This document shows positions 1 through 64,000 of a DNA stretch of 64,000 nucleotides, one piece after another. Source of the stretch: Dyella marensis (lineage in GTDB: Bacteria; Pseudomonadota; Gammaproteobacteria; Xanthomonadales; Rhodanobacteraceae); NCBI RefSeq assembly GCF_900112865.1, contig NZ_FONH01000002.1:292713-356712 (forward strand), read 5' to 3'. How positions within the stretch are numbered: position 1 is the first letter of the stretch; every line of letters starts with the position of its first letter. The notes beneath the pieces were generated by a model that was not told the DNA's origin, ran no database searches, and saw only the letters and a program-made list of their open reading frames with translations. Position numbers and translations under genes: made by a program.

Positions 1-108
1 TCATCTGCACGATCATGGCATCAGCTCCTCAATGGATGAGACTGACCTTATCCAAGCGCGCCGCTCGTTGCGCGGACAGCTAGGCGCCGTGAAGAAGCAC
101 GCAACAAA

Positions 109-1827
109 TCACAGCGGCTCGATATGGCGCAGCAGCAGGCGCGGACTCTCGCGGCCCTGCCAGTCGTTGATGGTCAGCTCGTAGGCGGCGCGCAGGCGCG
201 ACGGCGGCGGCTGGCCGGTGTAGCCGCCGAACATCACCGCGTCGAGCACGGCGCCGTCGCGCGGATCGCTCAGGCTCAGGCGCAGGTGGGTCTCGCCCAT
301 CACGCGCCAGCTGGCGCAGGCGAATTCGTTCTCGAACACCGGTTCCGGAAACGCCTGACCCCAGGGACCGCCGTAGCGCAGCTGGCGTGCCAGCTCCAGG
401 GTGGCGGCGCCGGGCGGCAGTTCGCCGTCGGTATACAGCACGTGCTCCAGGCATGCCTCGTCGAGCCAGTCGCGGGCGATGGCGTCGAAAGCTGCGGCGA
501 AGCGGGCGAAATCATCGGCCTTCAGGCTCAGCCCCGCGGCCATGGCGTGGCCGCCGAAGCGTTCGATCAGACCTGGCTGGCGCGCGTCGATCGCGGCCAG
601 CGCATCGCGGATATGGAAGCCGGCGATGGAACGGCCGGAGCCGCGCAGTTCGCCGGTGTTGTCCTCGCTGGCCGGGGCGAAGGCGATCGCCGGGCGATGC
701 AGCCGCTCCTTCAGCTTGGACGCGACCAGGCCCACCACGCCGGCATGCCATGAAGGTTCGAACAGCGCCACGCCGACCGCATCGATATCGGCGGCGCGCG
801 CGACCATCACCTCGGCCTCGGCCACCATCGTCGCCTGCAGTTCGCGGCGCTCCTGATTGATCGCGCTCAGCTGCTCGGCATAACGGCGCGCCACAGCGGG
901 AATGTCGGTGAGCAGGCACTCCACCCCCAGGCGCATGTCTTCCAGGCGGCCGGCGGCATTGAGGCGCGGACCCACCGAGAAACCCAGGTCGCTGGCGCAC
1001 AGCGTGGCGACGGAGCGCTTGCCGGCATCGACCAGCGCCGCGATGCCCGGGCAGGCGCGGCCCGCACGGATGCGCTTGAGGCCTGCTTCGACCAGCACGC
1101 GGTTGTTGTAGTCCAGCGGCACCAGGTCGGCGACGGTGCCCAGCGCGACCAGGTCCAGCAGCACGGACAGGTCCGGCTCCTTGCCTTCGGCGAAGGCGCC
1201 CTGCCCGCGCAGTGTCGAGCGCAAGGCCAGCAGCAGATAGAACATCACGCCGACGCCGGCCAATGCCTTGCTGGGAAACGCATCGCCGGCCAGGTTCGGA
1301 TTGACCATCGCATCGGCCGCCGGCAACTGCTCGCCGGGCAGATGGTGGTCGGTGACGATCACGCGGATACCCAGCGCCTGCGCCGTGGCGACGCCGCTGA
1401 CGCTCGCCACGCCGTTGTCGACGGTGATGATCAGCTGCGGCCGCGGCTGCAGCGATTCGACCAGCGCCGGACTCAGGCCATAGCCATGGATGAAACGATT
1501 CGGCACCGCGTAATCGACCTGGCGTGCGCCGAGCATGCGCAGGCCGCGCACGGCGACGGCCGTGCCGGTGGCGCCATCGCAGTCGTAGTCGCCGGCGATC
1601 AGGATGCGCCAGTCGCCGCGGATCGCCTCGATCAGCAGCTCCACCGCGCGCTCCATGCCGCCGAGCTGGTGCGGCGCCAGCATGCAGGCGAGCCGGTGAT
1701 CGGCGTCGGCCGGGCCGAGCACGCCGCGCGCGGCATAGATCTGCCGCAGCACCGGATGCACCGCGTCGCTCCAGCCCTGCGGCTCGCCCTTCGGCAGGCG
1801 GCGACGCAGATCGAGCCGGGGACTCAT
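109..1827 (-). CDS. recJ: Single-stranded-DNA-specific 5'-3' exonuclease RecJ
   Basis: A 572-residue DHH-family nuclease acting in RecF-pathway recombination and mismatch repair. The DHH core is visible: the DYDCDG motif, then VDNG, then VTDHHLPGEQ, with a C-terminal DHHA1-type part containing the GGHAMAAG motif. The open frame extends 38 codons upstream, but the start at 1827 is preferred. It forms an ATGA overlap with the stop of the preceding gene, and MSPRLDLRRR resembles RecJ N-termini. Linkage to an rpfE-like gene is typical of xanthomonads. Confidence 0.95.
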   Translation of the reverse strand: MSPRLDLRRRLPKGEPQGWSDAVHPVLRQIYAARGVLGPADADHRLACMLAPHQLGGMERAVELLIEAIRGDWRILIAGDYDCDGATGTAVAVRGLRMLGARQVDYAVPNRFIHGYGLSPALVESLQPRPQLIITVDNGVASVSGVATAQALGIRVIVTDHHLPGEQLPAADAMVNPNLAGDAFPSKALAGVGVMFYLLLALRSTLRGQGAFAEGKEPDLSVLLDLVALGTVADLVPLDYNNRVLVEAGLKRIRAGRACPGIAALVDAGKRSVATLCASDLGFSVGPRLNAAGRLEDMRLGVECLLTDIPAVARRYAEQLSAINQERRELQATMVAEAEVMVARAADIDAVGVALFEPSWHAGVVGLVASKLKERLHRPAIAFAPASEDNTGELRGSGRSIAGFHIRDALAAIDARQPGLIERFGGHAMAAGLSLKADDFARFAAAFDAIARDWLDEACLEHVLYTDGELPPGAATLELARQLRYGGPWGQAFPEPVFENEFACASWRVMGETHLRLSLSDPRDGAVLDAVMFGGYTGQPPPSRLRAAYELTINDWQGRESPRLLLRHIEPL

Positions 1828-2738
1828 CGGCGCCCACCGCGCCAGAAGCGCAGGCGATGCCAGGGACGCTGCAGCCAGCGCTCGCCGCTGGCGAAGGACA
1901 GCTGCAGCGGCGCCGCGGCGAGGCGCTGTAACGTCGGCCACCAGCTGCCGGCAAGTTCGCTCGCCTGCAGATCCTGCAGGTCGACCAGCCAGCCGGAGCC
2001 GGCCTCGGCGATCGCCTGCGGCGTGCGCGGCACGACCTGGACGCCGGCCCGCGCGGCCAGCGCGCCGAGCAGCACGTCATCGCTGACGCAGGCATGCAGC
2101 TGGCTGCGCACCTCGGTCGGCAGATGGCCGCCGCCCCACAGCCACAGGCTGTTGACCGGCGGCAGGCCGCGCTCGCGGCGCCGGGCATTCAAGGGATGCT
2201 GATGCAGCAGCACCTGCGCCTCGGTGAGCAGCGCGCGCCAGCGCCGCCCCTGCGGTCCTTCCGGCAAATGCTGCACGAGGTTTTCGCCCAGCGCCTGGTC
2301 GGGCGAGGCGAACGCCGGCAGCGCGAGGCCGGGCGGCACGCGCACGTGCCAGCGGTCCGGCGTGCCGACTTCCAGCGCCATGCCGGCATCGGCGAACGCC
2401 GGCTGCAGCGACTCGGCCAGGGTGCGGGCCTCGTCCACGCTCAGCTGCATCTGGCCGCAGGCCAGCAGGCGGGCGCCGTTGAGGTCGGGCTGGATCCAGG
2501 CCGGATCGGCGCTAAGCCAGATCGCGTCACCGGCATCGCCCGCCAGCAGTTCGCGGGTGAGCGCGGCCGGCGCGAAACCGTCCGCGCAATCGAAATAGCC
2601 CGCGAGGCCGCCGAGGAAACCGCGCGGGCCGTCATCGAGGCGGTCGGCGCGCGCCAGCCAGGCGCGCAGCGGATGGTCCGGCTCGAAGCGCGGCAGGTCG
2701 GGCAGCCACAGTTCCAGCGGTCGCGCCGCGTCCGCCAT
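1824..2738 (-). CDS. rpfE: RpfE-like protein (phosphoglycerate-mutase-like regulatory family)
   Basis: A 304-residue soluble protein resembling the RpfE family of Xanthomonadales, which is usually annotated as a regulatory or cofactor-independent phosphoglycerate-mutase-like protein. Conserved stretches include PPVNSLWLWGGGHLP and the N-terminal LELWLPDLPRF. Its stop overlaps the recJ start by 4 nt, so the two are probably translationally coupled. The name rests on family resemblance and on the recJ linkage known from the Xanthomonas rpf cluster. Its biochemical activity is not evident from sequence. Confidence 0.75.
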   Translation of the reverse strand: MADAARPLELWLPDLPRFEPDHPLRAWLARADRLDDGPRGFLGGLAGYFDCADGFAPAALTRELLAGDAGDAIWLSADPAWIQPDLNGARLLACGQMQLSVDEARTLAESLQPAFADAGMALEVGTPDRWHVRVPPGLALPAFASPDQALGENLVQHLPEGPQGRRWRALLTEAQVLLHQHPLNARRRERGLPPVNSLWLWGGGHLPTEVRSQLHACVSDDVLLGALAARAGVQVVPRTPQAIAEAGSGWLVDLQDLQASELAGSWWPTLQRLAAAPLQLSFASGERWLQRPWHRLRFWRGGRR

Positions 2739-2742
2739 CGCC

Positions 2743-4641
2743 TCAGGCCTCCAGCAGCTCGTACAGCTCCAGCCACTGGGCTTCGAGCGTTTCCTTTTCG
2801 CGGCGCAGCTCGCCCTGGCGCTGGCCGAGCTTCATCAGCTCGGCCGTGGAGCCGTTGTAGACGCCGGGCTCGGCCAGCTTCGCTTCGAGCTTGCCCAGTT
2901 CGTCATCGATGGCGGCCATACGCGTCTCGAGCTTCTTCACCTTCTGGCGCGTGGCCTTTTCGTTCTCGCGCTGCGCGGCGGCCGCGCGGCGGCGGTCGGC
3001 GGCGGAGACAGCCGGCGCGCCGTCGGTATCCCCGGCGGTCTTCCTCGGCGCCGCGCCGCGGGCGCGCAGCCAGCGGGCATAGTCGTCCAGGTCGCCGTCG
3101 AAGCCCTCGACCTTGCCGTCGGCGACGCGCCAGAAGCTGTCGCAGACCATGCCCAGCAGATGGCGGTCGTGCGAGACCAGCACCAGCGCGCCGTCGAAGT
3201 CGGCCAGCGCGTCGGCCAGCGCTTCGCGCATGTCCAGGTCCAGATGGTTGGTGGGTTCGTCCAGCAGCAGCAGGTTGGGCTTGTCCCAGGCGATCAGCGC
3301 CAGCGCCAGGCGCGCGCGCTCGCCGCCGGAGAAGCCATCGACCGATTCGAAGGCGCGGTCGCCGGCGAAATTCCAGCCGCCGAGGAAATCGCGCAGCACC
3401 TGCGTGCCGACACCCGGCGCCTTGTCCTGCAGGTGCTGGAGCGGACTGGAGCCCTCGTGCAGGCTCTCCACCGTGTGCTGGGCGAAGTAGCCGATCTTCA
3501 GGTCCTTGTGCACCTTGCGCTCGCCGCCCAGCGGAGCCAGTTCGCCGACCAGGGTCTTCACCAGCGTGGATTTACCGGCGCCGTTGGGACCGAGCAGGCC
3601 GACGCGGTCGCCGGCTTCGAGGCGGAAGCGCACATCATGCAGGATCACCGCGGGCTCGCCGCCGTGCTCGTCCGGATAGCCGGCGGCCACCTCTTCGAGC
3701 TGCAGCATCGAATCGGGCAGGCGATCGGGCACGGCGAACTGAAAGCGGAACGCGCGCTCCGCGCGCACCGCCTCGGTGCCGGCCATCTTCTCCAGCCGCT
3801 TCATGCGCGACTGCGCCTGCTTGGCCTTGCTGGCCTTGGCCTTGAAGCGGTCGATGAAGGACTGCAGGTGGGCGCGCTCGGCCTGCTCGCGCTCGTGCGC
3901 GATCTGCTGCAGGCGCAGCTGCTCGGCGCGCTGGCGCTCGAAGGCGCTGTAGTTGCCGGTGTAGAGCTTGGCGCGGCCTTCGTTGAGATGCAGGGTGTGG
4001 GTGATCACGCCGTCGAGGAATTCGCGGTCGTGCGAGATCACCAGCAAGGTGCCCTGGTAGCGGCGCAGCCATTCCTCCAGCCACAGCACGGCGTCGAGGT
4101 CCAGGTGGTTGGTGGGTTCGTCCAGCAGCAGCAGTTCGGACGGCGCCATCAGCGCGCGCGCCAGGTTCAGGCGTACGCGCCAGCCGCCGGAGAACTCGCG
4201 CACCGCACGCTCGTGCGTCTCCGGCGCGAAACCCAGGCCGTGCAGCAGGCGGCCGGCACGGGCGCGGGCATCGTAGCCGTGCAGCTCCTCGATGCGGTGG
4301 TGAGCCTTGGCCATGGCTTCGGTGTCGCCGCGCGCCTGGGCGTCGAGTTCGTCGCGCAGGGCGATGGCCAGCTCCTCGTCGCCGCCCATGACGTATTCGA
4401 TGGCCGGATCGGGCAGCGCCGGCGTTTCCTGGGCCACCGAGGCCAGGCGCAGGCGCGAGGGCAGATCCAGCTCGCCGGCGTCGGCCTCGACCTGGCCCTG
4501 CAGGGCGGCGAACAGGCTGGACTTGCCGCAGCCGTTGCGGCCGACCACGCCCAGCCGCCAGCCGCTCTGGATCACCAGGTCGATATCGGACAGCAGCAGG
4601 CGGGCGCCGCGGCGCAGGGCGAAATGGCGGAAGGCGATCAT
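2743..4641 (-). CDS. ABC-F family ATPase (YheS-like)
   Basis: A 632-residue soluble protein with two ABC ATPase domains, as in ribosome-associated ABC-F translation factors. Domain 1 has Walker A GRNGCGKSS, signature FSGGW and LLLDEPTNHLDLD. Domain 2 has GPNGAGKST, FSGGERARLALAL and LLLDEPTNHLDLD. A charged coiled-coil C-terminal tail follows. The start at 4641 (MIAFRHFALRRG) is chosen over a longer frame because it matches YheS-type N-termini and removes a low-complexity extension. There are no membrane segments, so it is not a transporter. It ends 4 nt before the rpfE-like start. Confidence 0.93.
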   Translation of the reverse strand: MIAFRHFALRRGARLLLSDIDLVIQSGWRLGVVGRNGCGKSSLFAALQGQVEADAGELDLPSRLRLASVAQETPALPDPAIEYVMGGDEELAIALRDELDAQARGDTEAMAKAHHRIEELHGYDARARAGRLLHGLGFAPETHERAVREFSGGWRVRLNLARALMAPSELLLLDEPTNHLDLDAVLWLEEWLRRYQGTLLVISHDREFLDGVITHTLHLNEGRAKLYTGNYSAFERQRAEQLRLQQIAHEREQAERAHLQSFIDRFKAKASKAKQAQSRMKRLEKMAGTEAVRAERAFRFQFAVPDRLPDSMLQLEEVAAGYPDEHGGEPAVILHDVRFRLEAGDRVGLLGPNGAGKSTLVKTLVGELAPLGGERKVHKDLKIGYFAQHTVESLHEGSSPLQHLQDKAPGVGTQVLRDFLGGWNFAGDRAFESVDGFSGGERARLALALIAWDKPNLLLLDEPTNHLDLDMREALADALADFDGALVLVSHDRHLLGMVCDSFWRVADGKVEGFDGDLDDYARWLRARGAAPRKTAGDTDGAPAVSAADRRRAAAAQRENEKATRQKVKKLETRMAAIDDELGKLEAKLAEPGVYNGSTAELMKLGQRQGELRREKETLEAQWLELYELLEA

Positions 4642-4899
4642 CGGGACAACGTATCCATGAATAGGGCGTCCAGGCACCCTCAGCCGCCCATCATAGCGGA
4701 CGCGGCACCCGCCCCCGCGGCCGGAATGCCCACCCCATCGCAGTCGCACGCCCTGCTCGTAGCGTCCCCGCCGCGGTTTCTGCTACAACGACGCCGCACT
4801 GCGCAGCGGCCTCGCGTCGCTGCCGCTCGGGGGCATTCGACATACATATGACGTGCGGAGGCGCAGCCTGACTGCCCCCGTCAACGTGGAGAGGGGACC

Positions 4900-5238
4900 A
4901 TGACCAAGTTCGGCATCAGCCTGCCCATGCTCGTGTTGCTCGCCGCCGGCGCCGTTGCGCCGCAGCCGGCCCGGGCGGACAACCTGCTGATCAATCGCGT
5001 GAAGCAGGAACAGGGCATGAACCTCCCGACCCGCGGCATGAGCATGGAGCAGGTCGAGCAGAAGTTCGGCGCGCCCAAGCGCAAGCTCTCGCCGCGCGGC
5101 GGCGACACGGCCAAGCATCCGGTGATCAATCGCTGGGATTACTCGAACTTCATCGTGTATTTCGAGCACAGCCATGTGATCCATGCGGTGCTCAATACGC
5201 CAGCCGGCAACAACAAGAATCCGGAATCGGTGAACTGA
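4900..5238 (+). CDS. Small secreted protein with a BamE/OmlA-like motif
   Basis: A 112-residue protein with a cleavable signal peptide (MTKFGISLPMLVLLAAG, cleavage near AQPARA-D). The mature part contains GMSMEQVEQKFGAPKRK, which resembles the helix-turn of SmpA/OmlA (BamE-like) domains, followed by aromatic beta segments. There is no lipobox cysteine. A GGAGAGG ribosome-binding site precedes the ATG. Function is unknown; a periplasmic location is inferred. It is divergent from the ABC-F gene. Confidence 0.8.
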   Translation: MTKFGISLPMLVLLAAGAVAPQPARADNLLINRVKQEQGMNLPTRGMSMEQVEQKFGAPKRKLSPRGGDTAKHPVINRWDYSNFIVYFEHSHVIHAVLNTPAGNNKNPESVN

Positions 5239-5279
5239 GGGCCCAGCCCTCGGCAGTACGCCTATCCAGCGTCTGAGTA

Positions 5280-5306
5280 ACGGGCTGCGCCATGCGCGGC
5301 CCGTTT
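5280..5306 (+). terminator. Probable terminator after the small secreted-protein gene
   Basis: The hairpin ACGGGC...GCCCGT has an inner TGCGC/GCGC extension and is followed by a short T-rich tract (TTTCGC). It lies about 40 nt past the stop codon at 5238 and before aguA. The T tract is weak, so termination may be partial. Confidence 0.45.
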
Positions 5307-5379
5307 CGCTGTTCATGCTGCCCATTCGTCACGGCGGCGCCCTACAATTCGCGTTTCCTCCTGTTACGCGAGTCCCCAC

Positions 5380-6417
5380 ATGAGCCACGCCACCTTGCGC
5401 CTGCCGGCGGAATGGGAACCCCAGTCGGCCGTCCTGATCGCCTGGCCGCATGCGGATACCGACTGGGCGGACCGCCTGGCCGAGGTGGAAACCACTTATG
5501 TGGCGCTGGCCGCCGCGGTCACCCGCTTCGAGCCGCTGATCGTCGTGGTCGCCGACGCCGAGCTGCGTGCGCACGTCGAAGGCAAGCTGCGCGAGGCCGG
5601 CGTGGACCTGGGCCGCGTCCGCCTGATCGAGCTGCCGTATGACGATACCTGGCTGCGCGATTCCGGCCCGATCACCCTGAAGGATGACCGAGGCGCGTTC
5701 CAGCTTACCGATTTCCGCTTCACCGGCTGGGGCGGCAAGTTCGGCGCCGAGCAGGACGATGCGCTGGTGGCCGGCCTGGTGAAGGCCGGCGTGTTCGGTC
5801 GCGCCGCGCACCGGCGCATCGACTGGGCGCTGGAAGGCGGCGGCATCGAGAGCGACGGCGCCGGCACCGTGCTGACCACCTGGCGCTGCCTGGTGCAGCG
5901 CCATCCGGAGCAGTCGCGCGAGGAGATGAGCGCGATCCTGCGCGACGGCCTGCACGCCAGCCGCATCCTGTGGCTGGACTACGGCTATCTGGAAGGCGAC
6001 GACACCGACGCGCATATCGATACGCTCGCGCGCTTCGCGCCGGACGGCCGCATCGTGTTCCAGGCCTGCGACGATCTCGACGACGCGCACCACGACGAAC
6101 TGTCGCGCATGGCCGGCGAGTTGGCCGCGCTGTGCATGGCGGACGGCAAGCCCTACGAGCTGTATCCCCTGCCCTGGGCCAAGCCCATCGTCGATGAAGG
6201 CCGCCGCCTCGCGGCGTCGTATGCGAACTATCTGATCGTCAACGGCGGCGTGCTGGTGCCTGCGTATGGCGATCCGGCCGACGACGAAGCGGCGCGTATC
6301 ATCGGTGCGGCCCATCCCGGTCGCGAGGTGGTGCAGGTACCGTGCCGTCCGCTGATCTGGCAGAACGGCAGCCTGCATTGCATCACCATGCAGTTGCCGG
6401 CAGGCATCTACGGCTGA
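5380..6417 (+). CDS. aguA: Agmatine deiminase
   Basis: A 345-residue member of the peptidylarginine-deiminase fold. It converts agmatine to N-carbamoylputrescine in the arginine-decarboxylase route to putrescine. Signature segments seen are DDTWLRDSGPI, WALEGGGIESDGAG, DTDAHIDTLARF and a C-terminal GSLHCITMQLP holding the catalytic cysteine (about residue 334). The next enzyme of the route, aguB, lies 1.6 kb downstream, with an AraC-type regulator and a YbhB protein between. A TACAAT -10-like hexamer sits at 5343-5348. Confidence 0.95.
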   Translation: MSHATLRLPAEWEPQSAVLIAWPHADTDWADRLAEVETTYVALAAAVTRFEPLIVVVADAELRAHVEGKLREAGVDLGRVRLIELPYDDTWLRDSGPITLKDDRGAFQLTDFRFTGWGGKFGAEQDDALVAGLVKAGVFGRAAHRRIDWALEGGGIESDGAGTVLTTWRCLVQRHPEQSREEMSAILRDGLHASRILWLDYGYLEGDDTDAHIDTLARFAPDGRIVFQACDDLDDAHHDELSRMAGELAALCMADGKPYELYPLPWAKPIVDEGRRLAASYANYLIVNGGVLVPAYGDPADDEAARIIGAAHPGREVVQVPCRPLIWQNGSLHCITMQLPAGIYG

Positions 6418-6424
6418 AACACGG

Positions 6425-6515
6425 CGTAGGTTGGGGTGAGCCGCAGGCGAACCCCAACGTGGCGACCATGGTGATAGTCCCGTCGGGGTTCGCCTGCGGC
6501 TCACCCCAACCTACG
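6425..6515. repeat. REP-like inverted pair (copy 1)
   Basis: Two 35-nt arms (6425-6459 and 6481-6515) are inverted relative to each other with one mismatch. Each arm can itself fold through GTTGGGGT...AACCCCAAC. The same doublet recurs at 12283-12376. It lies between aguA and the AraC-type gene and is probably a dispersed BIME-type element that may also act as a transcript-end hairpin. Confidence 0.85.
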
Positions 6516-6543
6516 CGCTCTCCCTACGAGAAGGCCTTCCGTC

Positions 6544-7326
6544 ATGACCCGCCTGGCCCGCCTGGATATCTATACGCGGCTGCGCCAGCGCATCGCTTCG
6601 GCACCGTTCGCCGAACTGACCGTGGTGCGCATCGGCAGCGGCAGCAAGCGGATCGATGACGGTGCCGACAGCGTGGAAGTCGCTACCGGCCAATATCTCG
6701 CGGTGGCGTCCGGGCAGCTGCTCAATATCGAGAACATTCCCGCGCCGGCGGGCGTCTATGCCGCCAGTTGCCTGAGCATTCTCTCGGACCTGCCCTACCC
6801 GCGCGCCGACCTGCCGCCCCGGCGCTGGGCGCGCCTGTCGCCGAACACCGCGCTGGACCAGGCTTTCGCGCATGCGGAACAAGGCCTGCGCGAAGCGCTG
6901 ACGCCGGCCCTGCTGCGCTATCGCGTCGGCGAATTGCTGGAGGCCCTGGCCTTCTCCGGTTTCATGCCGGTGCCGCGCGAAGACGAACCGACCGCCGAAC
7001 GCCTGCGCATGCTCCTGGCCACCGCGCCCGGCGACGACTGGCGCGCCGAAGACGTCGCCGCGCGCCTGGCCATGAGTGCGGCCACGCTGCGCCGGCGCCT
7101 GGCGGCAGAGCACTCCGGCTTCCGCGCGGTGCTGGAAGAAGTGCGGCTGAGCCATGCGCTCGCCCTGGTGCAAGGCAGCGCGCAACCGCTCAAATGGGTG
7201 GCGCTGGAATGCGGTTACCAGTCGGCCTCGCGCTTCGCCGAACGCTTCCGCGAACGTTTCGGCTGCCTGCCGTCCGAACTGCGCGGCGAAGAAAACCCGG
7301 CCGCGCGCGACGGCCTCGCCGCCTGA
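6544..7326 (+). CDS. AraC-family transcriptional regulator
   Basis: A 260-residue protein with a variable N-terminal sensory half (about residues 1-150) and a C-terminal AraC/XylS double helix-turn-helix. The latter includes WRAEDVAARLAMSAATLRRRL and the second-helix region VALECGYQSASRFAERFRERFG. Its position between aguA and aguB could suggest control of agmatine metabolism, but that is inference from location only. The start follows a GAAGGCC sequence just after the REP doublet. Confidence 0.9.
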   Translation: MTRLARLDIYTRLRQRIASAPFAELTVVRIGSGSKRIDDGADSVEVATGQYLAVASGQLLNIENIPAPAGVYAASCLSILSDLPYPRADLPPRRWARLSPNTALDQAFAHAEQGLREALTPALLRYRVGELLEALAFSGFMPVPREDEPTAERLRMLLATAPGDDWRAEDVAARLAMSAATLRRRLAAEHSGFRAVLEEVRLSHALALVQGSAQPLKWVALECGYQSASRFAERFRERFGCLPSELRGEENPAARDGLAA

Positions 7327-7412
7327 GCGTTTCGGGCGACGCCTTGCGCGTTCGCGGGCATGCGGCGCGCCGACAAGCGCGCATGCTGCGCTCCACTTCG
7401 ATGGAGGACACC

Positions 7413-7940
7413 ATGCGCACCTTGTTGAGCACCCTGTTTTTTGTCGCGGCCGCCGTGTCGGCGCAGGCAGCGGATTTCAAGCTGGCGGTCGATGCCGGCG
7501 CGGACGGCGGCTTCGCCCAGCGCTTTACCTATGACGGCTTCGGCTGCACGGGACAGAACCTCGCGCCGGCGCTGCATTGGGAAGGCGTGCCGGCCAAGGC
7601 GCGCAGCCTCGCGCTGACTGTCTACGATCCCGATGCGCCCACCGGCAGCGGCTGGTGGCACTGGGTGGTGCTCGACCTGCCTGCGGCCAGCACCGGCCTG
7701 CCGCAGGGCGGCGCCCTGCCCGCCGGCGCGTTCGCGCTGCGCAATGACTTCGGCGACACCCACTGGGGCGGCCCCTGCCCGCCGCAGGGCGACAAGCCGC
7801 ATCGCTACGTATTCACCGTGCATGCGCTGGACGTGCCCGACCTGGGCCTGCCGGCCGATGCATCGCCGGCCAAGGCCGGTTTCATGATCCGCCAGCACAC
7901 GGTGGGCACGGCGCAGGTCACCTTGCGCTACGGCCGCTGA
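7413..7940 (+). CDS. YbhB/YbcL family Raf-kinase-inhibitor-like protein, exported
   Basis: A 175-residue PEBP-like protein with a signal peptide (MRTLLSTLFFVAAAVSAQA). Family landmarks are DGFGCTGQNLAPALHW, YDPDAPTGSGWWHWVV and GGPCPPQGDKPHRYVFTVHAL, which form the ligand-binding pocket of the fold. The ATG at 7413 is preceded by GGAGGACACC, a strong ribosome-binding site. The molecular role of bacterial members is poorly known. Confidence 0.92.
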   Translation: MRTLLSTLFFVAAAVSAQAADFKLAVDAGADGGFAQRFTYDGFGCTGQNLAPALHWEGVPAKARSLALTVYDPDAPTGSGWWHWVVLDLPAASTGLPQGGALPAGAFALRNDFGDTHWGGPCPPQGDKPHRYVFTVHALDVPDLGLPADASPAKAGFMIRQHTVGTAQVTLRYGR

Positions 7941-7964
7941 GGCGGGACGACACGGCAAGCGGGT

Positions 7965-7997
7965 TTGACGGAACGCCGCGGGCGACTCCGCTACAAT
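7965..7997 (+). promoter_or_regulatory. Possible sigma-70 promoter of aguB
   Basis: TTGACG at 7965-7970 and TACAAT at 7992-7997 lie upstream of aguB. The hexamers are good, but the 21-nt spacer is longer than optimal. A matching CTACAATT block also precedes aguA at 5342. Confidence 0.35.
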
Positions 7998-8030
7998 TGC
8001 GTCCTTTCGCCCCCAGCGAGCAGGACTCCC

Positions 8031-8921
8031 ATGACCCGCAAGACCCTCAAGGTCGCGCTGCTGCAGGAAACCCACCGCGGCAGCCGCGACGCCAACCTCG
8101 ATGCGATCGAGGCCGGCCTGCGCGAAGCCGCCGCGGCCGGCGCCGAGCTGGTGCTGCTGCAGGAACTGCACAACGGCCCGTATTTCTGCCAGCACGAGTC
8201 GGTGGGCGAGTTCGACCATGCCGAAACCATCCCCGGCCCCGGCACCGAGCGCATCGGCAAGCTGGCCGAGGAGCTCAAGCTGGTGGTGGTCGCCTCGCTG
8301 TTCGAGAAGCGCGCCACCGGCCTGTACCACAACACTGCGGTGGTGTTCGACCGCTCGGCGAAGATCGCCGGCAAGTACCGCAAGATGCACATTCCGGACG
8401 ATCCGGCGTTCTACGAGAAGTTCTATTTCACGCCGGGCGACCTGGGCTTCGATCCGATCGACACCGCGGTCGGCCGCCTGGGCGTGCTGGTGTGCTGGGA
8501 CCAGTGGTATCCGGAAGCCGCGCGCCTGATGGCGCTGGCCGGCGCGGAGCTGCTGCTCTATCCCACCGCGATCGGCTGGGATCCGAACGACGAGCAGGCC
8601 GAGAAGGACCGCCAGCGCGAAGCCTGGGTCACCGTGCAGCGCGGCCACGCGGTGGCCAACGGCCTGCCGCTGCTGGCCTGCAACCGCACCGGCTACGAGC
8701 CCGACCCGTCGGGCGTGGGCGCCGGCATCCAGTTCTGGGGCACCAGCTTCGTGGCCGGGCCGCAGGGCGAATTCCTCGGCCAGGCCGGCACCGACGGGCG
8801 CCAGCTGCTGGTGGTGGAGATCGACATGGCGCGCAGCGAACACGTGCGGCGCATCTGGCCGTTCCTGCGCGACCGCCGCATCGACGCCTACGGCGATCTG
8901 CTCAAGCGCTTCCGCGACTGA
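8031..8921 (+). CDS. aguB: N-carbamoylputrescine amidase
   Basis: A 296-residue nitrilase-superfamily enzyme hydrolysing N-carbamoylputrescine to putrescine, CO2 and ammonia, the step after AguA. The Glu-Lys-Cys triad is visible: E45 in LLQELHNGPYF, K118 in KYRKMHIPD and C155 in VLVCWDQWYPE. ATG 8031 is chosen over a 22-codon upstream extension because the upstream part overlaps the promoter-like sequence and is not family-like. Confidence 0.95.
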   Translation: MTRKTLKVALLQETHRGSRDANLDAIEAGLREAAAAGAELVLLQELHNGPYFCQHESVGEFDHAETIPGPGTERIGKLAEELKLVVVASLFEKRATGLYHNTAVVFDRSAKIAGKYRKMHIPDDPAFYEKFYFTPGDLGFDPIDTAVGRLGVLVCWDQWYPEAARLMALAGAELLLYPTAIGWDPNDEQAEKDRQREAWVTVQRGHAVANGLPLLACNRTGYEPDPSGVGAGIQFWGTSFVAGPQGEFLGQAGTDGRQLLVVEIDMARSEHVRRIWPFLRDRRIDAYGDLLKRFRD

Positions 8922-9002
8922 AGCGTGACCTGTGGCCGGGCGGCTTGCGCCCTCCGGCCACCGACCCCATGCAGTGATTTCCCTTCCGCACCGACACGAC
9001 GC

Positions 9003-10238
9003 ATGAGCCTGGATTCCACCGACACCACCCTGCCCGCCGCCCTCGAAGGCCAGCCCATCGAGCGCGTGGTCCGCGACGGCGTCGAATACGTGGTGCTCGG
9101 CACGGCACATGTCTCGCGCGCCAGCGTGGAAGCGGTGCGCGAACTGCTGGCGCGCGAGCGTTTCGACGCGGTGGCGGTCGAGCTGTGTGCCAGCCGTGCG
9201 CAGGGCATGCGCGATCCCGATGCCTTGAAGAAGATGGATCTGTTCCAGGTGATCCGCCAGGGCAAGGCCGGCATGGTCGCCGCCAGCCTGGTGCTGTCCA
9301 CCTTCCAGAAGCGCCTGGCCGACCAGTTCGGCATCGAGCCCGGTGCCGAAATGAAAGCGGCCATGGACGGCGCCGAACAGCGCGGCGTACCGGTATGGCT
9401 GGTCGACCGCGAGGTCGGCACCACGCTCAAGCGCGCCTGGCGCAGCGTCGGCTTCTGGCAGCGCTTCGGCCTGATGGGCGGCCTGTTCGCCAGCGTATTC
9501 GAGCGCGAGGCGATCGAAGAAAAGGAAATCGAAAAGCTCAAGCAGGGCGACATGCTGGAGAGTGCCTTCAGCGAATTCGCCAGCCAGTCCGAGCCGCTGT
9601 ATCGCAGCCTGATCGCCGAACGCGACGCCTACATGGCCGCACGCCTGCGCGAGGAAGCCGGACTGGCCGGCTACGGCGGCGAGCCTCGCCGCGTGCTGGT
9701 GGTGATCGGCGCGGGCCACCTGAAGGGCCTGTGCGAACTGCTGCGCACCCAGCAAGGCGATGCCGCCGCGCAAGCCGCGGAGCTGGCCACGCTGCCGGTG
9801 AAATCGAGCTGGCCGAAGTGGATCGCCATCGGCCTGGTGCTGCTGGTGTTCGCCGCCATCGCGATCGCGTTCCATCGCAACGCGGCGCTGGGCGCGCAGG
9901 CGCTGCGCGACTGGGTGATGTACACCGCGGGCTTCTCCGCGCTGGGCGCCATCGTCGCCGGCGGCCATCCGCTGAGCGTGCTGGCCGCCGCGGTGGCCGG
10001 GCCGATCAAGCCGTTCCGCCCCGGCGTGCCGTCCGGCGCGATCAGTGCGATGGCCGAAGCCTGGGTGCGCAAGCCGCGCGTGGCCGACTTCGAGACCCTG
10101 CGCGACGACATCGGCCACTGGACCGGCTGGTGGAAGAACCGCGTGGCGCGCACCCTGCTCAACTTCCTGCTGGTATGCGTGGGCACCATCGCCGGCGAAT
10201 ACACCGCCGGCATCCATATCTTCAAGAGCCTGTTCTGA
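9003..10238 (+). CDS. TraB/GumN-family membrane protein
   Basis: A 411-residue TraB-domain protein. The N-terminal part has the conserved GTAHVSRASVEAV motif and VAVELCASRAQGM, with VVIGAGHLKGL completing the TraB/PrgY-like fold. The C-terminal third has three or four membrane segments, including KWIAIGLVLLVFAAIAIAF. Relatives include pheromone-shutdown PrgY and are suspected proteases, but activity is undefined. The upstream in-frame extension from 8925 was rejected as low-complexity. Confidence 0.9.
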   Translation: MSLDSTDTTLPAALEGQPIERVVRDGVEYVVLGTAHVSRASVEAVRELLARERFDAVAVELCASRAQGMRDPDALKKMDLFQVIRQGKAGMVAASLVLSTFQKRLADQFGIEPGAEMKAAMDGAEQRGVPVWLVDREVGTTLKRAWRSVGFWQRFGLMGGLFASVFEREAIEEKEIEKLKQGDMLESAFSEFASQSEPLYRSLIAERDAYMAARLREEAGLAGYGGEPRRVLVVIGAGHLKGLCELLRTQQGDAAAQAAELATLPVKSSWPKWIAIGLVLLVFAAIAIAFHRNAALGAQALRDWVMYTAGFSALGAIVAGGHPLSVLAAAVAGPIKPFRPGVPSGAISAMAEAWVRKPRVADFETLRDDIGHWTGWWKNRVARTLLNFLLVCVGTIAGEYTAGIHIFKSLF

Positions 10239-10241
10239 AGC

Positions 10242-11387
10242 TCAGGGCTGGTGCAGGCCCTTGACCAGCACGTCGAGCAGCTGGTCGTCCTGGTCCAGGC
10301 TCTGCTCCCAGTACATCGCGCCGCCGAGGTGCTGCGACTTGATGAAGCCGGTCTTCAGCTGCAATGACTGCGGGTCTTCGTAACTGACGAAGCTGCGCGT
10401 CTTCGCATTCCACAGATACGGCACCTGGGCCTGCTCGTCCCAATAGCGCACGTAGCCGTGCTTGCCGATGTAATCGGCCGTGAGTTCGCGCCACGACGGC
10501 GCGCCGAAGAACTTGCCGTACTTCTGCTGCAGGCCGTTGTGTTCCGGCGCCACGTCGGTGAAGGCGCGGCCGTAGAAGGGCACGCCGAGCACCAGCTTCG
10601 AAGCCGGCACGCCCGCCGCCAGGTACTGCTTCACCGCCTTGTCCGCGGCGCGGTCATCGGGCGGATCGAACTTCGACGGATGCAGGCCGGCATGATGGCC
10701 GGTGGTCGGCGTCAGGCTGTTGTGGAAGTCGTAGGCCATCAGGTTGAACCAGTCCAGCGAGCGCGCCACGCGCGCCAGCTCGATGCCGGCGACGAATTCA
10801 TTGTCGGCCGAGGCGATGGTCAGCAGGTAGTGGCGGCCCTTGTGCTGCTTGCCCAGTACTTCCAGGCGCGCACGCACGGCTTCCAGCATCAGGCTGAAGT
10901 TGCGGCGGTCTTCGGGACGGTGGCTGATGTTGCCGCCAGGGAGCGTCGGGTATTCCCAGTCGACGTCCAGGCCGTCGAGGTCGTGCTGCTCGATCAGCTT
11001 CGCCGCATCGTCCGCGAAGCGCTTGCGCGAGGCCTCGGTGAGCGCGGCCTCGGAGAAATGCCCCGCGCTCCAGCCGCCCACCGAGAGCACGATACGCAAG
11101 TCCGGATGGCGCTGGCGCAGCCCGACCAGGCTGGCCAGCGAGGCCGTGGCATGCGGACTGCGCAGCACGATATGGCCCTGCTCGTCGAGCGTACCGAAGG
11201 CGTAGTTGAGGACATCGACCTTGGCCGGATCGATCGCCGGCAGCGGATCGGCGTCGGCCACATAGCCCACGATGCGATAGGTGGCTGGCGATTCTTTCGC
11301 CACCGCGCTCCCCATCAACGCCAAGGCGACCAGGCCCAGCACCCAGCGGAAGGCCGCCGGGCGGCCGTTCGACGCATTCCCCACCAT
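10242..11387 (-). CDS. Secreted glycoside hydrolase family 18 (chitinase-like)
   Basis: A 381-residue exported protein with a hydrophobic signal (residues about 13-30) and one GH18 TIM barrel. The catalytic DxxDxDxE motif is intact as D138, D141, D143 and E145 in DLDGLDVDWEYP, and SVGGWSAG is present. The C-terminal YVRYWDEQAQVPYLWNAK and the Trp in GGAMYWEQ are typical of chitinases and chitinase-like hydrolases. No carbohydrate-binding module is visible. It is convergent with the TraB gene, 3 nt apart. Confidence 0.92.
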   Translation of the reverse strand: MVGNASNGRPAAFRWVLGLVALALMGSAVAKESPATYRIVGYVADADPLPAIDPAKVDVLNYAFGTLDEQGHIVLRSPHATASLASLVGLRQRHPDLRIVLSVGGWSAGHFSEAALTEASRKRFADDAAKLIEQHDLDGLDVDWEYPTLPGGNISHRPEDRRNFSLMLEAVRARLEVLGKQHKGRHYLLTIASADNEFVAGIELARVARSLDWFNLMAYDFHNSLTPTTGHHAGLHPSKFDPPDDRAADKAVKQYLAAGVPASKLVLGVPFYGRAFTDVAPEHNGLQQKYGKFFGAPSWRELTADYIGKHGYVRYWDEQAQVPYLWNAKTRSFVSYEDPQSLQLKTGFIKSQHLGGAMYWEQSLDQDDQLLDVLVKGLHQP

Positions 11388-11515
11388 GCCCGCTCCTTAT
11401 CTTCAAGTGTCTTCGGCGGGGCCGTGCGCCAGCCCCTCGACGTTATTGTCCCTGCTCGGACCCACCGACTATACTTCCGAGACTTTAACGCCATGTACCC
11501 GTCGGAATCGTGGGA

Positions 11516-11845
11516 ATGATGATGACTCGACTGCAATTGCTCGGCCTGACCGTCGCTGCCGCTCTACTCGTCACTGGCAGCGCGCATGCCGAAGGCGACA
11601 AGGCCGCCGGCCGCAAACTGATCTATACCTGCAATGGCTGCCACGGCGTCGAGGGTTACGAAAACGCCTATCCGCGCTATCCCGTACCGAAGATCGCGGG
11701 CCAGAACGCGCAGTACATCGTCAACGCGCTGCACGGCTACAAGGCCGGCGACCGCAACCACCCGACCATGGGCGCCCAGGCACAGAGCCTGTCCGACAAG
11801 GACATCGAGGACATCGCCGCCTACCTGTCCAGCCTGGCCAAATAA
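11516..11845 (+). CDS. Class I c-type cytochrome (first of a tandem pair)
   Basis: A monohaem periplasmic cytochrome of about 109 residues with a signal peptide (LLGLTVAAALLVTGSAHA) and one CNGCH haem site. The distal methionine is likely in NHPTMGAQAQSLSD. The C-terminal DIEDIAAYLSSL helix is typical of c553/c4-half cytochromes. In-frame starts lie at 11510 (GTG), 11516, 11519 and 11522; 11516 is a compromise and 11522 is equally possible. It precedes a paralogous cytochrome gene by 26 nt. Confidence 0.88.
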   Translation: MMMTRLQLLGLTVAAALLVTGSAHAEGDKAAGRKLIYTCNGCHGVEGYENAYPRYPVPKIAGQNAQYIVNALHGYKAGDRNHPTMGAQAQSLSDKDIEDIAAYLSSLAK

Positions 11846-11871
11846 GTAGCCCAAGGATCCGAGGATTCCGC

Positions 11872-12225
11872 ATGAATCGTGCGCTTACCCTGCTTTCGTT
11901 CGGCGCCGTCCTGGCGTTCGCATCCCTCCAGGCGCAGGCCGCCGGCAATATCGAAGCCGGCAAGCAGAAGGCCGCCGCCTGCTTCGCCTGCCACGGCGCC
12001 GACGGCAACGCGGTCGACCCGCAGTACCCGCGCCTGGCCGGCCAGTACAACATGTACATCCAGCGTGCATTGCACGAGTACAAGAGCGGCGCGCGCAACA
12101 ACGCGATCATGAAGGGCTTCGTCGCCACGCTGTCCGAGCAGGACATCGAGGATGTGGCGGCGTATTTCTCGTCGCAGCCGACCAAGCTCGGCACGCTCGA
12201 AGGGCATATCCAGGGCGACAAGTAA
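11872..12225 (+). CDS. Class I c-type cytochrome (second of a tandem pair)
   Basis: A 117-residue periplasmic monohaem cytochrome with signal peptide (MNRALTLLSFGAVLAFASLQAQA) and a CFACH haem site. It shares DIEDVAAYFSSQP with its neighbour. The pair looks like a split or duplicated cytochrome c4. An electron carrier to terminal oxidases is the likely role. A rho-independent terminator follows at once. Confidence 0.9.
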   Translation: MNRALTLLSFGAVLAFASLQAQAAGNIEAGKQKAAACFACHGADGNAVDPQYPRLAGQYNMYIQRALHEYKSGARNNAIMKGFVATLSEQDIEDVAAYFSSQPTKLGTLEGHIQGDK

Positions 12226-12245
12226 GTCGCGCTGACTGCCGCATG

Positions 12246-12273
12246 AAAAAGGCCCGCTCGCGCGGGCCTTTTT
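12246..12273 (+). terminator. Rho-independent terminator of the cytochrome pair
   Basis: GGCCCG-CTCG-CGGGCC-type hairpin flanked by AAAAA on the left and TTTTT on the right, 20 nt after the stop codon of the second cytochrome gene. The flanking A run lets it serve both strands. Confidence 0.85.
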
Positions 12274-12282
12274 GATTTCCGG

Positions 12283-12376
12283 CGTAGGTTGGGGTGAGCC
12301 GCGGGCGAACCCCAACGCTGCGAAACGTATGAAGGTGACGATGTTGGGGTTCGCCTGCGGCTCACCCCAACCTACG
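12283..12376. repeat. REP-like inverted pair (copy 2)
   Basis: A second copy of the doublet at 6425-6515. The arms at 12283-12317 and 12342-12376 are near-perfect inverted repeats, and each has its own GTTGGGGT/AACCCCAAC stem. The loop sequence differs from copy 1. It is placed between convergent genes. Confidence 0.85.
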
Positions 12377-12383
12377 CCGTGTA

Positions 12384-12992
12384 TCACCCCAGCGCCGACT
12401 GCCCTTCCCGCTTGCTGTAGTACGGATTGCTGCCGCCCGCATGATCGGTGGCGTCGCGCACTTCGGTGATCTCCGGCACGCGCTCGCGCAGCGTCTTCTC
12501 CACGCCCTGCTTGAGCGTGACGTCGACCATGCCGCAACCATGGCAGCCGCCGCCGAACTGCAGCACCACCACGCCCTCGGCGCTCACTTCCAACAGGCTG
12601 ATGCGCCCGCCGTGCGCGGCGATGCGCGGATTGACCTCGGCGTCGAGCACATAGCGCACGCGCTCCACCAGGCTTGCTTCCATGCCGGGCATGTCGCCCT
12701 TGATGCGCGGCGCGCGGATATTGAGCTGGCCGCCGGTGGCGTTGGATTCGTAGTCGATGCTGGCGCCGTCCAGCCAGGGCGCGCTGTCGCCCTCGACCTG
12801 GAACAGGAAGCCATCGCACTCGATGGTCCATTCGTTGCCGGTGAGCTCGTCCGGCTCGCAGAACTCCAGTTCGCAATTGGCGGCAGGCGTGCCCGGCGCG
12901 GTGACGCGCAGGCGGATGCTCAGTCCGTCGATGCCCTGCTGGGACAGAAGGCGCAGGAAATGCCGCTGCGCGCGCTCGGAAATATCGATCAT
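12384..12992 (-). CDS. nfuA: Fe-S cluster biogenesis/carrier protein NfuA
   Basis: A 202-residue protein combining a degenerate A-type scaffold domain (residues about 1-95) with a C-terminal Nfu domain. The Nfu domain carries the cluster-binding CxxC as C150 and C153 in FGGGCHGCGMVDVTLKQGVE. It delivers [4Fe-4S] clusters to target enzymes. The start at 12992 is preceded by CCGGAGCAGGC. A 101-codon in-frame extension upstream was rejected because it crosses the divergent promoter region. Confidence 0.93.
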   Translation of the reverse strand: MIDISERAQRHFLRLLSQQGIDGLSIRLRVTAPGTPAANCELEFCEPDELTGNEWTIECDGFLFQVEGDSAPWLDGASIDYESNATGGQLNIRAPRIKGDMPGMEASLVERVRYVLDAEVNPRIAAHGGRISLLEVSAEGVVVLQFGGGCHGCGMVDVTLKQGVEKTLRERVPEITEVRDATDHAGGSNPYYSKREGQSALG

Positions 12993-13146
12993 GCCTGCTC
13001 CGGGGAAACGGGCCGGCGGCGGGTGCGAGCCCGCGGCGGCCGGGAAACAGCACCATTTTAGTCCTCTTTCGCGCGGACTGCATGGTTTTGACTTTTCGCC
13101 GCGCAGCTTCGACGCTTCGCGTTTTGAATCCGCCGGAGTTTCGACC

Positions 13147-13488
13147 ATGAGCCAAGCCGACCTCGCCAGCCAGCACTGCACCCCGCGCAAGGGCAAGGAA
13201 CACGCGCTGGACGGCGTGCAGATCGAGACGCTGCTGGCGCGGCTGCCGGGCTGGCGGGTAGCGGCGGAGGGCAAGGCGATCGTGAAGGACTTCAAGTTCG
13301 CGGATTTCCATCACACGCTGGGCTTCATCAACGCCGTCGGCTTCATGGCCAACCAGGAAGACCACCATCCGGACCTCGAGGCCGGTTACGGCCATTGCCA
13401 GGTGCTGTGGTCGACGCATGACGTCGGCGGGCTTTCGCTCAACGACTTCATCTGCGCCGCGCGCGTCGAGGCCTTGCTGGCGCGTTGA
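13147..13488 (+). CDS. phhB: 4a-hydroxytetrahydrobiopterin dehydratase (pterin carbinolamine dehydratase)
   Basis: A 113-residue PCD/DCoH-fold enzyme that regenerates the pterin cofactor after aromatic amino-acid hydroxylation. Family residues seen are FKFADFHHTLGFINAV, NQEDHHPDLEAGYGHCQV and LSLNDFICAARVEAL, including the catalytic histidines. It overlaps the start of the next gene by 4 nt. No phenylalanine hydroxylase is in the window. Confidence 0.92.
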   Translation: MSQADLASQHCTPRKGKEHALDGVQIETLLARLPGWRVAAEGKAIVKDFKFADFHHTLGFINAVGFMANQEDHHPDLEAGYGHCQVLWSTHDVGGLSLNDFICAARVEALLAR

Positions 13489-14996
13489 GCTTGGGCGCGC
13501 GCCTGCTCCCCGCAGTACGCGCCGCCGGCTTCGTGCTGGCGGCGGCCTTGTTGTTGCTGGGGCTGCGCGCGCTGGCCGGCTGGATGGTGGAAAACCACCT
13601 GCGGCATGAGGCCGGACGCGAGCTGCATGCGCTGCAGGCTGGCCAGCCGCTGTGGCGCTGGAGCTTGCGACAGCCGCGCGACCTCGTGGCCGGGCGGGCG
13701 TTCGGCAACGCCACGGTCCGTGGCGGTGCAACCGGGCTGAAGGTGAGCAGCCGCGACGGGAAAACCTTCGAGCTGGGCCTGCCGGTGATGCGGCCGATGG
13801 ATCTGGCGCATTGGCCGCAGCTGTGGCTGGTCATGCGCGTCAGCAAGGCGGCACAGTTGTCCCTGGTCGTCCAGCCCCAGGCGCAGGCGCCGGCCTGCGT
13901 GGCGCAGACCGACGCGATTCCCGCCGGCGATGCGGCCACGTTCGTATTCGATCTGCGCAAGCTCGATTGGCGGCATGCGGACAGTTCGGCGTGCGCGCTG
14001 CCGGCGACCGTGGCCTACCTGTTCCGCCTGCGCGTGCAGCTGCCCGCCGGCGAAACGCTGGAACTGCGCGAGGCATCGCTGGTCGCCGAGCGGCCTGTGC
14101 GTTTACCCGGCGCCGCGCCCACCGTCGATCTGTCGGCGGGACGGGAGATCGACCTGCTTGAACAGGTGACGGCCGCTCCCACCATGCCGGCCGTGCCCTT
14201 GGTCTGGCTGCCGCGCGATGGCTCCGTGGAAACCTGGCTGCAGCTGCGCGATCGCCTGCACGGACTCTGGCCGGCGGCGATCGTCGTCCCGGCCGGCACC
14301 GTGCTGACCCCCATGGCGGATGACACCGGACCGGCCTGGGTGGGCTGGGCGGTCTGTGCCGCCTATCTGCTGCTCATGCTCTATGCCGCGCGCCGCGAGA
14401 TTCATCCGGCCTGGGATGTTCTGCTGGTGGCCGCGGGCCCGCTCTGGCTGATCGCCGGGTTGCAGTGGGGACTGCATGCGTCGGCTCCGGCCGCGACCGC
14501 TTTCGTCGCCGCCCTGGTCTGGGCGGCCTGGCGGGAAATACGGCAGCGCCCGGCGGACTGGCATTGGCTGGGCGGCAAGACGACGGACTGGCTGGCTCCG
14601 CTGGCCCTGCTGCCGGTCGCCGGCGGCTTGCCGATCCTGCTCGGCCACGGTTTCGCCGCGCCGGAATGGCGGCATGCCTTCTTATATGTCGGCTGGGCCG
14701 GGCTGCAGCAGTGGCTGATGCTGGCGGTGGTGCTGCGCCGGCTGCAACGCTGGCCGGGCGGATCGGCCTTGCCGATTCTTGGCGCGGCGACCCTGTTCGC
14801 CCTGCTGCATGTCCCGAACGGGGCGCTCATGCAGCTGTGCTTCCTGGCCGAGCTGTGGTGGGCCTGGTGTTTTCTACGCTCCCGCCGCCTGCTGCCGATC
14901 GCCCTGGCTCACGCCGGCTGCGCGCTGCTGGTGGAAAGCGGCTTGAGCGGCGCGGTGCTGCGCTCGCTGGAAGTCAGTGCGCGTTTCTTCCTCTAG
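13485..14996 (+). CDS. CPBP-like multispanning membrane protein, probably catalytically degenerate
   Basis: About 503 residues. An N-terminal membrane anchor is followed by an extracytoplasmic beta-rich part (about 40-270) and then seven or so membrane helices. The C-terminal third resembles CPBP intramembrane proteases: FALLHVPNGALMQL matches the FxxxH motif and ALAHAGCALLVES the last histidine motif. The EExxxR glutamates of motif 1 are replaced (WAGLQQWLMLAVVLRRLQRW). TTG 13485 gives a TTGA overlap with phhB; a later start cannot be excluded. The 3' end overlaps rluC by 23 nt. Confidence 0.75.
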   Translation: MSLGARLLPAVRAAGFVLAAALLLLGLRALAGWMVENHLRHEAGRELHALQAGQPLWRWSLRQPRDLVAGRAFGNATVRGGATGLKVSSRDGKTFELGLPVMRPMDLAHWPQLWLVMRVSKAAQLSLVVQPQAQAPACVAQTDAIPAGDAATFVFDLRKLDWRHADSSACALPATVAYLFRLRVQLPAGETLELREASLVAERPVRLPGAAPTVDLSAGREIDLLEQVTAAPTMPAVPLVWLPRDGSVETWLQLRDRLHGLWPAAIVVPAGTVLTPMADDTGPAWVGWAVCAAYLLLMLYAARREIHPAWDVLLVAAGPLWLIAGLQWGLHASAPAATAFVAALVWAAWREIRQRPADWHWLGGKTTDWLAPLALLPVAGGLPILLGHGFAAPEWRHAFLYVGWAGLQQWLMLAVVLRRLQRWPGGSALPILGAATLFALLHVPNGALMQLCFLAELWWAWCFLRSRRLLPIALAHAGCALLVESGLSGAVLRSLEVSARFFL

Positions 14997-15975
14997 GCCG
15001 ATAGCCTTCGGGATATTTTCCTTTCACCGCAAGCACATCCAGGAAGTTCTTCAAGTCTTCCGGCAGCGGCGCCGAGAAGCCGTAGGCGCGCCCGTCCAGC
15101 TCGAAGCTCAGGTGCGCGGCATGCAGGAACAGCCGCTGCAGGCCCAGCTCGCGGAAGCGCTTGTTGGCTTCCTTGTCGCCGTATTTGGCGTCGCCGGCCA
15201 GCGGATGGCCGACATGCGCGGCATGGACGCGGATCTGGTGGGTGCGGCCGGTGCCCAGGGTGGCCTGCATCAGGCGGGCGCCGGGGTACTGCTCCATCTC
15301 GCGGAAAAAAGTGAGCGAGGCCTTGCCGTTATCGGACACTCTTACCATCCGTTCTCCGCCCTGCAGCACGGATTTGAGCAACGGCGCGTTGACGTCGAAC
15401 TTGGCCTTGTTCGGATGCCCGACCATCAGGCACAGGTACTGCTTGGTCACCTCGTTGGAACGGATCAGCGCCTGCAGGCCGGTCAGGCCGGCGCGGGTGC
15501 GGGCGAACACGAGCACGCCGCTGGTATCGCGATCCAGGCGGTGCACCAGTTCCAGGTGCTCGTTCGGCCGGGCCGCGCGCAGCAGTTCGATCGCCCCATG
15601 GCTGACCCCGCTGCCGCCATGGCTGGCGATGCCGGCGGGCTTGTCGATCACCAGGAAGTGCTTGTCCTCGAAGATGACCGCTTCGGCGACAGCGTCGATC
15701 AGCCCGGCCGAGGGCGGCTGCTCGCCGGTCTTCTCCGGGGCCATCCGCACCGGCGGAATCCGCAGCATATCGCCCGCGGTGAGACGGGTTTCCGGCTTGG
15801 CGCGCTTGCCGTTCACACGCACCTGACCGGTGCGCAGCAGACGGTAGATCATGCTCTTCGGGACGCCCTTGAGCAGGGTCATGAGGGCGTTGTCGATCCG
15901 CTGGCCGTCCCGTTCGGGGCCGATCTCGACTTGACGCACTCCGTGAGGTGCGTCGTGGGAAGTTGCCGTCTGCAT
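14974..15975 (-). CDS. rluC: 23S rRNA pseudouridine(955/2504/2580) synthase RluC
   Basis: A 333-residue RluA-family enzyme. It has an N-terminal S4 RNA-binding domain (RIDNALMTLLKGVPKSMIYRLLRTGQVRVNGKR) and a catalytic domain with HRLDRDTSGVLVFAR holding the active-site Asp. The GTGRTHQIRVHAAHVGHPLAGD motif follows. It is divergent from rne, the same arrangement as in E. coli, which supports RluC over RluD. Confidence 0.92.
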   Translation of the reverse strand: MQTATSHDAPHGVRQVEIGPERDGQRIDNALMTLLKGVPKSMIYRLLRTGQVRVNGKRAKPETRLTAGDMLRIPPVRMAPEKTGEQPPSAGLIDAVAEAVIFEDKHFLVIDKPAGIASHGGSGVSHGAIELLRAARPNEHLELVHRLDRDTSGVLVFARTRAGLTGLQALIRSNEVTKQYLCLMVGHPNKAKFDVNAPLLKSVLQGGERMVRVSDNGKASLTFFREMEQYPGARLMQATLGTGRTHQIRVHAAHVGHPLAGDAKYGDKEANKRFRELGLQRLFLHAAHLSFELDGRAYGFSAPLPEDLKNFLDVLAVKGKYPEGYRPRGRNAH

Positions 15976-16323
15976 TGAAAAAAACCTGACTAGATAGGAT
16001 ACTCGGCCGGCGCTACGTCCCAGCCCGCCGAACTTCCGGTCCGGGTCGGGACGCCCGCCCGTGACGCCGGCGAGGATAGCGCCGGCCGCTCACCCGGCAG
16101 CCGGTCGCTGCTCCCTTTCATCGTAACGGTTCGGGTTGCCGTTTGTCCGATTGTTAAGCGAGATGCTTAACAAACCGGCGCGGCTGGCGTGATGCCACGA
16201 ATACCCCGGAGCCGGCAACGGCGCCGTCTTTTTGCCGCTTCACCGCAGCGGCGCGATCCCCGGCAGGCCGCCCAGAAGGCGCCACCGCGGCACGCGACGC
16301 GCGGCAAGCCAAGGAAAATTACA
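15976..16323 (+). other. rluC-rne intergenic region and rne 5' leader
   Basis: A 348-nt non-coding stretch between the divergent rluC and rne genes. It should hold both promoters and a long rne leader. The only clear structure is the hairpin at 16151-16173. An in-frame extension of rne back to 16189 is arginine/proline-rich and is probably not translated. Confidence 0.7.
16151..16173 (+). promoter_or_regulatory. Perfect 9-bp hairpin in the rne leader
   Basis: TTGTTAAGC-GAGAT-GCTTAACAA: nine perfectly paired bases around a 5-nt loop, 151 nt before the rne ATG. The stem is A/U-rich in a GC-rich setting and has no U tract, so it is not a terminator. In E. coli the rne leader contains hairpins that mediate autoregulation by RNase E. 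An equivalent role here is inference. Confidence 0.5.
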
Positions 16324-19300
16324 ATGAAACGTATGTTGATCAACGCGACTCAGCGTGAAGAGTTGCGTGTGGCCATTGTCGATGGCCAGACCCTGTACGA
16401 CCTCGACATCGAGATCCCCTCCCGCGAACAGAAAAAGGCCAACATCTACAAGGGCCGCATCACTCGCGTCGAACCCTCCCTGGAAGCCTGCTTCGTCGAA
16501 TACGGCGCGGAACGCCACGGCTTCCTGCCGCTGAAGGAAATCGCGCGGGAATATTTCACGCCGGGCCTGGATCCCAACAAGGCGAATATTCGCGACCTGA
16601 TCAAGGAAGGCCACGAAGTGGTCGTCCAGGTCGAGAAGGAAGAGCGCGGCAACAAGGGCGCCGCCCTCACCACCTATATCAGCCTGGCCGGCCGCTACAT
16701 GGTGCTGATGCCGAACAACCCGAAGGCCGGCGGCGTCTCGCGCCGGATCGAGGGCGAGGACCGGCAGGCCCTGAAGGAAGCCCTGGAGCACCTCACCGTT
16801 CCGGACGACGTCGGCCTGATCGTGCGCACCGCCGGCATGGGCCGCGACGCCGAGGAGCTGCAGTGGGACCTGGACTACCTGCTGCAGCTGTGGAAGGCCA
16901 TCTCGGCCGCCGCCAGCGCGCAGAAGGCGCCGTTCCTGATCTACCAGGAATCGAAGCTGTTCATCCGCGCCCTGCGCGACTACCTGCGCAATGACATCGG
17001 CGAGATCCTCATCGACGAGGAAGCCCTGTACAACGACGCGCGCGAGTTCATGCAGCAGGTCATGCCCAATGCCCTGCGCAAGCTCAAGCTGTACCGCGAC
17101 GACACCCCGCTGTTCTCGCGCTACCAGATCGAGACCCAGATCGAGAGCGCCTTCGACCGCCAGGTGCGCCTGCCATCCGGCGGCTCGATCGTGATCGACC
17201 AGACCGAAGCGCTGACCGCGATCGACATCAACTCCTCGAAGGCCACCAAGGGCAGCGACATCGAGGAAACCGCGTTCAACACCAACTGCGAGGCGGCGGT
17301 GGAAATCGCCCGTCAGCTGCGCATCCGCGACGCCGGCGGCCTGATCGTGATCGATTTCATCGACATGGACAGCCCCAAGCACCAGCGCGAAGTGGAAGAG
17401 CGCCTGAAGGACGCGCTGAAGCTGGACCGCGCCCGCGTGCAGGTCGGCCGCATCTCGCGCTTTGGCCTGCTGGAGATGTCCCGCCAGCGCCTGCGTCCCA
17501 GCCTGGGTGAAGCCACCCAGGTGGTGTGCCCGCGCTGCGAAGGCCATGGCCATATCCGCAGCGTGGAATCGCTGGCGCTGTCGACCCTGCGCCTGATCGA
17601 AGAGCACGCCATGAAGGACAACACCGGCCAGGTGCTGGTGCAGGCGCCGCCGGCGGTGGCCAACTTCATGCTCAACGAGAAGCGCGCCGGCGTGGTCGAA
17701 GTCGAACTGCGCAACAAGGTCCACGTGGTGATCGTGGCCGACGACCAGCTCGAGACCCCGCACATCCAGATCCAGCGCATCCGCGAAGCGGAGATGGGCG
17801 AGCACAGCAAGCCCAGCTACGAGCGCCGGACCGTGGTGGAAGCCGCGCCGATCCCGAAGATGGGCCAGGCCCTGGGCAGCGGCGAGCAGCCGGCGGTCAG
17901 CGGCATCGTGCCCGCCTCGCCTGCTCCGGTACGCGAGGAAACCGCGCAGGCTCCGGTCGCCGCGCAGCAACCCACGCAGCCGGCGGCGCGTCCCGCCGCC
18001 GCGCCCGTGCCGAGCGGCGGCCTGATTTCCCGCTTCCTGGGCTGGTTCCGCAGCACCCCGGCCCCGGCGCCCGCGCCGGTAGCCAGGCGCGAGGCGGCTC
18101 CGTCCGCCGGCGGCGGGCGCAACCAGCGTCGTGACGAGCGTGGCCGCGGCCAGCCGCAGAACCGCCAGCAGCAACAGCCGCAGCAGCGCCGCGAACCGCA
18201 GCAGGGCAAGCAGGGCCAGGGACAGAACCAGGGCCAGGCGCAGCAGCAGGGCAAGGGCAACCGCCAGCGCGGCAACGAACAGCAGCAGCGCCAGCCCGGC
18301 AAGCAGGAACAGCAGCAGCCGCGCCAACAGCAGCCGAAGGCGGCCGAGGCACAGGTCGAGCGCAAGCAGCCTCAGCAGCAGCCGCGCCAGGAGCAGGCCA
18401 AGCCGGCACAGCCGCAGGCGCAGGAGCCGCGTCAGCCCCGCCCCGCTGCGCAGCAGCCTGCCGCCGTGCAGCAGCCGGTGGCCGCGCAACCGTTCATGCC
18501 GCCGCAGCCCGCCGCCCAGGCGCCGCGCCCGGTCGCCGCTCCAGCCGATGAAGCCGCGCAGGAAGCCGCACTCGTCGCCAAGCCGGTAACCGACGCCGTG
18601 GCGCCCGACGCGCTGGATCCGGCCGCCGCCGAAGCCGAGGGCAGCCAGCCCCGTCGTCGCCGTGGTCGCCGCGGTGGCCGCCGCCGCCGTCGCCACGAGG
18701 ATGCCGGCCAGCCCGGTGCGTCCGAGGGCCAGCTGGACAACGAGTTCGATCTGGATGACGAGGATCGCGAGGAAGACGGCACGGGCGAGACCGCCAAGGC
18801 CGAGCCGCGTCCTGCCACGTCGGCCGCTCCGGCAGTCGCTGCCGCGGCAGCCGCCACGGCCGTGATCGCCGCCGACAGCATCGAGGCCGAAGCCGCCAAC
18901 CATGCGCCGGCCGCCGAACGGGAACTTGAGCTCCCGGTGGTCGAGACGCCTGCGCCGGCACCGGCTTCGTTCAACCTGCCCGCGCTGCCGCCGCTCCCCG
19001 CGAAGACGGACGAGCCGGAAGCCGCGGAAGCACCCGCCGAACCGGTGGTGGCGCATGTGCCGGCGATGGAAGCCGCGCCGGTCGTCGCCGATGTCTCGGC
19101 ACCGCCTGCCGCCGTGGCGGAGAGCGAAGTACGCGTGACGGCGCCGGTGGCGACGCCGGAGCCCGCCCCGCTGTTGGTTGCCGAGGCGGTGGTCGCCGAA
19201 CCTGTCGTCGCGGCGCCTGCGGCCGAAGCCGCGCCGGTCGAACCGATGGTGGAGACGGCCAAGCTCGAGCCGGCGGTCGAGGCGGTCGAAGCCAGGACCG

Positions 19301-19557
19301 CGACGGTCGAAGTCCCGGTCCAGCCCGCAGCCACGCCGGAACCGGCGGTTGTCCAGGCGCAGCCCACCGTCGTCCACGAGCAGCAGCCGGAAGCCGCCGC
19401 GCCCGCGCCCGCCACCCAGCTGCCCACGCAGGGCGACCTGCTGGGCCACGTGGCCGAGCCGACCGCAGCCCCGACGATCCCTCAGGCCGCCGATGCCGCC
19501 CCCGGCGACGAGGCGACGGAAGAAGAAAAGAAGGACGGCCACGCCTCCAACGGCTGA
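16324..19557 (+). CDS. rne: Ribonuclease E
   Basis: A 1077-residue essential endoribonuclease and degradosome scaffold. The N-terminal catalytic half has the S1 domain ([24 protein letters not shown]), the DNase I-like core with [19 protein letters not shown] and the Zn-link CPRCEGHGH (about 402-408). The C-terminal half is disordered and Gln/Pro/Ala-rich. It has an amphipathic membrane-targeting segment ([13 protein letters not shown], about 565-577) and an Arg-rich RNA-binding patch ([17 protein letters not shown]). The start at 16324 matches the universal [11 protein letters not shown]-terminus. Confidence 0.97.
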
Positions 19558-19576
19558 GCGTCCGTCTCGCGCAACG

Positions 19577-19607
19577 AAAAAGCCGGGCCCATGGCCCGGC
19601 TTTTTTT
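19577..19607. terminator. Bidirectional rho-independent terminator (rne / response regulator)
   Basis: AGCCGGGCC-CAT-GGCCCGGCT hairpin with AAAAA on the left and TTTTTTT on the right, between the convergent rne and response-regulator genes. The run of seven Ts serves rne; the five As serve the opposite strand. Confidence 0.88.
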
Positions 19608-19666
19608 ATGGTGCGGATGCGGCGGCGCGTTCCCTTTTGGAACGGACTGCGCGAACGCGCAGCCGC

Positions 19667-20323
19667 TCAGTTTCCGCCGATCTGATTGTTGTGCGTATCG
19701 AGCAGCCCGTGGATCGTCATCAGGTGCGCGAGGCTCACGATATGGTCCACCTGCAGCTTCTCCATCAGGCGCTGCTTGTAGGTGGACACCGTCTTCGGAC
19801 TCAGGTTGAGCTGCTCGCCGATGGTGGTGAGCGCCTTGCCGCGCACCAGCATCATGGCCACCTCCAGCTCGCGGCTCGACAACGCGTCGAACGGCGAGGC
19901 CTCGCCGTCCAGCGTGGCCAGGGCCAGCTGCTGGGCCACCGCGGGGGCTAGATAACGGCGGCCGCCGGCCACCTGGCGCACCGCGCACAACAGCTCCTCG
20001 GCCGTGCAGCCCTTGGTGAGATAGCCGGTGGCGCCGGCCTCCAAAAGCCGCTTGGGGAAACGTGCATCGTCCACCACCGTGATGATGATGATCTGCGTCG
20101 GCAGCTTGGCGCGCGCGACGCGTTCGGTGAGTTCGATGCCGCTCATGCCCGGCATGTGCACGTCGACCAGGGCGATTTCCGGCTCATGCGCGCGAATCAG
20201 CTTCAAGCCGTCTTCCGCGGTACCCGCCTCGCCACAGATATGCACGTCCGGCTGCTGCTGCAGGATCATCCGAAACCCGGTGCGGACCAGCTCGTGATCG
20301 TCGATAAGAACCAGATTGATCAC
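19667..20323 (-). CDS. GacA/UvrY-type response regulator (NarL/FixJ family)
   Basis: A 218-residue two-component regulator. The receiver domain has acidic pocket D8/D9, phospho-acceptor D54 (ALVDVHMPGMSG) and K104 (GYLTKGC). The C-terminal LuxR-type HTH is LSSRELEVAMMLVRGKALTTIGEQLNLSPKTVSTYKQRL. The architecture matches GacA/UvrY regulators, which typically drive small-RNA genes of the Csr/Rsm system. No cognate kinase is adjacent in the host region. Confidence 0.88.
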   Translation of the reverse strand: MINLVLIDDHELVRTGFRMILQQQPDVHICGEAGTAEDGLKLIRAHEPEIALVDVHMPGMSGIELTERVARAKLPTQIIIITVVDDARFPKRLLEAGATGYLTKGCTAEELLCAVRQVAGGRRYLAPAVAQQLALATLDGEASPFDALSSRELEVAMMLVRGKALTTIGEQLNLSPKTVSTYKQRLMEKLQVDHIVSLAHLMTIHGLLDTHNNQIGGN

Positions 20324-20779
20324 GCCGCCGCCCTCCGTGGGTCAAGCCCGTGAAAGTAGGCGGCATGCGCATGCGATGCAAGCACCCCCCTGTATGTGCC
20401 GTCCACCAACATAAAAGCTTCTTCTCGCCTCCCTTTCTCGGACTGCCGACCGCCACCGCTTGGATTGACGCAAGTATCCTCGATCGTCCCGACCAGGTCT
20501 GTCAGTCATGACCTACGGAGTGTCGTCATAAGCCGGCGAGTGTTATGCCCCCGTGATGATATTCGCCTTTTTTGACAGGCCTGAAAGTGTTGTGGCGCCG
20601 GGAAATGCAGCGGCACGGACGAGCGCGAGCGCCGACGGCGGCGATCCTTGTGCTGACATGGTTTTAGGAGTGATTCCGGCGCTTTACCGCACGAAGGCCC
20701 CGCTATGCACCTGCTGTTCGACGACACAGCCCTTCCCCCTTGCCTGACAAATCCGGACGCGAGCGTCGTAGGGCATCCC
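20324..20779. other. Host intergenic region with no recognised gene
   Basis: A 456-nt stretch upstream of the response regulator. Open frames here are fragmentary on both strands and no strong hairpin-plus-T terminator or tRNA was seen. It presumably holds the response-regulator promoter. Confidence 0.5.
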
Positions 20780-20989
20780 TCAGGCAAGGCTGTCGATGTG
20801 ATCGTGGATGCGCTGCCGTATGGCCTGCTCGCCGTCCGCTCCGGCCGGAAGCCCCAGGAACATTTCCGAGCGAATGTCGACGATGTCTTCGCCGAAGCGG
20901 ATGGCGAACACGCACACGGTCTGCTCCGCATTTCCGACAAAAGAAATGTCGTACTGGAAACCTTTGTAATCGCCTTTGAGTTCTTTCAT
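20780..20989 (-). CDS. Small conserved-looking protein of unknown function
   Basis: A 69-residue soluble protein starting MKELKGDYKGFQYDISFVG. It has alternating beta-type segments and a C-terminal helix (EQAIRQRIHDHIDSLA). The start at 20989 is chosen because the 29-residue upstream extension looks random. It is probably the last host gene before the prophage end. No family was recognised. Confidence 0.6.
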   Translation of the reverse strand: MKELKGDYKGFQYDISFVGNAEQTVCVFAIRFGEDIVDIRSEMFLGLPAGADGEQAIRQRIHDHIDSLA

Positions 20990-21249
20990 CGGTCGACTCC
21001 GCCGACCATTCTCCGCATAGGTCCAGGCGGGACAACGCCGGTCGTGAAGGAATCCGAACAAAGACGTGCATGGCATTCACTGTCGTGACTGCGCCGCCAT
21101 GTGCTTTTGATCTGCCGGCCATAAGACAGACAGCCGCGCTTCATGGCGCAACCGCCGAACTGGCGCGCAAATGAACGAAGCGGACAGCGCTCTCGATCGC
21201 ATGCGAGAGCCGGCGTCATGACGCGCGGCGGCGAGACAAGAGGGAGGCC

Positions 21250-21269
21250 TGGTGCCCGGAGCGGGGACC
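21250..21269 (-). other. Candidate attachment site: tRNA 3'-end-like remnant
   Basis: On the minus strand the sequence reads GGTCCCCGCTCCGGGCACCA. It resembles a tRNA 3' end: T-stem strand CCCGC, acceptor strand TCCGGGC, discriminator A and CCA. The matching 5' acceptor (GCCCGGA) is typical of some tRNA-Leu genes, but no tRNA body precedes it, so this is only a fragment. Such remnants mark the distal end of elements inserted in a tRNA gene. The intact tRNA would then lie at the other prophage end, outside the window. Confidence 0.45.
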
Positions 21270-21291
21270 TAATTTGGGCAAGATTCCAGGG

Positions 21292-21315
21292 AAAAACGCC
21301 TGCCTATGGCAGGCG
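21292..21315 (-). terminator. Terminator downstream of the SRAP gene
   Basis: On the minus strand CGCCTGCC-ATA-GGCAGGCG is followed by TTTTT. It is a perfect 8-bp stem 70 nt past the end of the SRAP-domain gene, just inside the presumed left prophage end. Confidence 0.8.
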
Positions 21316-21385
21316 TAGGCGAATCTTACTCACAGCCTTACTCACAATCCAACTAAGTGACCCCGTGGAGCTGGGCCACCTCCGC

Positions 21386-22321
21386 CTAGGCGGCAAGCTG
21401 GTGTTCGTAGTACGGCCGCGGCCGATCATCCAGGATTGCGTAGAGCGACTGCAGGTCGCGCGGATCCGGGTTGAGCCAGGCATCCAGGTTTTCTGGCTTG
21501 ATGGGGACGATGCAGCGGTCGTGGCCGGCGGCCAGCACTTCGGGCGGCGGCTCGTCGGTGATCGCCGCGAATGACCAGAGCTCGTCGCCGTCCCGGTCCG
21601 TGGTGTGCGACCAGAGGCAGGCCACCAGCATGTCCTGCGGAGGGTTCGGGGTGAACTGCAGCACCACGTTCTTCCCCTCGCGCTCCACGTTCTCGTAGAA
21701 CGTAGTGACGATCATGATGCCGTGGTGGTAGCCGAAGAGCTTCGACCAAGCGCTTTCCAAGTTGTCCCTGCGCGCATTGTACGTGCCGGGGTACTTGCGC
21801 TCGATTGCCACATTCCAGCCGGGCAACCGGCACTGATAGCGCATGGGGATCACGCGACGCAGGCCGGTCTTGGCGTCAGCGATCATCACCGGGGCGTAGC
21901 TGCCCGGGTAAATTCGCGAATCCTTCGGGTCCGGCTCCGCGCGGCGCAGGTCGTCCAGGTTGCGCTGGGCCGCCTTCACTTTGTTGCCGGCGATGCGCTG
22001 GTCCTCCGTGGCCTTCTTGGTGGGCTTCGGACTGGCCAACACCGCCTCGGCCTTGGCCAGTCGCTCCTGCTGGGCGGCCAGCTCGGCCACCAACTTCGCC
22101 TCGAGCTCCCGGTCGCCCTCGGCCACGATCTTGGCCAGCTCGAACCCTTCCTCGCTCGCAGGCTTCCGGAAGGACTCGCGCATTGCCCTGGGCAACTTCG
22201 TCCAGCCGCCATCGGCGCGCTTCTCCACGAAGAGCTTAACGAACTCATGGATGTCCATGACCGCGCCGAACAGGCGCACAAAAGCGGCGTAGTCAGCCTT
22301 CACCTGGGCGGAATAGCACAT
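21386..22321 (-). CDS. SRAP-domain protein (YedK/HMCES family, SOS-response-associated peptidase)
   Basis: A 311-residue SRAP protein. Family enzymes crosslink to abasic sites in single-stranded DNA through the N-terminal Cys2, present here as MCYS after Met removal. Other landmarks are YNARRDNLES (Asn-Ala-Arg), TFYENV (Glu) and AGHDRCIVPIKPENLDAWL (catalytic His). It is about 90 residues longer than E. coli YedK because of a charged helical insertion (about 70-135). It is the leftmost prophage gene and has its own terminator. Confidence 0.88.
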   Translation of the reverse strand: MCYSAQVKADYAAFVRLFGAVMDIHEFVKLFVEKRADGGWTKLPRAMRESFRKPASEEGFELAKIVAEGDRELEAKLVAELAAQQERLAKAEAVLASPKPTKKATEDQRIAGNKVKAAQRNLDDLRRAEPDPKDSRIYPGSYAPVMIADAKTGLRRVIPMRYQCRLPGWNVAIERKYPGTYNARRDNLESAWSKLFGYHHGIMIVTTFYENVEREGKNVVLQFTPNPPQDMLVACLWSHTTDRDGDELWSFAAITDEPPPEVLAAGHDRCIVPIKPENLDAWLNPDPRDLQSLYAILDDRPRPYYEHQLAA

Positions 22322-22361
22322 GGGAGCGCGCCAACGGGGTGGGAATACAGCCTACACCTGG

Positions 22362-22817
22362 TCAGGGGTAGCTGTGCCGCTCGCCGCGGCGCGGAAGGCT
22401 GACCTGGTGGAGGCTCGCCCCGTGGTGGAATTGGCTGGGTGATTCGGGGAGCTCGACGCCAAGGCGCTTGGAGATGGCCTCCACCCTGGCGCTCCAGTGT
22501 GCGCCATGGCAGACATGTTCGAGCGCCCGGATGGCCAACTTGAGGTCGACGTCACCCGGTGCCTCGATCATGGCCAGAAGGTGGGCCTGGGTCAGCATGA
22601 CCGAGCTGATCACCCCGCTGATCGCCGTACTGGGTGCGGCTGCATCGAGCCAGGCTGACGGCGGCGATAGGTCCGAGACGGTCCAGTGCGCATGGGCCGC
22701 GGCGGTAACATGCCCTCCCTGACGGCGGCGCGCCGAGTTGGAGAGATCGTGGAGCCGGATCAGCAGCCTGGACAGGCTGGATACGGCGGCGATCAAGGTG
22801 GTGCGGGCTTCGTCCAT
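22362..22817 (-). CDS. Hypothetical phage protein
   Basis: A 151-residue protein starting MDEARTTLIAAVSSLSRLL, mostly helical, with a mid-section LDAAAPSTAISGVISSVMLTQAHLLAMIEAPGDVDLKLAIRALEHV. No family was recognised. It lies between the SRAP gene and tail-fibre genes, in the place where accessory genes often sit. The ribosome-binding site is weak. Confidence 0.55.
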   Translation of the reverse strand: MDEARTTLIAAVSSLSRLLIRLHDLSNSARRRQGGHVTAAAHAHWTVSDLSPPSAWLDAAAPSTAISGVISSVMLTQAHLLAMIEAPGDVDLKLAIRALEHVCHGAHWSARVEAISKRLGVELPESPSQFHHGASLHQVSLPRRGERHSYP

Positions 22818-22874
22818 CTTCAGAGGCTACGCCCGGGCGGTCTCAAACTCTGGGATATCCCGCCGATCGGCCGG

Positions 22875-23093
22875 CTAGATGGATTCCCTGAAATCCAAGT
22901 ACTCGTCGATGGCTTGCTTGGCCATCATCAGTACAGCGACGGACGACTCAGCCTGGACCTCACGCTTCTCCTTCTGCTGAAAACCCCGCATCGGCATCGC
23001 CGGCAGATCGAAATATGCGTGGAACATTCCGTCGCGCGAATCATGTGCACAGCGAATCTCGATGCCGCGATGGTCATCCCTCATCTCGCCCAT
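22875..23093 (-). CDS. Small hypothetical protein
   Basis: A 72-residue protein with an N-terminal beta part (GIEIRCAHDSRDGMFHAYFDLP) and a C-terminal helix (SSVAVLMMAKQAIDEYLDFRES). A GGGGAG sequence precedes the ATG at 23093. The layout resembles small DUF proteins in which a beta sheet packs on one helix, but no family is assigned. Confidence 0.6.
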   Translation of the reverse strand: MGEMRDDHRGIEIRCAHDSRDGMFHAYFDLPAMPMRGFQQKEKREVQAESSVAVLMMAKQAIDEYLDFRESI

Positions 23094-23177
23094 TACTCGG
23101 ACTCCCCTTCGCCAATTCGCGCCCTTGGCGCCGTGCCGACGATCTTAGTGAAGAAAGGCGATCAGGCGAAGCCGAAG

Positions 23178-23825
23178 CTACAGATTGGTCACGTCGATCA
23201 CGAGAGCCGTCATTAGGTTCGCCGACAGCACCGGCGTGTCGCCTGACGTGAGGTCCTGCACGATGAGCAGGTTCTGGTTGACCACGTTGCTGGCAACCTG
23301 GGTGAACACCGCGCGCACGTTGAAGCCCTCCACCCGCGCCGATCGAAAGCCGCGGATGACGTGTGCCACGGCATAGGCGCGCCCCGCGGTGCCGGCGAAG
23401 ATAGTCGTGCCCGTCGCATTTTGGACGAACCCGACCACCCGCATCGGCCCCGCGCTGGCATCAAAAATCAACTGGCCGGCTGCGTTCCACACCTGCAGGC
23501 CGAAGCCGTGCGCCGGCGGTGCCCGCGGCACGTCGAAGATGTAATAAGGAACCTGGGTTCCGAGTGGCCCAGCGACGGAGATATTGAAGCCGATCTGCCC
23601 GGCGCCGTAGAAAGTCTCCGGCCTGGCATAAAGCGATCCACCCACGCAAATGATCGGCGAAACGAGATCACTGCGCGGCCCGATCGTCCCGTAGGTTACC
23701 GACGCGCCGTAGAGCGACTGATTGGTGGTGAGAGTCCCCTTCTCCACCAGAGACAAGTTCGCATACGTGTTGTCGACCTGCGCGACACCACTATCGCCAT
23801 AGACGGTAAACCCTGCGTCAGCCAT
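23178..23825 (-). CDS. Phage tail-fibre-associated protein
   Basis: A 215-residue beta-rich protein in the receptor-binding region. The motif GLQVWNAAGQLIFDASAGPMRVVGF is shared with the next gene (GIQVFNAAGQLIFD) and echoes the C-terminus of the J homologue (LLQVFDSAGTLRVRL). A fibre tip or fibre-associated role is inferred from position and repeat motif. It lies 1 nt from its neighbour. Confidence 0.7.
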   Translation of the reverse strand: MADAGFTVYGDSGVAQVDNTYANLSLVEKGTLTTNQSLYGASVTYGTIGPRSDLVSPIICVGGSLYARPETFYGAGQIGFNISVAGPLGTQVPYYIFDVPRAPPAHGFGLQVWNAAGQLIFDASAGPMRVVGFVQNATGTTIFAGTAGRAYAVAHVIRGFRSARVEGFNVRAVFTQVASNVVNQNLLIVQDLTSGDTPVLSANLMTALVIDVTNL

Positions 23826-23826
23826 A

Positions 23827-24108
23827 TCAGTAAGCGCCGTAGAGAATGGTGCACTCCACCGCCGGAGTCCAAATCGTGGCCGGGGAATAGCTCAATGTGT
23901 TGCCGCTCAGGGTGATGACGGGGGTGTAGCGCGTCGTGCCGGAGCTTGGCCAGACGAAGAACCAGTAGTCGCCATAGCCCGTGGGAAGCGTGATGGAGCC
24001 CGAGGCGCCAGGCGCCACCACGACCTTGCCAATGATGCGAGACAGGCGATCTGGAGTGTCAAAGATCAGCTGGCCCGCCGCATTGAAAACCTGGATACCT
24101 TGACCCAT
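23827..24108 (-). CDS. Small tail-fibre-associated protein, paralogous N-terminus to its neighbour
   Basis: A 93-residue beta-rich protein beginning MGQGIQVFNAAGQLIFDTPDRLSRIIGK. The opening motif matches residues about 110-135 of the downstream 215-residue protein, suggesting a shared small module. The remainder (GYGDYWFFVWPSSGTTRYTPVITLSG) is strand-rich. Function is unknown. Confidence 0.7.
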   Translation of the reverse strand: MGQGIQVFNAAGQLIFDTPDRLSRIIGKVVVAPGASGSITLPTGYGDYWFFVWPSSGTTRYTPVITLSGNTLSYSPATIWTPAVECTILYGAY

Positions 24109-24144
24109 GGCAACCTCACTTGTCGCCCACAGCGCTACTCGGCA

Positions 24145-24303
24145 TCAGGTGTTATCGATCTCGTCTGGCACGCCGCCGGCGGCGACCCATTCGAGGTATT
24201 CGTCGTAGTCACGGTTACCAGGGCAGATCGGGATGCAGGCGCCGTCGCTGTTGCGAATGATGCTGTCGCCGAAAATCGTGTGAACGATGGTGTAGTCGGG
24301 CAT
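24145..24303 (-). CDS. Small phage protein downstream of the tail fibre
   Basis: A 52-residue protein, MPDYTIVHTIFGDSIIRNS, ending NRDYDEYLEWVAAGGVPDE. The NRDYxxYLxWVAxG pattern is common in short phage tail-fibre-region proteins. The start at 24303 is 2 nt from the stop of the fibre gene; longer upstream frames are antisense noise. Confidence 0.7.
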   Translation of the reverse strand: MPDYTIVHTIFGDSIIRNSDGACIPICPGNRDYDEYLEWVAAGGVPDEIDNT

Positions 24304-24305
24304 TT

Positions 24306-25430
24306 TCAAAGCTCCGAATCGAGGATCATGAGCGTCGTCCCGCCCGACTTGCCGGCCGCGAAGCCAGACTGGCCAGTTGTCGCGCCACTGATGGTGAACA
24401 GCAGGACGAACTGGCCATTCCAACTACCAGCGATAGTCGGATTTCCGGAATTCGGCGTGCCGTTGCCAACCCATCCGATGCCCTGACCGGTGATGGTCAG
24501 GGTGGGGAAAGCGCGCATCTGTACTGGGGTGTTGAACTGCGCAAGTGCGCCCGTCGTGCTGTACTGCGTACCCGCGGCGAACGCACCACCAGCGGGCAGC
24601 GTCGCCGCGAAGCAGTAGCGCTGGCACTGAGTCAGCTCGATCGCCGGCGGCACCAGCTCGAACGCCGTCGCCGCGGTCCCCAGTTCAAGCTGCACCTGCG
24701 CGATATCGAACGTACCGGACTGCTGCCCAAGGCCGTTTGAGCGGCCCGCATAGGTCGTGCCGGCGTCGAACCAGAACGTCAGCTGCGTATAGTCGTTGTT
24801 GTTCGTGCCCAGCGTTTTGCCGGCGATTGCCGGGATCGTGAAGGTGATCGTCTTCTTCACCCAGCCCGCGGTCAGCGCCACCGTGGTGGTGCCTATGTTG
24901 ATGACCTGGGACGATGGCGAACCACCGGTGCCGAACACCTGGCTGAGCTCCACGGCGATGTTTTTGGCGGCATCGGCCTTAGCCCAGAAGCTCAGCGTCA
25001 TGGTGCGGCCGGCACAGTTGCGGACGCCCTCGATGTTCTGCTGAAGCGCCGCCAGGTTGGAGGCGCCAGCCGACGACGCCACGACCGTGCGCAGGAAGTA
25101 CGACGGCTCCCACGGCACGACGCCCTGCCCCAGCGCAAACGTCTGCTGGCTCAACGCCGAGGTGCTGCCCACGCCGACGGATACCCACCGATCGGCCGAG
25201 TAGCGCGTGCCTGCGGCCGCGGCGAAGGAGGTGCCGCGCTGCCACACATTGAAGTTGCCGTTGATCAGCTTGTTTTTGAACGAAGCCTGCCCGCTGACGC
25301 TGGCCGACAGGTCCGAAACGCTGCCGAACAGCTCCGTGAAGTTGCCATTGGCCTTCTGCCAGGCGACGTAGTTGGTATCGCCATCCTCGCCTTCCGGCGG
25401 CGTTCCGAGATTGATGGTCTGTTGTGCCAT
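24306..25430 (-). CDS. Phage tail fibre / receptor-binding protein
   Basis: A 374-residue protein. The N-terminus (INLGTPPEGEDGDTNYVAWQKANGNFTELF) is a typical virion-anchoring segment. The body (FKNKLINGNFNVWQRGTSF, then MTLSFWAKADAAKNIAVEL and YTQLTFWFDAG) resembles carbohydrate-binding jelly-roll modules of siphophage fibres. It is expected to contact the host surface. It lies downstream of the J homologue and is separated from it by a terminator. Confidence 0.85.
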   Translation of the reverse strand: MAQQTINLGTPPEGEDGDTNYVAWQKANGNFTELFGSVSDLSASVSGQASFKNKLINGNFNVWQRGTSFAAAAGTRYSADRWVSVGVGSTSALSQQTFALGQGVVPWEPSYFLRTVVASSAGASNLAALQQNIEGVRNCAGRTMTLSFWAKADAAKNIAVELSQVFGTGGSPSSQVINIGTTTVALTAGWVKKTITFTIPAIAGKTLGTNNNDYTQLTFWFDAGTTYAGRSNGLGQQSGTFDIAQVQLELGTAATAFELVPPAIELTQCQRYCFAATLPAGGAFAAGTQYSTTGALAQFNTPVQMRAFPTLTITGQGIGWVGNGTPNSGNPTIAGSWNGQFVLLFTISGATTGQSGFAAGKSGGTTLMILDSEL

Positions 25431-25441
25431 GTGGCTACCTC

Positions 25442-25470
25442 AAAAAAAGAAAGCCGCCTTGCGGCGGCTT
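25442..25470 (-). terminator. Terminator after the J homologue
   Basis: On the minus strand AAGCCGCC-GCAA-GGCGGCTT is followed by a T-rich run (TCTTTTTTT), 30 nt past the J stop codon. It would reduce fibre-gene expression relative to J unless antiterminated. Confidence 0.85.
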
Positions 25471-25500
25471 CGTTGGGTGATTGCCTTGAATGGAGTGCGG

Positions 25501-28500
25501 TTACCAGAGGCCGAGGCGAACGCGCAACGTGCCCGCTGAGTCGAACACCTGCAGGAGCTGGTTGGTGATAGAGAGCCGACCGCCGCCGCCGGAGCCATTT
25601 AGCTCGAAGCTATTGCCGCTCTTGCTGATGCGCCAACCCGTGACGCCGGCGACGTAGTCCGTCGACTGGATGACATCGCCGATCATGGCGTTGGTGATCC
25701 AGCCGGTACCGATCAGCGCCTGCGAAATGAACACCTGGCCGCCCTGGATGACGAAGGGAAGCGTGGTCACGCCGTTGGCCACATTGATGACCGCGAAGCG
25801 ATCGGCCTGGAACAGCACCTGCGACTGGTAGGTGCCGTCCGCTTGCTGCTCCACGCCCAAGCCCATGCCGGCGCCGTAGATGTGGCCATCGGCTGTGACC
25901 TGGCATCGCACGCTCCACGTCGCGCTCACCCTGCCGTTCAAGTCGACCACCGTGGTCGCCGTCTCCTGGACGATGGCCGTGGTGTCATCCACCGTCGCCT
26001 GCACGGTGTCGACGCGCGCCGCCATGGCCATGTCGCCCTCCTGCTGGGCCGTCAGCTGCGACCACACGCCGGCGTAGCGCGTCCTGCTGCCGGCGAACTT
26101 CGAGGCCGAACCGGCCATTTCCGGCGTCATCTGCTGCACGGCGCCGAGGATCTCCTGGCCAAGGTTCGTGTCTTCGATCAGGCCGGCGATGATCGGCTCG
26201 TAATCGGCCGGGTTGCTGCTCGCCTGGCCGTGCACGCCGGCGCCGATCGGGTAGTACGCCCCGATGTTGCCGGTCTTGTCGACCAACCGAGCCCAGAAGT
26301 AGAACGAGGCGCCAGCCGCAAGCCCGTCCATCTCCAGCGTGTTCTGGGGATAGGCGAGATCCGCCATCTTCGTGGCGTCGGCCAGGTTCGGCGTGTTGGA
26401 GCGCCACACCTCCGTGCGTAGGGTGTCCTCGGCGCCAGCCGGGAATGCCCACTGCAGGTGGATGCCCCAGACCTTCGTCGCCGCGGTCAGGCTGGCCACC
26501 ACCGGCGGCGCGCCCGTCTTGCCCAGGACGTCGGTCAGCGGCGACAGCGCTGGCACCGACGCGATGCCGCCCGGGCTGATCGCCCGCACACGCGCCAGGT
26601 AGCTGCCAGTGTAGATCCCCTGCACGTCGGCCGACTGGCCGGAGACCTGGCCAGCGCTGACCCACTCGCCATCATCCTTGCGCCATTCGACCTGGTAGCG
26701 CTGCGCGCCGGCAGCCGGCGTCCAGCTGATCGTCATGACGTTAGTGGCGATGCCCTGGGTGATCACCACATGGCTGGACAGCACCACGTCGGTCGGCGGA
26801 GCCTGCAGGTTGGCCGGCAACTGGCTGATCGGCGGCAGCTGGATGATCGTGCCGTTGTCGATCGCCTCGAACTTTTCCGGGACGTGCTGGCTACCGGTAA
26901 TGGTGAAGGTCAGCGCGTCGCTGGACTTGTCCTCCCCGACCGATTGCACGCGGACCAGCTGGTTGACCAGCGTGGTCGATTCGACAGTCCACACCGCCTC
27001 CGCCGCCGGCAACTCCGTGAACACCGGCGAAACCTGGATGTTCCTGCCGTCCACGTTGAGCACCGTGCGCGTCTGGGAGACGCCCGAGGGCAAGACCACA
27101 GTCATGCTGTCGCCGGCCACCACCGCGTCGGGGGCGCGGTCCACGGTCACCACGGAGGTCGTGGCCACGGTGATGCGGCCGCCCTGCCGCTTGCCCGCGC
27201 GCGCCGGATCCTGCACGCGCACAATCTGCCCGGGCGCCGCCATCGCGCCGTCCAGGCCTACCTGGAAGGTGATGGTGTCGGTCTCCAGCTGCGAGGTCAG
27301 CAGCACCCACATGCCGGCGCGCTGAGCCTGGCCCTGCGAGGTGCAGCCGAAAGCGGTGATGGCGGTGGGCTGGATGCCGTAGCGCGCCAGGCCGGCCTGG
27401 TGCTGCACATACTCCACCTTGGCGCGGTACATGTCGGCCGGGTCGTTCCAGGTGACTTGGGCGACCGTGTAGCGGGTCTTCCGGGTCGTGGCCGAATAGG
27501 TGAACTTGCCGCCGATGACGTTCGCCGCGGTGTAGGCGTACACCGGATCTTGCGGCATGTCGGCGGCCACACCGATCGCGCCGCTCGCCCAAAAGCTGAT
27601 GCCGCGGAACAGGCTGGCCAAGTCGGAGAGCAGCTGATACGCGTCGCTGTCCGTCTGCAGGTACACATTGCAGGTGAAGCGCGGCTCAGTGCCGCCCTTG
27701 CCGTCGCTGACGGCCTGGTCACAGTACTGCGCGATCCGGTACAGATCCCACTTGTTGACCTGCGCCGCGGTGATCAGGTGGCCGAGGCCGTAGCGTGGGT
27801 GCGTGGCGAGGTCGTAATAGATCCACGCCGGGTTGTCGGTCCAGGCCAGCTTGAACGTTCCGTCCCAGGCGCCGGTGTAGGTGCGCGCGTGCGGGTCGTA
27901 GTTGGTCGGCACCTGGATGATGCGGCCCCAGAGGTCGTAGCCGCGCGCGGGGATGTTCGAGAACTGCGAGGCATCGCCGCTGATGGCGATCAGCGCAGTG
28001 TTAGGGTAGCGAAGCTTTGCGTCGATGATCTCCGTGTAGCTGTCGATCGTCGTGGTGTCGGCGATAGTCGAACTGTTGGCATTGGCCGTGAGGCGCGTGA
28101 CGCGCACGTTCCAGCCGACAGTCGCCGCCGGCAGATCCACGCGGTGCTCGCGCTGGTACTTGGTGGTGGTCTTGCCGGTGATCGCGCCGCTGTAGGCGAG
28201 CTGATACGCACCGCCGTCGGTCTGCACCTCGATCTTGTAGGAGATCGAGTAGCCATTGATGTCGCCGTTGGAGGTGTTCGCCTTCGACAGCTGCGGCACG
28301 CTGATCGTGATGCCGACGGCCGAAAGCTCCAGGTTCGTCAGCGAGCGCACCCACGGCGCCACCTGCTTGAGCTCCACGCCGACAGCCACTTCGTTCTCGA
28401 CGGCGGCATAGCCGGGAATGACGTCCTGGTCCTGGGTGCCAGTGCGCTGGTCGACGTGCACATTCTGGAAATTGAGGGAGCCATCGGCGTTGGCCAGCGG

Positions 28501-28674
28501 AGTCTCGTCCAGGTAGATCGACTGCAGGCCGTTGACCAGGCCGCCGATCTCGCCCTCGCTCACGGCATCAAGGATCCGGAACGATGCGATCGAGCGCAGG
28601 CTATCCGGCGACTCCACCGGCGTGCGCTGACTGCCGCCACCCTTGGCGCCTTCGATGAGATGCGGGTTGGCCAT
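25501..28674 (-). CDS. Tail tip attachment protein, lambda gpJ homologue
   Basis: A 1057-residue host-specificity protein at the distal tail tip. The N-terminal region includes RSIASFRILDAVSEGEIGGLVNG, the standard gpJ opening. A central tail-hub part with DLWGRIIQVPTNYDP and TYTGAWDGTFK follows, then fibronectin-type III modules (about 600-800). A C-terminal beta section ends LQVFDSAGTLRVRLGLW. Gene order after the I homologue matches lambda. Confidence 0.93.
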   Translation of the reverse strand: MANPHLIEGAKGGGSQRTPVESPDSLRSIASFRILDAVSEGEIGGLVNGLQSIYLDETPLANADGSLNFQNVHVDQRTGTQDQDVIPGYAAVENEVAVGVELKQVAPWVRSLTNLELSAVGITISVPQLSKANTSNGDINGYSISYKIEVQTDGGAYQLAYSGAITGKTTTKYQREHRVDLPAATVGWNVRVTRLTANANSSTIADTTTIDSYTEIIDAKLRYPNTALIAISGDASQFSNIPARGYDLWGRIIQVPTNYDPHARTYTGAWDGTFKLAWTDNPAWIYYDLATHPRYGLGHLITAAQVNKWDLYRIAQYCDQAVSDGKGGTEPRFTCNVYLQTDSDAYQLLSDLASLFRGISFWASGAIGVAADMPQDPVYAYTAANVIGGKFTYSATTRKTRYTVAQVTWNDPADMYRAKVEYVQHQAGLARYGIQPTAITAFGCTSQGQAQRAGMWVLLTSQLETDTITFQVGLDGAMAAPGQIVRVQDPARAGKRQGGRITVATTSVVTVDRAPDAVVAGDSMTVVLPSGVSQTRTVLNVDGRNIQVSPVFTELPAAEAVWTVESTTLVNQLVRVQSVGEDKSSDALTFTITGSQHVPEKFEAIDNGTIIQLPPISQLPANLQAPPTDVVLSSHVVITQGIATNVMTISWTPAAGAQRYQVEWRKDDGEWVSAGQVSGQSADVQGIYTGSYLARVRAISPGGIASVPALSPLTDVLGKTGAPPVVASLTAATKVWGIHLQWAFPAGAEDTLRTEVWRSNTPNLADATKMADLAYPQNTLEMDGLAAGASFYFWARLVDKTGNIGAYYPIGAGVHGQASSNPADYEPIIAGLIEDTNLGQEILGAVQQMTPEMAGSASKFAGSRTRYAGVWSQLTAQQEGDMAMAARVDTVQATVDDTTAIVQETATTVVDLNGRVSATWSVRCQVTADGHIYGAGMGLGVEQQADGTYQSQVLFQADRFAVINVANGVTTLPFVIQGGQVFISQALIGTGWITNAMIGDVIQSTDYVAGVTGWRISKSGNSFELNGSGGGGRLSITNQLLQVFDSAGTLRVRLGLW

Positions 28675-28685
28675 GCTTCACTCAC

Positions 28686-28706
28686 AAAAAAGCCCGCGAG
28701 GCGGGC
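28686..28706 (-). terminator. Terminator between tail genes I and J
   Basis: GCCCGC-CTC-GCGGGC followed by TTTTT on the minus strand, in the 62-nt gap between the two tail genes. Confidence 0.75.
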
Positions 28707-28736
28707 GTGGGATTCGGCGCAGGTGTGGAGCGGCGA

Positions 28737-29387
28737 TCAGATGTCGTAGAAGTTCTTCTTGAAGCTTCCCAGCGGCGTGCCGGTGCCGACGCCGCCGCTC
28801 GCCGGCGCGTAGTCCTCGGCGCGAATGCCGGCAGAGATCACCGCCGAACCGACGATCATGCGGCCGTACAGCAGCGGCACCGGGTTGCCCTGCGCCTGCG
28901 TGTTGACCGAGCCATTGAAGACGTACGACGGCTGGTTCTGTGGCGAATCGGCCTGCTTGAGGCCCTTCGGCTGCGGCGACAACATCTGCACCAGGCCGCC
29001 GGCGGCCATGCCGATGCCGGTGCTCAGCAGGTATGCCGCGGTGACCTGACCCACGCCTGGGATGAATGAAATGGCGATAAGTGCCGCGCCAAGAACGACA
29101 TTGAATAGGCCGCTTTTCTTGCTGCCGATGATGACCGGCGCAATGCGGATCGGGCCATCGCACGGCTTCAGCAACTCATCCTCTTTCAGGTTCTTTGTTC
29201 CGAGGAACACCGTAAATCCAAGGCCATTTCCTCTGGCTGAGGCCATGAATTCAGCGAAACCATCGAGCTGCGACTTGAGCGCAGAGATCGCCTCGCCGAC
29301 CGTGTTCGTGTCGAGGTAAAAGTGGAAGCTACGGCCAAACCTTTGGCGCAATACCCCGTAGAGAATGATCTCGCGTGCTGTCGACAT
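28737..29387 (-). CDS. Tail assembly protein, lambda gpI homologue
   Basis: A 216-residue protein starting MSTAREIILYGVLRQRFGRSFHF with a ubiquitin-like N-terminal part. A membrane-like glycine-rich segment (VVLGAALIAISFIPGVGQVTAAYLL) and NPVPLLYGRMIVGSAVISAGI follow, as in lambda gpI-like proteins. The start at 29387 follows a GGAGAAACT sequence. In lambda I follows K directly; here a foreign ATPase gene separates them. Confidence 0.88.
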   Translation of the reverse strand: MSTAREIILYGVLRQRFGRSFHFYLDTNTVGEAISALKSQLDGFAEFMASARGNGLGFTVFLGTKNLKEDELLKPCDGPIRIAPVIIGSKKSGLFNVVLGAALIAISFIPGVGQVTAAYLLSTGIGMAAGGLVQMLSPQPKGLKQADSPQNQPSYVFNGSVNTQAQGNPVPLLYGRMIVGSAVISAGIRAEDYAPASGGVGTGTPLGSFKKNFYDI

Positions 29388-29402
29388 AGTTTCTCCTGGC
29401 AC

Positions 29403-29425
29403 AAAAAAACCCGCGCGATGGCGGG
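29403..29425 (-). terminator. Terminator downstream of the AAA+ ATPase moron
   Basis: CCCGC-CATCGC-GCGGG followed by TTTTTTT on the minus strand, 39 nt past the ATPase stop codon and 16 nt before the I start. With the promoter at 30737-30766 it brackets the inserted gene. Confidence 0.8.
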
Positions 29426-29463
29426 CTTTCAATTTTCTAGGTGTCTGCTCAGATCGCGCGCCG

Positions 29464-30708
29464 TTAGAGGTCGAGTTTGCCGGACCTCTCTTGCCTTTCC
29501 TCTTCAGAGGAACCATCGGCCCGGAGACCATCAACGTAGCCGCGCATGACCACGTATGGGCGCATTAGTGGGCTAACAAACCTGTAGCGCCACCTGCGAT
29601 GTTGTCCATCCCGTACAAACACCGGACCACGGTCCGGTTCACAAAAAGCCTTCAGGTGTTGGGCAAAATTCGCAATATCGATATCGCGGTTGAGGATCTG
29701 GCTTAGCGGCTCCCGTACTGCCACAGGCGTAAAACATCCTAGCTCATCAAGCTCCGCAAGCGCGCACGCAAGCAGGACCTCTCGATAGATATTCCCAGGC
29801 TGGTGACTCTTCGTCGCTGCATAATAGTCGCGCTTGATCGATTCGTGCCATTGATCTAGCGAAGCCTCGATGCCTAACCTGACGTAGCCGGCATTGACAA
29901 CTTCGGAGCCCGCGCGAAGCGCGGCGTCCGAGCTATGCAGCCCAAGCAAATGCGCCACAAATGGCACGCCTTGGGCGAGTTCAATAATTCGTTCTTGTGC
30001 TTGGATGTTGAAGTTTATTCCAAGCACTTGGCTGCCCTTATCCAGAATCTGCCGAATCTCGTCGGAAGACATCCTCGGCATTGGAATTTGGACCAGCGCG
30101 CGTTCGATGGACTGGTGCCCTTCAATGAGCTGCTCCACCGAATCCGCGACTCCAATGATCAAAACAGTAGCATTCACACCGTAGTCTGAGAGCGCTTTGA
30201 TCGTGTCCGAAATAAGCGTGGCAGATTGGCGGTCTTGGATGCGATCGAACTCATCTAGCACCACGATCACCGGCCGCTCCCTCGCGGCCGCCTCTAACAA
30301 TCGACGCACGTCGTCAGGATTTGCTACCGCAGGCAGGTATTCGGAAAGTGGTGTCGTTAAGTGCTCACTTGGATTGGCGAAACCTGCTGGGGTCCGCTGT
30401 GAATTGAACGTGATTTCCCGTAGCGCCTTCCTCCAAACCGACGTGAAGGTGTCTCCGGCATCGCAAGTGACCCGAGCGACGATCTGACCATGTTGCTGGA
30501 AGGTCCGCGATGCCACGTTGGCCAAAGACGTCTTTCCAACGCCGCGCTCACCGAAAAGCACAACGTGGAACCCCCGTTGCCCGGTGGCGGTGAATATTCG
30601 ATGCATCTGCGTCAGGCGACCGGCGAACAGGTCGGCGTTATTCACTGGTGCACCAGGCGTAAATGCCTGATTAAGCCGCATCAATTTCGCAATTACGCTG
30701 GCATCCAT
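29464..30708 (-). CDS. Stand-alone AAA+ ATPase (ORC/Cdc6-like), accessory gene inside the tail module
   Basis: A 414-residue AAA+ ATPase. Walker A is GERGVGKTS (53-61), Walker B IVVLDEFDR (148-156), sensor-1 region VLIIGVADS (182-190) and a likely arginine finger lies in SIERALVQIPM (R203). A helical lid and a C-terminal part (DRGPVFVRDGQHRRWRYRFVSPLMRPYV) that looks winged-helix-like follow. It is not a tail gene: it interrupts the K-I junction, is visibly less GC-rich than its neighbours, and has its own promoter and terminator. The family occurs as isolated bacterial genes. A defence or lysogenic-conversion role is inference only. Confidence 0.88.
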   Translation of the reverse strand: MDASVIAKLMRLNQAFTPGAPVNNADLFAGRLTQMHRIFTATGQRGFHVVLFGERGVGKTSLANVASRTFQQHGQIVARVTCDAGDTFTSVWRKALREITFNSQRTPAGFANPSEHLTTPLSEYLPAVANPDDVRRLLEAAARERPVIVVLDEFDRIQDRQSATLISDTIKALSDYGVNATVLIIGVADSVEQLIEGHQSIERALVQIPMPRMSSDEIRQILDKGSQVLGINFNIQAQERIIELAQGVPFVAHLLGLHSSDAALRAGSEVVNAGYVRLGIEASLDQWHESIKRDYYAATKSHQPGNIYREVLLACALAELDELGCFTPVAVREPLSQILNRDIDIANFAQHLKAFCEPDRGPVFVRDGQHRRWRYRFVSPLMRPYVVMRGYVDGLRADGSSEEERQERSGKLDL

Positions 30709-30736
30709 GGCGCATCCTCACCGGTACTTGCCGGCA

Positions 30737-30766
30737 ATGCTAAAAGTATCTGCGCCAATGCGTCAA
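30737..30766 (-). promoter_or_regulatory. Candidate promoter of the AAA+ ATPase gene
   Basis: On the minus strand TTGACG (30766-30761), an 18-nt spacer and TAGCAT (30742-30737) lie upstream of the ATG at 30708. A perfect palindrome TTGCCGGCAA (30728-30737) overlaps the expected start of transcription and could be an operator. A GAGG ribosome-binding site precedes the ATG. Confidence 0.5.
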
Positions 30767-30819
30767 GTTTTGATGGAAAAGCACCAAGTAAAATGACAAA
30801 TGTCCAAAGTAGATGGTGG

Positions 30820-31572
30820 CTACACGACCGTTGAGAGGTGCCTTGCCGCCAACACGGCCGTCTCCAGCCAGTAACCACCAAATACTTCGCGGCAGGAAAG
30901 TCGGCTGTGCATGTGGTGCAGCATGTTGCCATCGCCCAGATATACGCCGGCATGGTTCGGAACCAGATTGCGGCTGCGCACCTGCATCAGGATAAGGTCG
31001 CCGCGCTGCAGCGGCGGGGCCGTGCTCTCCCCCTTACGCCAGACCACCCGGAAGCCCGCGCCAACCAGCGCGGCATCACCGTAGAGGTTCGACTGGCCAT
31101 CGTCCCACCAGCCATCGGCGCGCGGCGGGCTAGGCAGCGCCAGGCCCCACTCCATGGCGTACCAGTCGCGGCACAAGGTCCAGCAGTCGAGCAGCCCGTG
31201 CACGAACGGGCGGCCCACCAGCGGCGGCACATAGCCGGCCGGGTTGAGCCGCAGCATGTCGTTCGGCTTACCGTCGGGCATGCCGATGATGTACCAGGGC
31301 AGGCCCGAGACCTCGCACATGGCCCTGTCCTGCTCACTGGGCCGCGAGGCGGCGTCTGGGTGGCTGTGCACCACCGACACCACCTCGCCGGCGTCCTCGG
31401 CCGCGGCGTAGTCCTCCGGGTGCAGCACGAAGTGCTCGGTGGCGTCGGTCGCCATATTCCGGCACGGCCAGAAGCGCTCCTTGCCCTTCTCGATCACCAC
31501 CAGGCCGCAGGCCTCACGCGGGTACTCGGCCGCCGCATGCGCGCGCGCCGCGTCCATCGTCGTGTCGTTCAT
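30820..31572 (-). CDS. Tail assembly peptidase, lambda gpK homologue (JAB/MPN + NlpC/P60)
   Basis: A 250-residue two-domain protein. The N-terminal JAMM domain has the full metal site H69, H71, S79, D82 (VVHSHPDAASRPSEQD). The C-terminal NlpC/P60 domain has its cysteine in GLLDCWTLCRDWY and histidine in VPNHAGVYLGDGNMLHHM. In lambda-like phages gpK acts in tail tip assembly and probably cell-wall penetration. It overlaps the L homologue by 4 nt. Confidence 0.92.
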   Translation of the reverse strand: MNDTTMDAARAHAAAEYPREACGLVVIEKGKERFWPCRNMATDATEHFVLHPEDYAAAEDAGEVVSVVHSHPDAASRPSEQDRAMCEVSGLPWYIIGMPDGKPNDMLRLNPAGYVPPLVGRPFVHGLLDCWTLCRDWYAMEWGLALPSPPRADGWWDDGQSNLYGDAALVGAGFRVVWRKGESTAPPLQRGDLILMQVRSRNLVPNHAGVYLGDGNMLHHMHSRLSCREVFGGYWLETAVLAARHLSTVV

Positions 31573-32261
31573 GAGCGCAGCAGGCCAGCAGCAGGGAACG
31601 AACCGTACGGCAGCGGGTTATTTGCCCCGAAGCGCAGCTTGCAGGACGACAGCCGGCCGCCGCAGGCGTCCTGCGCTGGGTCGCTGGTGGGCGTGTCGTC
31701 CGCTTTGGCCACCGGCGGGCCGCTGTATCCGCAATACGGGCCGCGGTAGCCGCCGCGCTGCAGCCAGCTGCATGAGTTGGCGATGATCTTCCGCCCTGGC
31801 AGCTGCTGCTGGCCGAAGTCCAGCGCGGACGACAGTTCGAACTGCACGACCTCGTTCGTTTCGGAGGCCTTCCGTTCGATGAACCACTTGTCGAGGGGGA
31901 ATTCCTGCGCCGGATCCGCGCCAGGCTGACCGTCGAGGTAGCGACCGAACGTCCGGTGCCGGATCAGAAGCGACCCCACCAGATCCTGGTAGGCGAGGCA
32001 CAACGCCGTGATCTGGCCATTGGCGTTGCCGACCTGCAGCGTCGGCATCGGCGGCTTGTCCGGCGTAAGTTCGAAGCCGTCGGCCTGGATCGGCCAAGGC
32101 GAGTATTCCTGGCCCTGCCACAGGATCGTGCCCTGCTGGGTATAGCCGTGGAAGCGGAGCACATCGCCGACGCCACCGCCGGTGATAAAGGTGGCATCGA
32201 GTTCGTACAGTTCGACGAGGGCGCCCGGTTCGAGCTTCTGGACATCGGCGGCGATGGTCAT
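31569..32261 (-). CDS. Minor tail protein, lambda gpL homologue
   Basis: A 230-residue tail-tip protein (DUF1833-like fold in the N-terminal half). Cysteines clustered in NSCSWLQRGGYRGPYCGYSG and DACGGRLSSCKLRFG match the pattern that binds an iron-sulphur cluster in lambda gpL. The start at 32261 overlaps the M stop codon, and longer frames upstream are antisense to M. Confidence 0.9.
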   Translation of the reverse strand: MTIAADVQKLEPGALVELYELDATFITGGGVGDVLRFHGYTQQGTILWQGQEYSPWPIQADGFELTPDKPPMPTLQVGNANGQITALCLAYQDLVGSLLIRHRTFGRYLDGQPGADPAQEFPLDKWFIERKASETNEVVQFELSSALDFGQQQLPGRKIIANSCSWLQRGGYRGPYCGYSGPPVAKADDTPTSDPAQDACGGRLSSCKLRFGANNPLPYGSFPAAGLLRS

Positions 32262-32593
32262 GGCGAGAACTTCTGTTCGAACGTGGTGGAGATGGTGTAG
32301 ACGTCGCCGCCCTCGTAGCCAGGGCTGTAGGACGCGGCCTTGTAGAGGCCCTGCACGCCCACCGGCGGCGTCCATAGGAAGCCGATGGCACCGGCGTGTG
32401 CGTCCAGGAAGTCGGACAGGGCCTGCATTTCCGCGCGCGAGCCAACGAACTGCAACGGCCACGACTGCACCTTGTTGTTGATGCCGTCCTGAACCTCTTG
32501 CGAGTAGCCGTCGCCGAACTGCGCCCTCCGCACGCGGAGCGTGACCTGCCCTACCGGATTGTTGATCGGGCGCCAAGTGAATATGTCAGGCAC
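32258..32593 (-). CDS. Minor tail protein, lambda gpM homologue
   Basis: A 111-residue protein starting at GTG 32593 (VPDIFTWRPINNPVGQVTLRV), with RRAQFGDGYSQEVQDGINN and a Trp-rich middle (FLWTPPVGVQGLYKA). It is a DUF1833/phage minor tail family protein. It overlaps the tape-measure stop by 8 nt and L by 4 nt. Confidence 0.88.
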   Translation of the reverse strand: MPDIFTWRPINNPVGQVTLRVRRAQFGDGYSQEVQDGINNKVQSWPLQFVGSRAEMQALSDFLDAHAGAIGFLWTPPVGVQGLYKAASYSPGYEGGDVYTISTTFEQKFSP

Positions 32594-35500
32594 GCTGCAT
32601 CCTCCAGAGTATGCCGCCCGGGCGCTGTTCCTCGACCACGACCTGGCGCGCCGTGTCACGCATGCGCGTCAGGAGCTGCTGGCCAAGTTCACCCTGGCCC
32701 CCACCAGTGGTCTGTTCCGTCACCGAACCATCGCCGTTGAAGTTGACGGTCTGATTGAACACCACGTCGCCGCCACCTCCCACCGCGTGCACGCCCAGCT
32801 TGCCGCCGGAGGTCCGGGTGAGTGGCAGGATGCCTTCGGGACCGGCCTCGCCCATCACGCCGGCGCCGCGCGCAAACGCGAAGACCGTCGGCCGATTGAC
32901 GACCTTGCCCGAGTACGCCGACAGGTCGGGCGACGAATAGACGTTGCCCTTGGCATTGAACGCGAAGTTGGCGATGTCGCCGGCCACCCCCTGGCCGGTG
33001 TAGGACGCGGGGCCGGACAAGGCTACGCCCGTCGACGGCATGCCGGTAAAGGCACCGACGATGCTGCTGAGCAACCTCGACGCAGCCACGCGAAGCTCGA
33101 TCGTAGCCAAGTCTTTTAGGACATCTGCCACCCATGCCTTGAGCGTCTGCTTCTTAGACGTCAGGCGGTCGACAAGGAAGGACGTTGTGGAATCCAGGAC
33201 GTTAGTGGTAAACGACGCAACCTGGCTCGAACTGTTGCCTGCTTGCTGCACCCAGTCTTCGAGTCCCCGCTCTGCACCATTGCGCCAGTCAGACTCGGCC
33301 GCGGCCATGCGCTCGTAGCCGTCACGGATGATGGCCACGCGCCGCTCGGTCGCGCTCTGCAGCGCAGCCACATCGGCCTCGTACTGGTCCTGATCAAGGC
33401 CACCGACCTCGCCGCGGGAACCCGCCTGCCGCTTGAGCGCCAGATCCTGGAGCTTCTCGGCCTGCTCCTGATAGGCCTGATTGACGCGCTGCTGGATGGT
33501 GTACTGGCGATCACCCATGCCAATTCGGGCAATCTCTGCGTTGACCTGAAGTTCGAGCGAATCATTGGTCTTGTCCAGAGCAAGACGATACGCATCGATC
33601 GCCTGCTGACGCTTCTCATAGGAGGCACGCTGCTGTTCACCCAGCGCATTGCTCTTCGAGATGGCATCCGCTTCGATCTTGCTGGCCTGTGCCTGCAGGT
33701 CGGCGATACGAGTTGTGTTCTTGATGCCATCCGCGCCGGCAACCTTGCGCTTTTCGAGTCGATCAATCTCCGCCTGGATAGCCGTTATCTGCGCGGCTTC
33801 GTTCTTCCACAGCAGGTCCTGCGATTCCTTGTAGTACTGCGCCTCGGAAGAAAGTCCCGACTTGCGCGCTGCATCCAATTCCCGCTGGCTGTTCTTGAAC
33901 GCATCGTCCAGCTGAGCCAGGCTTTCCTTGAACGCTTTGACCTGGCCAGATTCCTCAGCGGTATTGACGGCCTTCGTGGCAGAGGCAGCCGATCGGTCGG
34001 TGAACTTCTTGTCGATCTCCTTGAGAGCGTCCCTCTCGTTTTTCTCGTAGGTTGCGCGGTCGGCCGGGTTCGCTGCTATGAGCGTTGCCGTCGCCTTCTT
34101 CACCGCAGCGTATTCGGCGGCCTTGTCCTTGTCCGCCTTTGCGGATTTCAGAAAGCCGTCCATAACGTCGCTGGCTTTCTTCGCTTCCGTGCGGATTTTC
34201 TGGTTGTCGGCCTCCGTCTGGGCTGCCCAACGCTCGAGGTCGGCGCCCGCCGCAAGCGAGTTCTGCAATTGCCGGTTGCGCTGTACGACCGGGTTTGCCT
34301 CGGCCTGGGAATCCGACTGCCCGAAGGCAGCCATAAGGTTCTCTTTGTAGGTGTCGGCGAGTTCCTTGTAATGTGCGGCATCCTCCTGCAGCGACGTGGG
34401 CCGGCCCACACCCTTGATGGCATCCCAGCCTTCTGATGCCGCTTCCCGGACAGAGATCCATGCGCGCTGGATCGATCCTAGCTCGGACCGAACCTGCGCC
34501 GCTCGCTGTGCAAATGCCTGGGCAGCAGCGGTCTGGCTGATGGCCGCGGCGGCCTCCGCATCGCCCTGCTCCTGCAACGCCTTGATGTTTTCGTACTGGG
34601 AAAGCGTCAGAAAGTGATACTGCTCGTCTAGCCCCTTGATCGACTTGACCGGGTCGTCCTGCAGCTTGACGAAGTGCTCCACCGCCTTGTCGATGCTTTC
34701 GCCAGTGACAAACGCGAAGTCCGCCGCGCCTTGCGCCGCCTCGGCAAGCCGGTCACCGGTGACCTTGCCCGATGCCACCAGGAGCTCCAGCTCCTGCCGG
34801 GCCTTGCCGGTGCCACCGGTGGTGCGCCCGAGCTGCTCGGCCATGGCATTGACCTGGCCAGCCGTCACACCCGCATAGTTGCCTGTGGCGATGATCGAGG
34901 CATTGAGCTTGTCCTGCTCCAGGGAGCCGGCAATGGCGGCGGCGGCCAAGCCGCCGATCGCCAGCACCGCTGCCCCGACGAGAGCGCCGATCGGTGAAAA
35001 CGCGGCGCTGAGCACGCCGGCGCGGTTGGCCAGGGTAATCAGGGATCCTTCCAGGTTCGAGAAGTTGCCGCGCGCCAGCTCACCCACCATGACACCGATC
35101 TCGCGGCGCACACCGGCCGAGCTGAAGGTGAAATGCCCCATGGCGGCATCCGCCTTGGTCACCTCTTCGCGGGTCTTGGCGATCTTCGCCGCGTAGGCGT
35201 CGTAGTCGTCCTTGCTGATAAGTCCCTTGGCGCGGCTTGCCCGCAACTGACCCTCCATGCGATCGAGCTTGTCGAGGGCCGAAGATACGGGATCAATCTT
35301 GCCCAGCAGCTTCTGTAGCTCAGCGGCTTCGGCCTGCACTGAAGAAGTCGACTGCTGACGTGACCTTGCCTCGGCGGCGAGTATGGCCTGGGCCCGCTGT
35401 GCAATGCTGTTTCGATCGTCAGCCGACTTCCGCAGCTTGTCCGTTGCAGCGCGCTCAAGGTCCGACGCGCTGACGGATTTTTGTTTGGCAGCAATTGCCG

Positions 35501-36218
35501 CCTGTTCGGCACTTGTGCGCGCCGTCGATGCCTGCACCATCTCCCGTATACGCGCTGTCTGCGCGGCATCACTCTCAGCAAGAGCTTGCGAGGCATCGCG
35601 GGCAGCTTCAGCATTCGCCCTGTAGGTAGCAAGCGCCTGGTTGGCTTTAAAAATTTGGGCATCACCCAGGCTAGGAGCCTTGAGATTCGCCGCACTGGCT
35701 GCTTCGATATTTGCCCTGTAGGCGACCAGCGCCTGGTTGGCCTTGAATATTTGCTGATCGCCGAGGCTCGGCGCCTTTAGATTTGCCGCGTTCGCCGCTT
35801 CGACATTGACTCGAAACGCGGCTAGCGCTTGGTTGGCCTTTAGAAGCTGAGCATCACTGAGCGATGATCCCTTCAACGCATCGCCGAGAGCCTTGGCGCC
35901 ACTCGCCGCATTTGCCGAAGCAACTTCCGCGGCAACAAATTTTGCTTTCAGCTCATCGAGGATGCTGGTTGGTATGCCCTTGATTGCGGCGTTATAGAGG
36001 ATCTGCTGCTGCCGCGTTAGGTTGAGTGTGTCAGCCTGCTTGATAAGGCCGTCGACTCGGCGCTTTTCGGCACTAGATAGCTGGTTGTAAGCAGCCTGCG
36101 CCGACTGCGACATGGAACTGACACGGCGCTCCGCCGACACAATCGCCGTGTCGAACTGTGCAGTATCGACCACTACATCAAGGCGCGCAGTGCCGATGCT
36201 TTCGCCTTCAGTGGACAT
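32586..36218 (-). CDS. Tail tape measure protein
   Basis: A 1210-residue, mostly alpha-helical, Ala/Lys/Gln-rich protein that fills the tail tube and sets its length. Hydrophobic segments lie near residues 385-430 (including AALAIGGLAAAAIAGSLE). The C-terminus is a Gly-rich tip (GGGDVVFNQTVNFNGDGSV). A threefold 32-residue repeat occurs at residues 119-214. It starts 3 nt upstream of the chaperone T frame, in lambda G-T-H order. Confidence 0.95.
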   Translation of the reverse strand: MSTEGESIGTARLDVVVDTAQFDTAIVSAERRVSSMSQSAQAAYNQLSSAEKRRVDGLIKQADTLNLTRQQQILYNAAIKGIPTSILDELKAKFVAAEVASANAASGAKALGDALKGSSLSDAQLLKANQALAAFRVNVEAANAANLKAPSLGDQQIFKANQALVAYRANIEAASAANLKAPSLGDAQIFKANQALATYRANAEAARDASQALAESDAAQTARIREMVQASTARTSAEQAAIAAKQKSVSASDLERAATDKLRKSADDRNSIAQRAQAILAAEARSRQQSTSSVQAEAAELQKLLGKIDPVSSALDKLDRMEGQLRASRAKGLISKDDYDAYAAKIAKTREEVTKADAAMGHFTFSSAGVRREIGVMVGELARGNFSNLEGSLITLANRAGVLSAAFSPIGALVGAAVLAIGGLAAAAIAGSLEQDKLNASIIATGNYAGVTAGQVNAMAEQLGRTTGGTGKARQELELLVASGKVTGDRLAEAAQGAADFAFVTGESIDKAVEHFVKLQDDPVKSIKGLDEQYHFLTLSQYENIKALQEQGDAEAAAAISQTAAAQAFAQRAAQVRSELGSIQRAWISVREAASEGWDAIKGVGRPTSLQEDAAHYKELADTYKENLMAAFGQSDSQAEANPVVQRNRQLQNSLAAGADLERWAAQTEADNQKIRTEAKKASDVMDGFLKSAKADKDKAAEYAAVKKATATLIAANPADRATYEKNERDALKEIDKKFTDRSAASATKAVNTAEESGQVKAFKESLAQLDDAFKNSQRELDAARKSGLSSEAQYYKESQDLLWKNEAAQITAIQAEIDRLEKRKVAGADGIKNTTRIADLQAQASKIEADAISKSNALGEQQRASYEKRQQAIDAYRLALDKTNDSLELQVNAEIARIGMGDRQYTIQQRVNQAYQEQAEKLQDLALKRQAGSRGEVGGLDQDQYEADVAALQSATERRVAIIRDGYERMAAAESDWRNGAERGLEDWVQQAGNSSSQVASFTTNVLDSTTSFLVDRLTSKKQTLKAWVADVLKDLATIELRVAASRLLSSIVGAFTGMPSTGVALSGPASYTGQGVAGDIANFAFNAKGNVYSSPDLSAYSGKVVNRPTVFAFARGAGVMGEAGPEGILPLTRTSGGKLGVHAVGGGGDVVFNQTVNFNGDGSVTEQTTGGGQGELGQQLLTRMRDTARQVVVEEQRPGGILWRMQRA
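35577..35864 (-). repeat. Three tandem 96-bp repeats inside the tape measure gene
   Basis: Residues 119-150, 151-182 and 183-214 of the tape measure repeat the pattern SLxDxQxxKANQALxxxRxN. The second and third copies are closest. The DNA period is 96 bp (32 codons), so the copies stay in frame. Confidence 0.85.
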
Positions 36219-36220
36219 CG

Positions 36221-36538
36221 CTATTCCTTATAGAGTTCTTCGAGCGCTGTTTGTTCGATGAGCTGGATCGCAGCAAACAGGTCGTCGTAGGCGTCATCGC
36301 CCAGCTTTGCCCGGTCGAGTTCGTGAAAGAGCACGTTGTAGTCCAGGCCTACTGCGCCGCCGGCGCCGACGCGCCACTGGGTGGAGATGCGCAGGAAAAG
36401 CTGGATGGGCGGCCAGTTCTCTGGCCATAGGCCGACTTCCGGCGCGGGAAAATCCTCCGCGCATAGTCCAGCGGCCGACTGCTGAGCCGCGGTGGGGCGC
36501 TGCCAGTACAGCGCCCGCACCGCGTCGATCAGTTTCCC
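36221..36538 (-). CDS. Tail chaperone C-terminal extension (gpT-like), made by -1 frameshift
   Basis: This frame has no convincing start of its own. It continues the chaperone after the slippery GGGAAAC as GKLIDAVRALYWQRP, through PEVGLWPENWPPIQLFLRI to DLFAAIQLIEQTALEELYKE. The composition is of the DUF1799 type. The predicted fusion from 36837 is about 205 residues. In lambda the gpGT fusion binds tail tube and tape measure during assembly. Confidence 0.85.
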   Translation of the reverse strand, partial: GKLIDAVRALYWQRPTAAQQSAAGLCAEDFPAPEVGLWPENWPPIQLFLRISTQWRVGAGGAVGLDYNVLFHELDRAKLGDDAYDDLFAAIQLIEQTALEELYKE

Positions 36539-36837
36539 TTGCGCGCGACCATCAACTCCTGGCCGAAGGCCCCGATGATCAGGCCGACGCAACCAGGCTG
36601 CACCTTCTGCAGGCGGTCGAGGGTTTCGGCGGAAAGCTCCATATCCGCGTTCCAGCTTTCGGTCAACTCCAGCGCCGCCTCGATGGCCGTCTTCCGGCCC
36701 TCGTGTATATCGTTGAGCAACGCTTCGTACTCCTCGAGCGTGTGGTGCTTGTACACCACTTCCAGGGTCTGCTCGCGCCCCTGCCCGACCACCGTAATGG
36801 TGGCCGGGAACGTCGGATTCGGCTCGATCTTGAACAT
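36529..36837 (-). CDS. Tail assembly chaperone (gpG-like)
   Basis: A 102-residue protein starting MFKIEPNPTFPATITVVGQG and containing YKHHTLEEYEALLNDIHEGRK and LTESWNADMELSAE. It is a phage tail assembly chaperone of the lambda gpG position, between tail tube and tape measure. It ends VARKGN-stop exactly at the frameshift site. The ATG overlaps the tail-tube stop (TGATG). Confidence 0.9.
   Translation of the reverse strand: MFKIEPNPTFPATITVVGQGREQTLEVVYKHHTLEEYEALLNDIHEGRKTAIEAALELTESWNADMELSAETLDRLQKVQPGCVGLIIGAFGQELMVARKGN
36532..36538 (-). promoter_or_regulatory. Programmed -1 frameshift slippery site GGGAAAC
   Basis: On the minus strand the zero frame reads AAG GGA AAC TGA. The heptamer G GGA AAC fits X XXY YYZ, and the stop follows directly. 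Slippage to -1 enters the T frame with CTG ATC GAC. Lambda uses GGGAAAG at the same junction. Confidence 0.88.
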
Positions 36838-37490
36838 CAGGCCACCTTCGGATAGCGGATCGAGGGCACCAGCAGCGAGAACGTCGCGGTGTTGGTCTGG
36901 TTCTCGTTGGCCGGGCCGATCGGCTCGGGATTGAAGGACGGGTAGGCGTAGTAGTACATCTCCTGCCCGTTCGGGAGGATCGCCCGCAGCACGATCGGAT
37001 CCTTCAGCTCGTCGGCGGCGATCAGCCCGTCGTACCAGGGTTTGTCCGGGTCGTAGTCGAGCGTCAGCGTGATCACCACCGGCGTCTTGAACGTCGGCTT
37101 CTGCTTCTGCAGGCTCTTCCTGTCGTTGACGTACTGGTACGTGAAGAACTGCTGCTCGCCGCCGGTGATTGCGCTGTTGCGCACCTGGTCGATTTCGAAC
37201 CAGTCGGAGACCAGCGCGAAGGAACCAGCGCCCTGCCCGGCCGGAAAGTCGACGGTATCTGTCGTGTCGACACGCTCCAGCTGAAAGTTGTTGGCCGTGC
37301 CGCCCTTCGTGCGCGCCACCGGCTGCAGATCGCCCCAGCCGCTGGTCAGAATGACGATCGAGCCGTCGGCCGGCGGCGTGGCGGCGCTCGCAACGGCGGG
37401 GTTGGCGTTGCTGATGGCGCTGATGGCGACGGCCGCCGCCAGGGTCTTCGACACGGAGTACCGCGTGCCGTTCGGGAAAATCGAGCTCAT
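36837..37490 (-). CDS. Major tail tube protein (gpV-like)
   Basis: A 217-residue beta-rich protein starting MSSIFPNGTRYSVSKTLAAAVAISA and ending NTATFSLLVPSIRYPKVA. Position directly before the tail chaperones and size match major tail proteins. The middle (ITLTLDYDPDKPWYDGLIAADE) resembles the tube-protein beta-sandwich. No separate Ig-like tail domain is visible. Confidence 0.85.
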   Translation of the reverse strand: MSSIFPNGTRYSVSKTLAAAVAISAISNANPAVASAATPPADGSIVILTSGWGDLQPVARTKGGTANNFQLERVDTTDTVDFPAGQGAGSFALVSDWFEIDQVRNSAITGGEQQFFTYQYVNDRKSLQKQKPTFKTPVVITLTLDYDPDKPWYDGLIAADELKDPIVLRAILPNGQEMYYYAYPSFNPEPIGPANENQTNTATFSLLVPSIRYPKVA

Positions 37491-37568
37491 GGTGGTTTCC
37501 TCTGGCGTTGAAACGAAAGTGCCCGGCCAGGGCCGGGCATGTGGAAAGTGGCTTCGGAAGTGGGCGGA

Positions 37569-37934
37569 TCAGCGAGGGAACCAGATCCCGAAGTCCTGAC
37601 GCGTGCCGCGAATGTGGAGTACGTCGTTTGGCATCCATGCCGGCTCGCCGTAGGACTCGGCGATAAGAGGGCTCTCGATGATCAGCCGCCCAACTTCAAG
37701 AGATATCCGGCTCGCTTCAAGTCGACGCTTGGACCAGACCATGATCTGCATCCGCGCATGGCGGTAATCTGGAAGCTTCTTTTCCAGGTACTGATAGGCC
37801 TTGCCACCCACCTGCTGGTAGATGATCAAGGGGAACTCGGGATCGTCCGGCGCGGTATCTGGATAGATGCGGCCAGCGACGAGCGGCCCGAGCAAAGCAG
37901 CAAGCGCCGCTTCGAGGGTGTCTTCGTCAGCCAT
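37569..37934 (-). CDS. Tail terminator/completion protein (DUF3168-like)
   Basis: A 121-residue protein: MADEDTLEAALAALLGPLVAGRIYPDTAPDDPEFPLIIYQQVGG, with ARMQIMVWSKRRLEA in the middle. The pattern is that of DUF3168 tail completion proteins at the lambda gpU position. It overlaps the preceding gene by 8 nt; a 63-nt longer frame was rejected. Confidence 0.85.
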   Translation of the reverse strand: MADEDTLEAALAALLGPLVAGRIYPDTAPDDPEFPLIIYQQVGGKAYQYLEKKLPDYRHARMQIMVWSKRRLEASRISLEVGRLIIESPLIAESYGEPAWMPNDVLHIRGTRQDFGIWFPR

Positions 37935-38454
37935 TGGGGACCTCTTCATCCGCGGTCGGATCTGCCAGCAGCTCGAAGAGCCGCTTCCGGCCGGCATCCA
38001 TCATCGCGGCCCGTGCTCGATCCATCGCGCCCAACGAGCGGCGAAGGAAGGCGTGGCCCGGAATCCAAACTGGCTTGGGGAGCTTCACATTCGGGTTCGA
38101 ATACCACTCGCCGTCCTTTCCCGTGTAGGAGACGTTCGTTCGCCAGTGGCCGAATTCCAGTAGGTGTCCATGCGGGGCTTTCTTGGCGTTCCAGCTGACC
38201 GAATAGACCTGCGCCGAATCTATCGACCTCGCTGGTTTGTAGGCGACGTAGATGGCATCGCGCAACGCGCCCGGATAGATGCTTCCTTCTTCGAGGGTGC
38301 CGACAGGCGCCAGCACCTTCGCTTCGTCGCGTAGAACGCGGCCGCCGGCCACCGCCATGGTGCGCGCGAGACTAATCCGCGCCGGCCCGAGCAGCTGTTG
38401 GAGTCCGCGCTCCCAGCCAGAAGTGTCGAACTTCGCCTTGATGGGATCAGCCAT
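37927..38454 (-). CDS. HK97-gp10-like tail-component protein
   Basis: A 175-residue protein starting MADPIKAKFDTSGWERGLQQLLGPA. It carries GHLLEFGHWRTNVSY and WIPGHAFLRRSLGA, the LExGt...PARPFLRPA-like signature of the HK97 gp10 family (lambda gpZ position). The start at 38454 overlaps the head-closure gene by 8 nt. Confidence 0.85.
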   Translation of the reverse strand: MADPIKAKFDTSGWERGLQQLLGPARISLARTMAVAGGRVLRDEAKVLAPVGTLEEGSIYPGALRDAIYVAYKPARSIDSAQVYSVSWNAKKAPHGHLLEFGHWRTNVSYTGKDGEWYSNPNVKLPKPVWIPGHAFLRRSLGAMDRARAAMMDAGRKRLFELLADPTADEEVPNG

Positions 38455-38812
38455 TGTTGCCACCCACCTCGCAGACGAGGTCTGTCCATTGGCGGCGAGC
38501 CTTGTCCATCTGGACCAATACGATGCGCATGGCCGATGCCTCGTCGGGCAATCCGTCGGCGCCATGTTCCAGGACTTGCATGCCTTCCATGACATCGGTG
38601 CGATAGCGCACGCGAACGCTGTAGCGCTTCACCGCGGCCGGCACATCGGCCTGCGGCCTGAAGATCGCGCCCTTGCCAGTCTGGCCGCCGATGTTGGCCC
38701 ATACGCTGACCGCTACATTGACCCAGGTATCGAGTGGCTGGCCAGCCGCGTCGACACCAGCGCGTTTACGTATCGTGACCAGCCGATCGAGGTCGCCCGC
38801 TGCAATGCTCAT
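38447..38812 (-). CDS. Head-tail adaptor / head closure protein
   Basis: A 121-residue protein starting MSIAAGDLDRLVTIRKRAGVDAAGQPLDTW, the classical phage head-tail adaptor opening (SPP1 gp16/HK97 gp7-like). VSVWANIGG and KRYSVRVRYRTDV follow. It overlaps the connector gene by 4 nt. Confidence 0.88.
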   Translation of the reverse strand: MSIAAGDLDRLVTIRKRAGVDAAGQPLDTWVNVAVSVWANIGGQTGKGAIFRPQADVPAAVKRYSVRVRYRTDVMEGMQVLEHGADGLPDEASAMRIVLVQMDKARRQWTDLVCEVGGNNG

Positions 38813-39294
38813 GGCATCATCACCCTGCGGTAAGGGCTTAGCAGGTACTGCACGCCAAGCGGCAACTCGACCGCCGCCGCATTGACGCCGCTGACCACCG
38901 ATTCGCGGTTCGCGAACAAGTGACCTAGCGTCAACTTGATCGCCGCGGCGATCGATGGCGTCGCCACGATTCCGAATCTGGTTCGCGTCGCCAAATGCTG
39001 GGCAATCGCCCACCGCTGTTCCGCGATCGACAACGCTGCAGACGCCGCAGCAGCATTGGTCATTCCGCTTGCCGCAGCCCTGGCGGCCTCGTAGGCGTCG
39101 CTGGCCTGCCCGATCGCACCAGGCACAGCGTCCATTGCCGCGTCCAGAGCGTCCGAGTCGGCGAATATGTCGCGATTGAGGTAGTCCGCCGCGGCATGGA
39201 TCGCCGCATCCAGATATCCCTGCAACTGGTCCGCCGGGTAGCCCGCATCGACCCTGCAATGGGCGCGGGCTTCATCGAGAGACACGATGCTCAT
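38809..39294 (-). CDS. Head-tail connector protein (gp6-like)
   Basis: A 161-residue helical protein, MSIVSLDEARAHCRVDAGY, with LDAAIHAAADYLNRD and a C-terminal LGVQYLLSPYRRV, the signature of gp6-like connectors. An Ala-rich insertion of about 60 residues (DALDAAMDAVPGAIGQASD onwards) makes it longer than most relatives. Confidence 0.88.
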   Translation of the reverse strand: MSIVSLDEARAHCRVDAGYPADQLQGYLDAAIHAAADYLNRDIFADSDALDAAMDAVPGAIGQASDAYEAARAAASGMTNAAAASAALSIAEQRWAIAQHLATRTRFGIVATPSIAAAIKLTLGHLFANRESVVSGVNAAAVELPLGVQYLLSPYRRVMMP

Positions 39295-39303
39295 TGCCGG
39301 CGA

Positions 39304-39474
39304 CTACTTACTGCTGTTGTCGTTGGTAGGCTTCTGTGGCTTATCCGCCGCGAGGGCGCCGACGGATGCCGCGGCTTCCTCCAGTTCCGGCGGACAGTCC
39401 GCGCCCTTTGCGAAGCTGGTCGGGTAGATATCGCCGTCCTTGACGCCTTTGAATGCCTTGCTGAACTTCGCCAT
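39304..39474 (-). CDS. Small protein between capsid and connector genes
   Basis: A 56-residue protein MAKFSKAFKGVKDGDIYPTSF, with a negatively charged middle and a polar tail (KPQKPTNDNSSK). Position after the major capsid gene is typical of short accessory head proteins. The YPTSF...GADCPPEL pattern recurs in small phage proteins of this site. Confidence 0.7.
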   Translation of the reverse strand: MAKFSKAFKGVKDGDIYPTSFAKGADCPPELEEAAASVGALAADKPQKPTNDNSSK

Positions 39475-39528
39475 ATCACTCTCCAAGGTGGCCGGCGAAC
39501 CGGCCACCTTCTTAGGCTGTTGGAAGGC

Positions 39529-40767
39529 TTACGCCGAGATCTTCAGCGCGCGCATCGGCTCGGGGTTATGCACACCGCCACCGACCCGCTTGGTGGTATA
39601 GAACTGGATGAACGGCTTGTTGGTGAACGGGTCGCGCAGGATCCGCACGCCGACGCGATCCAGGATCAGGTAGGTGCGCTTGAAGTCACCGAACAGAGCC
39701 GCCACCGCATTGGCGGCGACGTCCGGCATATCCGGCAACTCGCTCGTCGGGAAACCGCAAACAGTGGCAGGCTGACCCGCGGTCAGGCCGGGCTGCCAAA
39801 GAAAGTCACCCTGCGCATTCTTCAGCTTGCGAATCGCGCCGAAGGTGCGGCGGTTGGCGGCGAATCTGGCGTTGCCCGTGAAGGAGGTGGGCAGGTCGTA
39901 GATCAGGTCGACGAGGCCTTCCGCGGTGATGTCCGCCGCCGCGCCACTGTTGACCGCCTGGATGGCGCCGAACGGATGCTTGCCCGCATTGGCGCCGCCC
40001 GTGACGTAGGTCAGGATTCCGAAGGGCTTCTTGTCGCCGTTGCCAGCGACATACGCTACGCCTTCCTGCTTCGCGAACTCGATCTGCACCTCCCCACCCA
40101 GCCACGCTTCCAGATCGATCTCGCTGTCGTCGAGGATCTGCTGCGTCGCCGCCGGATTGGCATAGATCTCGCCCCAGCCGAAGCCCAGCGACTGGAAGCT
40201 CGGCGTACCGGTCTTGGTGCGCGGATCGGTTTCGCCGACCCAGCCGGAGGCCGTGCCGCCCACGTTGTACAGCTTCGTGAAGCCGTCGCCGCCCACGGGC
40301 TGCACCGTTGCCAGTTGCCGGAAGGGCGACACTTCCACCAGCTTGTCCGTGATGGTGCGATCCCACTCGACCGGGGTGAGGTACCCACCCTCGCCGGCGG
40401 CGCCCTTGTTCAGGTCGGCCCTGACCTCGCCCTTCTGGAAGTGGGCGTGGAACGCTTCCGAGTAGGCCGCGTCGCGCAGCTTGCGGCCGCCGCCATTCAT
40501 CTGGGCCGCAGCGATCTTGGTGCTGATGTCGTCGATGGACGCCTGCAGGTTGCCGATCTCGTCGTTGATCTTCTCGACCTTCAGCGCCTGGAGGGCATCG
40601 GCGTTGCCCTTCTTGATGTCTTCCAGCTGCTGGTTGTGTTCGGCCTTGAAGTCGGCGAAGGCCTTGTTGAGCGACTCGACCAACGTCTTCAGTTCACCGG
40701 CGTTGGCCGAGCCGCCATCGGCTCGCACCGACACCAGGCCGCGCGGGATTTTGGTCTTCATGTTCAT
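39529..40767 (-). CDS. Major capsid protein, HK97 fold
   Basis: A 412-residue HK97-type capsid protein. An N-terminal coiled coil (about 25-80, the scaffold-like delta domain) is probably removed by the protease encoded just upstream in the transcript. The mature part includes EVSPFRQLATVQPVGGDGFTKL, GWVGETDPRTKTGTPSFQ and DPFTNKPFIQFYTTKRVGGGV. It overlaps the protease gene by 4 nt. Confidence 0.95.
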   Translation of the reverse strand: MNMKTKIPRGLVSVRADGGSANAGELKTLVESLNKAFADFKAEHNQQLEDIKKGNADALQALKVEKINDEIGNLQASIDDISTKIAAAQMNGGGRKLRDAAYSEAFHAHFQKGEVRADLNKGAAGEGGYLTPVEWDRTITDKLVEVSPFRQLATVQPVGGDGFTKLYNVGGTASGWVGETDPRTKTGTPSFQSLGFGWGEIYANPAATQQILDDSEIDLEAWLGGEVQIEFAKQEGVAYVAGNGDKKPFGILTYVTGGANAGKHPFGAIQAVNSGAAADITAEGLVDLIYDLPTSFTGNARFAANRRTFGAIRKLKNAQGDFLWQPGLTAGQPATVCGFPTSELPDMPDVAANAVAALFGDFKRTYLILDRVGVRILRDPFTNKPFIQFYTTKRVGGGVHNPEPMRALKISA

Positions 40768-41618
40768 GGGGTTGTGCCTCGCAGAGTGGAGATGGTGTTT
40801 CGCAGCAGAGCTGCGATTTCGTCGTCGTTGCCAGCGCTCGGCGTGGCGGTTTCGGCAGCGCTCGGCATGCCGGTAAACAGGGCTTTGAGGGTGTCGCGGC
40901 GCGTGGAGCGCGACATGCCGGACTGGGAAAGGGCTGCTTCAACGAGGGCCATGGCTTTCCGCGTGCCGGCGGACTTTCGGTCCTTGTTGACGCTGGACGC
41001 GGGGAGATTTCCCGTCGCGAAACCCTTCGCGATCGCGTCGCCGGCGGACATCCACGTTTCCTTGTCCATCATCGACGCGACGTCATCCGCGGCGATGCCG
41101 CTGCGGCCGGCGTAGGCCTTGGCCATGTCCGCATCGAGCGGCGCGAGCTGCTCCGACGCGGCGGCCATGTCATGGCGGTTGCCAATGGCCACCCCCCAGG
41201 CGTTGTGGATCATCATGCGGGCGCCTTCGCCCATCAGGATGTCGTCGCCCGACATGGCAATCAGCGAAGCCGCAGACGCCGCCATGCCGAGCACATTGAT
41301 CGTGACCTTGCCTTTGTGTTGCCGCAGCAGGTTGTAGATGGCGACGCCTTGAAAATAGTTGCCACCGGGCGAGTTCACATTGACGGTGACGTCCTTGTCC
41401 CCCATCGACCGAAGTGCAGCGGCCACGGCGCGATCCGTCACGCCGGTGCCGTCGAACGTCGGACCGATGGGTCCATAAATCGAAATCGAGGTCGCCGGAT
41501 CCGACGCGGCCGCCTGCAGCTCGGGCTCCCACGACTCCAGCGCATCGGGGCGGATGTCGAAATTGATATGCGCCAGGCGCGCATCGGCCTGGACCTCAGG
41601 CAGCGGCAGGAGGCTCAT
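40764..41618 (-). CDS. Prohead maturation protease, ClpP-like (S14)
   Basis: A 284-residue ClpP-type head protease. SISIYGPIG, VNVNSPGGNYFQGVAIYNLL, the catalytic Ser in GMAASAASLIAMSGD and the His in RMMIHNAWG are all present. Its role is cleavage of the capsid scaffold domain. It overlaps portal by 23 nt and capsid by 4 nt. Confidence 0.94.
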   Translation of the reverse strand: MSLLPLPEVQADARLAHINFDIRPDALESWEPELQAAASDPATSISIYGPIGPTFDGTGVTDRAVAAALRSMGDKDVTVNVNSPGGNYFQGVAIYNLLRQHKGKVTINVLGMAASAASLIAMSGDDILMGEGARMMIHNAWGVAIGNRHDMAAASEQLAPLDADMAKAYAGRSGIAADDVASMMDKETWMSAGDAIAKGFATGNLPASSVNKDRKSAGTRKAMALVEAALSQSGMSRSTRRDTLKALFTGMPSAAETATPSAGNDDEIAALLRNTISTLRGTTP

Positions 41619-42876
41619 TGGGTTTCCTCGGTTGGGTCATCGGGTTTCGAAGCTGGTTGGCTTCGCTATCGCTCGATTCGGGCAGGTCCGAGTTCTCGCG
41701 AACCTCGTTCTGCGTCATCCACGGGCGCTGGCCGCCGGCACCGAGCGCCTTGGCGAAGAACTCGGCCTGGTCCGCCAACGTTCCGCGCAGGAGCGCGCGC
41801 TCGTTGAACTTCACGATCAGGTCCTCGAGCTCGGAGTCATCGAGCAGGACTCGGCCGCAGGCCTGCTCCCAGCAGGTGAACCAATGCGCCAGGCCGTACT
41901 GGACGAAGAAGATGCCGAGCTGCTCGATACCGGAACCCCAGCTGGTGTCGTCCATCATGGCCAGCGGCCTGGGCACGCCGAAGGCGCGCAGAACCTCTTC
42001 GATCTGGGCGTTCCGGTTCTCGATATGCTGCGATGCTGCCGAGGTGGCCTGGAACGGGTTCGACTTCGCGCCCTCTTCCAGCAACATCCACTTCTGCGCG
42101 TTCTCCGCGCCGGCATAGTCCTCGTCCAGCGACTGGCGCATGCGGCCATAGGCCACGTCGGACAGCGCTTTGGGGACCTCAATGGCGCCGCCGGCCATGA
42201 CGCCAGTGCGGAACACGCGCGAGGCCGCCCGCTCGGCATCCTTCGCCAGCTCCAGGGCATCGTGGGCCAGGCGCATACGGGACATGCCGAGCACACCGTC
42301 GGCGCTCAGGTCGCGCAGATGGAGGACTTCCTTGGACACAAGATCGACCGTTGCGCCATCGGGCCGCGTGTACCGGTAGGTAATCTGCCAGTCGTCGGAG
42401 AGCGTGGCGCTCACAGCCCGAGGATCCATGGGGTAAAGCCCGATGGGGTTGCCGCGGGACCACACGACTCGCGCATAGGCGTTGCCGTGCGTGAGCACGT
42501 TGAGCTGCATCTGGCTCTTGAACTCGTATGGCGTCTGCCACGAATTCGGTTTGCGCTTCAGAAGCCGATAGGCCGGATGCTCGATAGCGAGGGCCTTGCT
42601 CGCGTCATTGCGGATCAGGTTGAGGGGCAACATGCCCATCGATTCGCAAATCAGCGAAACACACCGAAGTGCCGTCATGTTGCGGAGCTCGGCCATGCGC
42701 CGGCCGTAGTCGCCGCCAGCCTGGCCGCGGCGGATGTATTCCAGCAGCGCTGGGTCGTTCAGGCCGCTGAATTCCTTGGTCTGTGCTACGGCATCCGATG
42801 GGCCGCGCGACCGGGGCTGCGCGCGCGCAGCCACCTCCCTGGCCGCCCGCCAGGGAAGCTTGTCGAAGATGCTCAT
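41596..42876 (-). CDS. Portal protein, HK97 family
   Basis: A 426-residue portal. Features are TALRCVSLICESMGMLPLNLI, AYRLLKRKPNSWQTPYEF, NGNAYARVVWSRGNP-like sequence and GVPRPLAMMDDTSWGSGIEQ. It forms the dodecameric DNA gate at the capsid vertex. It lies 8 nt after the large terminase gene. Confidence 0.95.
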   Translation of the reverse strand: MSIFDKLPWRAAREVAARAQPRSRGPSDAVAQTKEFSGLNDPALLEYIRRGQAGGDYGRRMAELRNMTALRCVSLICESMGMLPLNLIRNDASKALAIEHPAYRLLKRKPNSWQTPYEFKSQMQLNVLTHGNAYARVVWSRGNPIGLYPMDPRAVSATLSDDWQITYRYTRPDGATVDLVSKEVLHLRDLSADGVLGMSRMRLAHDALELAKDAERAASRVFRTGVMAGGAIEVPKALSDVAYGRMRQSLDEDYAGAENAQKWMLLEEGAKSNPFQATSAASQHIENRNAQIEEVLRAFGVPRPLAMMDDTSWGSGIEQLGIFFVQYGLAHWFTCWEQACGRVLLDDSELEDLIVKFNERALLRGTLADQAEFFAKALGAGGQRPWMTQNEVRENSDLPESSDSEANQLRNPMTQPRKPNEPPAAA

Positions 42877-42884
42877 GGGATTCC

Positions 42885-44570
42885 TTACAGGACGCGAATG
42901 CCGCGCGACTCGTACACAGAGGCGTTTCTTGCTTCGGGGTTAAGCGACATCAGCGCCACGGCGTTAAATGTGGCCATGAGCGGGTCAATCTTTGCTTTGC
43001 CACTGGCTTGCTTCGTTACCAGGACGGCGTTCCCGATGGGAACCACCTTGGCATTACCGACGCACCAGGCCATCAGTTCTTGTCCGCAGTGCAACAGCTC
43101 GCCGCCGGCGACCTTGCGCTCCGTGGTCTTGATCGCACTGTTCAATCGCCAACCCTGCGAGACAGCGACGATCTGATCGATCTCGAACCCGCAATCCGGT
43201 GCGGTTAGTTCGTCGACAATGTCATTCACACCCGCCGGGTCGACGCCGATCGGCTTCTCTTCTGCCAGCAGGTTCAGGTCACGGATGCGACAGATGATCT
43301 CGGCAACCGCATCGACGTCGTCGCCGGGCTGCTCCACGAGTGTCAGGTCGCCCAACTTCTTCAAGTCGTCCAGCTTCGTCGCAATGTCCTTGCGCCGCTT
43401 TAGCACGACCTTGTGGGCCCACGCATGCGACCAGTGCAGCCAGCGCCGCGTTTCTTTCTCGCGCCCCAGAACAACCAGGCCGAGCAAGTCGTCCAGGCCA
43501 CCGCCATCGATACCAACGACGGCCACCTCGATTCGCTCCAGGATCTGGTCCAGCGTCAGTCCTTGCTCGGAGGCGTCTTCCCAAAATTCGGCGCCCGCCC
43601 AGTTGTCATCCGCCTGGACCAGGCCAATCTCGATGTTGAAGTGCTTCGCGAGGAAGCTCTGCAGGGATTCCTCGCCATCGAACTGCGCGTTCATCAATTC
43701 GCGAGTAAGGAACTCCTCGTCTACTGATCGCCCCAGGTTCGGGTTCACAAAATGGAAGTTGGCAGGGTCCAGATACGCCTTGGCTTTCTGCATTTCCTCC
43801 GGAAATTCATAGATGACCGGCAGGAACTTCGGATCGACGATCTTGCCGTCGCGAACGGCGCGCGCGCGCGCCAGGTCCTTCTTGAACACCCCCGCCGGCG
43901 GCTCGTCCGACTGCGTCGAAAGCTTGATGACGATGCCTTCGGGCCTTGAGGCCAGGCCACCCGTGGCTTCGCGGAACATGTTGCCGGCCTTCGGACGCTT
44001 GCCGAAGATCCATTCCTCATCGATGAGGATCCAGGCGCCCTTCTTGCCGCCGACGGTTTCGTTGTCGGCGGCCACCACCTTCAGGGTGGCGTTGGTCATG
44101 CGATGCGTGATCGTGCGGACGTGGTCCTGCACGTGAAGCAACTCGCTCAGCTCTTCGTCCGCCCGGACCATGTCGCGTGCCGGATTGTACGAGTTGTTAG
44201 CGATCTCGATCGTCGGAGCCAGGATGATCAGTTCGGCCGAGGTGCGCCAGTTGCGCACGAGGGCGGTGATCATGATTCCGGCTGCGATCGTGCTCTTGCT
44301 GTTCTTTTTCGGAATCAGCATGAACGCTTCGCGGATAAGGCGCCTGCCCGTCTCCGCGTCGTACGCGCCGAAGATGGCCGCGACGAAGTCGAATACCCAT
44401 GGCTCGCAGGCCTCACCGAACGTCGGGCTATGCGGCGCGTCGACTATGCGCAGCTGCTTGAAGACGTTGAGCGCCGCCTCGGCCTCATCCGGATAGATGG
44501 GCTTCGGAATGATCGATTTTCGCGCGCGCAGCCGATCCGCCCAGTCCGGGCAGGCGGTTGTCCACTCCAT
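42885..44570 (-). CDS. Terminase large subunit
   Basis: A 561-residue packaging motor. The ATPase domain has Walker A-like PKKNSKST (87-94), Walker B WILIDEE (180-186) and the coupling motif KLSTQSDEP. The RNase H-like nuclease domain has VVGIDGGGLDDLLGL and a late ICRIRD...GVDPAGVNDI segment. It belongs to the HK97/P27-type group of cos-like terminases. It lies 4 nt after the small subunit. Confidence 0.95.
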   Translation of the reverse strand: MEWTTACPDWADRLRARKSIIPKPIYPDEAEAALNVFKQLRIVDAPHSPTFGEACEPWVFDFVAAIFGAYDAETGRRLIREAFMLIPKKNSKSTIAAGIMITALVRNWRTSAELIILAPTIEIANNSYNPARDMVRADEELSELLHVQDHVRTITHRMTNATLKVVAADNETVGGKKGAWILIDEEWIFGKRPKAGNMFREATGGLASRPEGIVIKLSTQSDEPPAGVFKKDLARARAVRDGKIVDPKFLPVIYEFPEEMQKAKAYLDPANFHFVNPNLGRSVDEEFLTRELMNAQFDGEESLQSFLAKHFNIEIGLVQADDNWAGAEFWEDASEQGLTLDQILERIEVAVVGIDGGGLDDLLGLVVLGREKETRRWLHWSHAWAHKVVLKRRKDIATKLDDLKKLGDLTLVEQPGDDVDAVAEIICRIRDLNLLAEEKPIGVDPAGVNDIVDELTAPDCGFEIDQIVAVSQGWRLNSAIKTTERKVAGGELLHCGQELMAWCVGNAKVVPIGNAVLVTKQASGKAKIDPLMATFNAVALMSLNPEARNASVYESRGIRVL

Positions 44571-44574
44571 ACAA

Positions 44575-44997
44575 TCAGTTCACGCGAGGGCTGCGCGGGG
44601 GCGCCGCCGAAGAGAACTTGCCCTGGCTGGCGACCTGGGCGCCGGCCTGGCGCTGATCCTTCTTACCCTTCTCCGCCACCTTGCCATGAACGAACGGGGC
44701 CGCGGCAACGGCCATCCGGTCGCGCCGCTCCGGCGTCGCCCGAGGGTTATTCATCACCTTCAGCATGTAGCTGAGCGGGTCCAGCTGCTCCGGCGGCGTC
44801 TCGCCCGCTTCCACAGCCGGTCGCGCCGAGCGCGCTGGCGGCGCGGCCTTCTTCGGCTTCACCGAGGTGCGAGTCGGCGCCTTGCCCTTCGAAGCGCCTG
44901 GCCGCCGCTTCGCCGCCCGGCCGGCGCGCGCGCGCGCCTTCTCAGCCTCGGACAGCGGCTTGCGCCCGGCTCCGGGTCGAGGGCCTCCACGTGGCAT
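44575..44997 (-). CDS. Terminase small subunit (probable)
   Basis: A 140-residue basic protein starting MPRGGPRPGAGRKPLSEAEKAR, the GGxRPGAGRK opening typical of small terminases. Then come a disordered Lys/Pro/Ala stretch and LDPLSYMLKVMNNPRATPERRDRMAVAAAPFVHGK. It recognises phage DNA for packaging. The start at 44997 discards 11 residues of upstream frame. Confidence 0.85.
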   Translation of the reverse strand: MPRGGPRPGAGRKPLSEAEKARARAGRAAKRRPGASKGKAPTRTSVKPKKAAPPARSARPAVEAGETPPEQLDPLSYMLKVMNNPRATPERRDRMAVAAAPFVHGKVAEKGKKDQRQAGAQVASQGKFSSAAPPRSPRVN

Positions 44998-45173
44998 GTC
45001 ACGCACTCCAGAAGAAATCAAAAACCGCATAGCAGCGCGGGCTGTTTGATTTCCTGCGCATCAAAATTGCGGTTTCAAAAAGGGGAAAAAATCTCTACGT
45101 GAGAGGACGGTCGGTTTCCGCTACCTGAACGGACCAGACTTTTTACCCCCCCTATATATGATGAGAGTCGTTC
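44998..45173. other. Non-coding gap, possible cos/packaging region
   Basis: A 176-nt gap between the HNH and terminase small-subunit genes. HNH-terminase phages of HK97 type usually have the cohesive-end site here. Short A/T-rich tracts and a weak 4-bp hairpin (about 45092-45104) are the only structures seen; no cos sequence was identified. Confidence 0.3.
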
Positions 45174-45509
45174 TCACCTGCGCCGAACACCCGGTGGATC
45201 GGGTCGACGCCCTGCGTCGCCGGCGGTCTTGCGGGCATGGCATCCATCGGGGCCGGCGCACAGCACCTGGCAGTTCGAGTCGACATCGTCGCCGCCCTGA
45301 TGTAGCGGCACGCGATGGTCGAGCTCGAAGCCTGACGGGTACTCGGTGACACGCCCGCAATGGGCACAACGGGGGTCCTGCGTCCATATCCGTTGCCGCC
45401 GGCGCTGAAGCGCGCGACCAGTGATGCGCTTCTCCGACGGCGTCGGCGCCCACTGCACGCGTGCCCCGAGAGACCCAAGCCGCGGCCGCAGCGTCTTCAA
45501 CCTACCCAC
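45174..45509 (-). CDS. HNH endonuclease associated with terminase
   Basis: A 111-residue HNH nuclease with GTG start at 45509. The zinc-binding and catalytic core is DPRCAHCGRV, FELDHRVPLHQGGDDVDSN and CHARKT. HNH proteins beside terminase subunits stimulate cos cleavage in HK97-like phages. The N-terminus (MGRLKTLRPRLGSL) is the standard opening of this group. Confidence 0.9.
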   Translation of the reverse strand: MGRLKTLRPRLGSLGARVQWAPTPSEKRITGRALQRRRQRIWTQDPRCAHCGRVTEYPSGFELDHRVPLHQGGDDVDSNCQVLCAGPDGCHARKTAGDAGRRPDPPGVRRR

Positions 45510-45622
45510 GACTGCACCAGACGACTTGGTCTCTCATGCCCTCATACTGCTGTGCGCCGCACGCCGACATGCGGCCCATCATGTTCTGAACATCGACGGT
45601 GGGACTGAACCCGGTCATTGCC

Positions 45623-46111
45623 TCACCTACCGTCAGTGGACCGCTCCGCCCTCAGGATGGCTTGGAGTCCGCGGACCTGGGCGTCACATGCGGCGGCGGC
45701 TCCAACAATTCGCCCCGCACTCGCTGCTCGGTCGTCGGCTCCTGCATCAGGTCCGGCGGTACCAGCTGCAGCGCTGGGCACACTGGCCGCACATCGCCAT
45801 GGTCCGCGCAGCCGCTGGCGAGCAGCACGCAGATCAGAAGCAAGCTGGCTCGCATCATCTTTCGCATGGCGAAGGTCCTGTTGGTATTGCTGGTCTTTCG
45901 CGTTGAATGCAGCTGCTTGCGCCCGTTCGGCAGCGCGGGCCATGCGCTCTGCCGCGGCGGCCTTCTCAGCAACGCCTTGCGCGAGGCGTGCCTGGCTCGC
46001 AGTAACTTCGGCCAGACGTAAGGCGCCGGCTTGGCCGCCATCGTGATGTCCCCACGCATAGACGGCGCCAAGCACCAGCAGGAATGCTGCGAACTTGGCC
46101 CAGATGGTCAT
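45623..46111 (-). CDS. Rz-like inner-membrane spanin
   Basis: A 162-residue protein with one N-terminal membrane anchor (MTIWAKFAAFLLVLGAVYAWG) and a long periplasmic coiled coil rich in Ala, Gln and Arg. The Rz1 lipoprotein gene is nested out of frame in its second half. It overlaps the endolysin stop by 4 nt. It joins inner and outer membranes at lysis. Confidence 0.88.
   Translation of the reverse strand: MTIWAKFAAFLLVLGAVYAWGHHDGGQAGALRLAEVTASQARLAQGVAEKAAAAERMARAAERAQAAAFNAKDQQYQQDLRHAKDDASQLASDLRAARQRLRGPWRCAASVPSAAAGTAGPDAGADDRAASAGRIVGAAAACDAQVRGLQAILRAERSTDGR
45652..45867 (-). CDS. Rz1-like outer-membrane spanin lipoprotein, nested in Rz
   Basis: A 71-residue lipoprotein: basic start MRKMMRAS, hydrophobic LLLICVLLASGC with lipobox LASGC, then a Pro-rich mature part (CPALQLVPPDLMQEP...LLEPPPHVTPRS). 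It lies entirely within the Rz coding region in another frame, as in lambda. An internal start at MMRAS is also possible. Confidence 0.88.
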   Translation of the reverse strand: MRKMMRASLLLICVLLASGCADHGDVRPVCPALQLVPPDLMQEPTTEQRVRGELLEPPPHVTPRSADSKPS

Positions 46112-46578
46112 GCCCTGCCCTCGCATAGGGCGCGCTCAGCAGCACGCCGTCGCACCAACCCGTCGACACGCCGACCGCCGGCATAGACCCAGCGATCGAG
46201 CTGTGCACACGCGCCAGCCCAGTCGCCGCTGTTGGCCAGCCTGGCAAGGGTCGATCCGCACACGACCGATGGTCCGATGTTGAATGCCGCGCTGGTCAGC
46301 GCCGTTTCCTGACCAGTCGTCATTGCCACGGTGATGCACCGACGCACGATCGAATTGGCCTTAGCCAGGTCCGCCTTCAGTAGGTCATCGCACTCGGCAT
46401 CCGAGTAGTGGCGCGCCTGCACATCGCTGCCCGTATGGCCGATGCAGACCGTGGGAACACCGGCAATGTCCGTGTAGGGGTCATTCTTCTTGCCCTCCCA
46501 CGGCTGCACGAACGCGGCAGCAGTCGACAGCAGCAGCGCCAGCGCACCAGCCACTAGCTTGCCGCGCGACCCGCTCAT
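46108..46578 (-). CDS. SAR endolysin (GH24 lysozyme)
   Basis: A 156-residue T4-type lysozyme. The catalytic residues keep T4 lysozyme spacing: E28, D37 and T43 (WEGKKNDPYTDIAGVPT). The N-terminus has a weakly hydrophobic Ala/Gly/Ser-rich segment (KLVAGALALLLSTAAAFVQP) with no cleavage motif, as expected of a signal-anchor-release domain that lets the enzyme reach the periplasm by the Sec route. Confidence 0.9.
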   Translation of the reverse strand: MSGSRGKLVAGALALLLSTAAAFVQPWEGKKNDPYTDIAGVPTVCIGHTGSDVQARHYSDAECDDLLKADLAKANSIVRRCITVAMTTGQETALTSAAFNIGPSVVCGSTLARLANSGDWAGACAQLDRWVYAGGRRVDGLVRRRAAERALCEGRA

Positions 46579-46766
46579 GGCTTCTTCGCCTCTTTGCGCC
46601 ACTTCCACATCAGGTGAGCGGCTTGCAGCACCGCATACCCTGCCATGCAGACGTAGGACCACTCTTGCGGCCCCCAGCCACTGGCCTTGCCGAGAATGAA
46701 GCCGGCGATCGGCGTCACCTTGGCCGCGGCGGCTGCAACCTCACGCGCCAATCCAGACTGTTCCAT
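46575..46766 (-). CDS. Holin-like small membrane protein
   Basis: A 63-residue protein with two potential membrane helices (about 8-28 and 36-56) and a basic C-terminus (MWKWRKEAKKP). It is the first gene of the lysis cassette and overlaps the endolysin start by 4 nt. With a SAR endolysin it would more likely be a pinholin-type timer; that is inference. Confidence 0.75.
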   Translation of the reverse strand: MEQSGLAREVAAAAAKVTPIAGFILGKASGWGPQEWSYVCMAGYAVLQAAHLMWKWRKEAKKP

Positions 46767-46878
46767 GATCGCCCCTGTTCAACGGATAGATCCCTGCGAC
46801 CGGACGTCCCCCGCAGGGCTTACCCGGCATATCAACCTATGGGCGCGCAGGAATGCGGCGCTGGCGTCGCCAGCCCAA

Positions 46879-46906
46879 GAAAAAGCCCCGCACAATGGCG
46901 GGGCTT
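46879..46906 (-). terminator. Terminator between the Q-like gene and the lysis cassette
   Basis: AGCCCCGCC-ATTGTG-CGGGGCT hairpin followed by TTTTTC on the minus strand. It lies about 40 nt downstream of a promoter-like sequence and 113 nt before the holin start. The layout is that of lambda pR'-tR'. Confidence 0.8.
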
Positions 46907-46944
46907 GGAGTGAATTTGCTTCGGTCGCACGAAGCGTCCAAGGC

Positions 46945-46973
46945 AGTTTACTGACGTAGTTGTAACCGCGAAA
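46945..46973 (-). promoter_or_regulatory. Possible late promoter (pR'-like)
   Basis: On the minus strand TTTCGC, a 17-nt spacer and TAAACT lie just downstream of the Q-like gene. The -35 match is poor, as expected if an activator or antiterminator assists. The terminator begins about 40 nt further on. Confidence 0.35.
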
Positions 46974-46981
46974 GTTGGGTT

Positions 46982-47653
46982 TTAGGCAAGAGCGCCACGC
47001 AGGGAGTTCTCGGCCTTTTCCAACTCGCCGCGGAGCCGATCGAGCAACCAGAGGTACGGTCCCTCCCAGGTCTTTTTGAACGCCTGCTCGGTCATGCCCA
47101 TCTGCTCGGCGCGCCACGTTGGCCCGAACTCACGCGTGCCTGATCCCTCGCACCGCGCACACGCCACGACCAGGTCTCGCTTGAAAATCTCGCCTCGCCC
47201 TTCGCATGTCTGGCAATGTCGTGGCCGTGCCAGTTCCAGCAGTACCGTCGCGCGAATGCCCTCATATCCTTCCGCCACTTCCAACGGATCGAGCCGCTTG
47301 ATCCAAGCTGGCCAGCGCCGGCTATGAGCGTGGCTGTAGGCCGAGTGCGCACGGATACGCTCTTCACCAAGTGGGCCGACGGCCACTCCGGCAAGTGCGC
47401 TGTACATTGCCTGCTCGCGGCGGTTGTGCTCGACGAGCTGCATTTCCGTCAGCACCGCGTTCAGATAGGCGATTCGCAGCTTGGCGCCCTCCGGCCACCA
47501 GATCATCTCCATCAGGTCTCGGCCAATGCCAGGCTGGACCAGTCCAAGGGCCGCGGCAATGTCTTGCGCAGTGAGTTCCGGTCGACCACCCATGCCGATG
47601 TCGTATCTCACAGTCGTCTGATTCAGGCGCGCCAGCAGCTTTGCAAAGTTCAT
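46982..47653 (-). CDS. Q-like late antiterminator (probable)
   Basis: A 223-residue protein with a zinc-finger-like CxxC...CxxC (C147, C150, C165, C168: HCQTCEGRGE and ACARCEGSG). A helix-turn-helix-like segment (AEQMGMTEQAFKKTWEGPYLWLLDRL) follows. The architecture and location, last early gene before the terminator and lysis cassette, match Q-type antitermination proteins. No assay-type evidence is available from sequence. Confidence 0.65.
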   Translation of the reverse strand: MNFAKLLARLNQTTVRYDIGMGGRPELTAQDIAAALGLVQPGIGRDLMEMIWWPEGAKLRIAYLNAVLTEMQLVEHNRREQAMYSALAGVAVGPLGEERIRAHSAYSHAHSRRWPAWIKRLDPLEVAEGYEGIRATVLLELARPRHCQTCEGRGEIFKRDLVVACARCEGSGTREFGPTWRAEQMGMTEQAFKKTWEGPYLWLLDRLRGELEKAENSLRGALA

Positions 47654-48201
47654 GAAGATGCCCCTGTCTGGGTGATTCCGGCCAGCGCCTCGACGCGGCG
47701 CGCTATAAGGGTGTTCTGGTAGGAGAGCAGCTCGTCGTCATGGCCATAGACCTGGCGGAAGGCCCGGGCATGCAGCGCGTAGCTGGGGCCATACAGCTTC
47801 CGGGCGTCCCGCTCGTGCATGCCGTGCGGGCGCTCGCCCTGGTGGTGCCAGCCGCACAGGCCGATAGTGAAGACGTGGCCGCGGCGCTTCTGTCCGTGCT
47901 TGCCACCGATTGTCAGGTGATGGACCTGCGCACGGCCATACCCGCGCTGGTCGCCGAGCATGCAGGCCACGCAACCCAAGGCCCAGATATGGCCGAACCG
48001 CGCTTGCTCGGCGGCGTTCGGCTTGTCAGTGCTCCGGCCCTGCCGCAGGCGGCGCGCGCGGGGTCGGATGGAAACAGCCTTGAGGGCCTTGCCCGGCGCC
48101 AGCTTGGCGGGCCGCCGCACCGCCGGCGTCATAGCGGCGAACTTCCGCTTCTCCGACACCTGGCGCAGCGGGGTCTTTCGCTTGAGGGGCGTCTGCTTCA
48201 T
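47650..48201 (-). CDS. Ref-type RecA-dependent nuclease / recombination-enhancement protein
   Basis: A 183-residue protein with a long basic N-terminal tail (Lys/Arg-rich, residues 1-70) and an HNH-like core: LGCVACMLGDQRGYGRAQVHHL, IGGKHGQKRRGH and GLCGWHHQGERPHG. This matches P1 Ref, whose disordered tail binds RecA-DNA filaments. It lies at the lambda ninG-region position. It overlaps both neighbours by 4 nt. Confidence 0.82.
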   Translation of the reverse strand: MKQTPLKRKTPLRQVSEKRKFAAMTPAVRRPAKLAPGKALKAVSIRPRARRLRQGRSTDKPNAAEQARFGHIWALGCVACMLGDQRGYGRAQVHHLTIGGKHGQKRRGHVFTIGLCGWHHQGERPHGMHERDARKLYGPSYALHARAFRQVYGHDDELLSYQNTLIARRVEALAGITQTGASS

Positions 48202-48461
48202 GCCTGGCCAGCCTCGGTCACCGCCCAAGCGATATCGCGCGCATACACCGAAGGAACGCGCTTCACACTCCCCACCTTTTCCAGCCGCATGAGGACTCGC
48301 CGCACCTTGGCCGTCGTGATGCCCGGGTAGACGAACAGCACCGAGTTACGGATGAAGTATGTGACGCGACCTGGGTAGCGCTTGACGGCGGCCATTACCT
48401 CGTCTTCCAGGGGCAACGGGATAAATTCCATGGCCTTGCCCGCTTCTCCGTCAGCGGTCAT
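48198..48461 (-). CDS. Small winged-helix-like early protein
   Basis: An 87-residue protein. FIRNSVLFVYPGITTAKVRRVLMRLEKVGSVKRVPS reads as a helix-turn-helix plus wing. The start at 48461 makes an ATGA overlap with the preceding gene; an internal ATG at 48431 is less likely. No specific family is assigned. Confidence 0.7.
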   Translation of the reverse strand: MTADGEAGKAMEFIPLPLEDEVMAAVKRYPGRVTYFIRNSVLFVYPGITTAKVRRVLMRLEKVGSVKRVPSVYARDIAWAVTEAGQA

Positions 48462-48706
48462 GACACAGCTCCGACCGTCAGCGCCACCACCGGATGCCCG
48501 GTGCCTCGGATCCATAGCTTGATGGTCTCCCCGGCGATGATGGCTTTCAGCTCGTCTGCCGTCGGCTCCCAGGCCGACACCATGAAAGGGCCTTCCGGCG
48601 TCATCACCTCGAGCACCGGCAGGGCGCCACAAGACATGTCCTCGCCGTTCCAGTCGGGCGGTGCACCGAACACCTTCGAGAATCCTTCAATTCGCTTGAT
48701 GATCAC
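48458..48706 (-). CDS. Hypothetical early phage protein
   Basis: An 82-residue protein, MIIKRIEGFSKVFGAPPDWNGEDMSCGALPV, ending in IAGETIKLWIRGTGHPVVALTVG. It overlaps neighbours by 4 nt on both sides, so it is clearly part of the early operon. The pattern is shared with unnamed phage proteins; function is unknown. Confidence 0.75.
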   Translation of the reverse strand: MIIKRIEGFSKVFGAPPDWNGEDMSCGALPVLEVMTPEGPFMVSAWEPTADELKAIIAGETIKLWIRGTGHPVVALTVGAVS

Positions 48707-49122
48707 GGGGTAGGCCCCTCCTGGCTGGCTGCTCGGGCACCGGTGAAAGGCTGCTTTGCAAGCTGGGACACGAGCTGCGCCACCTCGTGGACGTTCGTTT
48801 CCCGCCAGCGCTTCCAGCTCTCATCCGTCAGTTTGTGGTGGATCCATTCCGGAGTATCCGGAGTGGGTTTGTACGGACCGCCTCGGCCGCCGTAGCAACG
48901 GCTGCACAGCTGGACGTTGTTGCGCCTGTCGCCGGCGATCAGCTGGTGGGCATCGCAGAAATAGAGGCCGCAGCCGTGTTCGCCGCCGTATGGCTCACCG
49001 CCACACACATACGCGAGACCACGGTTGATCTCAGCGTTGCACCCGGGGTAGTCGCAAGTCGCCGGCACGCCATAGCCAACGTCACGCTTCCACCGGCGGT
49101 CATATCCGATAGACCAGCCCAT
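48703..49122 (-). CDS. Cys-rich zinc-binding-like phage protein
   Basis: A 139-residue protein with many Cys/His ligands: ATCDYPGCNAEINRGLAYVCGG, HGCGLYFCDAHQLI and QLCSRCYGG. One or two zinc-finger units are likely. The C-terminal half (TPEWIHHKLTDESWKRWRETN) is helical. Function is unknown. The start overlaps the preceding stop (TAATG). Confidence 0.78.
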   Translation of the reverse strand: MGWSIGYDRRWKRDVGYGVPATCDYPGCNAEINRGLAYVCGGEPYGGEHGCGLYFCDAHQLIAGDRRNNVQLCSRCYGGRGGPYKPTPDTPEWIHHKLTDESWKRWRETNVHEVAQLVSQLAKQPFTGARAASQEGPTP

Positions 49123-49880
49123 TACTGGCCACCTTCGTCGGCCAGCATGGCCATGGCGCGGTCGATCACCGATTCGATGGTGGCGCCGTAGATCCGCCAG
49201 AAGCCGATCGGCGTGTCCGGATACACATGGAGGCACCAGATCGTGTCAGCGTCCTTCATCCGCTGCAGTTCTTCGGCCGGCACGTCGTCGAAGTCCTGCC
49301 GCTCTTCCTCGATCCACTTGCTCGCGGTCTGATAGTTCGGCGCCTGCTCGGCATTGCGCGTCAGATAGAAGTGGTTGCTCTGAAGCGAGGCAAGGAACTC
49401 AATTCGTTTGGCCTTCAACGCCATATCGCCGACCGCCTCCTCGTCGGCCACGTCCAGCAACTCCTGGATGGCGGCAAGGGCTATCGCTCGATCCTCCTTC
49501 GACACCGGCAGGAGATTAATGCCGGCTTCCAGCTTCCGAAGATCCTTGACCGAGGACACCCCCATGAAGCCCATCAACGCTGAGCGCAGGCGCGCAATCT
49601 TTGCCTCGGCCTTGCGCAGGGGATGCTTCTCGCAGACCTTGATGTGGTCGGTCAGCACCGCATTGCCGGCCGCCGGCGTGCCCTGCGGGTACTCCTTGCC
49701 ACAGTAGACGCAGGTGAGGACGCGGCAACCAGAGATGGCGAGCACTTCACCCATGGCGCGGTGCATGGCCATGGCCACATCGATCTCCATGGTCTGGTAC
49801 GAACCGCCGACGTAGATGGTGATCCGGCCGTCGGGGTCGCGCGCCACCTGCGGCCGAATGGGGAAAGTTACGTTCGTCAT
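49122..49880 (-). CDS. Phage protein with a C2HC-like zinc motif
   Basis: A 252-residue protein. CVYCGKEYPQG...DHIKVCEKHP is a C2H/C-type zinc finger (about 57-86). A helical middle and a C-terminal beta/alpha part (DTIWCLHVYPDTPIGFWRIYGATIESVIDRAM) follow, the latter resembling a double-stranded-RNA-binding-like or DUF fold. Overlaps place it in the early operon. Function is unknown. Confidence 0.78.
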   Translation of the reverse strand: MTNVTFPIRPQVARDPDGRITIYVGGSYQTMEIDVAMAMHRAMGEVLAISGCRVLTCVYCGKEYPQGTPAAGNAVLTDHIKVCEKHPLRKAEAKIARLRSALMGFMGVSSVKDLRKLEAGINLLPVSKEDRAIALAAIQELLDVADEEAVGDMALKAKRIEFLASLQSNHFYLTRNAEQAPNYQTASKWIEEERQDFDDVPAEELQRMKDADTIWCLHVYPDTPIGFWRIYGATIESVIDRAMAMLADEGGQ

Positions 49881-51628
49881 GCTTCGATCTCCTCGCGCAC
49901 GCGGAGCGGGACCACCGTGGCGTCATCGACTGGGCGCTGGCCTTGGGATTTGAGGAACTCCGCCGCGAGGCGCCGGAGCTGGTTTTCGCCGGTATCGATT
50001 CGCTCGACCAGGTTCTCGTCCGGATTGCGGACGCCCTCGATCTGCTCGCGCTTGACGCCGAGGACTTCGGAAACGATGGGGTCGCTCCCGTTATCGGAGA
50101 TGAGGAAATAGGCCATCACCGGCTCGGTCTGGCCATCGCGGTGCACGCGGCCGATACACTGCTCGTGCACGCCGGGGGACCAGTCCAGCTCGCCGAACAC
50201 GACAGTGCTGCTGACGTGCTGCAAGCCATCGATGCCCGCGCCGGCGCGCAGGCTGATGAGCATCACCTTGCTCTGGCCCGCGACGAAGGCATCCTTCGCC
50301 GCCTGCTTCTGGCTCGGCGACTCCGAGCCCGTGTACATGACGGGGTTGTACTCGGCGAGCTTCTCCTGCCATATGGCGTACACCTCGCGGTGCCAGCCAA
50401 ACACCAGGACCTGCTGGCCGCTCTGCACCAGCAGACGCACGAACTCAGCCACGTGTGGGGCCTTGGCGATGCCAGTGGCTTGGCGCACCAGTCGGTCGAA
50501 TTCGCCTCCGGCCTGCATTTTCTCGCCGCGGTACCGCTCGTTCGCGGAAAGGATGATCTTTGCCAGCGCGGCGGCGTCGCCGGCGATGCTGTCCAGAACG
50601 CGTTCGTCCGCCTCGATCTCGTAGGGGACCTTGGACAAGGCGGGCAGCTCGCGGCCCACCTCCTTGCGGGTGCGACGCAACATGATGCCCTCGCGCCGCA
50701 GGTAGGTACCGAACTGCTCCGCATCCTTCAGGCGGGCCTTTTCACCCGGCGCCGTGATGCACCACTCGCGCACGAACTCGTCATAGGTGCCCATGCAATC
50801 GGGGATTAGCGGGTTGACGACGTGGTAGAACTCGGTGCCGTAGTTGTAGATCGGAGTGGCGGTGAGCCCCATACGTAGCCGCGCACGCTTCGCCAGGTAC
50901 ATCGCGGCGCTGTAGATGTCGGTACCGGGGCTGCGCAGTTGCTGGCATTCCTCGAACACCGCGTACTGCACCAGCTCGCCCAGGGTCTCCGCCCAGCCGC
51001 GCAGCATGTGGTAGCTGACCAGGATGACGTCTGGGATGGTGTCCCATAGATCGGGCAGCCGCTGGCCGCGCTGGCGCACCAGCGGATACGGCTTGCCCTT
51101 CCGGATCCGGTGGACACGGAGTGCCGGCGCGAACTCCGCCAGCTTCTCGGGCCAATGGTTCGGAAGTGCAGCCGGATACACGACCACGGCCGGCAGGTTC
51201 GCCGGCGCGGCCATCGGACAGATGCCCGTGACCGTCTTGCCCAGCCCAAGGTCGTCTGCCAGCAGCAGCCCGCCGCGAATGTCCATCTGCGCGGCGGCGT
51301 ACCGCTGGTAGTCGCGGGGCGGCTTGGCCAGTTCGAACTGAGGTATTGGCCTACGGCCGGCCAGGAGCTCCTGCAGGCTGGCCTCCATCTCCACGTGCTG
51401 ATTGGCCAGCTGGTCCATGAGCGACCGGTCGCCATCCGTGACCGACATGGGGTAGCGAGTCAGGAACCAGGACAGCTCCCGGCTGTTCTCGGGCGAGGCG
51501 CTCAATAGAAGGTGCTCGGCGGCGTGTTGCGGCACGCGCGGAAACACACGCTTGAGGCGCGCACGCACCTGGGGCTCGCAGGTCACCACCCATCCACCAC
51601 TGAGATACTGCACGGACCCGTAGTTCAT
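49877..51628 (-). CDS. SNF2-family DEAD/DEAH-type helicase/ATPase
   Basis: A 583-residue superfamily-2 ATPase. Motif I is LADDLGLGKTVT, motif III MGLTATPIYNYG, and later motifs include LISLRAGAGIDGLQ and QCIGRVHRDGQ. Motif II, normally DEAH, reads FEECQQL. The N-terminal 120 residues are not helicase-like. It is coupled by 4-nt overlaps to a PD-(D/E)XK nuclease gene and to the zinc-motif gene, suggesting a replication/recombination role. Confidence 0.9.
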   Translation of the reverse strand: MNYGSVQYLSGGWVVTCEPQVRARLKRVFPRVPQHAAEHLLLSASPENSRELSWFLTRYPMSVTDGDRSLMDQLANQHVEMEASLQELLAGRRPIPQFELAKPPRDYQRYAAAQMDIRGGLLLADDLGLGKTVTGICPMAAPANLPAVVVYPAALPNHWPEKLAEFAPALRVHRIRKGKPYPLVRQRGQRLPDLWDTIPDVILVSYHMLRGWAETLGELVQYAVFEECQQLRSPGTDIYSAAMYLAKRARLRMGLTATPIYNYGTEFYHVVNPLIPDCMGTYDEFVREWCITAPGEKARLKDAEQFGTYLRREGIMLRRTRKEVGRELPALSKVPYEIEADERVLDSIAGDAAALAKIILSANERYRGEKMQAGGEFDRLVRQATGIAKAPHVAEFVRLLVQSGQQVLVFGWHREVYAIWQEKLAEYNPVMYTGSESPSQKQAAKDAFVAGQSKVMLISLRAGAGIDGLQHVSSTVVFGELDWSPGVHEQCIGRVHRDGQTEPVMAYFLISDNGSDPIVSEVLGVKREQIEGVRNPDENLVERIDTGENQLRRLAAEFLKSQGQRPVDDATVVPLRVREEIEA

Positions 51629-52050
51629 AGGGCCTGCCTCTGCAGACGGACCATGTGGAAGGGCTTGCCGTGAAAGGCGGGCCGCTTGAGCAGCGGCGTG
51701 CTGGCCCATGAAGGCGTGCCGGCCAACAGCACACCCCGCACCTGCGGCAGACCGATGTAGCGTTCCACCTGGCGCATGGCGTCGCCAATCGAACCATCGA
51801 CCTTGACCTCGATCACCAGTCCGTCGAGCCAGAAATCGGCCCTGTTGTGCTGGTCGAGCCGGTATTCGTGCTCGAAGGCATGCCCGGCCTCCCGCATCAG
51901 GCCGGCCATGACGGCGTGCAGCTTCTCTTCGCTGGCATAGCGGTACCGAACGCCGCCGAGCAGGTTGGACAGGGCCGATAGCCGCATGTGCAGCGATGAC
52001 GCGTCACCGGTACGGAGCGGCTGCTCAGTCATCGAAGGTCCGCTGCTCAT
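51625..52050 (-). CDS. PD-(D/E)XK superfamily nuclease
   Basis: A 141-residue small nuclease. D72, E81 and K83 in NRADFWLDGLVIEVKVDGS form the PD-(D/E)XK active site, with an N-terminal helix (EEKLHAVMAGLMREAGHAFEHEYR) as in VRR-NUC-like and related phage nucleases. It is sandwiched with 4-nt overlaps between a C5 methyltransferase and an SNF2-type ATPase. The start at 52050 gives the ATGA overlap; MTEQ 6 codons in is possible. Confidence 0.82.
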   Translation of the reverse strand: MSSGPSMTEQPLRTGDASSLHMRLSALSNLLGGVRYRYASEEKLHAVMAGLMREAGHAFEHEYRLDQHNRADFWLDGLVIEVKVDGSIGDAMRQVERYIGLPQVRGVLLAGTPSWASTPLLKRPAFHGKPFHMVRLQRQAL

Positions 52051-54107
52051 GCGGCCAGCCTTTCCGGCTCGCGCACCGGATCGAGGTTGGCGCGGGCCAG
52101 CGCGGCCAGCGGCGGCGGGCTGACGCTGTTGCCGCACATCTTCACCGAGGCGCTGTTGCTCAGCTTCGTGCCGTCGGCGGTGCGGTCAATGATGTAGTCG
52201 GCCGGGAAGCCCTGCGCGCGGAACAGTTCCTCGCGGCGGAGCATGCGCAGGCAGATATCTACGATCACGTACGGCGTGCCCTGGATGGTCACAGTCACCA
52301 ACGCAAGGCGATCCTTGGTGGTGGCCGTCGTCAGTGGTTCGTCCAAGCCCGCGTGTTGGCCGCCGGTGCCGTGGTAGCGCATCAGGAAGGCGGCGACTTT
52401 GAGCGCGCTCTCTTCCTGTTCCGGGCTCAGCGTGCACTCCACCACGCCGAAGCGCGTCGCCCCACCGAGCGCAGTCTGCATCGGCTCGTCGGCACCGCTG
52501 CCCTTCGCGTTCTGGCCGAAGGCCGTGAGGTGCCCTGTGACCACCGCATGATGCTCGGCTCCGGCACACACGGTCCCAATGGGTCCATCGGCTGTTCGTC
52601 CGTCGCAGTTGCGCCGGAGCGTGACCATGTTGGCGGTGACCAGCTGCTGCTGGGATCCCGTGCCGGTAATTGCCGACAGCGGCTCCACGGCGCCACGCGC
52701 GCGGGCCGGCACGCCGTTGAGGCCACCGCCGTTCGCCTGCTCCAGGAATGCCGTCATCAGGCCCAGGGCATGGGCAGCCCCGGCGGGCCGCGCGGCGCCG
52801 GCGCCACTGGTGATGACCGGCGACGGTCCGTCCACTGGGGCGCCAGCGCTGCTGCCGCGGAACTTCACCAGGTGAGCGGTGGCGACCGCGCAGTCCGCTT
52901 TCCCGGTCAGCGTGTACCCCGGTTCGCCGGCGGGGCGAGGCTCGGTCTGACCAGCGCGGCCGCCTACCCCGACCAACATGGCGGACGCCAGGGCATGCTT
53001 GATGCCGCCACCGACAACGACGCCCAGCGGCTTCTCCAGGTTCAGCGCACGCGGCGACTGCCCGGGCCGCTCGCCATAGCCAACCTGCACCATCGTGGGC
53101 GCGACAGCGGCCAGCTCACCGCGGTTGGCGCCGGTGATCGTCGGCAACGGCTCGCCGTTGCCATGTAGGCGTCGCTCGCCTTGGTGTGTCAGCGGGACAA
53201 TGAACGGCTCGGCCGCGCCGAGCACGTAGCGCTGGATACCTTTGGCGATGCGTCGCATCGTGGCGTCGGCCAACGGACGCTTGCGGTCGAAGATGGAGTT
53301 GCCGCGGATCGACCAGTCGATGCAGTCCGCCGCCGTGACGAACGGATGCGCGCGGCTCGGGCCATGGGTCGGCTCTGGCCAGCAAATCGGCGACCCGTCG
53401 CGCCGCGCGATCAGGAATAGCCGCTCGCGGCTCGTGCCGGCGCCGTAGTCGCAGGCCTTGAGCATCCTCCACTCGACCACGTAGCCCAGCGCACTAAGCG
53501 CGGCGACGAACTGGCGCCACGTGCTGCCCATGCGCTTCTTGTCCGGGACTAGGAACTGGTCGCGCACAGGCACGCGTTCGCCACGCGCCGCTACCGAGCC
53601 GTCCAGCTTCACCACGCGGCCAGTGGCCTTGTCGCGCTTCGCCACCAGCCTCGTCCAGCCCTGGATTTGCTTGACGTTCTCCAGGCTGATGATGCGCGGC
53701 GTCAGACCGGCGCGCGCCAGCTTGCCGGCGACCTTCAGCACCACCCACGACAGCGACCGAGTCGCCTTGCTGCGCGGCTGTCCGCCCTTGGCCTGGCTGA
53801 AGTGCGTACAGTCCGGCGAGGCGTGGAACCACCCCACCGGCCGGCCCGCAACCTCGCGCAGAATGTCGACCTCCCACACGTCCGCCGGCAGGTGCTGCGT
53901 GAACGGATGGTTCGCCGCGTGCATGCCGATCGCCTGCGGATCGTGGTTGACCGCGACGTCGGGGTCGCGCCCCAGTGCCTGGCGCAGCGCCTCGCTCGCG
54001 CCGCCGCCGCCGGCGAAGAAATCCACGACGATCTCGCCGGGGCGCAGCGCCGAGACCAGCTGATTGCGCGGGAAGTTGAAGCCGGACTGCTTGCCGCCGT
54101 CTGCCAT
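52047..54107 (-). CDS. DNA (cytosine-5) methyltransferase
   Basis: A large 686-residue Dcm-type enzyme. Motif I is VDFFAGGGGASEA (28-40). The catalytic Cys is C100 in ASPDCTHFSQAKGG. Motif VI is SLENVKQIQ and motif VIII GTSRERLFLIARR. Motif X is MCGNSVSPPPLAAL at the C-terminus. A long variable region (about 270-590) presumably includes target recognition. It may protect phage DNA from host restriction. Confidence 0.92.
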   Translation of the reverse strand: MADGGKQSGFNFPRNQLVSALRPGEIVVDFFAGGGGASEALRQALGRDPDVAVNHDPQAIGMHAANHPFTQHLPADVWEVDILREVAGRPVGWFHASPDCTHFSQAKGGQPRSKATRSLSWVVLKVAGKLARAGLTPRIISLENVKQIQGWTRLVAKRDKATGRVVKLDGSVAARGERVPVRDQFLVPDKKRMGSTWRQFVAALSALGYVVEWRMLKACDYGAGTSRERLFLIARRDGSPICWPEPTHGPSRAHPFVTAADCIDWSIRGNSIFDRKRPLADATMRRIAKGIQRYVLGAAEPFIVPLTHQGERRLHGNGEPLPTITGANRGELAAVAPTMVQVGYGERPGQSPRALNLEKPLGVVVGGGIKHALASAMLVGVGGRAGQTEPRPAGEPGYTLTGKADCAVATAHLVKFRGSSAGAPVDGPSPVITSGAGAARPAGAAHALGLMTAFLEQANGGGLNGVPARARGAVEPLSAITGTGSQQQLVTANMVTLRRNCDGRTADGPIGTVCAGAEHHAVVTGHLTAFGQNAKGSGADEPMQTALGGATRFGVVECTLSPEQEESALKVAAFLMRYHGTGGQHAGLDEPLTTATTKDRLALVTVTIQGTPYVIVDICLRMLRREELFRAQGFPADYIIDRTADGTKLSNSASVKMCGNSVSPPPLAALARANLDPVREPERLAA

Positions 54108-54115
54108 GGCTGTCC

Positions 54116-54628
54116 TCAGAGGGGTTCGATGGTGACCCGGGTGCGCTTCTCGCTGCCCGGCACGTGCGTGGGGGTGAGCTCGGCTATGCACGACGACGAG
54201 TCGTTCACGATGAAGCCGAGGCCGTATGGATGGGTCTTCGATTTCGGCTGCAGGGCATCGAGCAGAGCCTTCAGGCTGCCCCATAGCCCATCGCGGTCTG
54301 GTTTCTGGGTGGAGAAGCGCTCCACCGTGATCCGGCACTGCTGCAGCGGTTCGTCAGGGCGGCGGCTGGCGTGGATCGCGATCTGCACCGCCACAGCGCG
54401 GCAGTACCGCATCCGCGACCTGAAGTGCATCCGGACCCACTGGTTGTAGAGCGGTGTGCGCAGCGGCAGGTCGATGACAATTGGCGCCATCGGGTCCGCC
54501 TGCGGAGTGATCGGCGTCGCCGCAGCCCGGCCGCGGCCCTTGGCAAGAGCCGCCAGCGCGAGTTCGCGCATCGCCGGCGACATCTCCTCCAGCGAGGCAA
54601 AGCGAAGAGAGCGATTTCCCTTAGCCAC
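54116..54628 (-). CDS. RusA-like Holliday junction resolvase
   Basis: A 170-residue protein. KPDRDGLWGSLKALLDAL and GFIVNDSSSCI match the RusA pattern of paired aspartates, a lysine and a later Asp that build the metal site. LPLRTPLYNQWVRMHFR resembles the RusA N-terminal strand. It is 30-50 residues longer than E. coli RusA owing to an N-terminal extension. Confidence 0.85.
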   Translation of the reverse strand: MAKGNRSLRFASLEEMSPAMRELALAALAKGRGRAAATPITPQADPMAPIVIDLPLRTPLYNQWVRMHFRSRMRYCRAVAVQIAIHASRRPDEPLQQCRITVERFSTQKPDRDGLWGSLKALLDALQPKSKTHPYGLGFIVNDSSSCIAELTPTHVPGSEKRTRVTIEPL

Positions 54629-54923
54629 GCTTGTGGTACCTCAACAGCTTCTTGCCGCAGTGCTCTTCAATGCGCGCGAGGTTTTCGGGACGCAGCCGTT
54701 CTCGATACGGAATGCCAAGCGCATAGCCGCTGAGGCCGAGCGTGATCTCGTCCTGCTTGCAATCCGGACAAGTGTTGGGGACGGCCTTCCCGGTCGGGCC
54801 ATGGCGACCACGGAGCGTCTGCGGATGCCACCGGTTGTGGATCGGGCAGAGGATCAGCGTGCCGCCGCCGTTGGACTTCGACAGGCGGTATCCATGGCGG
54901 CTGTTGATCCATTCGCGGCTCAT
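54621..54923 (-). CDS. Small Cys/His-rich protein
   Basis: A 100-residue protein: MSREWINSRHGYRLSKSNGG, LILCPIHNRWHPQTLRG, NTCPDCKQDEITLGLSGYA. The CPIH...CPDC ligands suggest one zinc site. It overlaps both neighbours. Function is unknown. Confidence 0.72.
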   Translation of the reverse strand: MSREWINSRHGYRLSKSNGGGTLILCPIHNRWHPQTLRGRHGPTGKAVPNTCPDCKQDEITLGLSGYALGIPYRERLRPENLARIEEHCGKKLLRYHKRG

Positions 54924-55129
54924 GCTGCCTCCGCCGCCGGCACGACACCGTTCTTGTGGGCCATCACTTCGCCGCAGCAGGCTTTGCAGCGCGCCAGCGA
55001 TAGCCGGCCGCGGTTCATGGGCCAGTACTCGGTCGTGACCGGATGCCAGCTGTCCTGGCCATAGCCGCGCCGCGCGCAGCGCGGGCACTGGCAGTACTCG
55101 CCATCGGGGCGGGACTGGAAGCGGCTCAC
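54920..55129 (-). CDS. Small zinc-ribbon-like protein
   Basis: A 69-residue protein with CQCPRCARRGYGQDSW and LARCKACCGEV, a zinc-ribbon arrangement. The GTG at 55129 forms a GTGA overlap with the preceding gene. The longer frame upstream is the antisense or alternate frame of that gene. Function is unknown. Confidence 0.68.
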   Translation of the reverse strand: MSRFQSRPDGEYCQCPRCARRGYGQDSWHPVTTEYWPMNRGRLSLARCKACCGEVMAHKNGVVPAAEAA

Positions 55130-55632
55130 GCGTGAGCCCTCGCGAGCCGCGCTGCATCGATCTGTTCCAGCCGAACGAGCATATCTTCCGCGATGAAAGA
55201 CGTGCGGATCTGCTCGCCTTCCTTGCGGCGGTATCGCCCCACCAGCCAGGCGCCATGCTTGGCCAGCAGGTCCTGGTAGTTGCCTTCGTGGTGCAGCGCG
55301 ACGCCGATGTTCCAGCGATCGTCCACGAACACGGCCACCTCGCCGTGTTCCAGCAGCAGCTCGCCGATCCGGCGACCGGCCTGGTAGACATCGGCGCGGT
55401 GCGCCTTGCCGAGCTGGATCATCGGTTCTCTGGCGAGCCAATAGATGCGCGGCGGCGCCCCGTACCTGTTGCCCGTCGCGCTGCGCGTCGCCCTGATGAG
55501 CCCCTTCAACTCCATCTTCGGGAGCACCTTGCGAAGCGTGCTGACGGCGACGCCAAGTTCCGTCGCGATCTGGTCCGCGGTGCGCGCGCCCTTCTTCAGC
55601 AGGGCCAGGACGCTCGGAGGAATCTCGCTCAC
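55126..55632 (-). CDS. Winged-helix early protein
   Basis: A 168-residue protein. The N-terminal 60 residues form a MarR/ArsR-like winged helix (KKGARTADQIATELGVAVSTLRKVLPKMELKGLIRATRS). The C-terminal part (EVAVFVDDRWNIGVALHHEGNYQDLLAKHG) is alpha/beta. It lies between the DnaC-like gene and zinc-ribbon genes. A role in gene control or replication is possible. Confidence 0.72.
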   Translation of the reverse strand: MSEIPPSVLALLKKGARTADQIATELGVAVSTLRKVLPKMELKGLIRATRSATGNRYGAPPRIYWLAREPMIQLGKAHRADVYQAGRRIGELLLEHGEVAVFVDDRWNIGVALHHEGNYQDLLAKHGAWLVGRYRRKEGEQIRTSFIAEDMLVRLEQIDAARLARAHA

Positions 55633-56390
55633 AGTAACGTCCCCTGCCGACCGTTGAAGCCGTCGAAGTTGAAGGCGACGACGGTGGCGTTGTCCTCCAG
55701 GCGCTTCATGAGGCGGTCGCCCAGGTGCATGCGCATCTCCGCCAGGTCGAGATTCGACGTGACCACCGTGGGCCGGCCATCGCGCCAGCGGCCGTCGACG
55801 ATGTCGAACAGCACCTTGAGGTCGTGCGCTCCCTCGGCACTGGCGCCGATGTCGTCGAGGATCGCCAGGTCAACGGTGCGCAGGTCCTGGATGATCTGCT
55901 TCTCGGTCCGACCGCCGCGGCGACTCGCGCCGAACGAGCTGCGCACCTCACGGCAGTAGTCCGAGACCGTGCCGAACGTGCAGGTACAGAGGAACTCGCG
56001 GATGATCGAGTTGGCCACCGCGCAGGCCAGCATCGTCTTGCCGGTGCGCGGCCGGCCGACCATGATCAGGTTGCCGCCCTTCTCCTGCTGCTCCAGGAAT
56101 GTCTTCGCATAGGCGTAGACGATCGCCTGGGCCTGGCGCTGGCCTTCGTTGTTGATGGCGTAGTCGTCGAGGCTGGTGTCGGCATATCGCCGCGGCACCT
56201 GGGCCAAGGTGTGCAGTTCGCGCATCCGCGTCTGCCGCCCCTGCAGGTTCCGGCGCTCCGCCTTCGCCTTCAGCTCGGCGTTGTTCCGGACATCAGCGCA
56301 GTGCGGACACAGCGACGAGATGGCAGCGTGGCCGGCCAGCGCGCGGTAGGTCTCAAACTGTCCGTGCCTCGGGCACGACAGCATCACCAT
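55629..56390 (-). CDS. DnaC-like helicase loader ATPase
   Basis: A 253-residue AAA+ protein. Walker A is GRPRTGKTMLA, Walker B LAILDDIGAS, sensor 1 VVTSNLDLAEM and the Arg-finger region DRLMKRLEDN. An N-terminal zinc motif (CPRHG...CPHC) precedes the ATPase. It should load DnaB at the phage origin, the partner of the O-like initiator encoded just upstream. The start is uncertain: 56390 overlaps the O-like gene by 38 nt; 56384 and 56465 are alternatives. Confidence 0.88.
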   Translation of the reverse strand: MVMLSCPRHGQFETYRALAGHAAISSLCPHCADVRNNAELKAKAERRNLQGRQTRMRELHTLAQVPRRYADTSLDDYAINNEGQRQAQAIVYAYAKTFLEQQEKGGNLIMVGRPRTGKTMLACAVANSIIREFLCTCTFGTVSDYCREVRSSFGASRRGGRTEKQIIQDLRTVDLAILDDIGASAEGAHDLKVLFDIVDGRWRDGRPTVVTSNLDLAEMRMHLGDRLMKRLEDNATVVAFNFDGFNGRQGTLL

Positions 56391-57303
56391 CACGCTTAAG
56401 CCGCTGGTCGATGATGGCGCGCATGGCTGGGGAGAACTGCTCTGCGGGTGTTGAGGATCCTGCATAGTCCTTGCCTTCGAAGGTGGCGTTCGGCGGAGGT
56501 ACGGCGGCGGGGCTGGTCCCGTCCGGCGGCGCGCGGGCGGCGCCGGCGCGGTCGGCCAGCTCGGTGGCGCGGCCGCGGAGAATCCCCAGGGCGTAGGCGA
56601 ACATGTTCGGAACGCGCTTCTTGACGGCCGCGGCAGCGGCAGCGGTGAACTCCCGCAGCGGCAGCACCGCGGCCAGGTCGATCAGGTCCGGGTGCTGGGG
56701 ATTGACCTGGATTCCGGGGATGCCGGCCTCGATCATCGCCATGGCTGCCAGCACGTGCGCCTTCCGCGTCGGTGCCGGCGGCGGCGCCTGCTCTTCGGCT
56801 GGCTGCTCGGGCGCGCTCGCGGAAGAACAATCAAGAGATAGAAGAGCTAAAGAAGAGCTTATGGGTGCACCTGGTGCGGGGGCGGGTGCACCTGGTGCGG
56901 GGGCCCCCGCATCTGGTGCGGGGGTGCACTCAGTGCGGGGGTGCACGTGGTGCGGGGGTTCCACGTCACAGGGGTGCACCTCGTGCGGGGGTGCATCTGG
57001 TGCGGGGGTGCACGTGGTGCGGGGGTGCACCAGCTGCGGGGGTTCCCAGGTCAGCGGATCCGTCAGCCGGTACACCGTCGACCGGCCGCGCCGCATGACC
57101 CGCTCCAGGAAGTTCCAGGTCTCCAGCTGGGCGAGCGACTTCTGCACCACGCGCTCGCCGAGCCCAGTGTTGGCGCAGGCCGTCTCGATCGTGAAGTAGG
57201 CGTCGCCGTCGTCGTTGGCCCTGCCGGCCACGTAGATCAATACGAACTTCGGCGTGCTGGGCATGGCGATGCCCCAGGCGATGGTCGAATGCCGGTTGCT
57301 CAC
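56353..57303 (-). CDS. O-like replication initiator containing the origin iterons
   Basis: About 316 residues. The N-terminal winged helix (STPKFVLIYVAGRANDDGDAYFTIETACANTGLGERVVQKSLAQL) should bind the iterons. A Pro/His/Cys-rich linker (about 88-147) is encoded by the 17-bp repeats. The C-terminal helical part (RVPNMFAYALGILRGRATELADRAG) probably contacts the DnaC-like loader. GTG 57303 gives a GTGA overlap with the preceding gene. The organisation copies lambda O. Confidence 0.88.
   Translation of the reverse strand: MSNRHSTIAWGIAMPSTPKFVLIYVAGRANDDGDAYFTIETACANTGLGERVVQKSLAQLETWNFLERVMRRGRSTVYRLTDPLTWEPPQLVHPRTTCTPAPDAPPHEVHPCDVEPPHHVHPRTECTPAPDAGAPAPGAPAPAPGAPISSSLALLSLDCSSASAPEQPAEEQAPPPAPTRKAHVLAAMAMIEAGIPGIQVNPQHPDLIDLAAVLPLREFTAAAAAAVKKRVPNMFAYALGILRGRATELADRAGAARAPPDGTSPAAVPPPNATFEGKDYAGSSTPAEQFSPAMRAIIDQRLKRDGDAVVPEARTV
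56822..56863. other. A-rich tract beside the iterons (candidate unwinding element)
   Basis: A run rich in A and G with few C residues, clearly richer in A/T than the surrounding coding DNA. It directly abuts the first iteron. Lambda has its A/T-rich unwinding region in the same relation to its iterons. Confidence 0.55.
56865..57041. repeat. Origin iterons: nine 17-bp repeats (GTGCACNNNGTGCGGGG)
   Basis: Repeat starts lie at 56865, 56886, 56907, 56924, 56941, 56974, 56991, 57008 and 57025, with a degenerate unit at 56958. The spacing is 17 bp except 21 bp between the first three. The consensus begins with the palindrome GTGCAC. Since 17 is not a multiple of three, successive copies are read in different frames, so the repeat is conserved as DNA, not as protein. 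Confidence 0.88.
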
Positions 57304-57710
57304 CCAGCCACCCCGAACTCGTCCACCAGTATGTGGGTCGGATTCCAGCCGGAATTGGCTTGGCTGGGATCGCTCGGCCCCGACAGGCGCCAACCGATGT
57401 GTCGGAACCAACCGCACTCGTACCGGATGAGAGGCTTTAGAAATGCAGGTTGCACGCCGGCGTCGGTGAACGCTCCGCCGATCGCGCTGGTGAGTCCGTC
57501 GATGTCGACGCAAACGGTCCTGGTCAGCGGGTCCACCTGGACGAAACCGACAGCTCCGGCATTCACCGCGGCCGCGACTGCTTTGCTCGCGCGCTCACAC
57601 AGCGCAGGATCGATGAAATCCAGTTCGGCCAAGCGAACGGCGGTCATCTGGTACAGGTCGCGAAGCTCGCGGCCGTACTTGATGGTCAGCGAGAGGCGGC
57701 TACCGGCCAT
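57300..57710 (-). CDS. Hypothetical early phage protein
   Basis: A 136-residue protein: MAGSRLSLTIKYGRELRDLYQMTAVRLAELDF, GFVQVDPLTRTVCVDIDGL and a C-terminal YECGWFRHIGWRLSG. It is alpha/beta with no recognised family. It is the gene immediately before the O-like initiator and is coupled to it by GTGA. Confidence 0.7.
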   Translation of the reverse strand: MAGSRLSLTIKYGRELRDLYQMTAVRLAELDFIDPALCERASKAVAAAVNAGAVGFVQVDPLTRTVCVDIDGLTSAIGGAFTDAGVQPAFLKPLIRYECGWFRHIGWRLSGPSDPSQANSGWNPTHILVDEFGVAG

Positions 57711-57780
57711 GGGAGACCTCCGCCTTGCTCGGAGCGCGGCCCGCCAGCATCATTGCCGGCAGGACACAGGGAGAATCAGC

Positions 57781-58479
57781 ATGGACCAGGCTGCAAACCA
57801 GCCGGCCCGCGCCACTAGCGCGCCGCCAACGCACGCAACGTCCGTCGCGCACACGAACCAACCGCCCGACTTCTGGGCGAAGACCATGGATCCCGCACAG
57901 TTCTGGACGGCCGCAAGCGCTATCGCGACCCTCTTGGCTGTCGCTGCCGCTTTTGTCATTCCGTGGCTCACTGATCGTCGTCAACAAAAGCGACGACAGG
58001 CGTACGCGAGCCATTTCTTGCTGCCGGTATTTGACGAAGCCGTATGGGTAGCGACGGAAGCAAGGAAGTGCTTCCGCAGTAGCACTTCGATGGCCGAGGG
58101 TCTGCGAGACCAGAAGAAAGGCAGCCGAGGACTCGACTACCACAAGATGCATGGCGTCGTGGTGGGCGACGCCGCCGCGAACGACCTTCGGTTCTTGGCT
58201 CACGCAGAACTGCATGCGTACACATCGAATCGAACGTGGATCAACGATCTTGAGCTCCACGCAGCCGGGAGAATCCACAGCAACCTCCACGAATCGCTGC
58301 GCCTCCTCAGAGGGCTTCGCGAATTGGTTGAAGAATGGACAGGCACATGGAACATCAACGCGGACGACCTTGATCGCTACAGCGAAATTGCGGGCGCGTT
58401 GGTAACGGCGAGCCTCGCGGCAGCCTTCCAACTTGGGCAGGTCGTAGGAAAGCAACTTCCCAAGGCGCTGCTCGCCTAA
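57781..58479 (+). CDS. Membrane-anchored hypothetical protein (plus-strand accessory gene)
   Basis: A 232-residue protein with a Pro/Thr/Ala-rich start, one membrane segment (FWTAASAIATLLAVAAAFVIPWL, about 42-64), a basic turn (DRRQQKRRQ) and a soluble helical remainder. The ATG follows AGGGAGAATC. It opposes the early operon and is less GC-rich than its neighbours. The layout resembles small membrane-tethered effectors or exclusion proteins, but no family is assigned. Confidence 0.72.
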   Translation: MDQAANQPARATSAPPTHATSVAHTNQPPDFWAKTMDPAQFWTAASAIATLLAVAAAFVIPWLTDRRQQKRRQAYASHFLLPVFDEAVWVATEARKCFRSSTSMAEGLRDQKKGSRGLDYHKMHGVVVGDAAANDLRFLAHAELHAYTSNRTWINDLELHAAGRIHSNLHESLRLLRGLRELVEEWTGTWNINADDLDRYSEIAGALVTASLAAAFQLGQVVGKQLPKALLA

Positions 58480-58552
58480 GCTGATCGAGGCGGATTCCCC
58501 CAGGTGGTAGGCTGGAAGCGCGACACCACCAACCACCACCAGGGAGGAATCC

Positions 58553-58879
58553 ATGAACAAGCCAACAAGCCTCGTCGAGGCATGCGATCGCATCGCTATC
58601 CTCGAAAGAGAGCAGCAGATATTGCATGGCCGCTTAAACGCCGTGCACGAAGTGCTGATGTTGCTGGTGCTTGAGCGTGAAGGGCCAACGGAAGATCTGG
58701 TCGCACACATGAAACTGCAGCGCGAACGTACGGCCGCGGGGCTCCAGGGCTCGCCGACGGCAGCCACAGCCATCAGCGAATACCTTCGTGTGACGGAAGA
58801 ACTCCGTGCATGCGCGGAGTCCGTTGTTCAAACACGTGGCACACCCCGTTGGCATAACGGCCAGCCGGCGTCTCAATAA
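58553..58879 (+). CDS. Small helical accessory protein
   Basis: A 108-residue protein MNKPTSLVEACDRIAILEREQQILHGRLNAVHEVLMLLVLER, predicted coiled coil in its N-terminal half. A strong GGGAGGAATCC ribosome-binding site precedes the ATG at 58553. It lies 73 nt after the preceding plus-strand gene and may share its transcript. Its 3' end overlaps the opposing gene by 107 nt. Confidence 0.7.
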   Translation: MNKPTSLVEACDRIAILEREQQILHGRLNAVHEVLMLLVLEREGPTEDLVAHMKLQRERTAAGLQGSPTAATAISEYLRVTEELRACAESVVQTRGTPRWHNGQPASQ

Positions 58880-59162
58880 CCGCAACGGTGTATTCCGACG
58901 CCAGCGGCTGCCTAATCGCTGGCGTCGGGTTGGCTGCAAATCGCGGCGATTCGAAAACGCGCTCGCCCACGTATTTCCAAGTGCCGTCGCCAATCGGTCG
59001 GAACGCCGGCTTGATTACGAATGCATTGCGTGGCTGGTCGACGTAATGCAGGTCGGTAGCCACCTCACCGACTGCGGCAGCCTGCGCCGCATTGAATGTC
59101 GACGTGAACTGCCTGGCGGCAGCGGTCGTCTCGCTTTCGCCCAACGGTCCCAGCGCGCCCAT
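58773..59162 (-). CDS. Hypothetical early phage protein (MGALGPLG start)
   Basis: A 129-residue protein. The segment QPRNAFVIKPAFRPIGDGTWKYVGERVFESPRFAA looks like a genuine beta-rich domain. The start overlaps the preceding stop (TGATG), and the first codons lie in a block repeated at 60063-60105. The last third is antisense to the coiled-coil gene, so its true end is uncertain. Confidence 0.6.
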   Translation of the reverse strand: MGALGPLGESETTAAARQFTSTFNAAQAAAVGEVATDLHYVDQPRNAFVIKPAFRPIGDGTWKYVGERVFESPRFAANPTPAIRQPLASEYTVAVIETPAGRYANGVCHVFEQRTPRMHGVLPSHEGIR

Positions 59163-59398
59163 CAGATGCCCTCCCCTTGTGATCCAGTGGGCTTGCGCGC
59201 AGCGAGGCGCGCGACGTCAGCTCGCCAATGAGCGAGAATCGCTGCACCACCAACGATTGAGGCGCCAATGCTCAGGCCGTACAGGGCAGTCACCGCAGCC
59301 AAGGAAAGGCTCATGAGGCCGATCAACAGGCTGACGAGAAGGATCAACACCAGACTGGCGTTCTGGATCGTTCGCAGCCGGCGCAGATGGGCATTCAT
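59162..59398 (-). CDS. Small two-helix membrane protein
   Basis: A 78-residue protein with two membrane helices (SLVLILLVSLLIGLMSLSLAAV and LYGLSIGASIVGGAAILAHW). It ends in VARLAARKPTGSQGEGI, which resembles the C-terminus of the 209-residue protein at 60080 (VVRLADRKPGAHGEGN). AAAGAGGTAGGG precedes the ATG. Small membrane proteins at this site may be exclusion or regulatory factors; this is inference. Confidence 0.7.
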   Translation of the reverse strand: MNAHLRRLRTIQNASLVLILLVSLLIGLMSLSLAAVTALYGLSIGASIVGGAAILAHWRADVARLAARKPTGSQGEGI

Positions 59399-59588
59399 GG
59401 CCCTACCTCTTTGGCTGTATGCGCTCACGGTCTTGCTCATAGCCCAGGCCTTCTGGCATGCGCCTGAGAACGTTCCTCGAGCCCTTTACTGGACCAGCAA
59501 GGGATTGGTGTTGGCCCTCGCAGTGCTGACCCTTGCGGAAGCTTCGTGGTCGCGAAATCGCCGCTGGGAGAAACTTCGAGGGGAATGA
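59397..59588 (+). CDS. Small membrane protein, divergent start overlap
   Basis: A 63-residue candidate with one or two hydrophobic helices (LWLYALTVLLIAQAFW and LVLALAVLTLAEAS) and a basic C-terminus (RNRRWEKLRGE). Its ATG overlaps the opposite-strand start codon at 59398, and the ribosome-binding site is weak. The composition looks protein-like, but translation is uncertain. Confidence 0.42.
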   Translation: MALPLWLYALTVLLIAQAFWHAPENVPRALYWTSKGLVLALAVLTLAEASWSRNRRWEKLRGE

Positions 59589-59621
59589 CCGGCCGGAATG
59601 TGGTGTTGTGGCGCATATGCA

Positions 59622-60080
59622 TCAGCCGCCCTCCCCAGCCGCGGCCTCAGCAACCACGACCGCAGACTGCCAGCCGATGCTCGGAGCGACCTTGCCAGCC
59701 CCAATCACGCGCGACGCCTGGACGCCCGCCAGAAAGCAATCGAGGACCTGGTCGGCCGTCAGCTCGTTCTGCGTGGCATAGTTCCGGATGCGCACCAGGG
59801 CGCAATCGAGTTCACTGATACCTGCGGGCAAGGGAGAGGCTCCATGGCTACCAAGCGGACGGCAATAAACGTCATTGACGACCTCGGCCAGCGAACGGTC
59901 GTGTACGAAATCACCAGCGAGATTTCCGTCGGCACCTTCGCTGACCCTCACGCCAAGATGTCCGGTCTGGCCGAGTACCGGCTCGCTGACGGCACCCCGC
60001 TCAACGTCATCAGAGGCGGCTTCGAGATTCCCGGCGGCAAGCGCCGCTTCATGCGCACCTAGCGGTCCGAGAGCGCCCAT
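59622..60080 (-). CDS. Possible early protein, partly antisense to a plus-strand gene
   Basis: The 152-codon open frame starts MGALGPLG directly after a TGATG overlap, like the gene at 58773-59162. Its first half is antisense to a better-looking plus-strand gene. Only the last 57 codons (RIRNYATQNELTADQVLDCFLAGVQASRVIG), from a GTG at 59795, look clearly protein-like. It is either a short gene at 59622-59795 or a longer gene disrupted by insertion. Confidence 0.4.
   Translation of the reverse strand: MGALGPLGAHEAALAAGNLEAASDDVERGAVSEPVLGQTGHLGVRVSEGADGNLAGDFVHDRSLAEVVNDVYCRPLGSHGASPLPAGISELDCALVRIRNYATQNELTADQVLDCFLAGVQASRVIGAGKVAPSIGWQSAVVVAEAAAGEGG
59844..60062 (+). CDS. Small hypothetical protein (plus-strand accessory gene)
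   Basis: A 72-residue protein MATKRTAINVIDDLGQRTVVYEITSEIS, with LAEYRLADGTPLNVIRGGFEIPGG. It is beta-rich and typical of small conserved hypothetical proteins of proteobacterial mobile DNA. AGGGAGAGGCTCC before the ATG is a strong ribosome-binding site. It stops 18 nt before the shared junction block. Confidence 0.62.
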   Translation: MATKRTAINVIDDLGQRTVVYEITSEISVGTFADPHAKMSGLAEYRLADGTPLNVIRGGFEIPGGKRRFMRT

Positions 60081-60709
60081 CAGTTGCCCTCCCCGTGCGC
60101 GCCGGGCTTGCGGTCGGCCAAGCGCACGACTTGGGTTGTGGTCTCGTCGGCGAGCGCCTGCGCTGCCTGGTGAGCGAGGCTGGCCAGCACGCCCTGGGCA
60201 TCGGCGATGCTCGCGAGGAACGGCTTCAGGTGCGGCCGGTCGAGGTGGTTGATCACGCCGTCCTGAGCGATGGGCGCGAACGTCTCCATCACCTGAGCCA
60301 CGGCCTTCATCAGCGTGGCGGCGTTGGCCTGGAAGTCGGCGATGTGCACGGCGCGCGCCGGCAACAGCCCGTACCGGGCGGCCAGTTCGCGCAGCGCCTG
60401 CTCCCGGTACGCATCCGGCAGCGACATCACCCAGCCCTCTTCCAGGTCCGCTGGGAACGTCTTCACCGTGCCCTTCATCAACCGCTCGATGATCTGGCGG
60501 TTGTGCTTCTCGTCTTCCTCCATCCGGTCAGCGTTCGTCGCGCTGGGCTGCCGGAGGTTGGTGTTGACCGAGGACTCGGGGGTGTTGAGAAAGTAGTACG
60601 CCACCACCGCCCGGGAGAAGCCGGTCAGGCTGATCGCCTTGGCGTCCCACGCCGCGCGCGCGATGCGGCAGACCAGCTCCGACCGGGTCTCATGAGTAAA
60701 GGTACTCAT
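60080..60709 (-). CDS. Early regulatory-region protein of unknown function
   Basis: A 209-residue, largely helical protein starting MSTFTHETRSELVCRIARAAWDAKAIS. NRQIIERLMKGTVKTFPADLEEGWVMSLPDAYREQALRELAARYGLLPA is a pattern seen in phage proteins encoded just after cro-like genes. Position is that of CII or YdaT in lambda-like and Rac-like prophages, but homology to either is not clear. Confidence 0.7.
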   Translation of the reverse strand: MSTFTHETRSELVCRIARAAWDAKAISLTGFSRAVVAYYFLNTPESSVNTNLRQPSATNADRMEEDEKHNRQIIERLMKGTVKTFPADLEEGWVMSLPDAYREQALRELAARYGLLPARAVHIADFQANAATLMKAVAQVMETFAPIAQDGVINHLDRPHLKPFLASIADAQGVLASLAHQAAQALADETTTQVVRLADRKPGAHGEGN

Positions 60710-60714
60710 GGCGC
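60703..60714. repeat. 12-bp direct repeat, left copy (TACTCATGGCGC)
   Basis: TACTCATGGCGC covers the start codon of the 209-residue gene on the minus strand. The identical 12-mer recurs at 61266-61277. The two copies flank the plus-strand HTH gene. Confidence 0.8.
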
Positions 60715-60817
60715 TACCCCGCTTAGCTGCGGCCAACTGGTCAGGTCGTCATAGCTGGTCGACCTACAGGCTAGCCGCGTAATCTTTGCCCAAACACTGA
60801 ACAGGGGAACTAGGAGC

Positions 60818-61258
60818 ATGACGCCAGCAGAAGCAGTCCACGCCCTACTGGAACGGGGCATTTCGGAAATGAAAATTGCCAAGGCTGTCGGCTGCGCGCA
60901 GGTCACAATCAATCGCTTGAAGCGCGGGGCAACAGCCGATTGCAACTTCGTCCTCGGCGAGAAACTCATCGAGTACGCAAACAGCATTACTAGCGGCCTT
61001 TTGCCAGATGGACGTGCAGGAATTGATGCTTCAGCGCTTGGAGCGCGCCACAGCGAATCCCAAGGAACCTTGATCAAAAACGCCAATGGCCAGCCACTTC
61101 GCTGCGAAATGCAATTCCGGGATGGCACGAAAGCCGTACTGCACATTCCGTCCGGCCAGACGATCGTCTTTACGGCGGGGCCCGGGCTTCTGGCGATGAA
61201 CTTGGTGCACGACGCGACAAAGCGCGAGGATGAACTGGTTTCAAACCGAGGCGGCTGA
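60818..61258 (+). CDS. HTH-domain protein (plus-strand accessory gene)
   Basis: A 146-residue protein. The N-terminal helix-turn-helix (ALLERGISEMKIAKAVGCAQVTINRLKRGAT) precedes a beta-rich domain (PLRCEMQFRDGTKAVLHIPSGQTIVFTAG). ACTAGGAGC before the ATG is a good ribosome-binding site. It sits between cro-like and cII-position genes, on the opposite strand, flanked by 12-bp direct repeats. It may be an extra regulator brought in by insertion. Confidence 0.72.
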   Translation: MTPAEAVHALLERGISEMKIAKAVGCAQVTINRLKRGATADCNFVLGEKLIEYANSITSGLLPDGRAGIDASALGARHSESQGTLIKNANGQPLRCEMQFRDGTKAVLHIPSGQTIVFTAGPGLLAMNLVHDATKREDELVSNRGG

Positions 61259-61265
61259 GTAGAAA

Positions 61266-61277
61266 TACTCATGGCGC
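61266..61277. repeat. 12-bp direct repeat, right copy (TACTCATGGCGC)
   Basis: An exact copy of the sequence at 60703-60714. On the minus strand it supplies GGAGGGCGCC-ATGAGTA, a good ribosome-binding site plus start codon with no downstream early gene left in frame. Confidence 0.8.
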
Positions 61278-61359
61278 CCTCCGCGGCATCGATGCGAGAG
61301 TGCGGTCCAAGGATGAAAACAAGGAAAAGGACGCTATGAACGAAATCCGGTTGCCCATA

Positions 61360-61626
61360 TCAGGCGCCCTCCGGATCGGGCGCGCCCGGCTGATGGCCAA
61401 AGACGTCCGGACGCAGCTCGTACCGCGTCACCGGCTCCAGTGTCGGAAGGGAACGATCACGACTAGCGAGCGCCTGCTCGACAGCCTGCTCGACCGCCTG
61501 ACAGTGCTTCGCCGGAACCTTCCCGGTCCTTATCCAGCGAGTGACTTCCTGGGGGTGGCGGCCGATCTGCCGGGCAAAGGCGGCCTGGGACGGGAATGCA
61601 GCAACGGCGCGCTGGACATAGTTCAT
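61360..61626 (-). CDS. Cro/YdaS-like repressor-antitoxin family protein
   Basis: An 88-residue protein. The HTH (AVAAFPSQAAFARQIGRHPQEVTRWIRTGKVPAKHCQAVEQAVEQA) matches the YdaS/Cro-like group of lambdoid prophages. It is divergent from the CI-like gene, with operators between. The promoter's -10 ends 7 nt before the ATG, so the mRNA may be leaderless. Confidence 0.85.
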   Translation of the reverse strand: MNYVQRAVAAFPSQAAFARQIGRHPQEVTRWIRTGKVPAKHCQAVEQAVEQALASRDRSLPTLEPVTRYELRPDVFGHQPGAPDPEGA

Positions 61627-61633
61627 GCTGCCG

Positions 61634-61662
61634 AGTAAACACTGTGTTTAGTCGGCAGTCAA
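61634..61662 (-). promoter_or_regulatory. Promoter of the cro-like gene (PR-like)
   Basis: On the minus strand TTGACT (61662-61657), a 17-nt spacer and TTTACT (61639-61634). Operator 1 overlaps the spacer and -10, so repressor binding would block it. Expected transcription start is at or next to the ATG at 61626. Confidence 0.65.
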
Positions 61663-61736
61663 CACCTTGTTTACTTGGGAAACGAAATGTTTATTGCGCG
61701 CCTGGGTGATGTAAACAACCATAAACAAATGGTTGA
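61636..61736. promoter_or_regulatory. Immunity operators O1-O3
   Basis: Three related 15-bp palindromes: TAAACACTGTGTTTA (61636-61650, perfect), TCAACACCTTGTTTA (61659-61673) and TAAACAAATGGTTGA (61722-61736). The third matches the reverse complement of the second closely. Consensus TAAACA-N3-TGTTTA. They are likely bound by the CI-like and Cro-like proteins. Confidence 0.7.
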
Positions 61737-62475
61737 TACACGCGCTTCGGCCTCAAATGAGTCCCAGCGGACTGCCTTGGAGCACCGCTTCAAGGCATTC
61801 CTGGATCTGGCCGGCTTTACTCGTCCCGAGTTTGCCGCCCTGGAAGGGATGACACAACAGCACATCACCACCTGGCTCAGCCGAGGCCGGTTCGGGCGTG
61901 CGGCTGTCCAGCACATGCGCAACATCGCCATGATGCGGGGGATTGAGGGGTTCTCGGAAGACTGGATCAATCTGGGAACGGGCAAGCCACCGCGACATGG
62001 ACGCACGGGCGAGGAAGCCAAAGTCGACAGCGCGCCCGCGACCGAGGCTACAAATCATGCGGCTACGCCGACTCAAAATGGCGACTACGTCACCTTCGAA
62101 TTTCTCCAGGGCTATTCGAAGGAACGTATACGATTTGTTGACATTCCAGTCTGTTTACTAAACAACATTGATGCCTTGCTGAAGTCTTCTATCCGGGTGT
62201 TTATAAACCCGACTGATTCTTTGCGAGGCGTGATCGACAAGGGTGACTTGGCATTTGTAGACACCGATGTTCGGCGCGTTGAAGGCGACGGTATCTACGT
62301 CTACAAGCTCGCGACAATCCCTCAGATCAAGCGGTTCCAAATTCAGGGGCAAGGGAGTCTGCGCCTGCACGGCACGCACTCGTACGAGGATTCGATCGAG
62401 CTGTCGGCAGCGCAGATACAGGGGTTGGAAATTGGCGGGCGTGTTGTTGGGAGCATCGGCTTTTCGCAGTTCTAG
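61729..62475 (+). CDS. CI-like phage repressor with S24 peptidase-like domain
   Basis: About 248 residues. The N-terminal DNA-binding part is RFKAFLDLAGFTRPEFAALEGMTQQHITTWLSRG. The C-terminal LexA/CI-like domain has TDSLRGVIDKGDLAFVD (Ser nucleophile region) and VYKLATIPQIKRF (Lys). Loss of the usual Met after the Ser is noted. Starts at 61675 (TTG) and 61687 (ATG) are open, but 61729 fits a promoter overlapping operator 2; it has no obvious ribosome-binding site. Confidence 0.88.
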   Translation: MVDTRASASNESQRTALEHRFKAFLDLAGFTRPEFAALEGMTQQHITTWLSRGRFGRAAVQHMRNIAMMRGIEGFSEDWINLGTGKPPRHGRTGEEAKVDSAPATEATNHAATPTQNGDYVTFEFLQGYSKERIRFVDIPVCLLNNIDALLKSSIRVFINPTDSLRGVIDKGDLAFVDTDVRRVEGDGIYVYKLATIPQIKRFQIQGQGSLRLHGTHSYEDSIELSAAQIQGLEIGGRVVGSIGFSQF

Positions 62476-62512
62476 CCGCCCCAACTGCAGCCGCGCATTG
62501 AACGGATAGGCC

Positions 62513-64000
62513 ATGCGCAAGGTCGGCTTTAAGGGATTGCTGCTGCTAGTTGGCTACGCTGTTGTTTACGCTCTTCTGCGAGAGATTTCTGTTTCGACCT
62601 GGCTGCTCCCGGCCGGGCTACGTTTTGTCGCGCTCCTTTTCCTTCCCTATCGCTATTGGCCGGCAATCGTCGCCGGCGACTTCATAGCTTCTGCCCAATA
62701 CCGTGGGCACATGGTTGAGCAGTTCGGAATACCGTGGTTTGTCGTTCAGCTCGTCGGCCCCGTCATATCAAGTGCTGCCCCGGCCGCACTGCTGAAATGG
62801 CTCAACTGGGCAGGCGACGTAAGAAACCTAGCTCGAACGATCGCGGGCTTCTTGGTCGGCGGTGTCTTTGCGTCCTTGCTTTCGGCTACAGCGGCGACCT
62901 ACAGCCTCACGCTCATGCCTAAGTTCAAAATGCCCTTGTCGTGGGCAGGGTTGTATGGAGCATTCACCCTGGGGGACTTTCTCGGAATCCTGCTTATTGG
63001 CCTGGTGGCGATTTACTGGCTCGTTCGCCAACAGCTACCGGCCGCTTTTGAGAATGACCGCCGTACGCAATCGACATTTGGCTTCGTATGGATCTTGGCC
63101 CACTGCGCATTCTTCATGGTGGTCCTAGTCGCGATTAATCGCTCTTCGACAAGCGAAGAAGCCATTGTGGCGACTCGAGCTCTGATCTTTATCCCTTTGC
63201 TTGTCATGGGTATTCGCCATGGCTGGCTCGGAGCTACCTGCGCGCTACTCATGTGCAACCTAGCACTACAGGCCACTATGCGGAACGTCCTTAGGGCGCC
63301 GCTGATGGAGATGCAATGTTTTATGGCCATCTTTGGGTCAGCAATGCTCATCGGCGGATCGATGATCACCGAATTTCAGCTCCGCGCTTCTGCCCTAGCG
63401 CGCGAAAGTCGGAAGCATCTGGAACTCGCTCGTCAGAACCTGGCGTGGGGCGAGATAAGGGCCCGCCAAAGCGCCAGCATTCTTGAGTCGGCCTATGCGA
63501 TCTTTCAGCAAGAAGATGACCTAGAGCTCATCTCCACTGGAAGCGGGCAGACCGCCACGGTGCGGGCCAACCACCGGTGGCTGGCGTTGGGCGGGGTGAG
63601 GCGCGATATCCGCCAAGCGGTCGAGCTTCTGCAAGTTCAAACGCTGGATACCCATGGCCTGCCCATCGCACTTGCGATCGGACCCATCGCAAGCGCAATG
63701 GAGGAGGCCGGAATCAGCTATGCCGTTCGCGTCTCAGGCAACGTGCGCGCGATCCCAGCAGACATGAATACGCTGGTCTATAGGCTCGTCTACGACTTCA
63801 CGGTGCGCTTGGCGACGAGATATGCGGCTCGGAAAATCCGAGTGCGAATTGTCGCGGGAAAGGAACGCAAGGCATCCTTTGCAATTGTTGTGCGTGCGAC
63901 AACAGGAAAAGGGCCGGCGCCAAAGCTGCCGGCCCCCTATTTTGGCACGCCTGAGATCAAGGGCATCGCCGCCACTTATCACGGCATCTATCACAACCGC
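62513..64000 (+). CDS. MASE1 membrane sensor protein with degenerate kinase-like tail, cut by window end
   Basis: At least 496 codons, open to the window edge. Residues 1 to about 300 hold eight or so membrane helices of the MASE1 type (WLLPAGLRFVALLFLPYRYWPAIVAGDF). A helical linker (about 305-345) and a domain resembling a histidine-kinase ATPase follow. The N-box-like YRLVYDFTVRLATRYAARKIRVRI lacks the usual Asn and His, and no phospho-acceptor His motif is seen. It is less GC-rich than host genes. It sits where lambda carries rex. Confidence 0.8.
   Translation, partial: MRKVGFKGLLLLVGYAVVYALLREISVSTWLLPAGLRFVALLFLPYRYWPAIVAGDFIASAQYRGHMVEQFGIPWFVVQLVGPVISSAAPAALLKWLNWAGDVRNLARTIAGFLVGGVFASLLSATAATYSLTLMPKFKMPLSWAGLYGAFTLGDFLGILLIGLVAIYWLVRQQLPAAFENDRRTQSTFGFVWILAHCAFFMVVLVAINRSSTSEEAIVATRALIFIPLLVMGIRHGWLGATCALLMCNLALQATMRNVLRAPLMEMQCFMAIFGSAMLIGGSMITEFQLRASALARESRKHLELARQNLAWGEIRARQSASILESAYAIFQQEDDLELISTGSGQTATVRANHRWLALGGVRRDIRQAVELLQVQTLDTHGLPIALAIGPIASAMEEAGISYAVRVSGNVRAIPADMNTLVYRLVYDFTVRLATRYAARKIRVRIVAGKERKASFAIVVRATTGKGPAPKLPAPYFGTPEIKGIAATYHGIYHNR

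What the first reader, a model, noticed from the sequence alone, without database searches (positions are those of the whole stretch)
29403..30766. Stand-alone AAA+ ATPase moron inserted between tail genes K and I
The tail operon is in strict lambda order except that K and I, adjacent in lambda, are split by an ORC/Cdc6-like AAA+ gene. It has its own promoter (TTGACG-N18-TAGCAT), a palindrome at the expected start site, its own terminator, and visibly lower GC content. It is thus likely expressed from the lysogen. Single AAA+ ATPases of this kind could act in defence against other phages or in altering host physiology; no function is known to me.
Basis: partly seen in the sequence, partly recalled or inferred. 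Interest (0 to 1): 0.72.

Follow-up and report, generated by a model that had tools for sequence, protein, structure and literature searches.

The report
AAA+ moron in tail-operon cargo slot
A dormant virus in a bacterial chromosome carries, in the middle of its tail genes, an extra gene for an ATP-driven, probably DNA-binding protein; the gap it sits in is a cargo slot that related viruses fill with other accessory genes, so the gene probably serves the host cell (most likely against other viruses), although nobody has tested it.

Summary
Confirmed: a 414-aa AAA+ gene (29464-30708, minus) separates tail genes K and I in a ~60.8-kb temperate prophage. It is not structural: of 117 distinct K-I junctions from related phages, 73 are empty (<=150 bp) and 44 carry varied cargo (mostly small lipoprotein-like genes; also HicAB, HigBA, DUF4760, DUF6414); only this prophage has the AAA+ gene. 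A strong intrinsic terminator precedes I in 42/44 cargo junctions but 3/73 empty ones, so K-I is a moron slot and the terminator belongs to the slot. The promoter match is not beyond chance (11% of shuffles), but the prophage's CI operators are absent here. The protein (model pLDDT 94.7) is AAA+ plus winged helix, matching archaeal ATPase_2 and Orc1/Cdc6 folds over its full length, with no effector domain. Its family is widespread, patchy, under strong purifying selection, and has no conserved partner gene. Relatives sit in actinobacteriophage lysogeny regions, near a DUF4238 gene, and (distant ones) at the P2 old/tin defence hotspot. Best reading: a single-gene prophage accessory ATPase, probably anti-phage (about 50%), acting by ATP-gated DNA binding. 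Function and lysogenic expression are untested.

The parts
29464..30708 (-). AAA+ ATPase gene, 414 aa: AAA+ module about residues 1-285, C-terminal winged helix about 286-392
30709..30819 (-). K to AAA+ intergenic region, 111 bp, GC 0.47; promoter-like TTGACG-N18-TAGCAT at 30766-30737 (chance level), palindrome TTGCCGGCAA at 30728-30737; no CI operator
29403..29430 (-). Intrinsic terminator between the AAA+ stop codon and the I start codon
30820..31572 (-). Tail gene K (JAB + NlpC/P60), upstream border of the slot
28737..29390 (-). Tail gene I (the longer reading frame opens upstream), downstream border of the slot
61635..61673 (.). CI operator-like repeats of the prophage (comparison: none at the AAA+ gene)
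61675..62475 (+). CI-like repressor gene, shows that the element is temperate
21250..21265 (.). Candidate attachment site: 16-bp repeat of the 3' end of tRNA-Leu(TAA), prophage left end

Best explanation
The gene is a moron held in a cargo slot between tail genes K and I of a lambda-type tail operon. SHOWN: the slot, its terminator, sporadic occurrence, conserved catalytic residues, purifying selection in the family, no conserved partner; the fold is a confident prediction. INFERRED: it is transcribed in the lysogen (the slot is closed by a terminator and has no CI operator), while in lytic growth antitermination of the late transcript lets I and J be made. INFERRED: the protein is an ATP switch of the ORC/Cdc6/STAND type whose basic winged-helix wing binds DNA and whose invariant HxSxxR arginine works across a subunit interface; ATP-dependent assembly on the DNA of an incoming phage or plasmid would block its replication or transcription. 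It has no nuclease, membrane, TIR or protease part, so it would act as a roadblock or call on a host effector. My estimates: accessory gene in a slot 0.93; anti-phage or anti-element function 0.5; DNA roadblock as the mechanism 0.25.
For: Slot and absence from relatives; terminator in 42/44 cargo against 3/73 empty junctions; other cargo includes HicAB, HigBA, DUF4760, DUF6414, lipoprotein-like genes; fold and conserved residues incl. basic wing; dN/dS 0.03-0.10 among close relatives; no partner in 127 loci; Kevin1 and Cashline copies in the tail-to-integrase region; distant relatives in the P2 A-Q defence hotspot (PMC9122126); DUF4238 two genes from the Clavibacter copy, TIR gene four from a Luteibacter copy; no CI operator nearby.
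Against: No functional test exists. Promoter at chance level. Proteins next to chromosomal copies are mostly ordinary and only a few match defence models. Being on the late-operon strand, the protein would also be made during its own phage's lytic growth, so it must spare that phage. The P2-slot relatives are only 26% identical. Very strong purifying selection is not what one expects of a fast-evolving phage sensor.
Confidence: 0.5

Rival explanations
1. Regulator: a winged-helix AAA+ protein that alters host or prophage gene expression or replication timing in the lysogen, with no role against other phages.
For: The same fold serves replication initiators and MalT-type regulators; chromosomal copies lie among ordinary genes in many phyla; strong purifying selection.
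Against: Patchy distribution, fewer than 10 of 398 genomes of the phylum with a strong match, mobile contexts, and no fixed target gene beside it.
Confidence: 0.25
2. Phage lytic-cycle helper: expressed late with the tail genes and useful for the phage's own replication, packaging or assembly, dispensable in most relatives.
For: Same strand as the late operon; late transcription must run through the gene to reach I and J; ORC/RuvB/TnsC-like folds often work on DNA.
Against: Closed by a terminator like all other slot cargo; absent from 116 of 117 junctions; relatives in other phages lie at other places, incl. beside integrase or repressor genes or on the strand opposite to late genes.
Confidence: 0.12
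3. Passenger: a recently captured gene with no benefit, on the way to loss.
For: Low GC and GC3; nearest relative is a Luteibacter chromosomal copy at 58%.
Against: Intact frame with all catalytic residues in a slot that keeps a terminator; the family is under purifying selection.
Confidence: 0.08
4. Tail structural or assembly component.
For: Lies inside the tail operon.
Against: Missing from all related phages with the same K and I, incl. L048 and L049 with K 92% identical; AAA+ fold; relatives in bacteria without tails around them.
Confidence: 0.01

Closest known systems
phrog_6841 / Mycobacterium phage Kevin1 gp30 (AAA-ATPase, PMC6544188) and Gordonia phage Cashline gp34
   Same: Full-length homologues (37-38% identity), stand-alone, in temperate phages
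   Different: Sit between the lysis or tail genes and the integrase, not between K and I; function also unknown
Archaeal Orc1/Cdc6 initiators and archaeal ATPase_2 proteins (2qen, 2fna)
   Same: AAA+ plus winged helix matched over the full length (Z 18-21)
   Different: Only 12-16% identity; fails the curated Orc1/Cdc6 and ATPase_2 profile cut-offs; encoded on bacterial mobile elements
STAND / bacterial NLR immune ATPases (e.g. nSTAND1; LypB, PMC13236601)
   Same: Passes Pfam nSTAND1 cut-off; GxP motif
   Different: No effector domain and no sensor repeats
P2 old/tin hotspot systems (PMC9122126)
   Same: Accessory genes in a phage slot; distant relatives (26%) of this ATPase sit in that very slot
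   Different: Other slot; this family has not been tested for defence
Prophage-encoded Tab and Tai (PMC10884400, PMC11364771)
   Same: Single-gene morons placed among phage late or packaging genes
   Different: Small unrelated proteins that block tail assembly and come with a counter-defence gene; tab lies on the strand opposite to the late operon

Membership tests
Phage moron (accessory gene) | Absent from close relatives at an otherwise conserved junction | tested here: met
   117 K-I junctions, AAA+ in one; L050 (K 88%) has 69 bp there
Phage moron (accessory gene) | Own terminator | tested here: met
   Hairpin plus T run before I; 42/44 cargo against 3/73 empty junctions
Phage moron (accessory gene) | Own promoter | tested here: inconclusive
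   9/12 match reached by 11% of shuffles; no excess across the slot
Phage moron (accessory gene) | Base composition unlike its surroundings | tested here: met
   GC 0.555, GC3 0.60 against GC3 0.73-0.90
Phage moron (accessory gene) | Expressed in the lysogen | not testable with these tools
   No transcriptome; no CI operator near the gene
phrog_6841 | Full-length profile match | tested here: met
   E=1.7e-43, residues 7-389, profile 16-415 of 470
Orc1/Cdc6 initiator | Curated profile cut-off (TIGR02928) | tested here: not met
   32.2 bits against 181.3
Orc1/Cdc6 initiator | AAA+ plus winged-helix fold | tested here: met
   2v1u Z 19.8, 2qby 19.7, 1w5t 19.4; the fold is shared with ATPase_2 proteins
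Archaeal ATPase_2 (PF01637) | Pfam gathering score | tested here: not met
   20.2 bits against 33.2
STAND/NLR-like immune ATPase | nSTAND1 (PF20703) gathering score | tested here: met
   42.0 bits against 27.1
STAND/NLR-like immune ATPase | Effector domain and C-terminal sensor repeats around the NTPase | tested here: not met
Defence systems of PADLOC-DB 2.0 | Full-length match to a system protein | tested here: not met
   Only weak partial matches (best PDC-S59, residues 148-246, 29.6 bits)
Anti-phage defence gene | Lowers plating of phages | not testable with these tools
   Needs a plaque assay

The most novel reading that the evidence does not exclude
A new, widespread single-gene immune system made only of an ORC-like AAA+ and winged-helix module, carried by prophages, plasmids and chromosomes of about a dozen phyla, that stops incoming replicons by ATP-dependent binding to their DNA; and the K-I junction is a general accessory and defence hotspot of lambda-type phages, marked by a terminator, that I did not find described.
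Probability: 0.22. Interest if true: 0.8.

Novelty: new member of a known kind. Interest (0 to 1): 0.45.

Why it matters
Prophage cargo slots are a productive source of new antiviral genes. The K-I slot has a simple signature (a terminator directly before gene I), so the cargo of many lambda-type prophages could be collected automatically. The ATPase family is compact, single-gene, widespread and untested, with relatives in several defence-prone sites, so one plasmid and a phage panel would show whether an initiator-like ATPase can serve as an immune protein.

Tried and rejected
Tail component: rejected, 116 of 117 K-I junctions lack it. Known defence family: no full-length PADLOC or NCBIfam match. 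Two-gene system: the most frequent neighbour cluster occurs in 7 of 127 loci. Kinship with the Sbash gp30/gp31 defence system: that gp30 is a RexA-like DUF4747 protein (PMC6426596), so set aside. Palindrome as CI operator: rejected, the operators are GTAAACACTGTGTTTA-like. Promoter signature of the slot: none beyond chance. Defence-island enrichment around chromosomal copies: weak at best, and no control set was scanned. Megablast of the tail region against phage records: no match. No lambda-phage K-I hotspot was found in the paper searches, but few subscription papers are held.

Full report
WHAT IS THERE. The reported ORF is real: 29464-30708, minus strand, 414 codons, starting with ATG 111 bp after the end of K. 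It carries GERGVGKTS (Walker A) and DEFDR (Walker B). K (30820-31572) has JAB and NlpC/P60 domains, I (28737-29390) matches phrog_32, and J (25501-28674) matches the central fibre family. GC is 0.555 and GC3 0.60, against GC3 0.73-0.90 in neighbouring tail genes.

THE PROPHAGE. The element is temperate. A CI-like repressor (61675-62475) and a CII-like activator (60080-60736) are present. Operator-like repeats GTAAACACTGTGTTTA lie beside the repressor and again just past the window. A 402-aa protein that I read as a tyrosine integrase (by eye, not by profile) lies next to tRNA-Leu(TAA), whose last 16 bp recur at 21250; the span between the two repeats is about 60.8 kb. The host family is Rhodanobacteraceae by inference: two kin genomes of the same family have contigs of the same length as named Luteibacter and Dyella records.

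THE SITE IS A CARGO SLOT. I gathered loci encoding I or K from viral contigs and kin genomes and measured each K-I junction. Of 117 distinct junctions, 73 are 150 bp or shorter and 44 hold 366-4543 bp. The closest empty site, L050 (K 88%, I 78% identical), has 69 bp; the second prophage of the same genome has about 72 bp. Two still closer relatives hold other genes: L048 a DUF4760 protein plus a lipoprotein-like protein, L049 a DUF6414 protein plus a lipoprotein-like protein. Elsewhere the cargo is mostly one small protein with a lipobox-like start (pattern match only), and in single cases HicAB or HigBA. The AAA+ gene occurs at the junction in this prophage only (two further records are the same sequence).

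THE TERMINATOR MARKS THE SLOT. A GC-rich hairpin with a T run lies directly before I in 42 of 44 cargo junctions and 3 of 73 empty ones (Fisher p about 1e-25, which overstates the case because the phages are related). The cargo differs while a terminator is always there. This is the clearest result: cargo transcription is made to stop before I. In lytic growth the late transcript must pass it, presumably by antitermination (inference from lambda biology).

THE PROMOTER IS WEAK EVIDENCE. The TTGACG-N18-TAGCAT site exists, but 221 of 2000 shuffles of the gap reach the same score, and cargo junctions overall show no excess (2 seen, 2.5 expected). No CI operator lies near the gene. Lysogenic expression is plausible, not shown.

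THE PROTEIN. An AlphaFold model from 94 homologues has mean pLDDT 94.7. Full-length matches are archaeal ATPase_2-type proteins (2qen Z 21.3, 2fna 20.4) and archaeal Orc1/Cdc6 (2v1u 19.8, 2qby 19.7, 1w5t 19.4). Invariant residues include Walker A, D152-E153, K171 and H198-x-S200-x-x-R203; G247 and P249 are 98% conserved. The wing of the winged helix carries arginines at 366, 371, 374 and 376 that are basic in 83-91% of members. No nuclease, membrane, TIR or protease part was recognised. It fails the Orc1/Cdc6 curated profile and matches no known defence protein over its length; it passes Pfam's nSTAND1 cut-off but lacks the architecture of NLR-like immune proteins.

THE FAMILY. Relatives are in three phage records (two phages), 15 plasmids, 45 viral-contig loci and 214 genome stretches, of which the best 80 were kept. 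Fewer than 10 of 398 genomes of the phylum have a strong match to phrog_6841. In a tree of 100 proteins viral and bacterial copies interleave, over about a dozen phyla; the nearest is a Luteibacter chromosomal copy at 58%. Close pairs have dN/dS of 0.03-0.10. No neighbour recurs.

CONTEXT THAT SUGGESTS DEFENCE. Kevin1 gp30 (37%) lies in the variable region beside integrase and repressor genes; its describers noted that such genes may bear on immunity (PMC6544188). Distant relatives (26%) in Salmonella and E. coli P2-like prophages occupy the A-Q interval, where P2 has old and tin and where anti-phage systems were validated (PMC9122126). The Clavibacter plasmid copy (47%) is two genes from a DUF4238 gene; a DUF4238 protein blocked T7 in that paper. 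A Luteibacter copy is four genes from a TIR protein. In phage contig L316 the gene lies opposite to, and between, portal and terminase genes, which recalls tab of JBD26, between the terminase genes on the other strand (PMC10884400). Against this, the proteins next to chromosomal copies are mostly ordinary.

VERDICT. Observation confirmed; moron reading supported and widened to a general K-I slot; structural reading rejected; defence is the leading but untested function. A new member of a known kind (prophage accessory gene in a hotspot), with a modest chance of being a new single-gene immune family.

Noticed in passing
K-I junctions of L048, L049, L063, L129, L182, L203 and others: Diverse uncharacterised cargo (DUF4760, DUF6414, possible HEPN, HicAB, HigBA, many lipoprotein-like genes) in the same tail-operon slot: a harvestable set of accessory genes.
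   Followed up: partly
window 21389-22321 and L311 6343-7539: phrog_1599 (SRAP-like) gene at the prophage end; in L311 an SRAP gene (phrog_1599, PF02586) lies directly upstream of a 60%-identical relative of the AAA+ gene.
   Followed up: no
L316 7944-9209: A relative of the AAA+ gene lies between portal and terminase genes on the opposite strand, an arrangement like that of tab in Pseudomonas phage JBD26.
   Followed up: partly
L334 7308-10028 (same prophage, just beyond the window): 906-aa protein that by eye looks like a helicase fused to a DNA methyltransferase; possible anti-restriction or defence role, not checked by profile.
   Followed up: no
window 23178-23825: Gene downstream of the tail fibre matching phrog_4062 (unknown) and weakly two membrane-associated moron families.
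   Followed up: no
L039 9046-10452 (G000:C20): Second prophage in the same genome with related K and I genes (about 61% identical) and an empty K-I junction.
   Followed up: yes
whole window, motif TTGCCGGCAA: 15 sites within one mismatch against 3.5 expected from shuffles; may only reflect GC-rich codon usage.
   Followed up: no
window 61635-61673 and L334 613-629: CI operator-like palindromes flanking the repressor on both sides, as in lambda OR and OL.
   Followed up: partly
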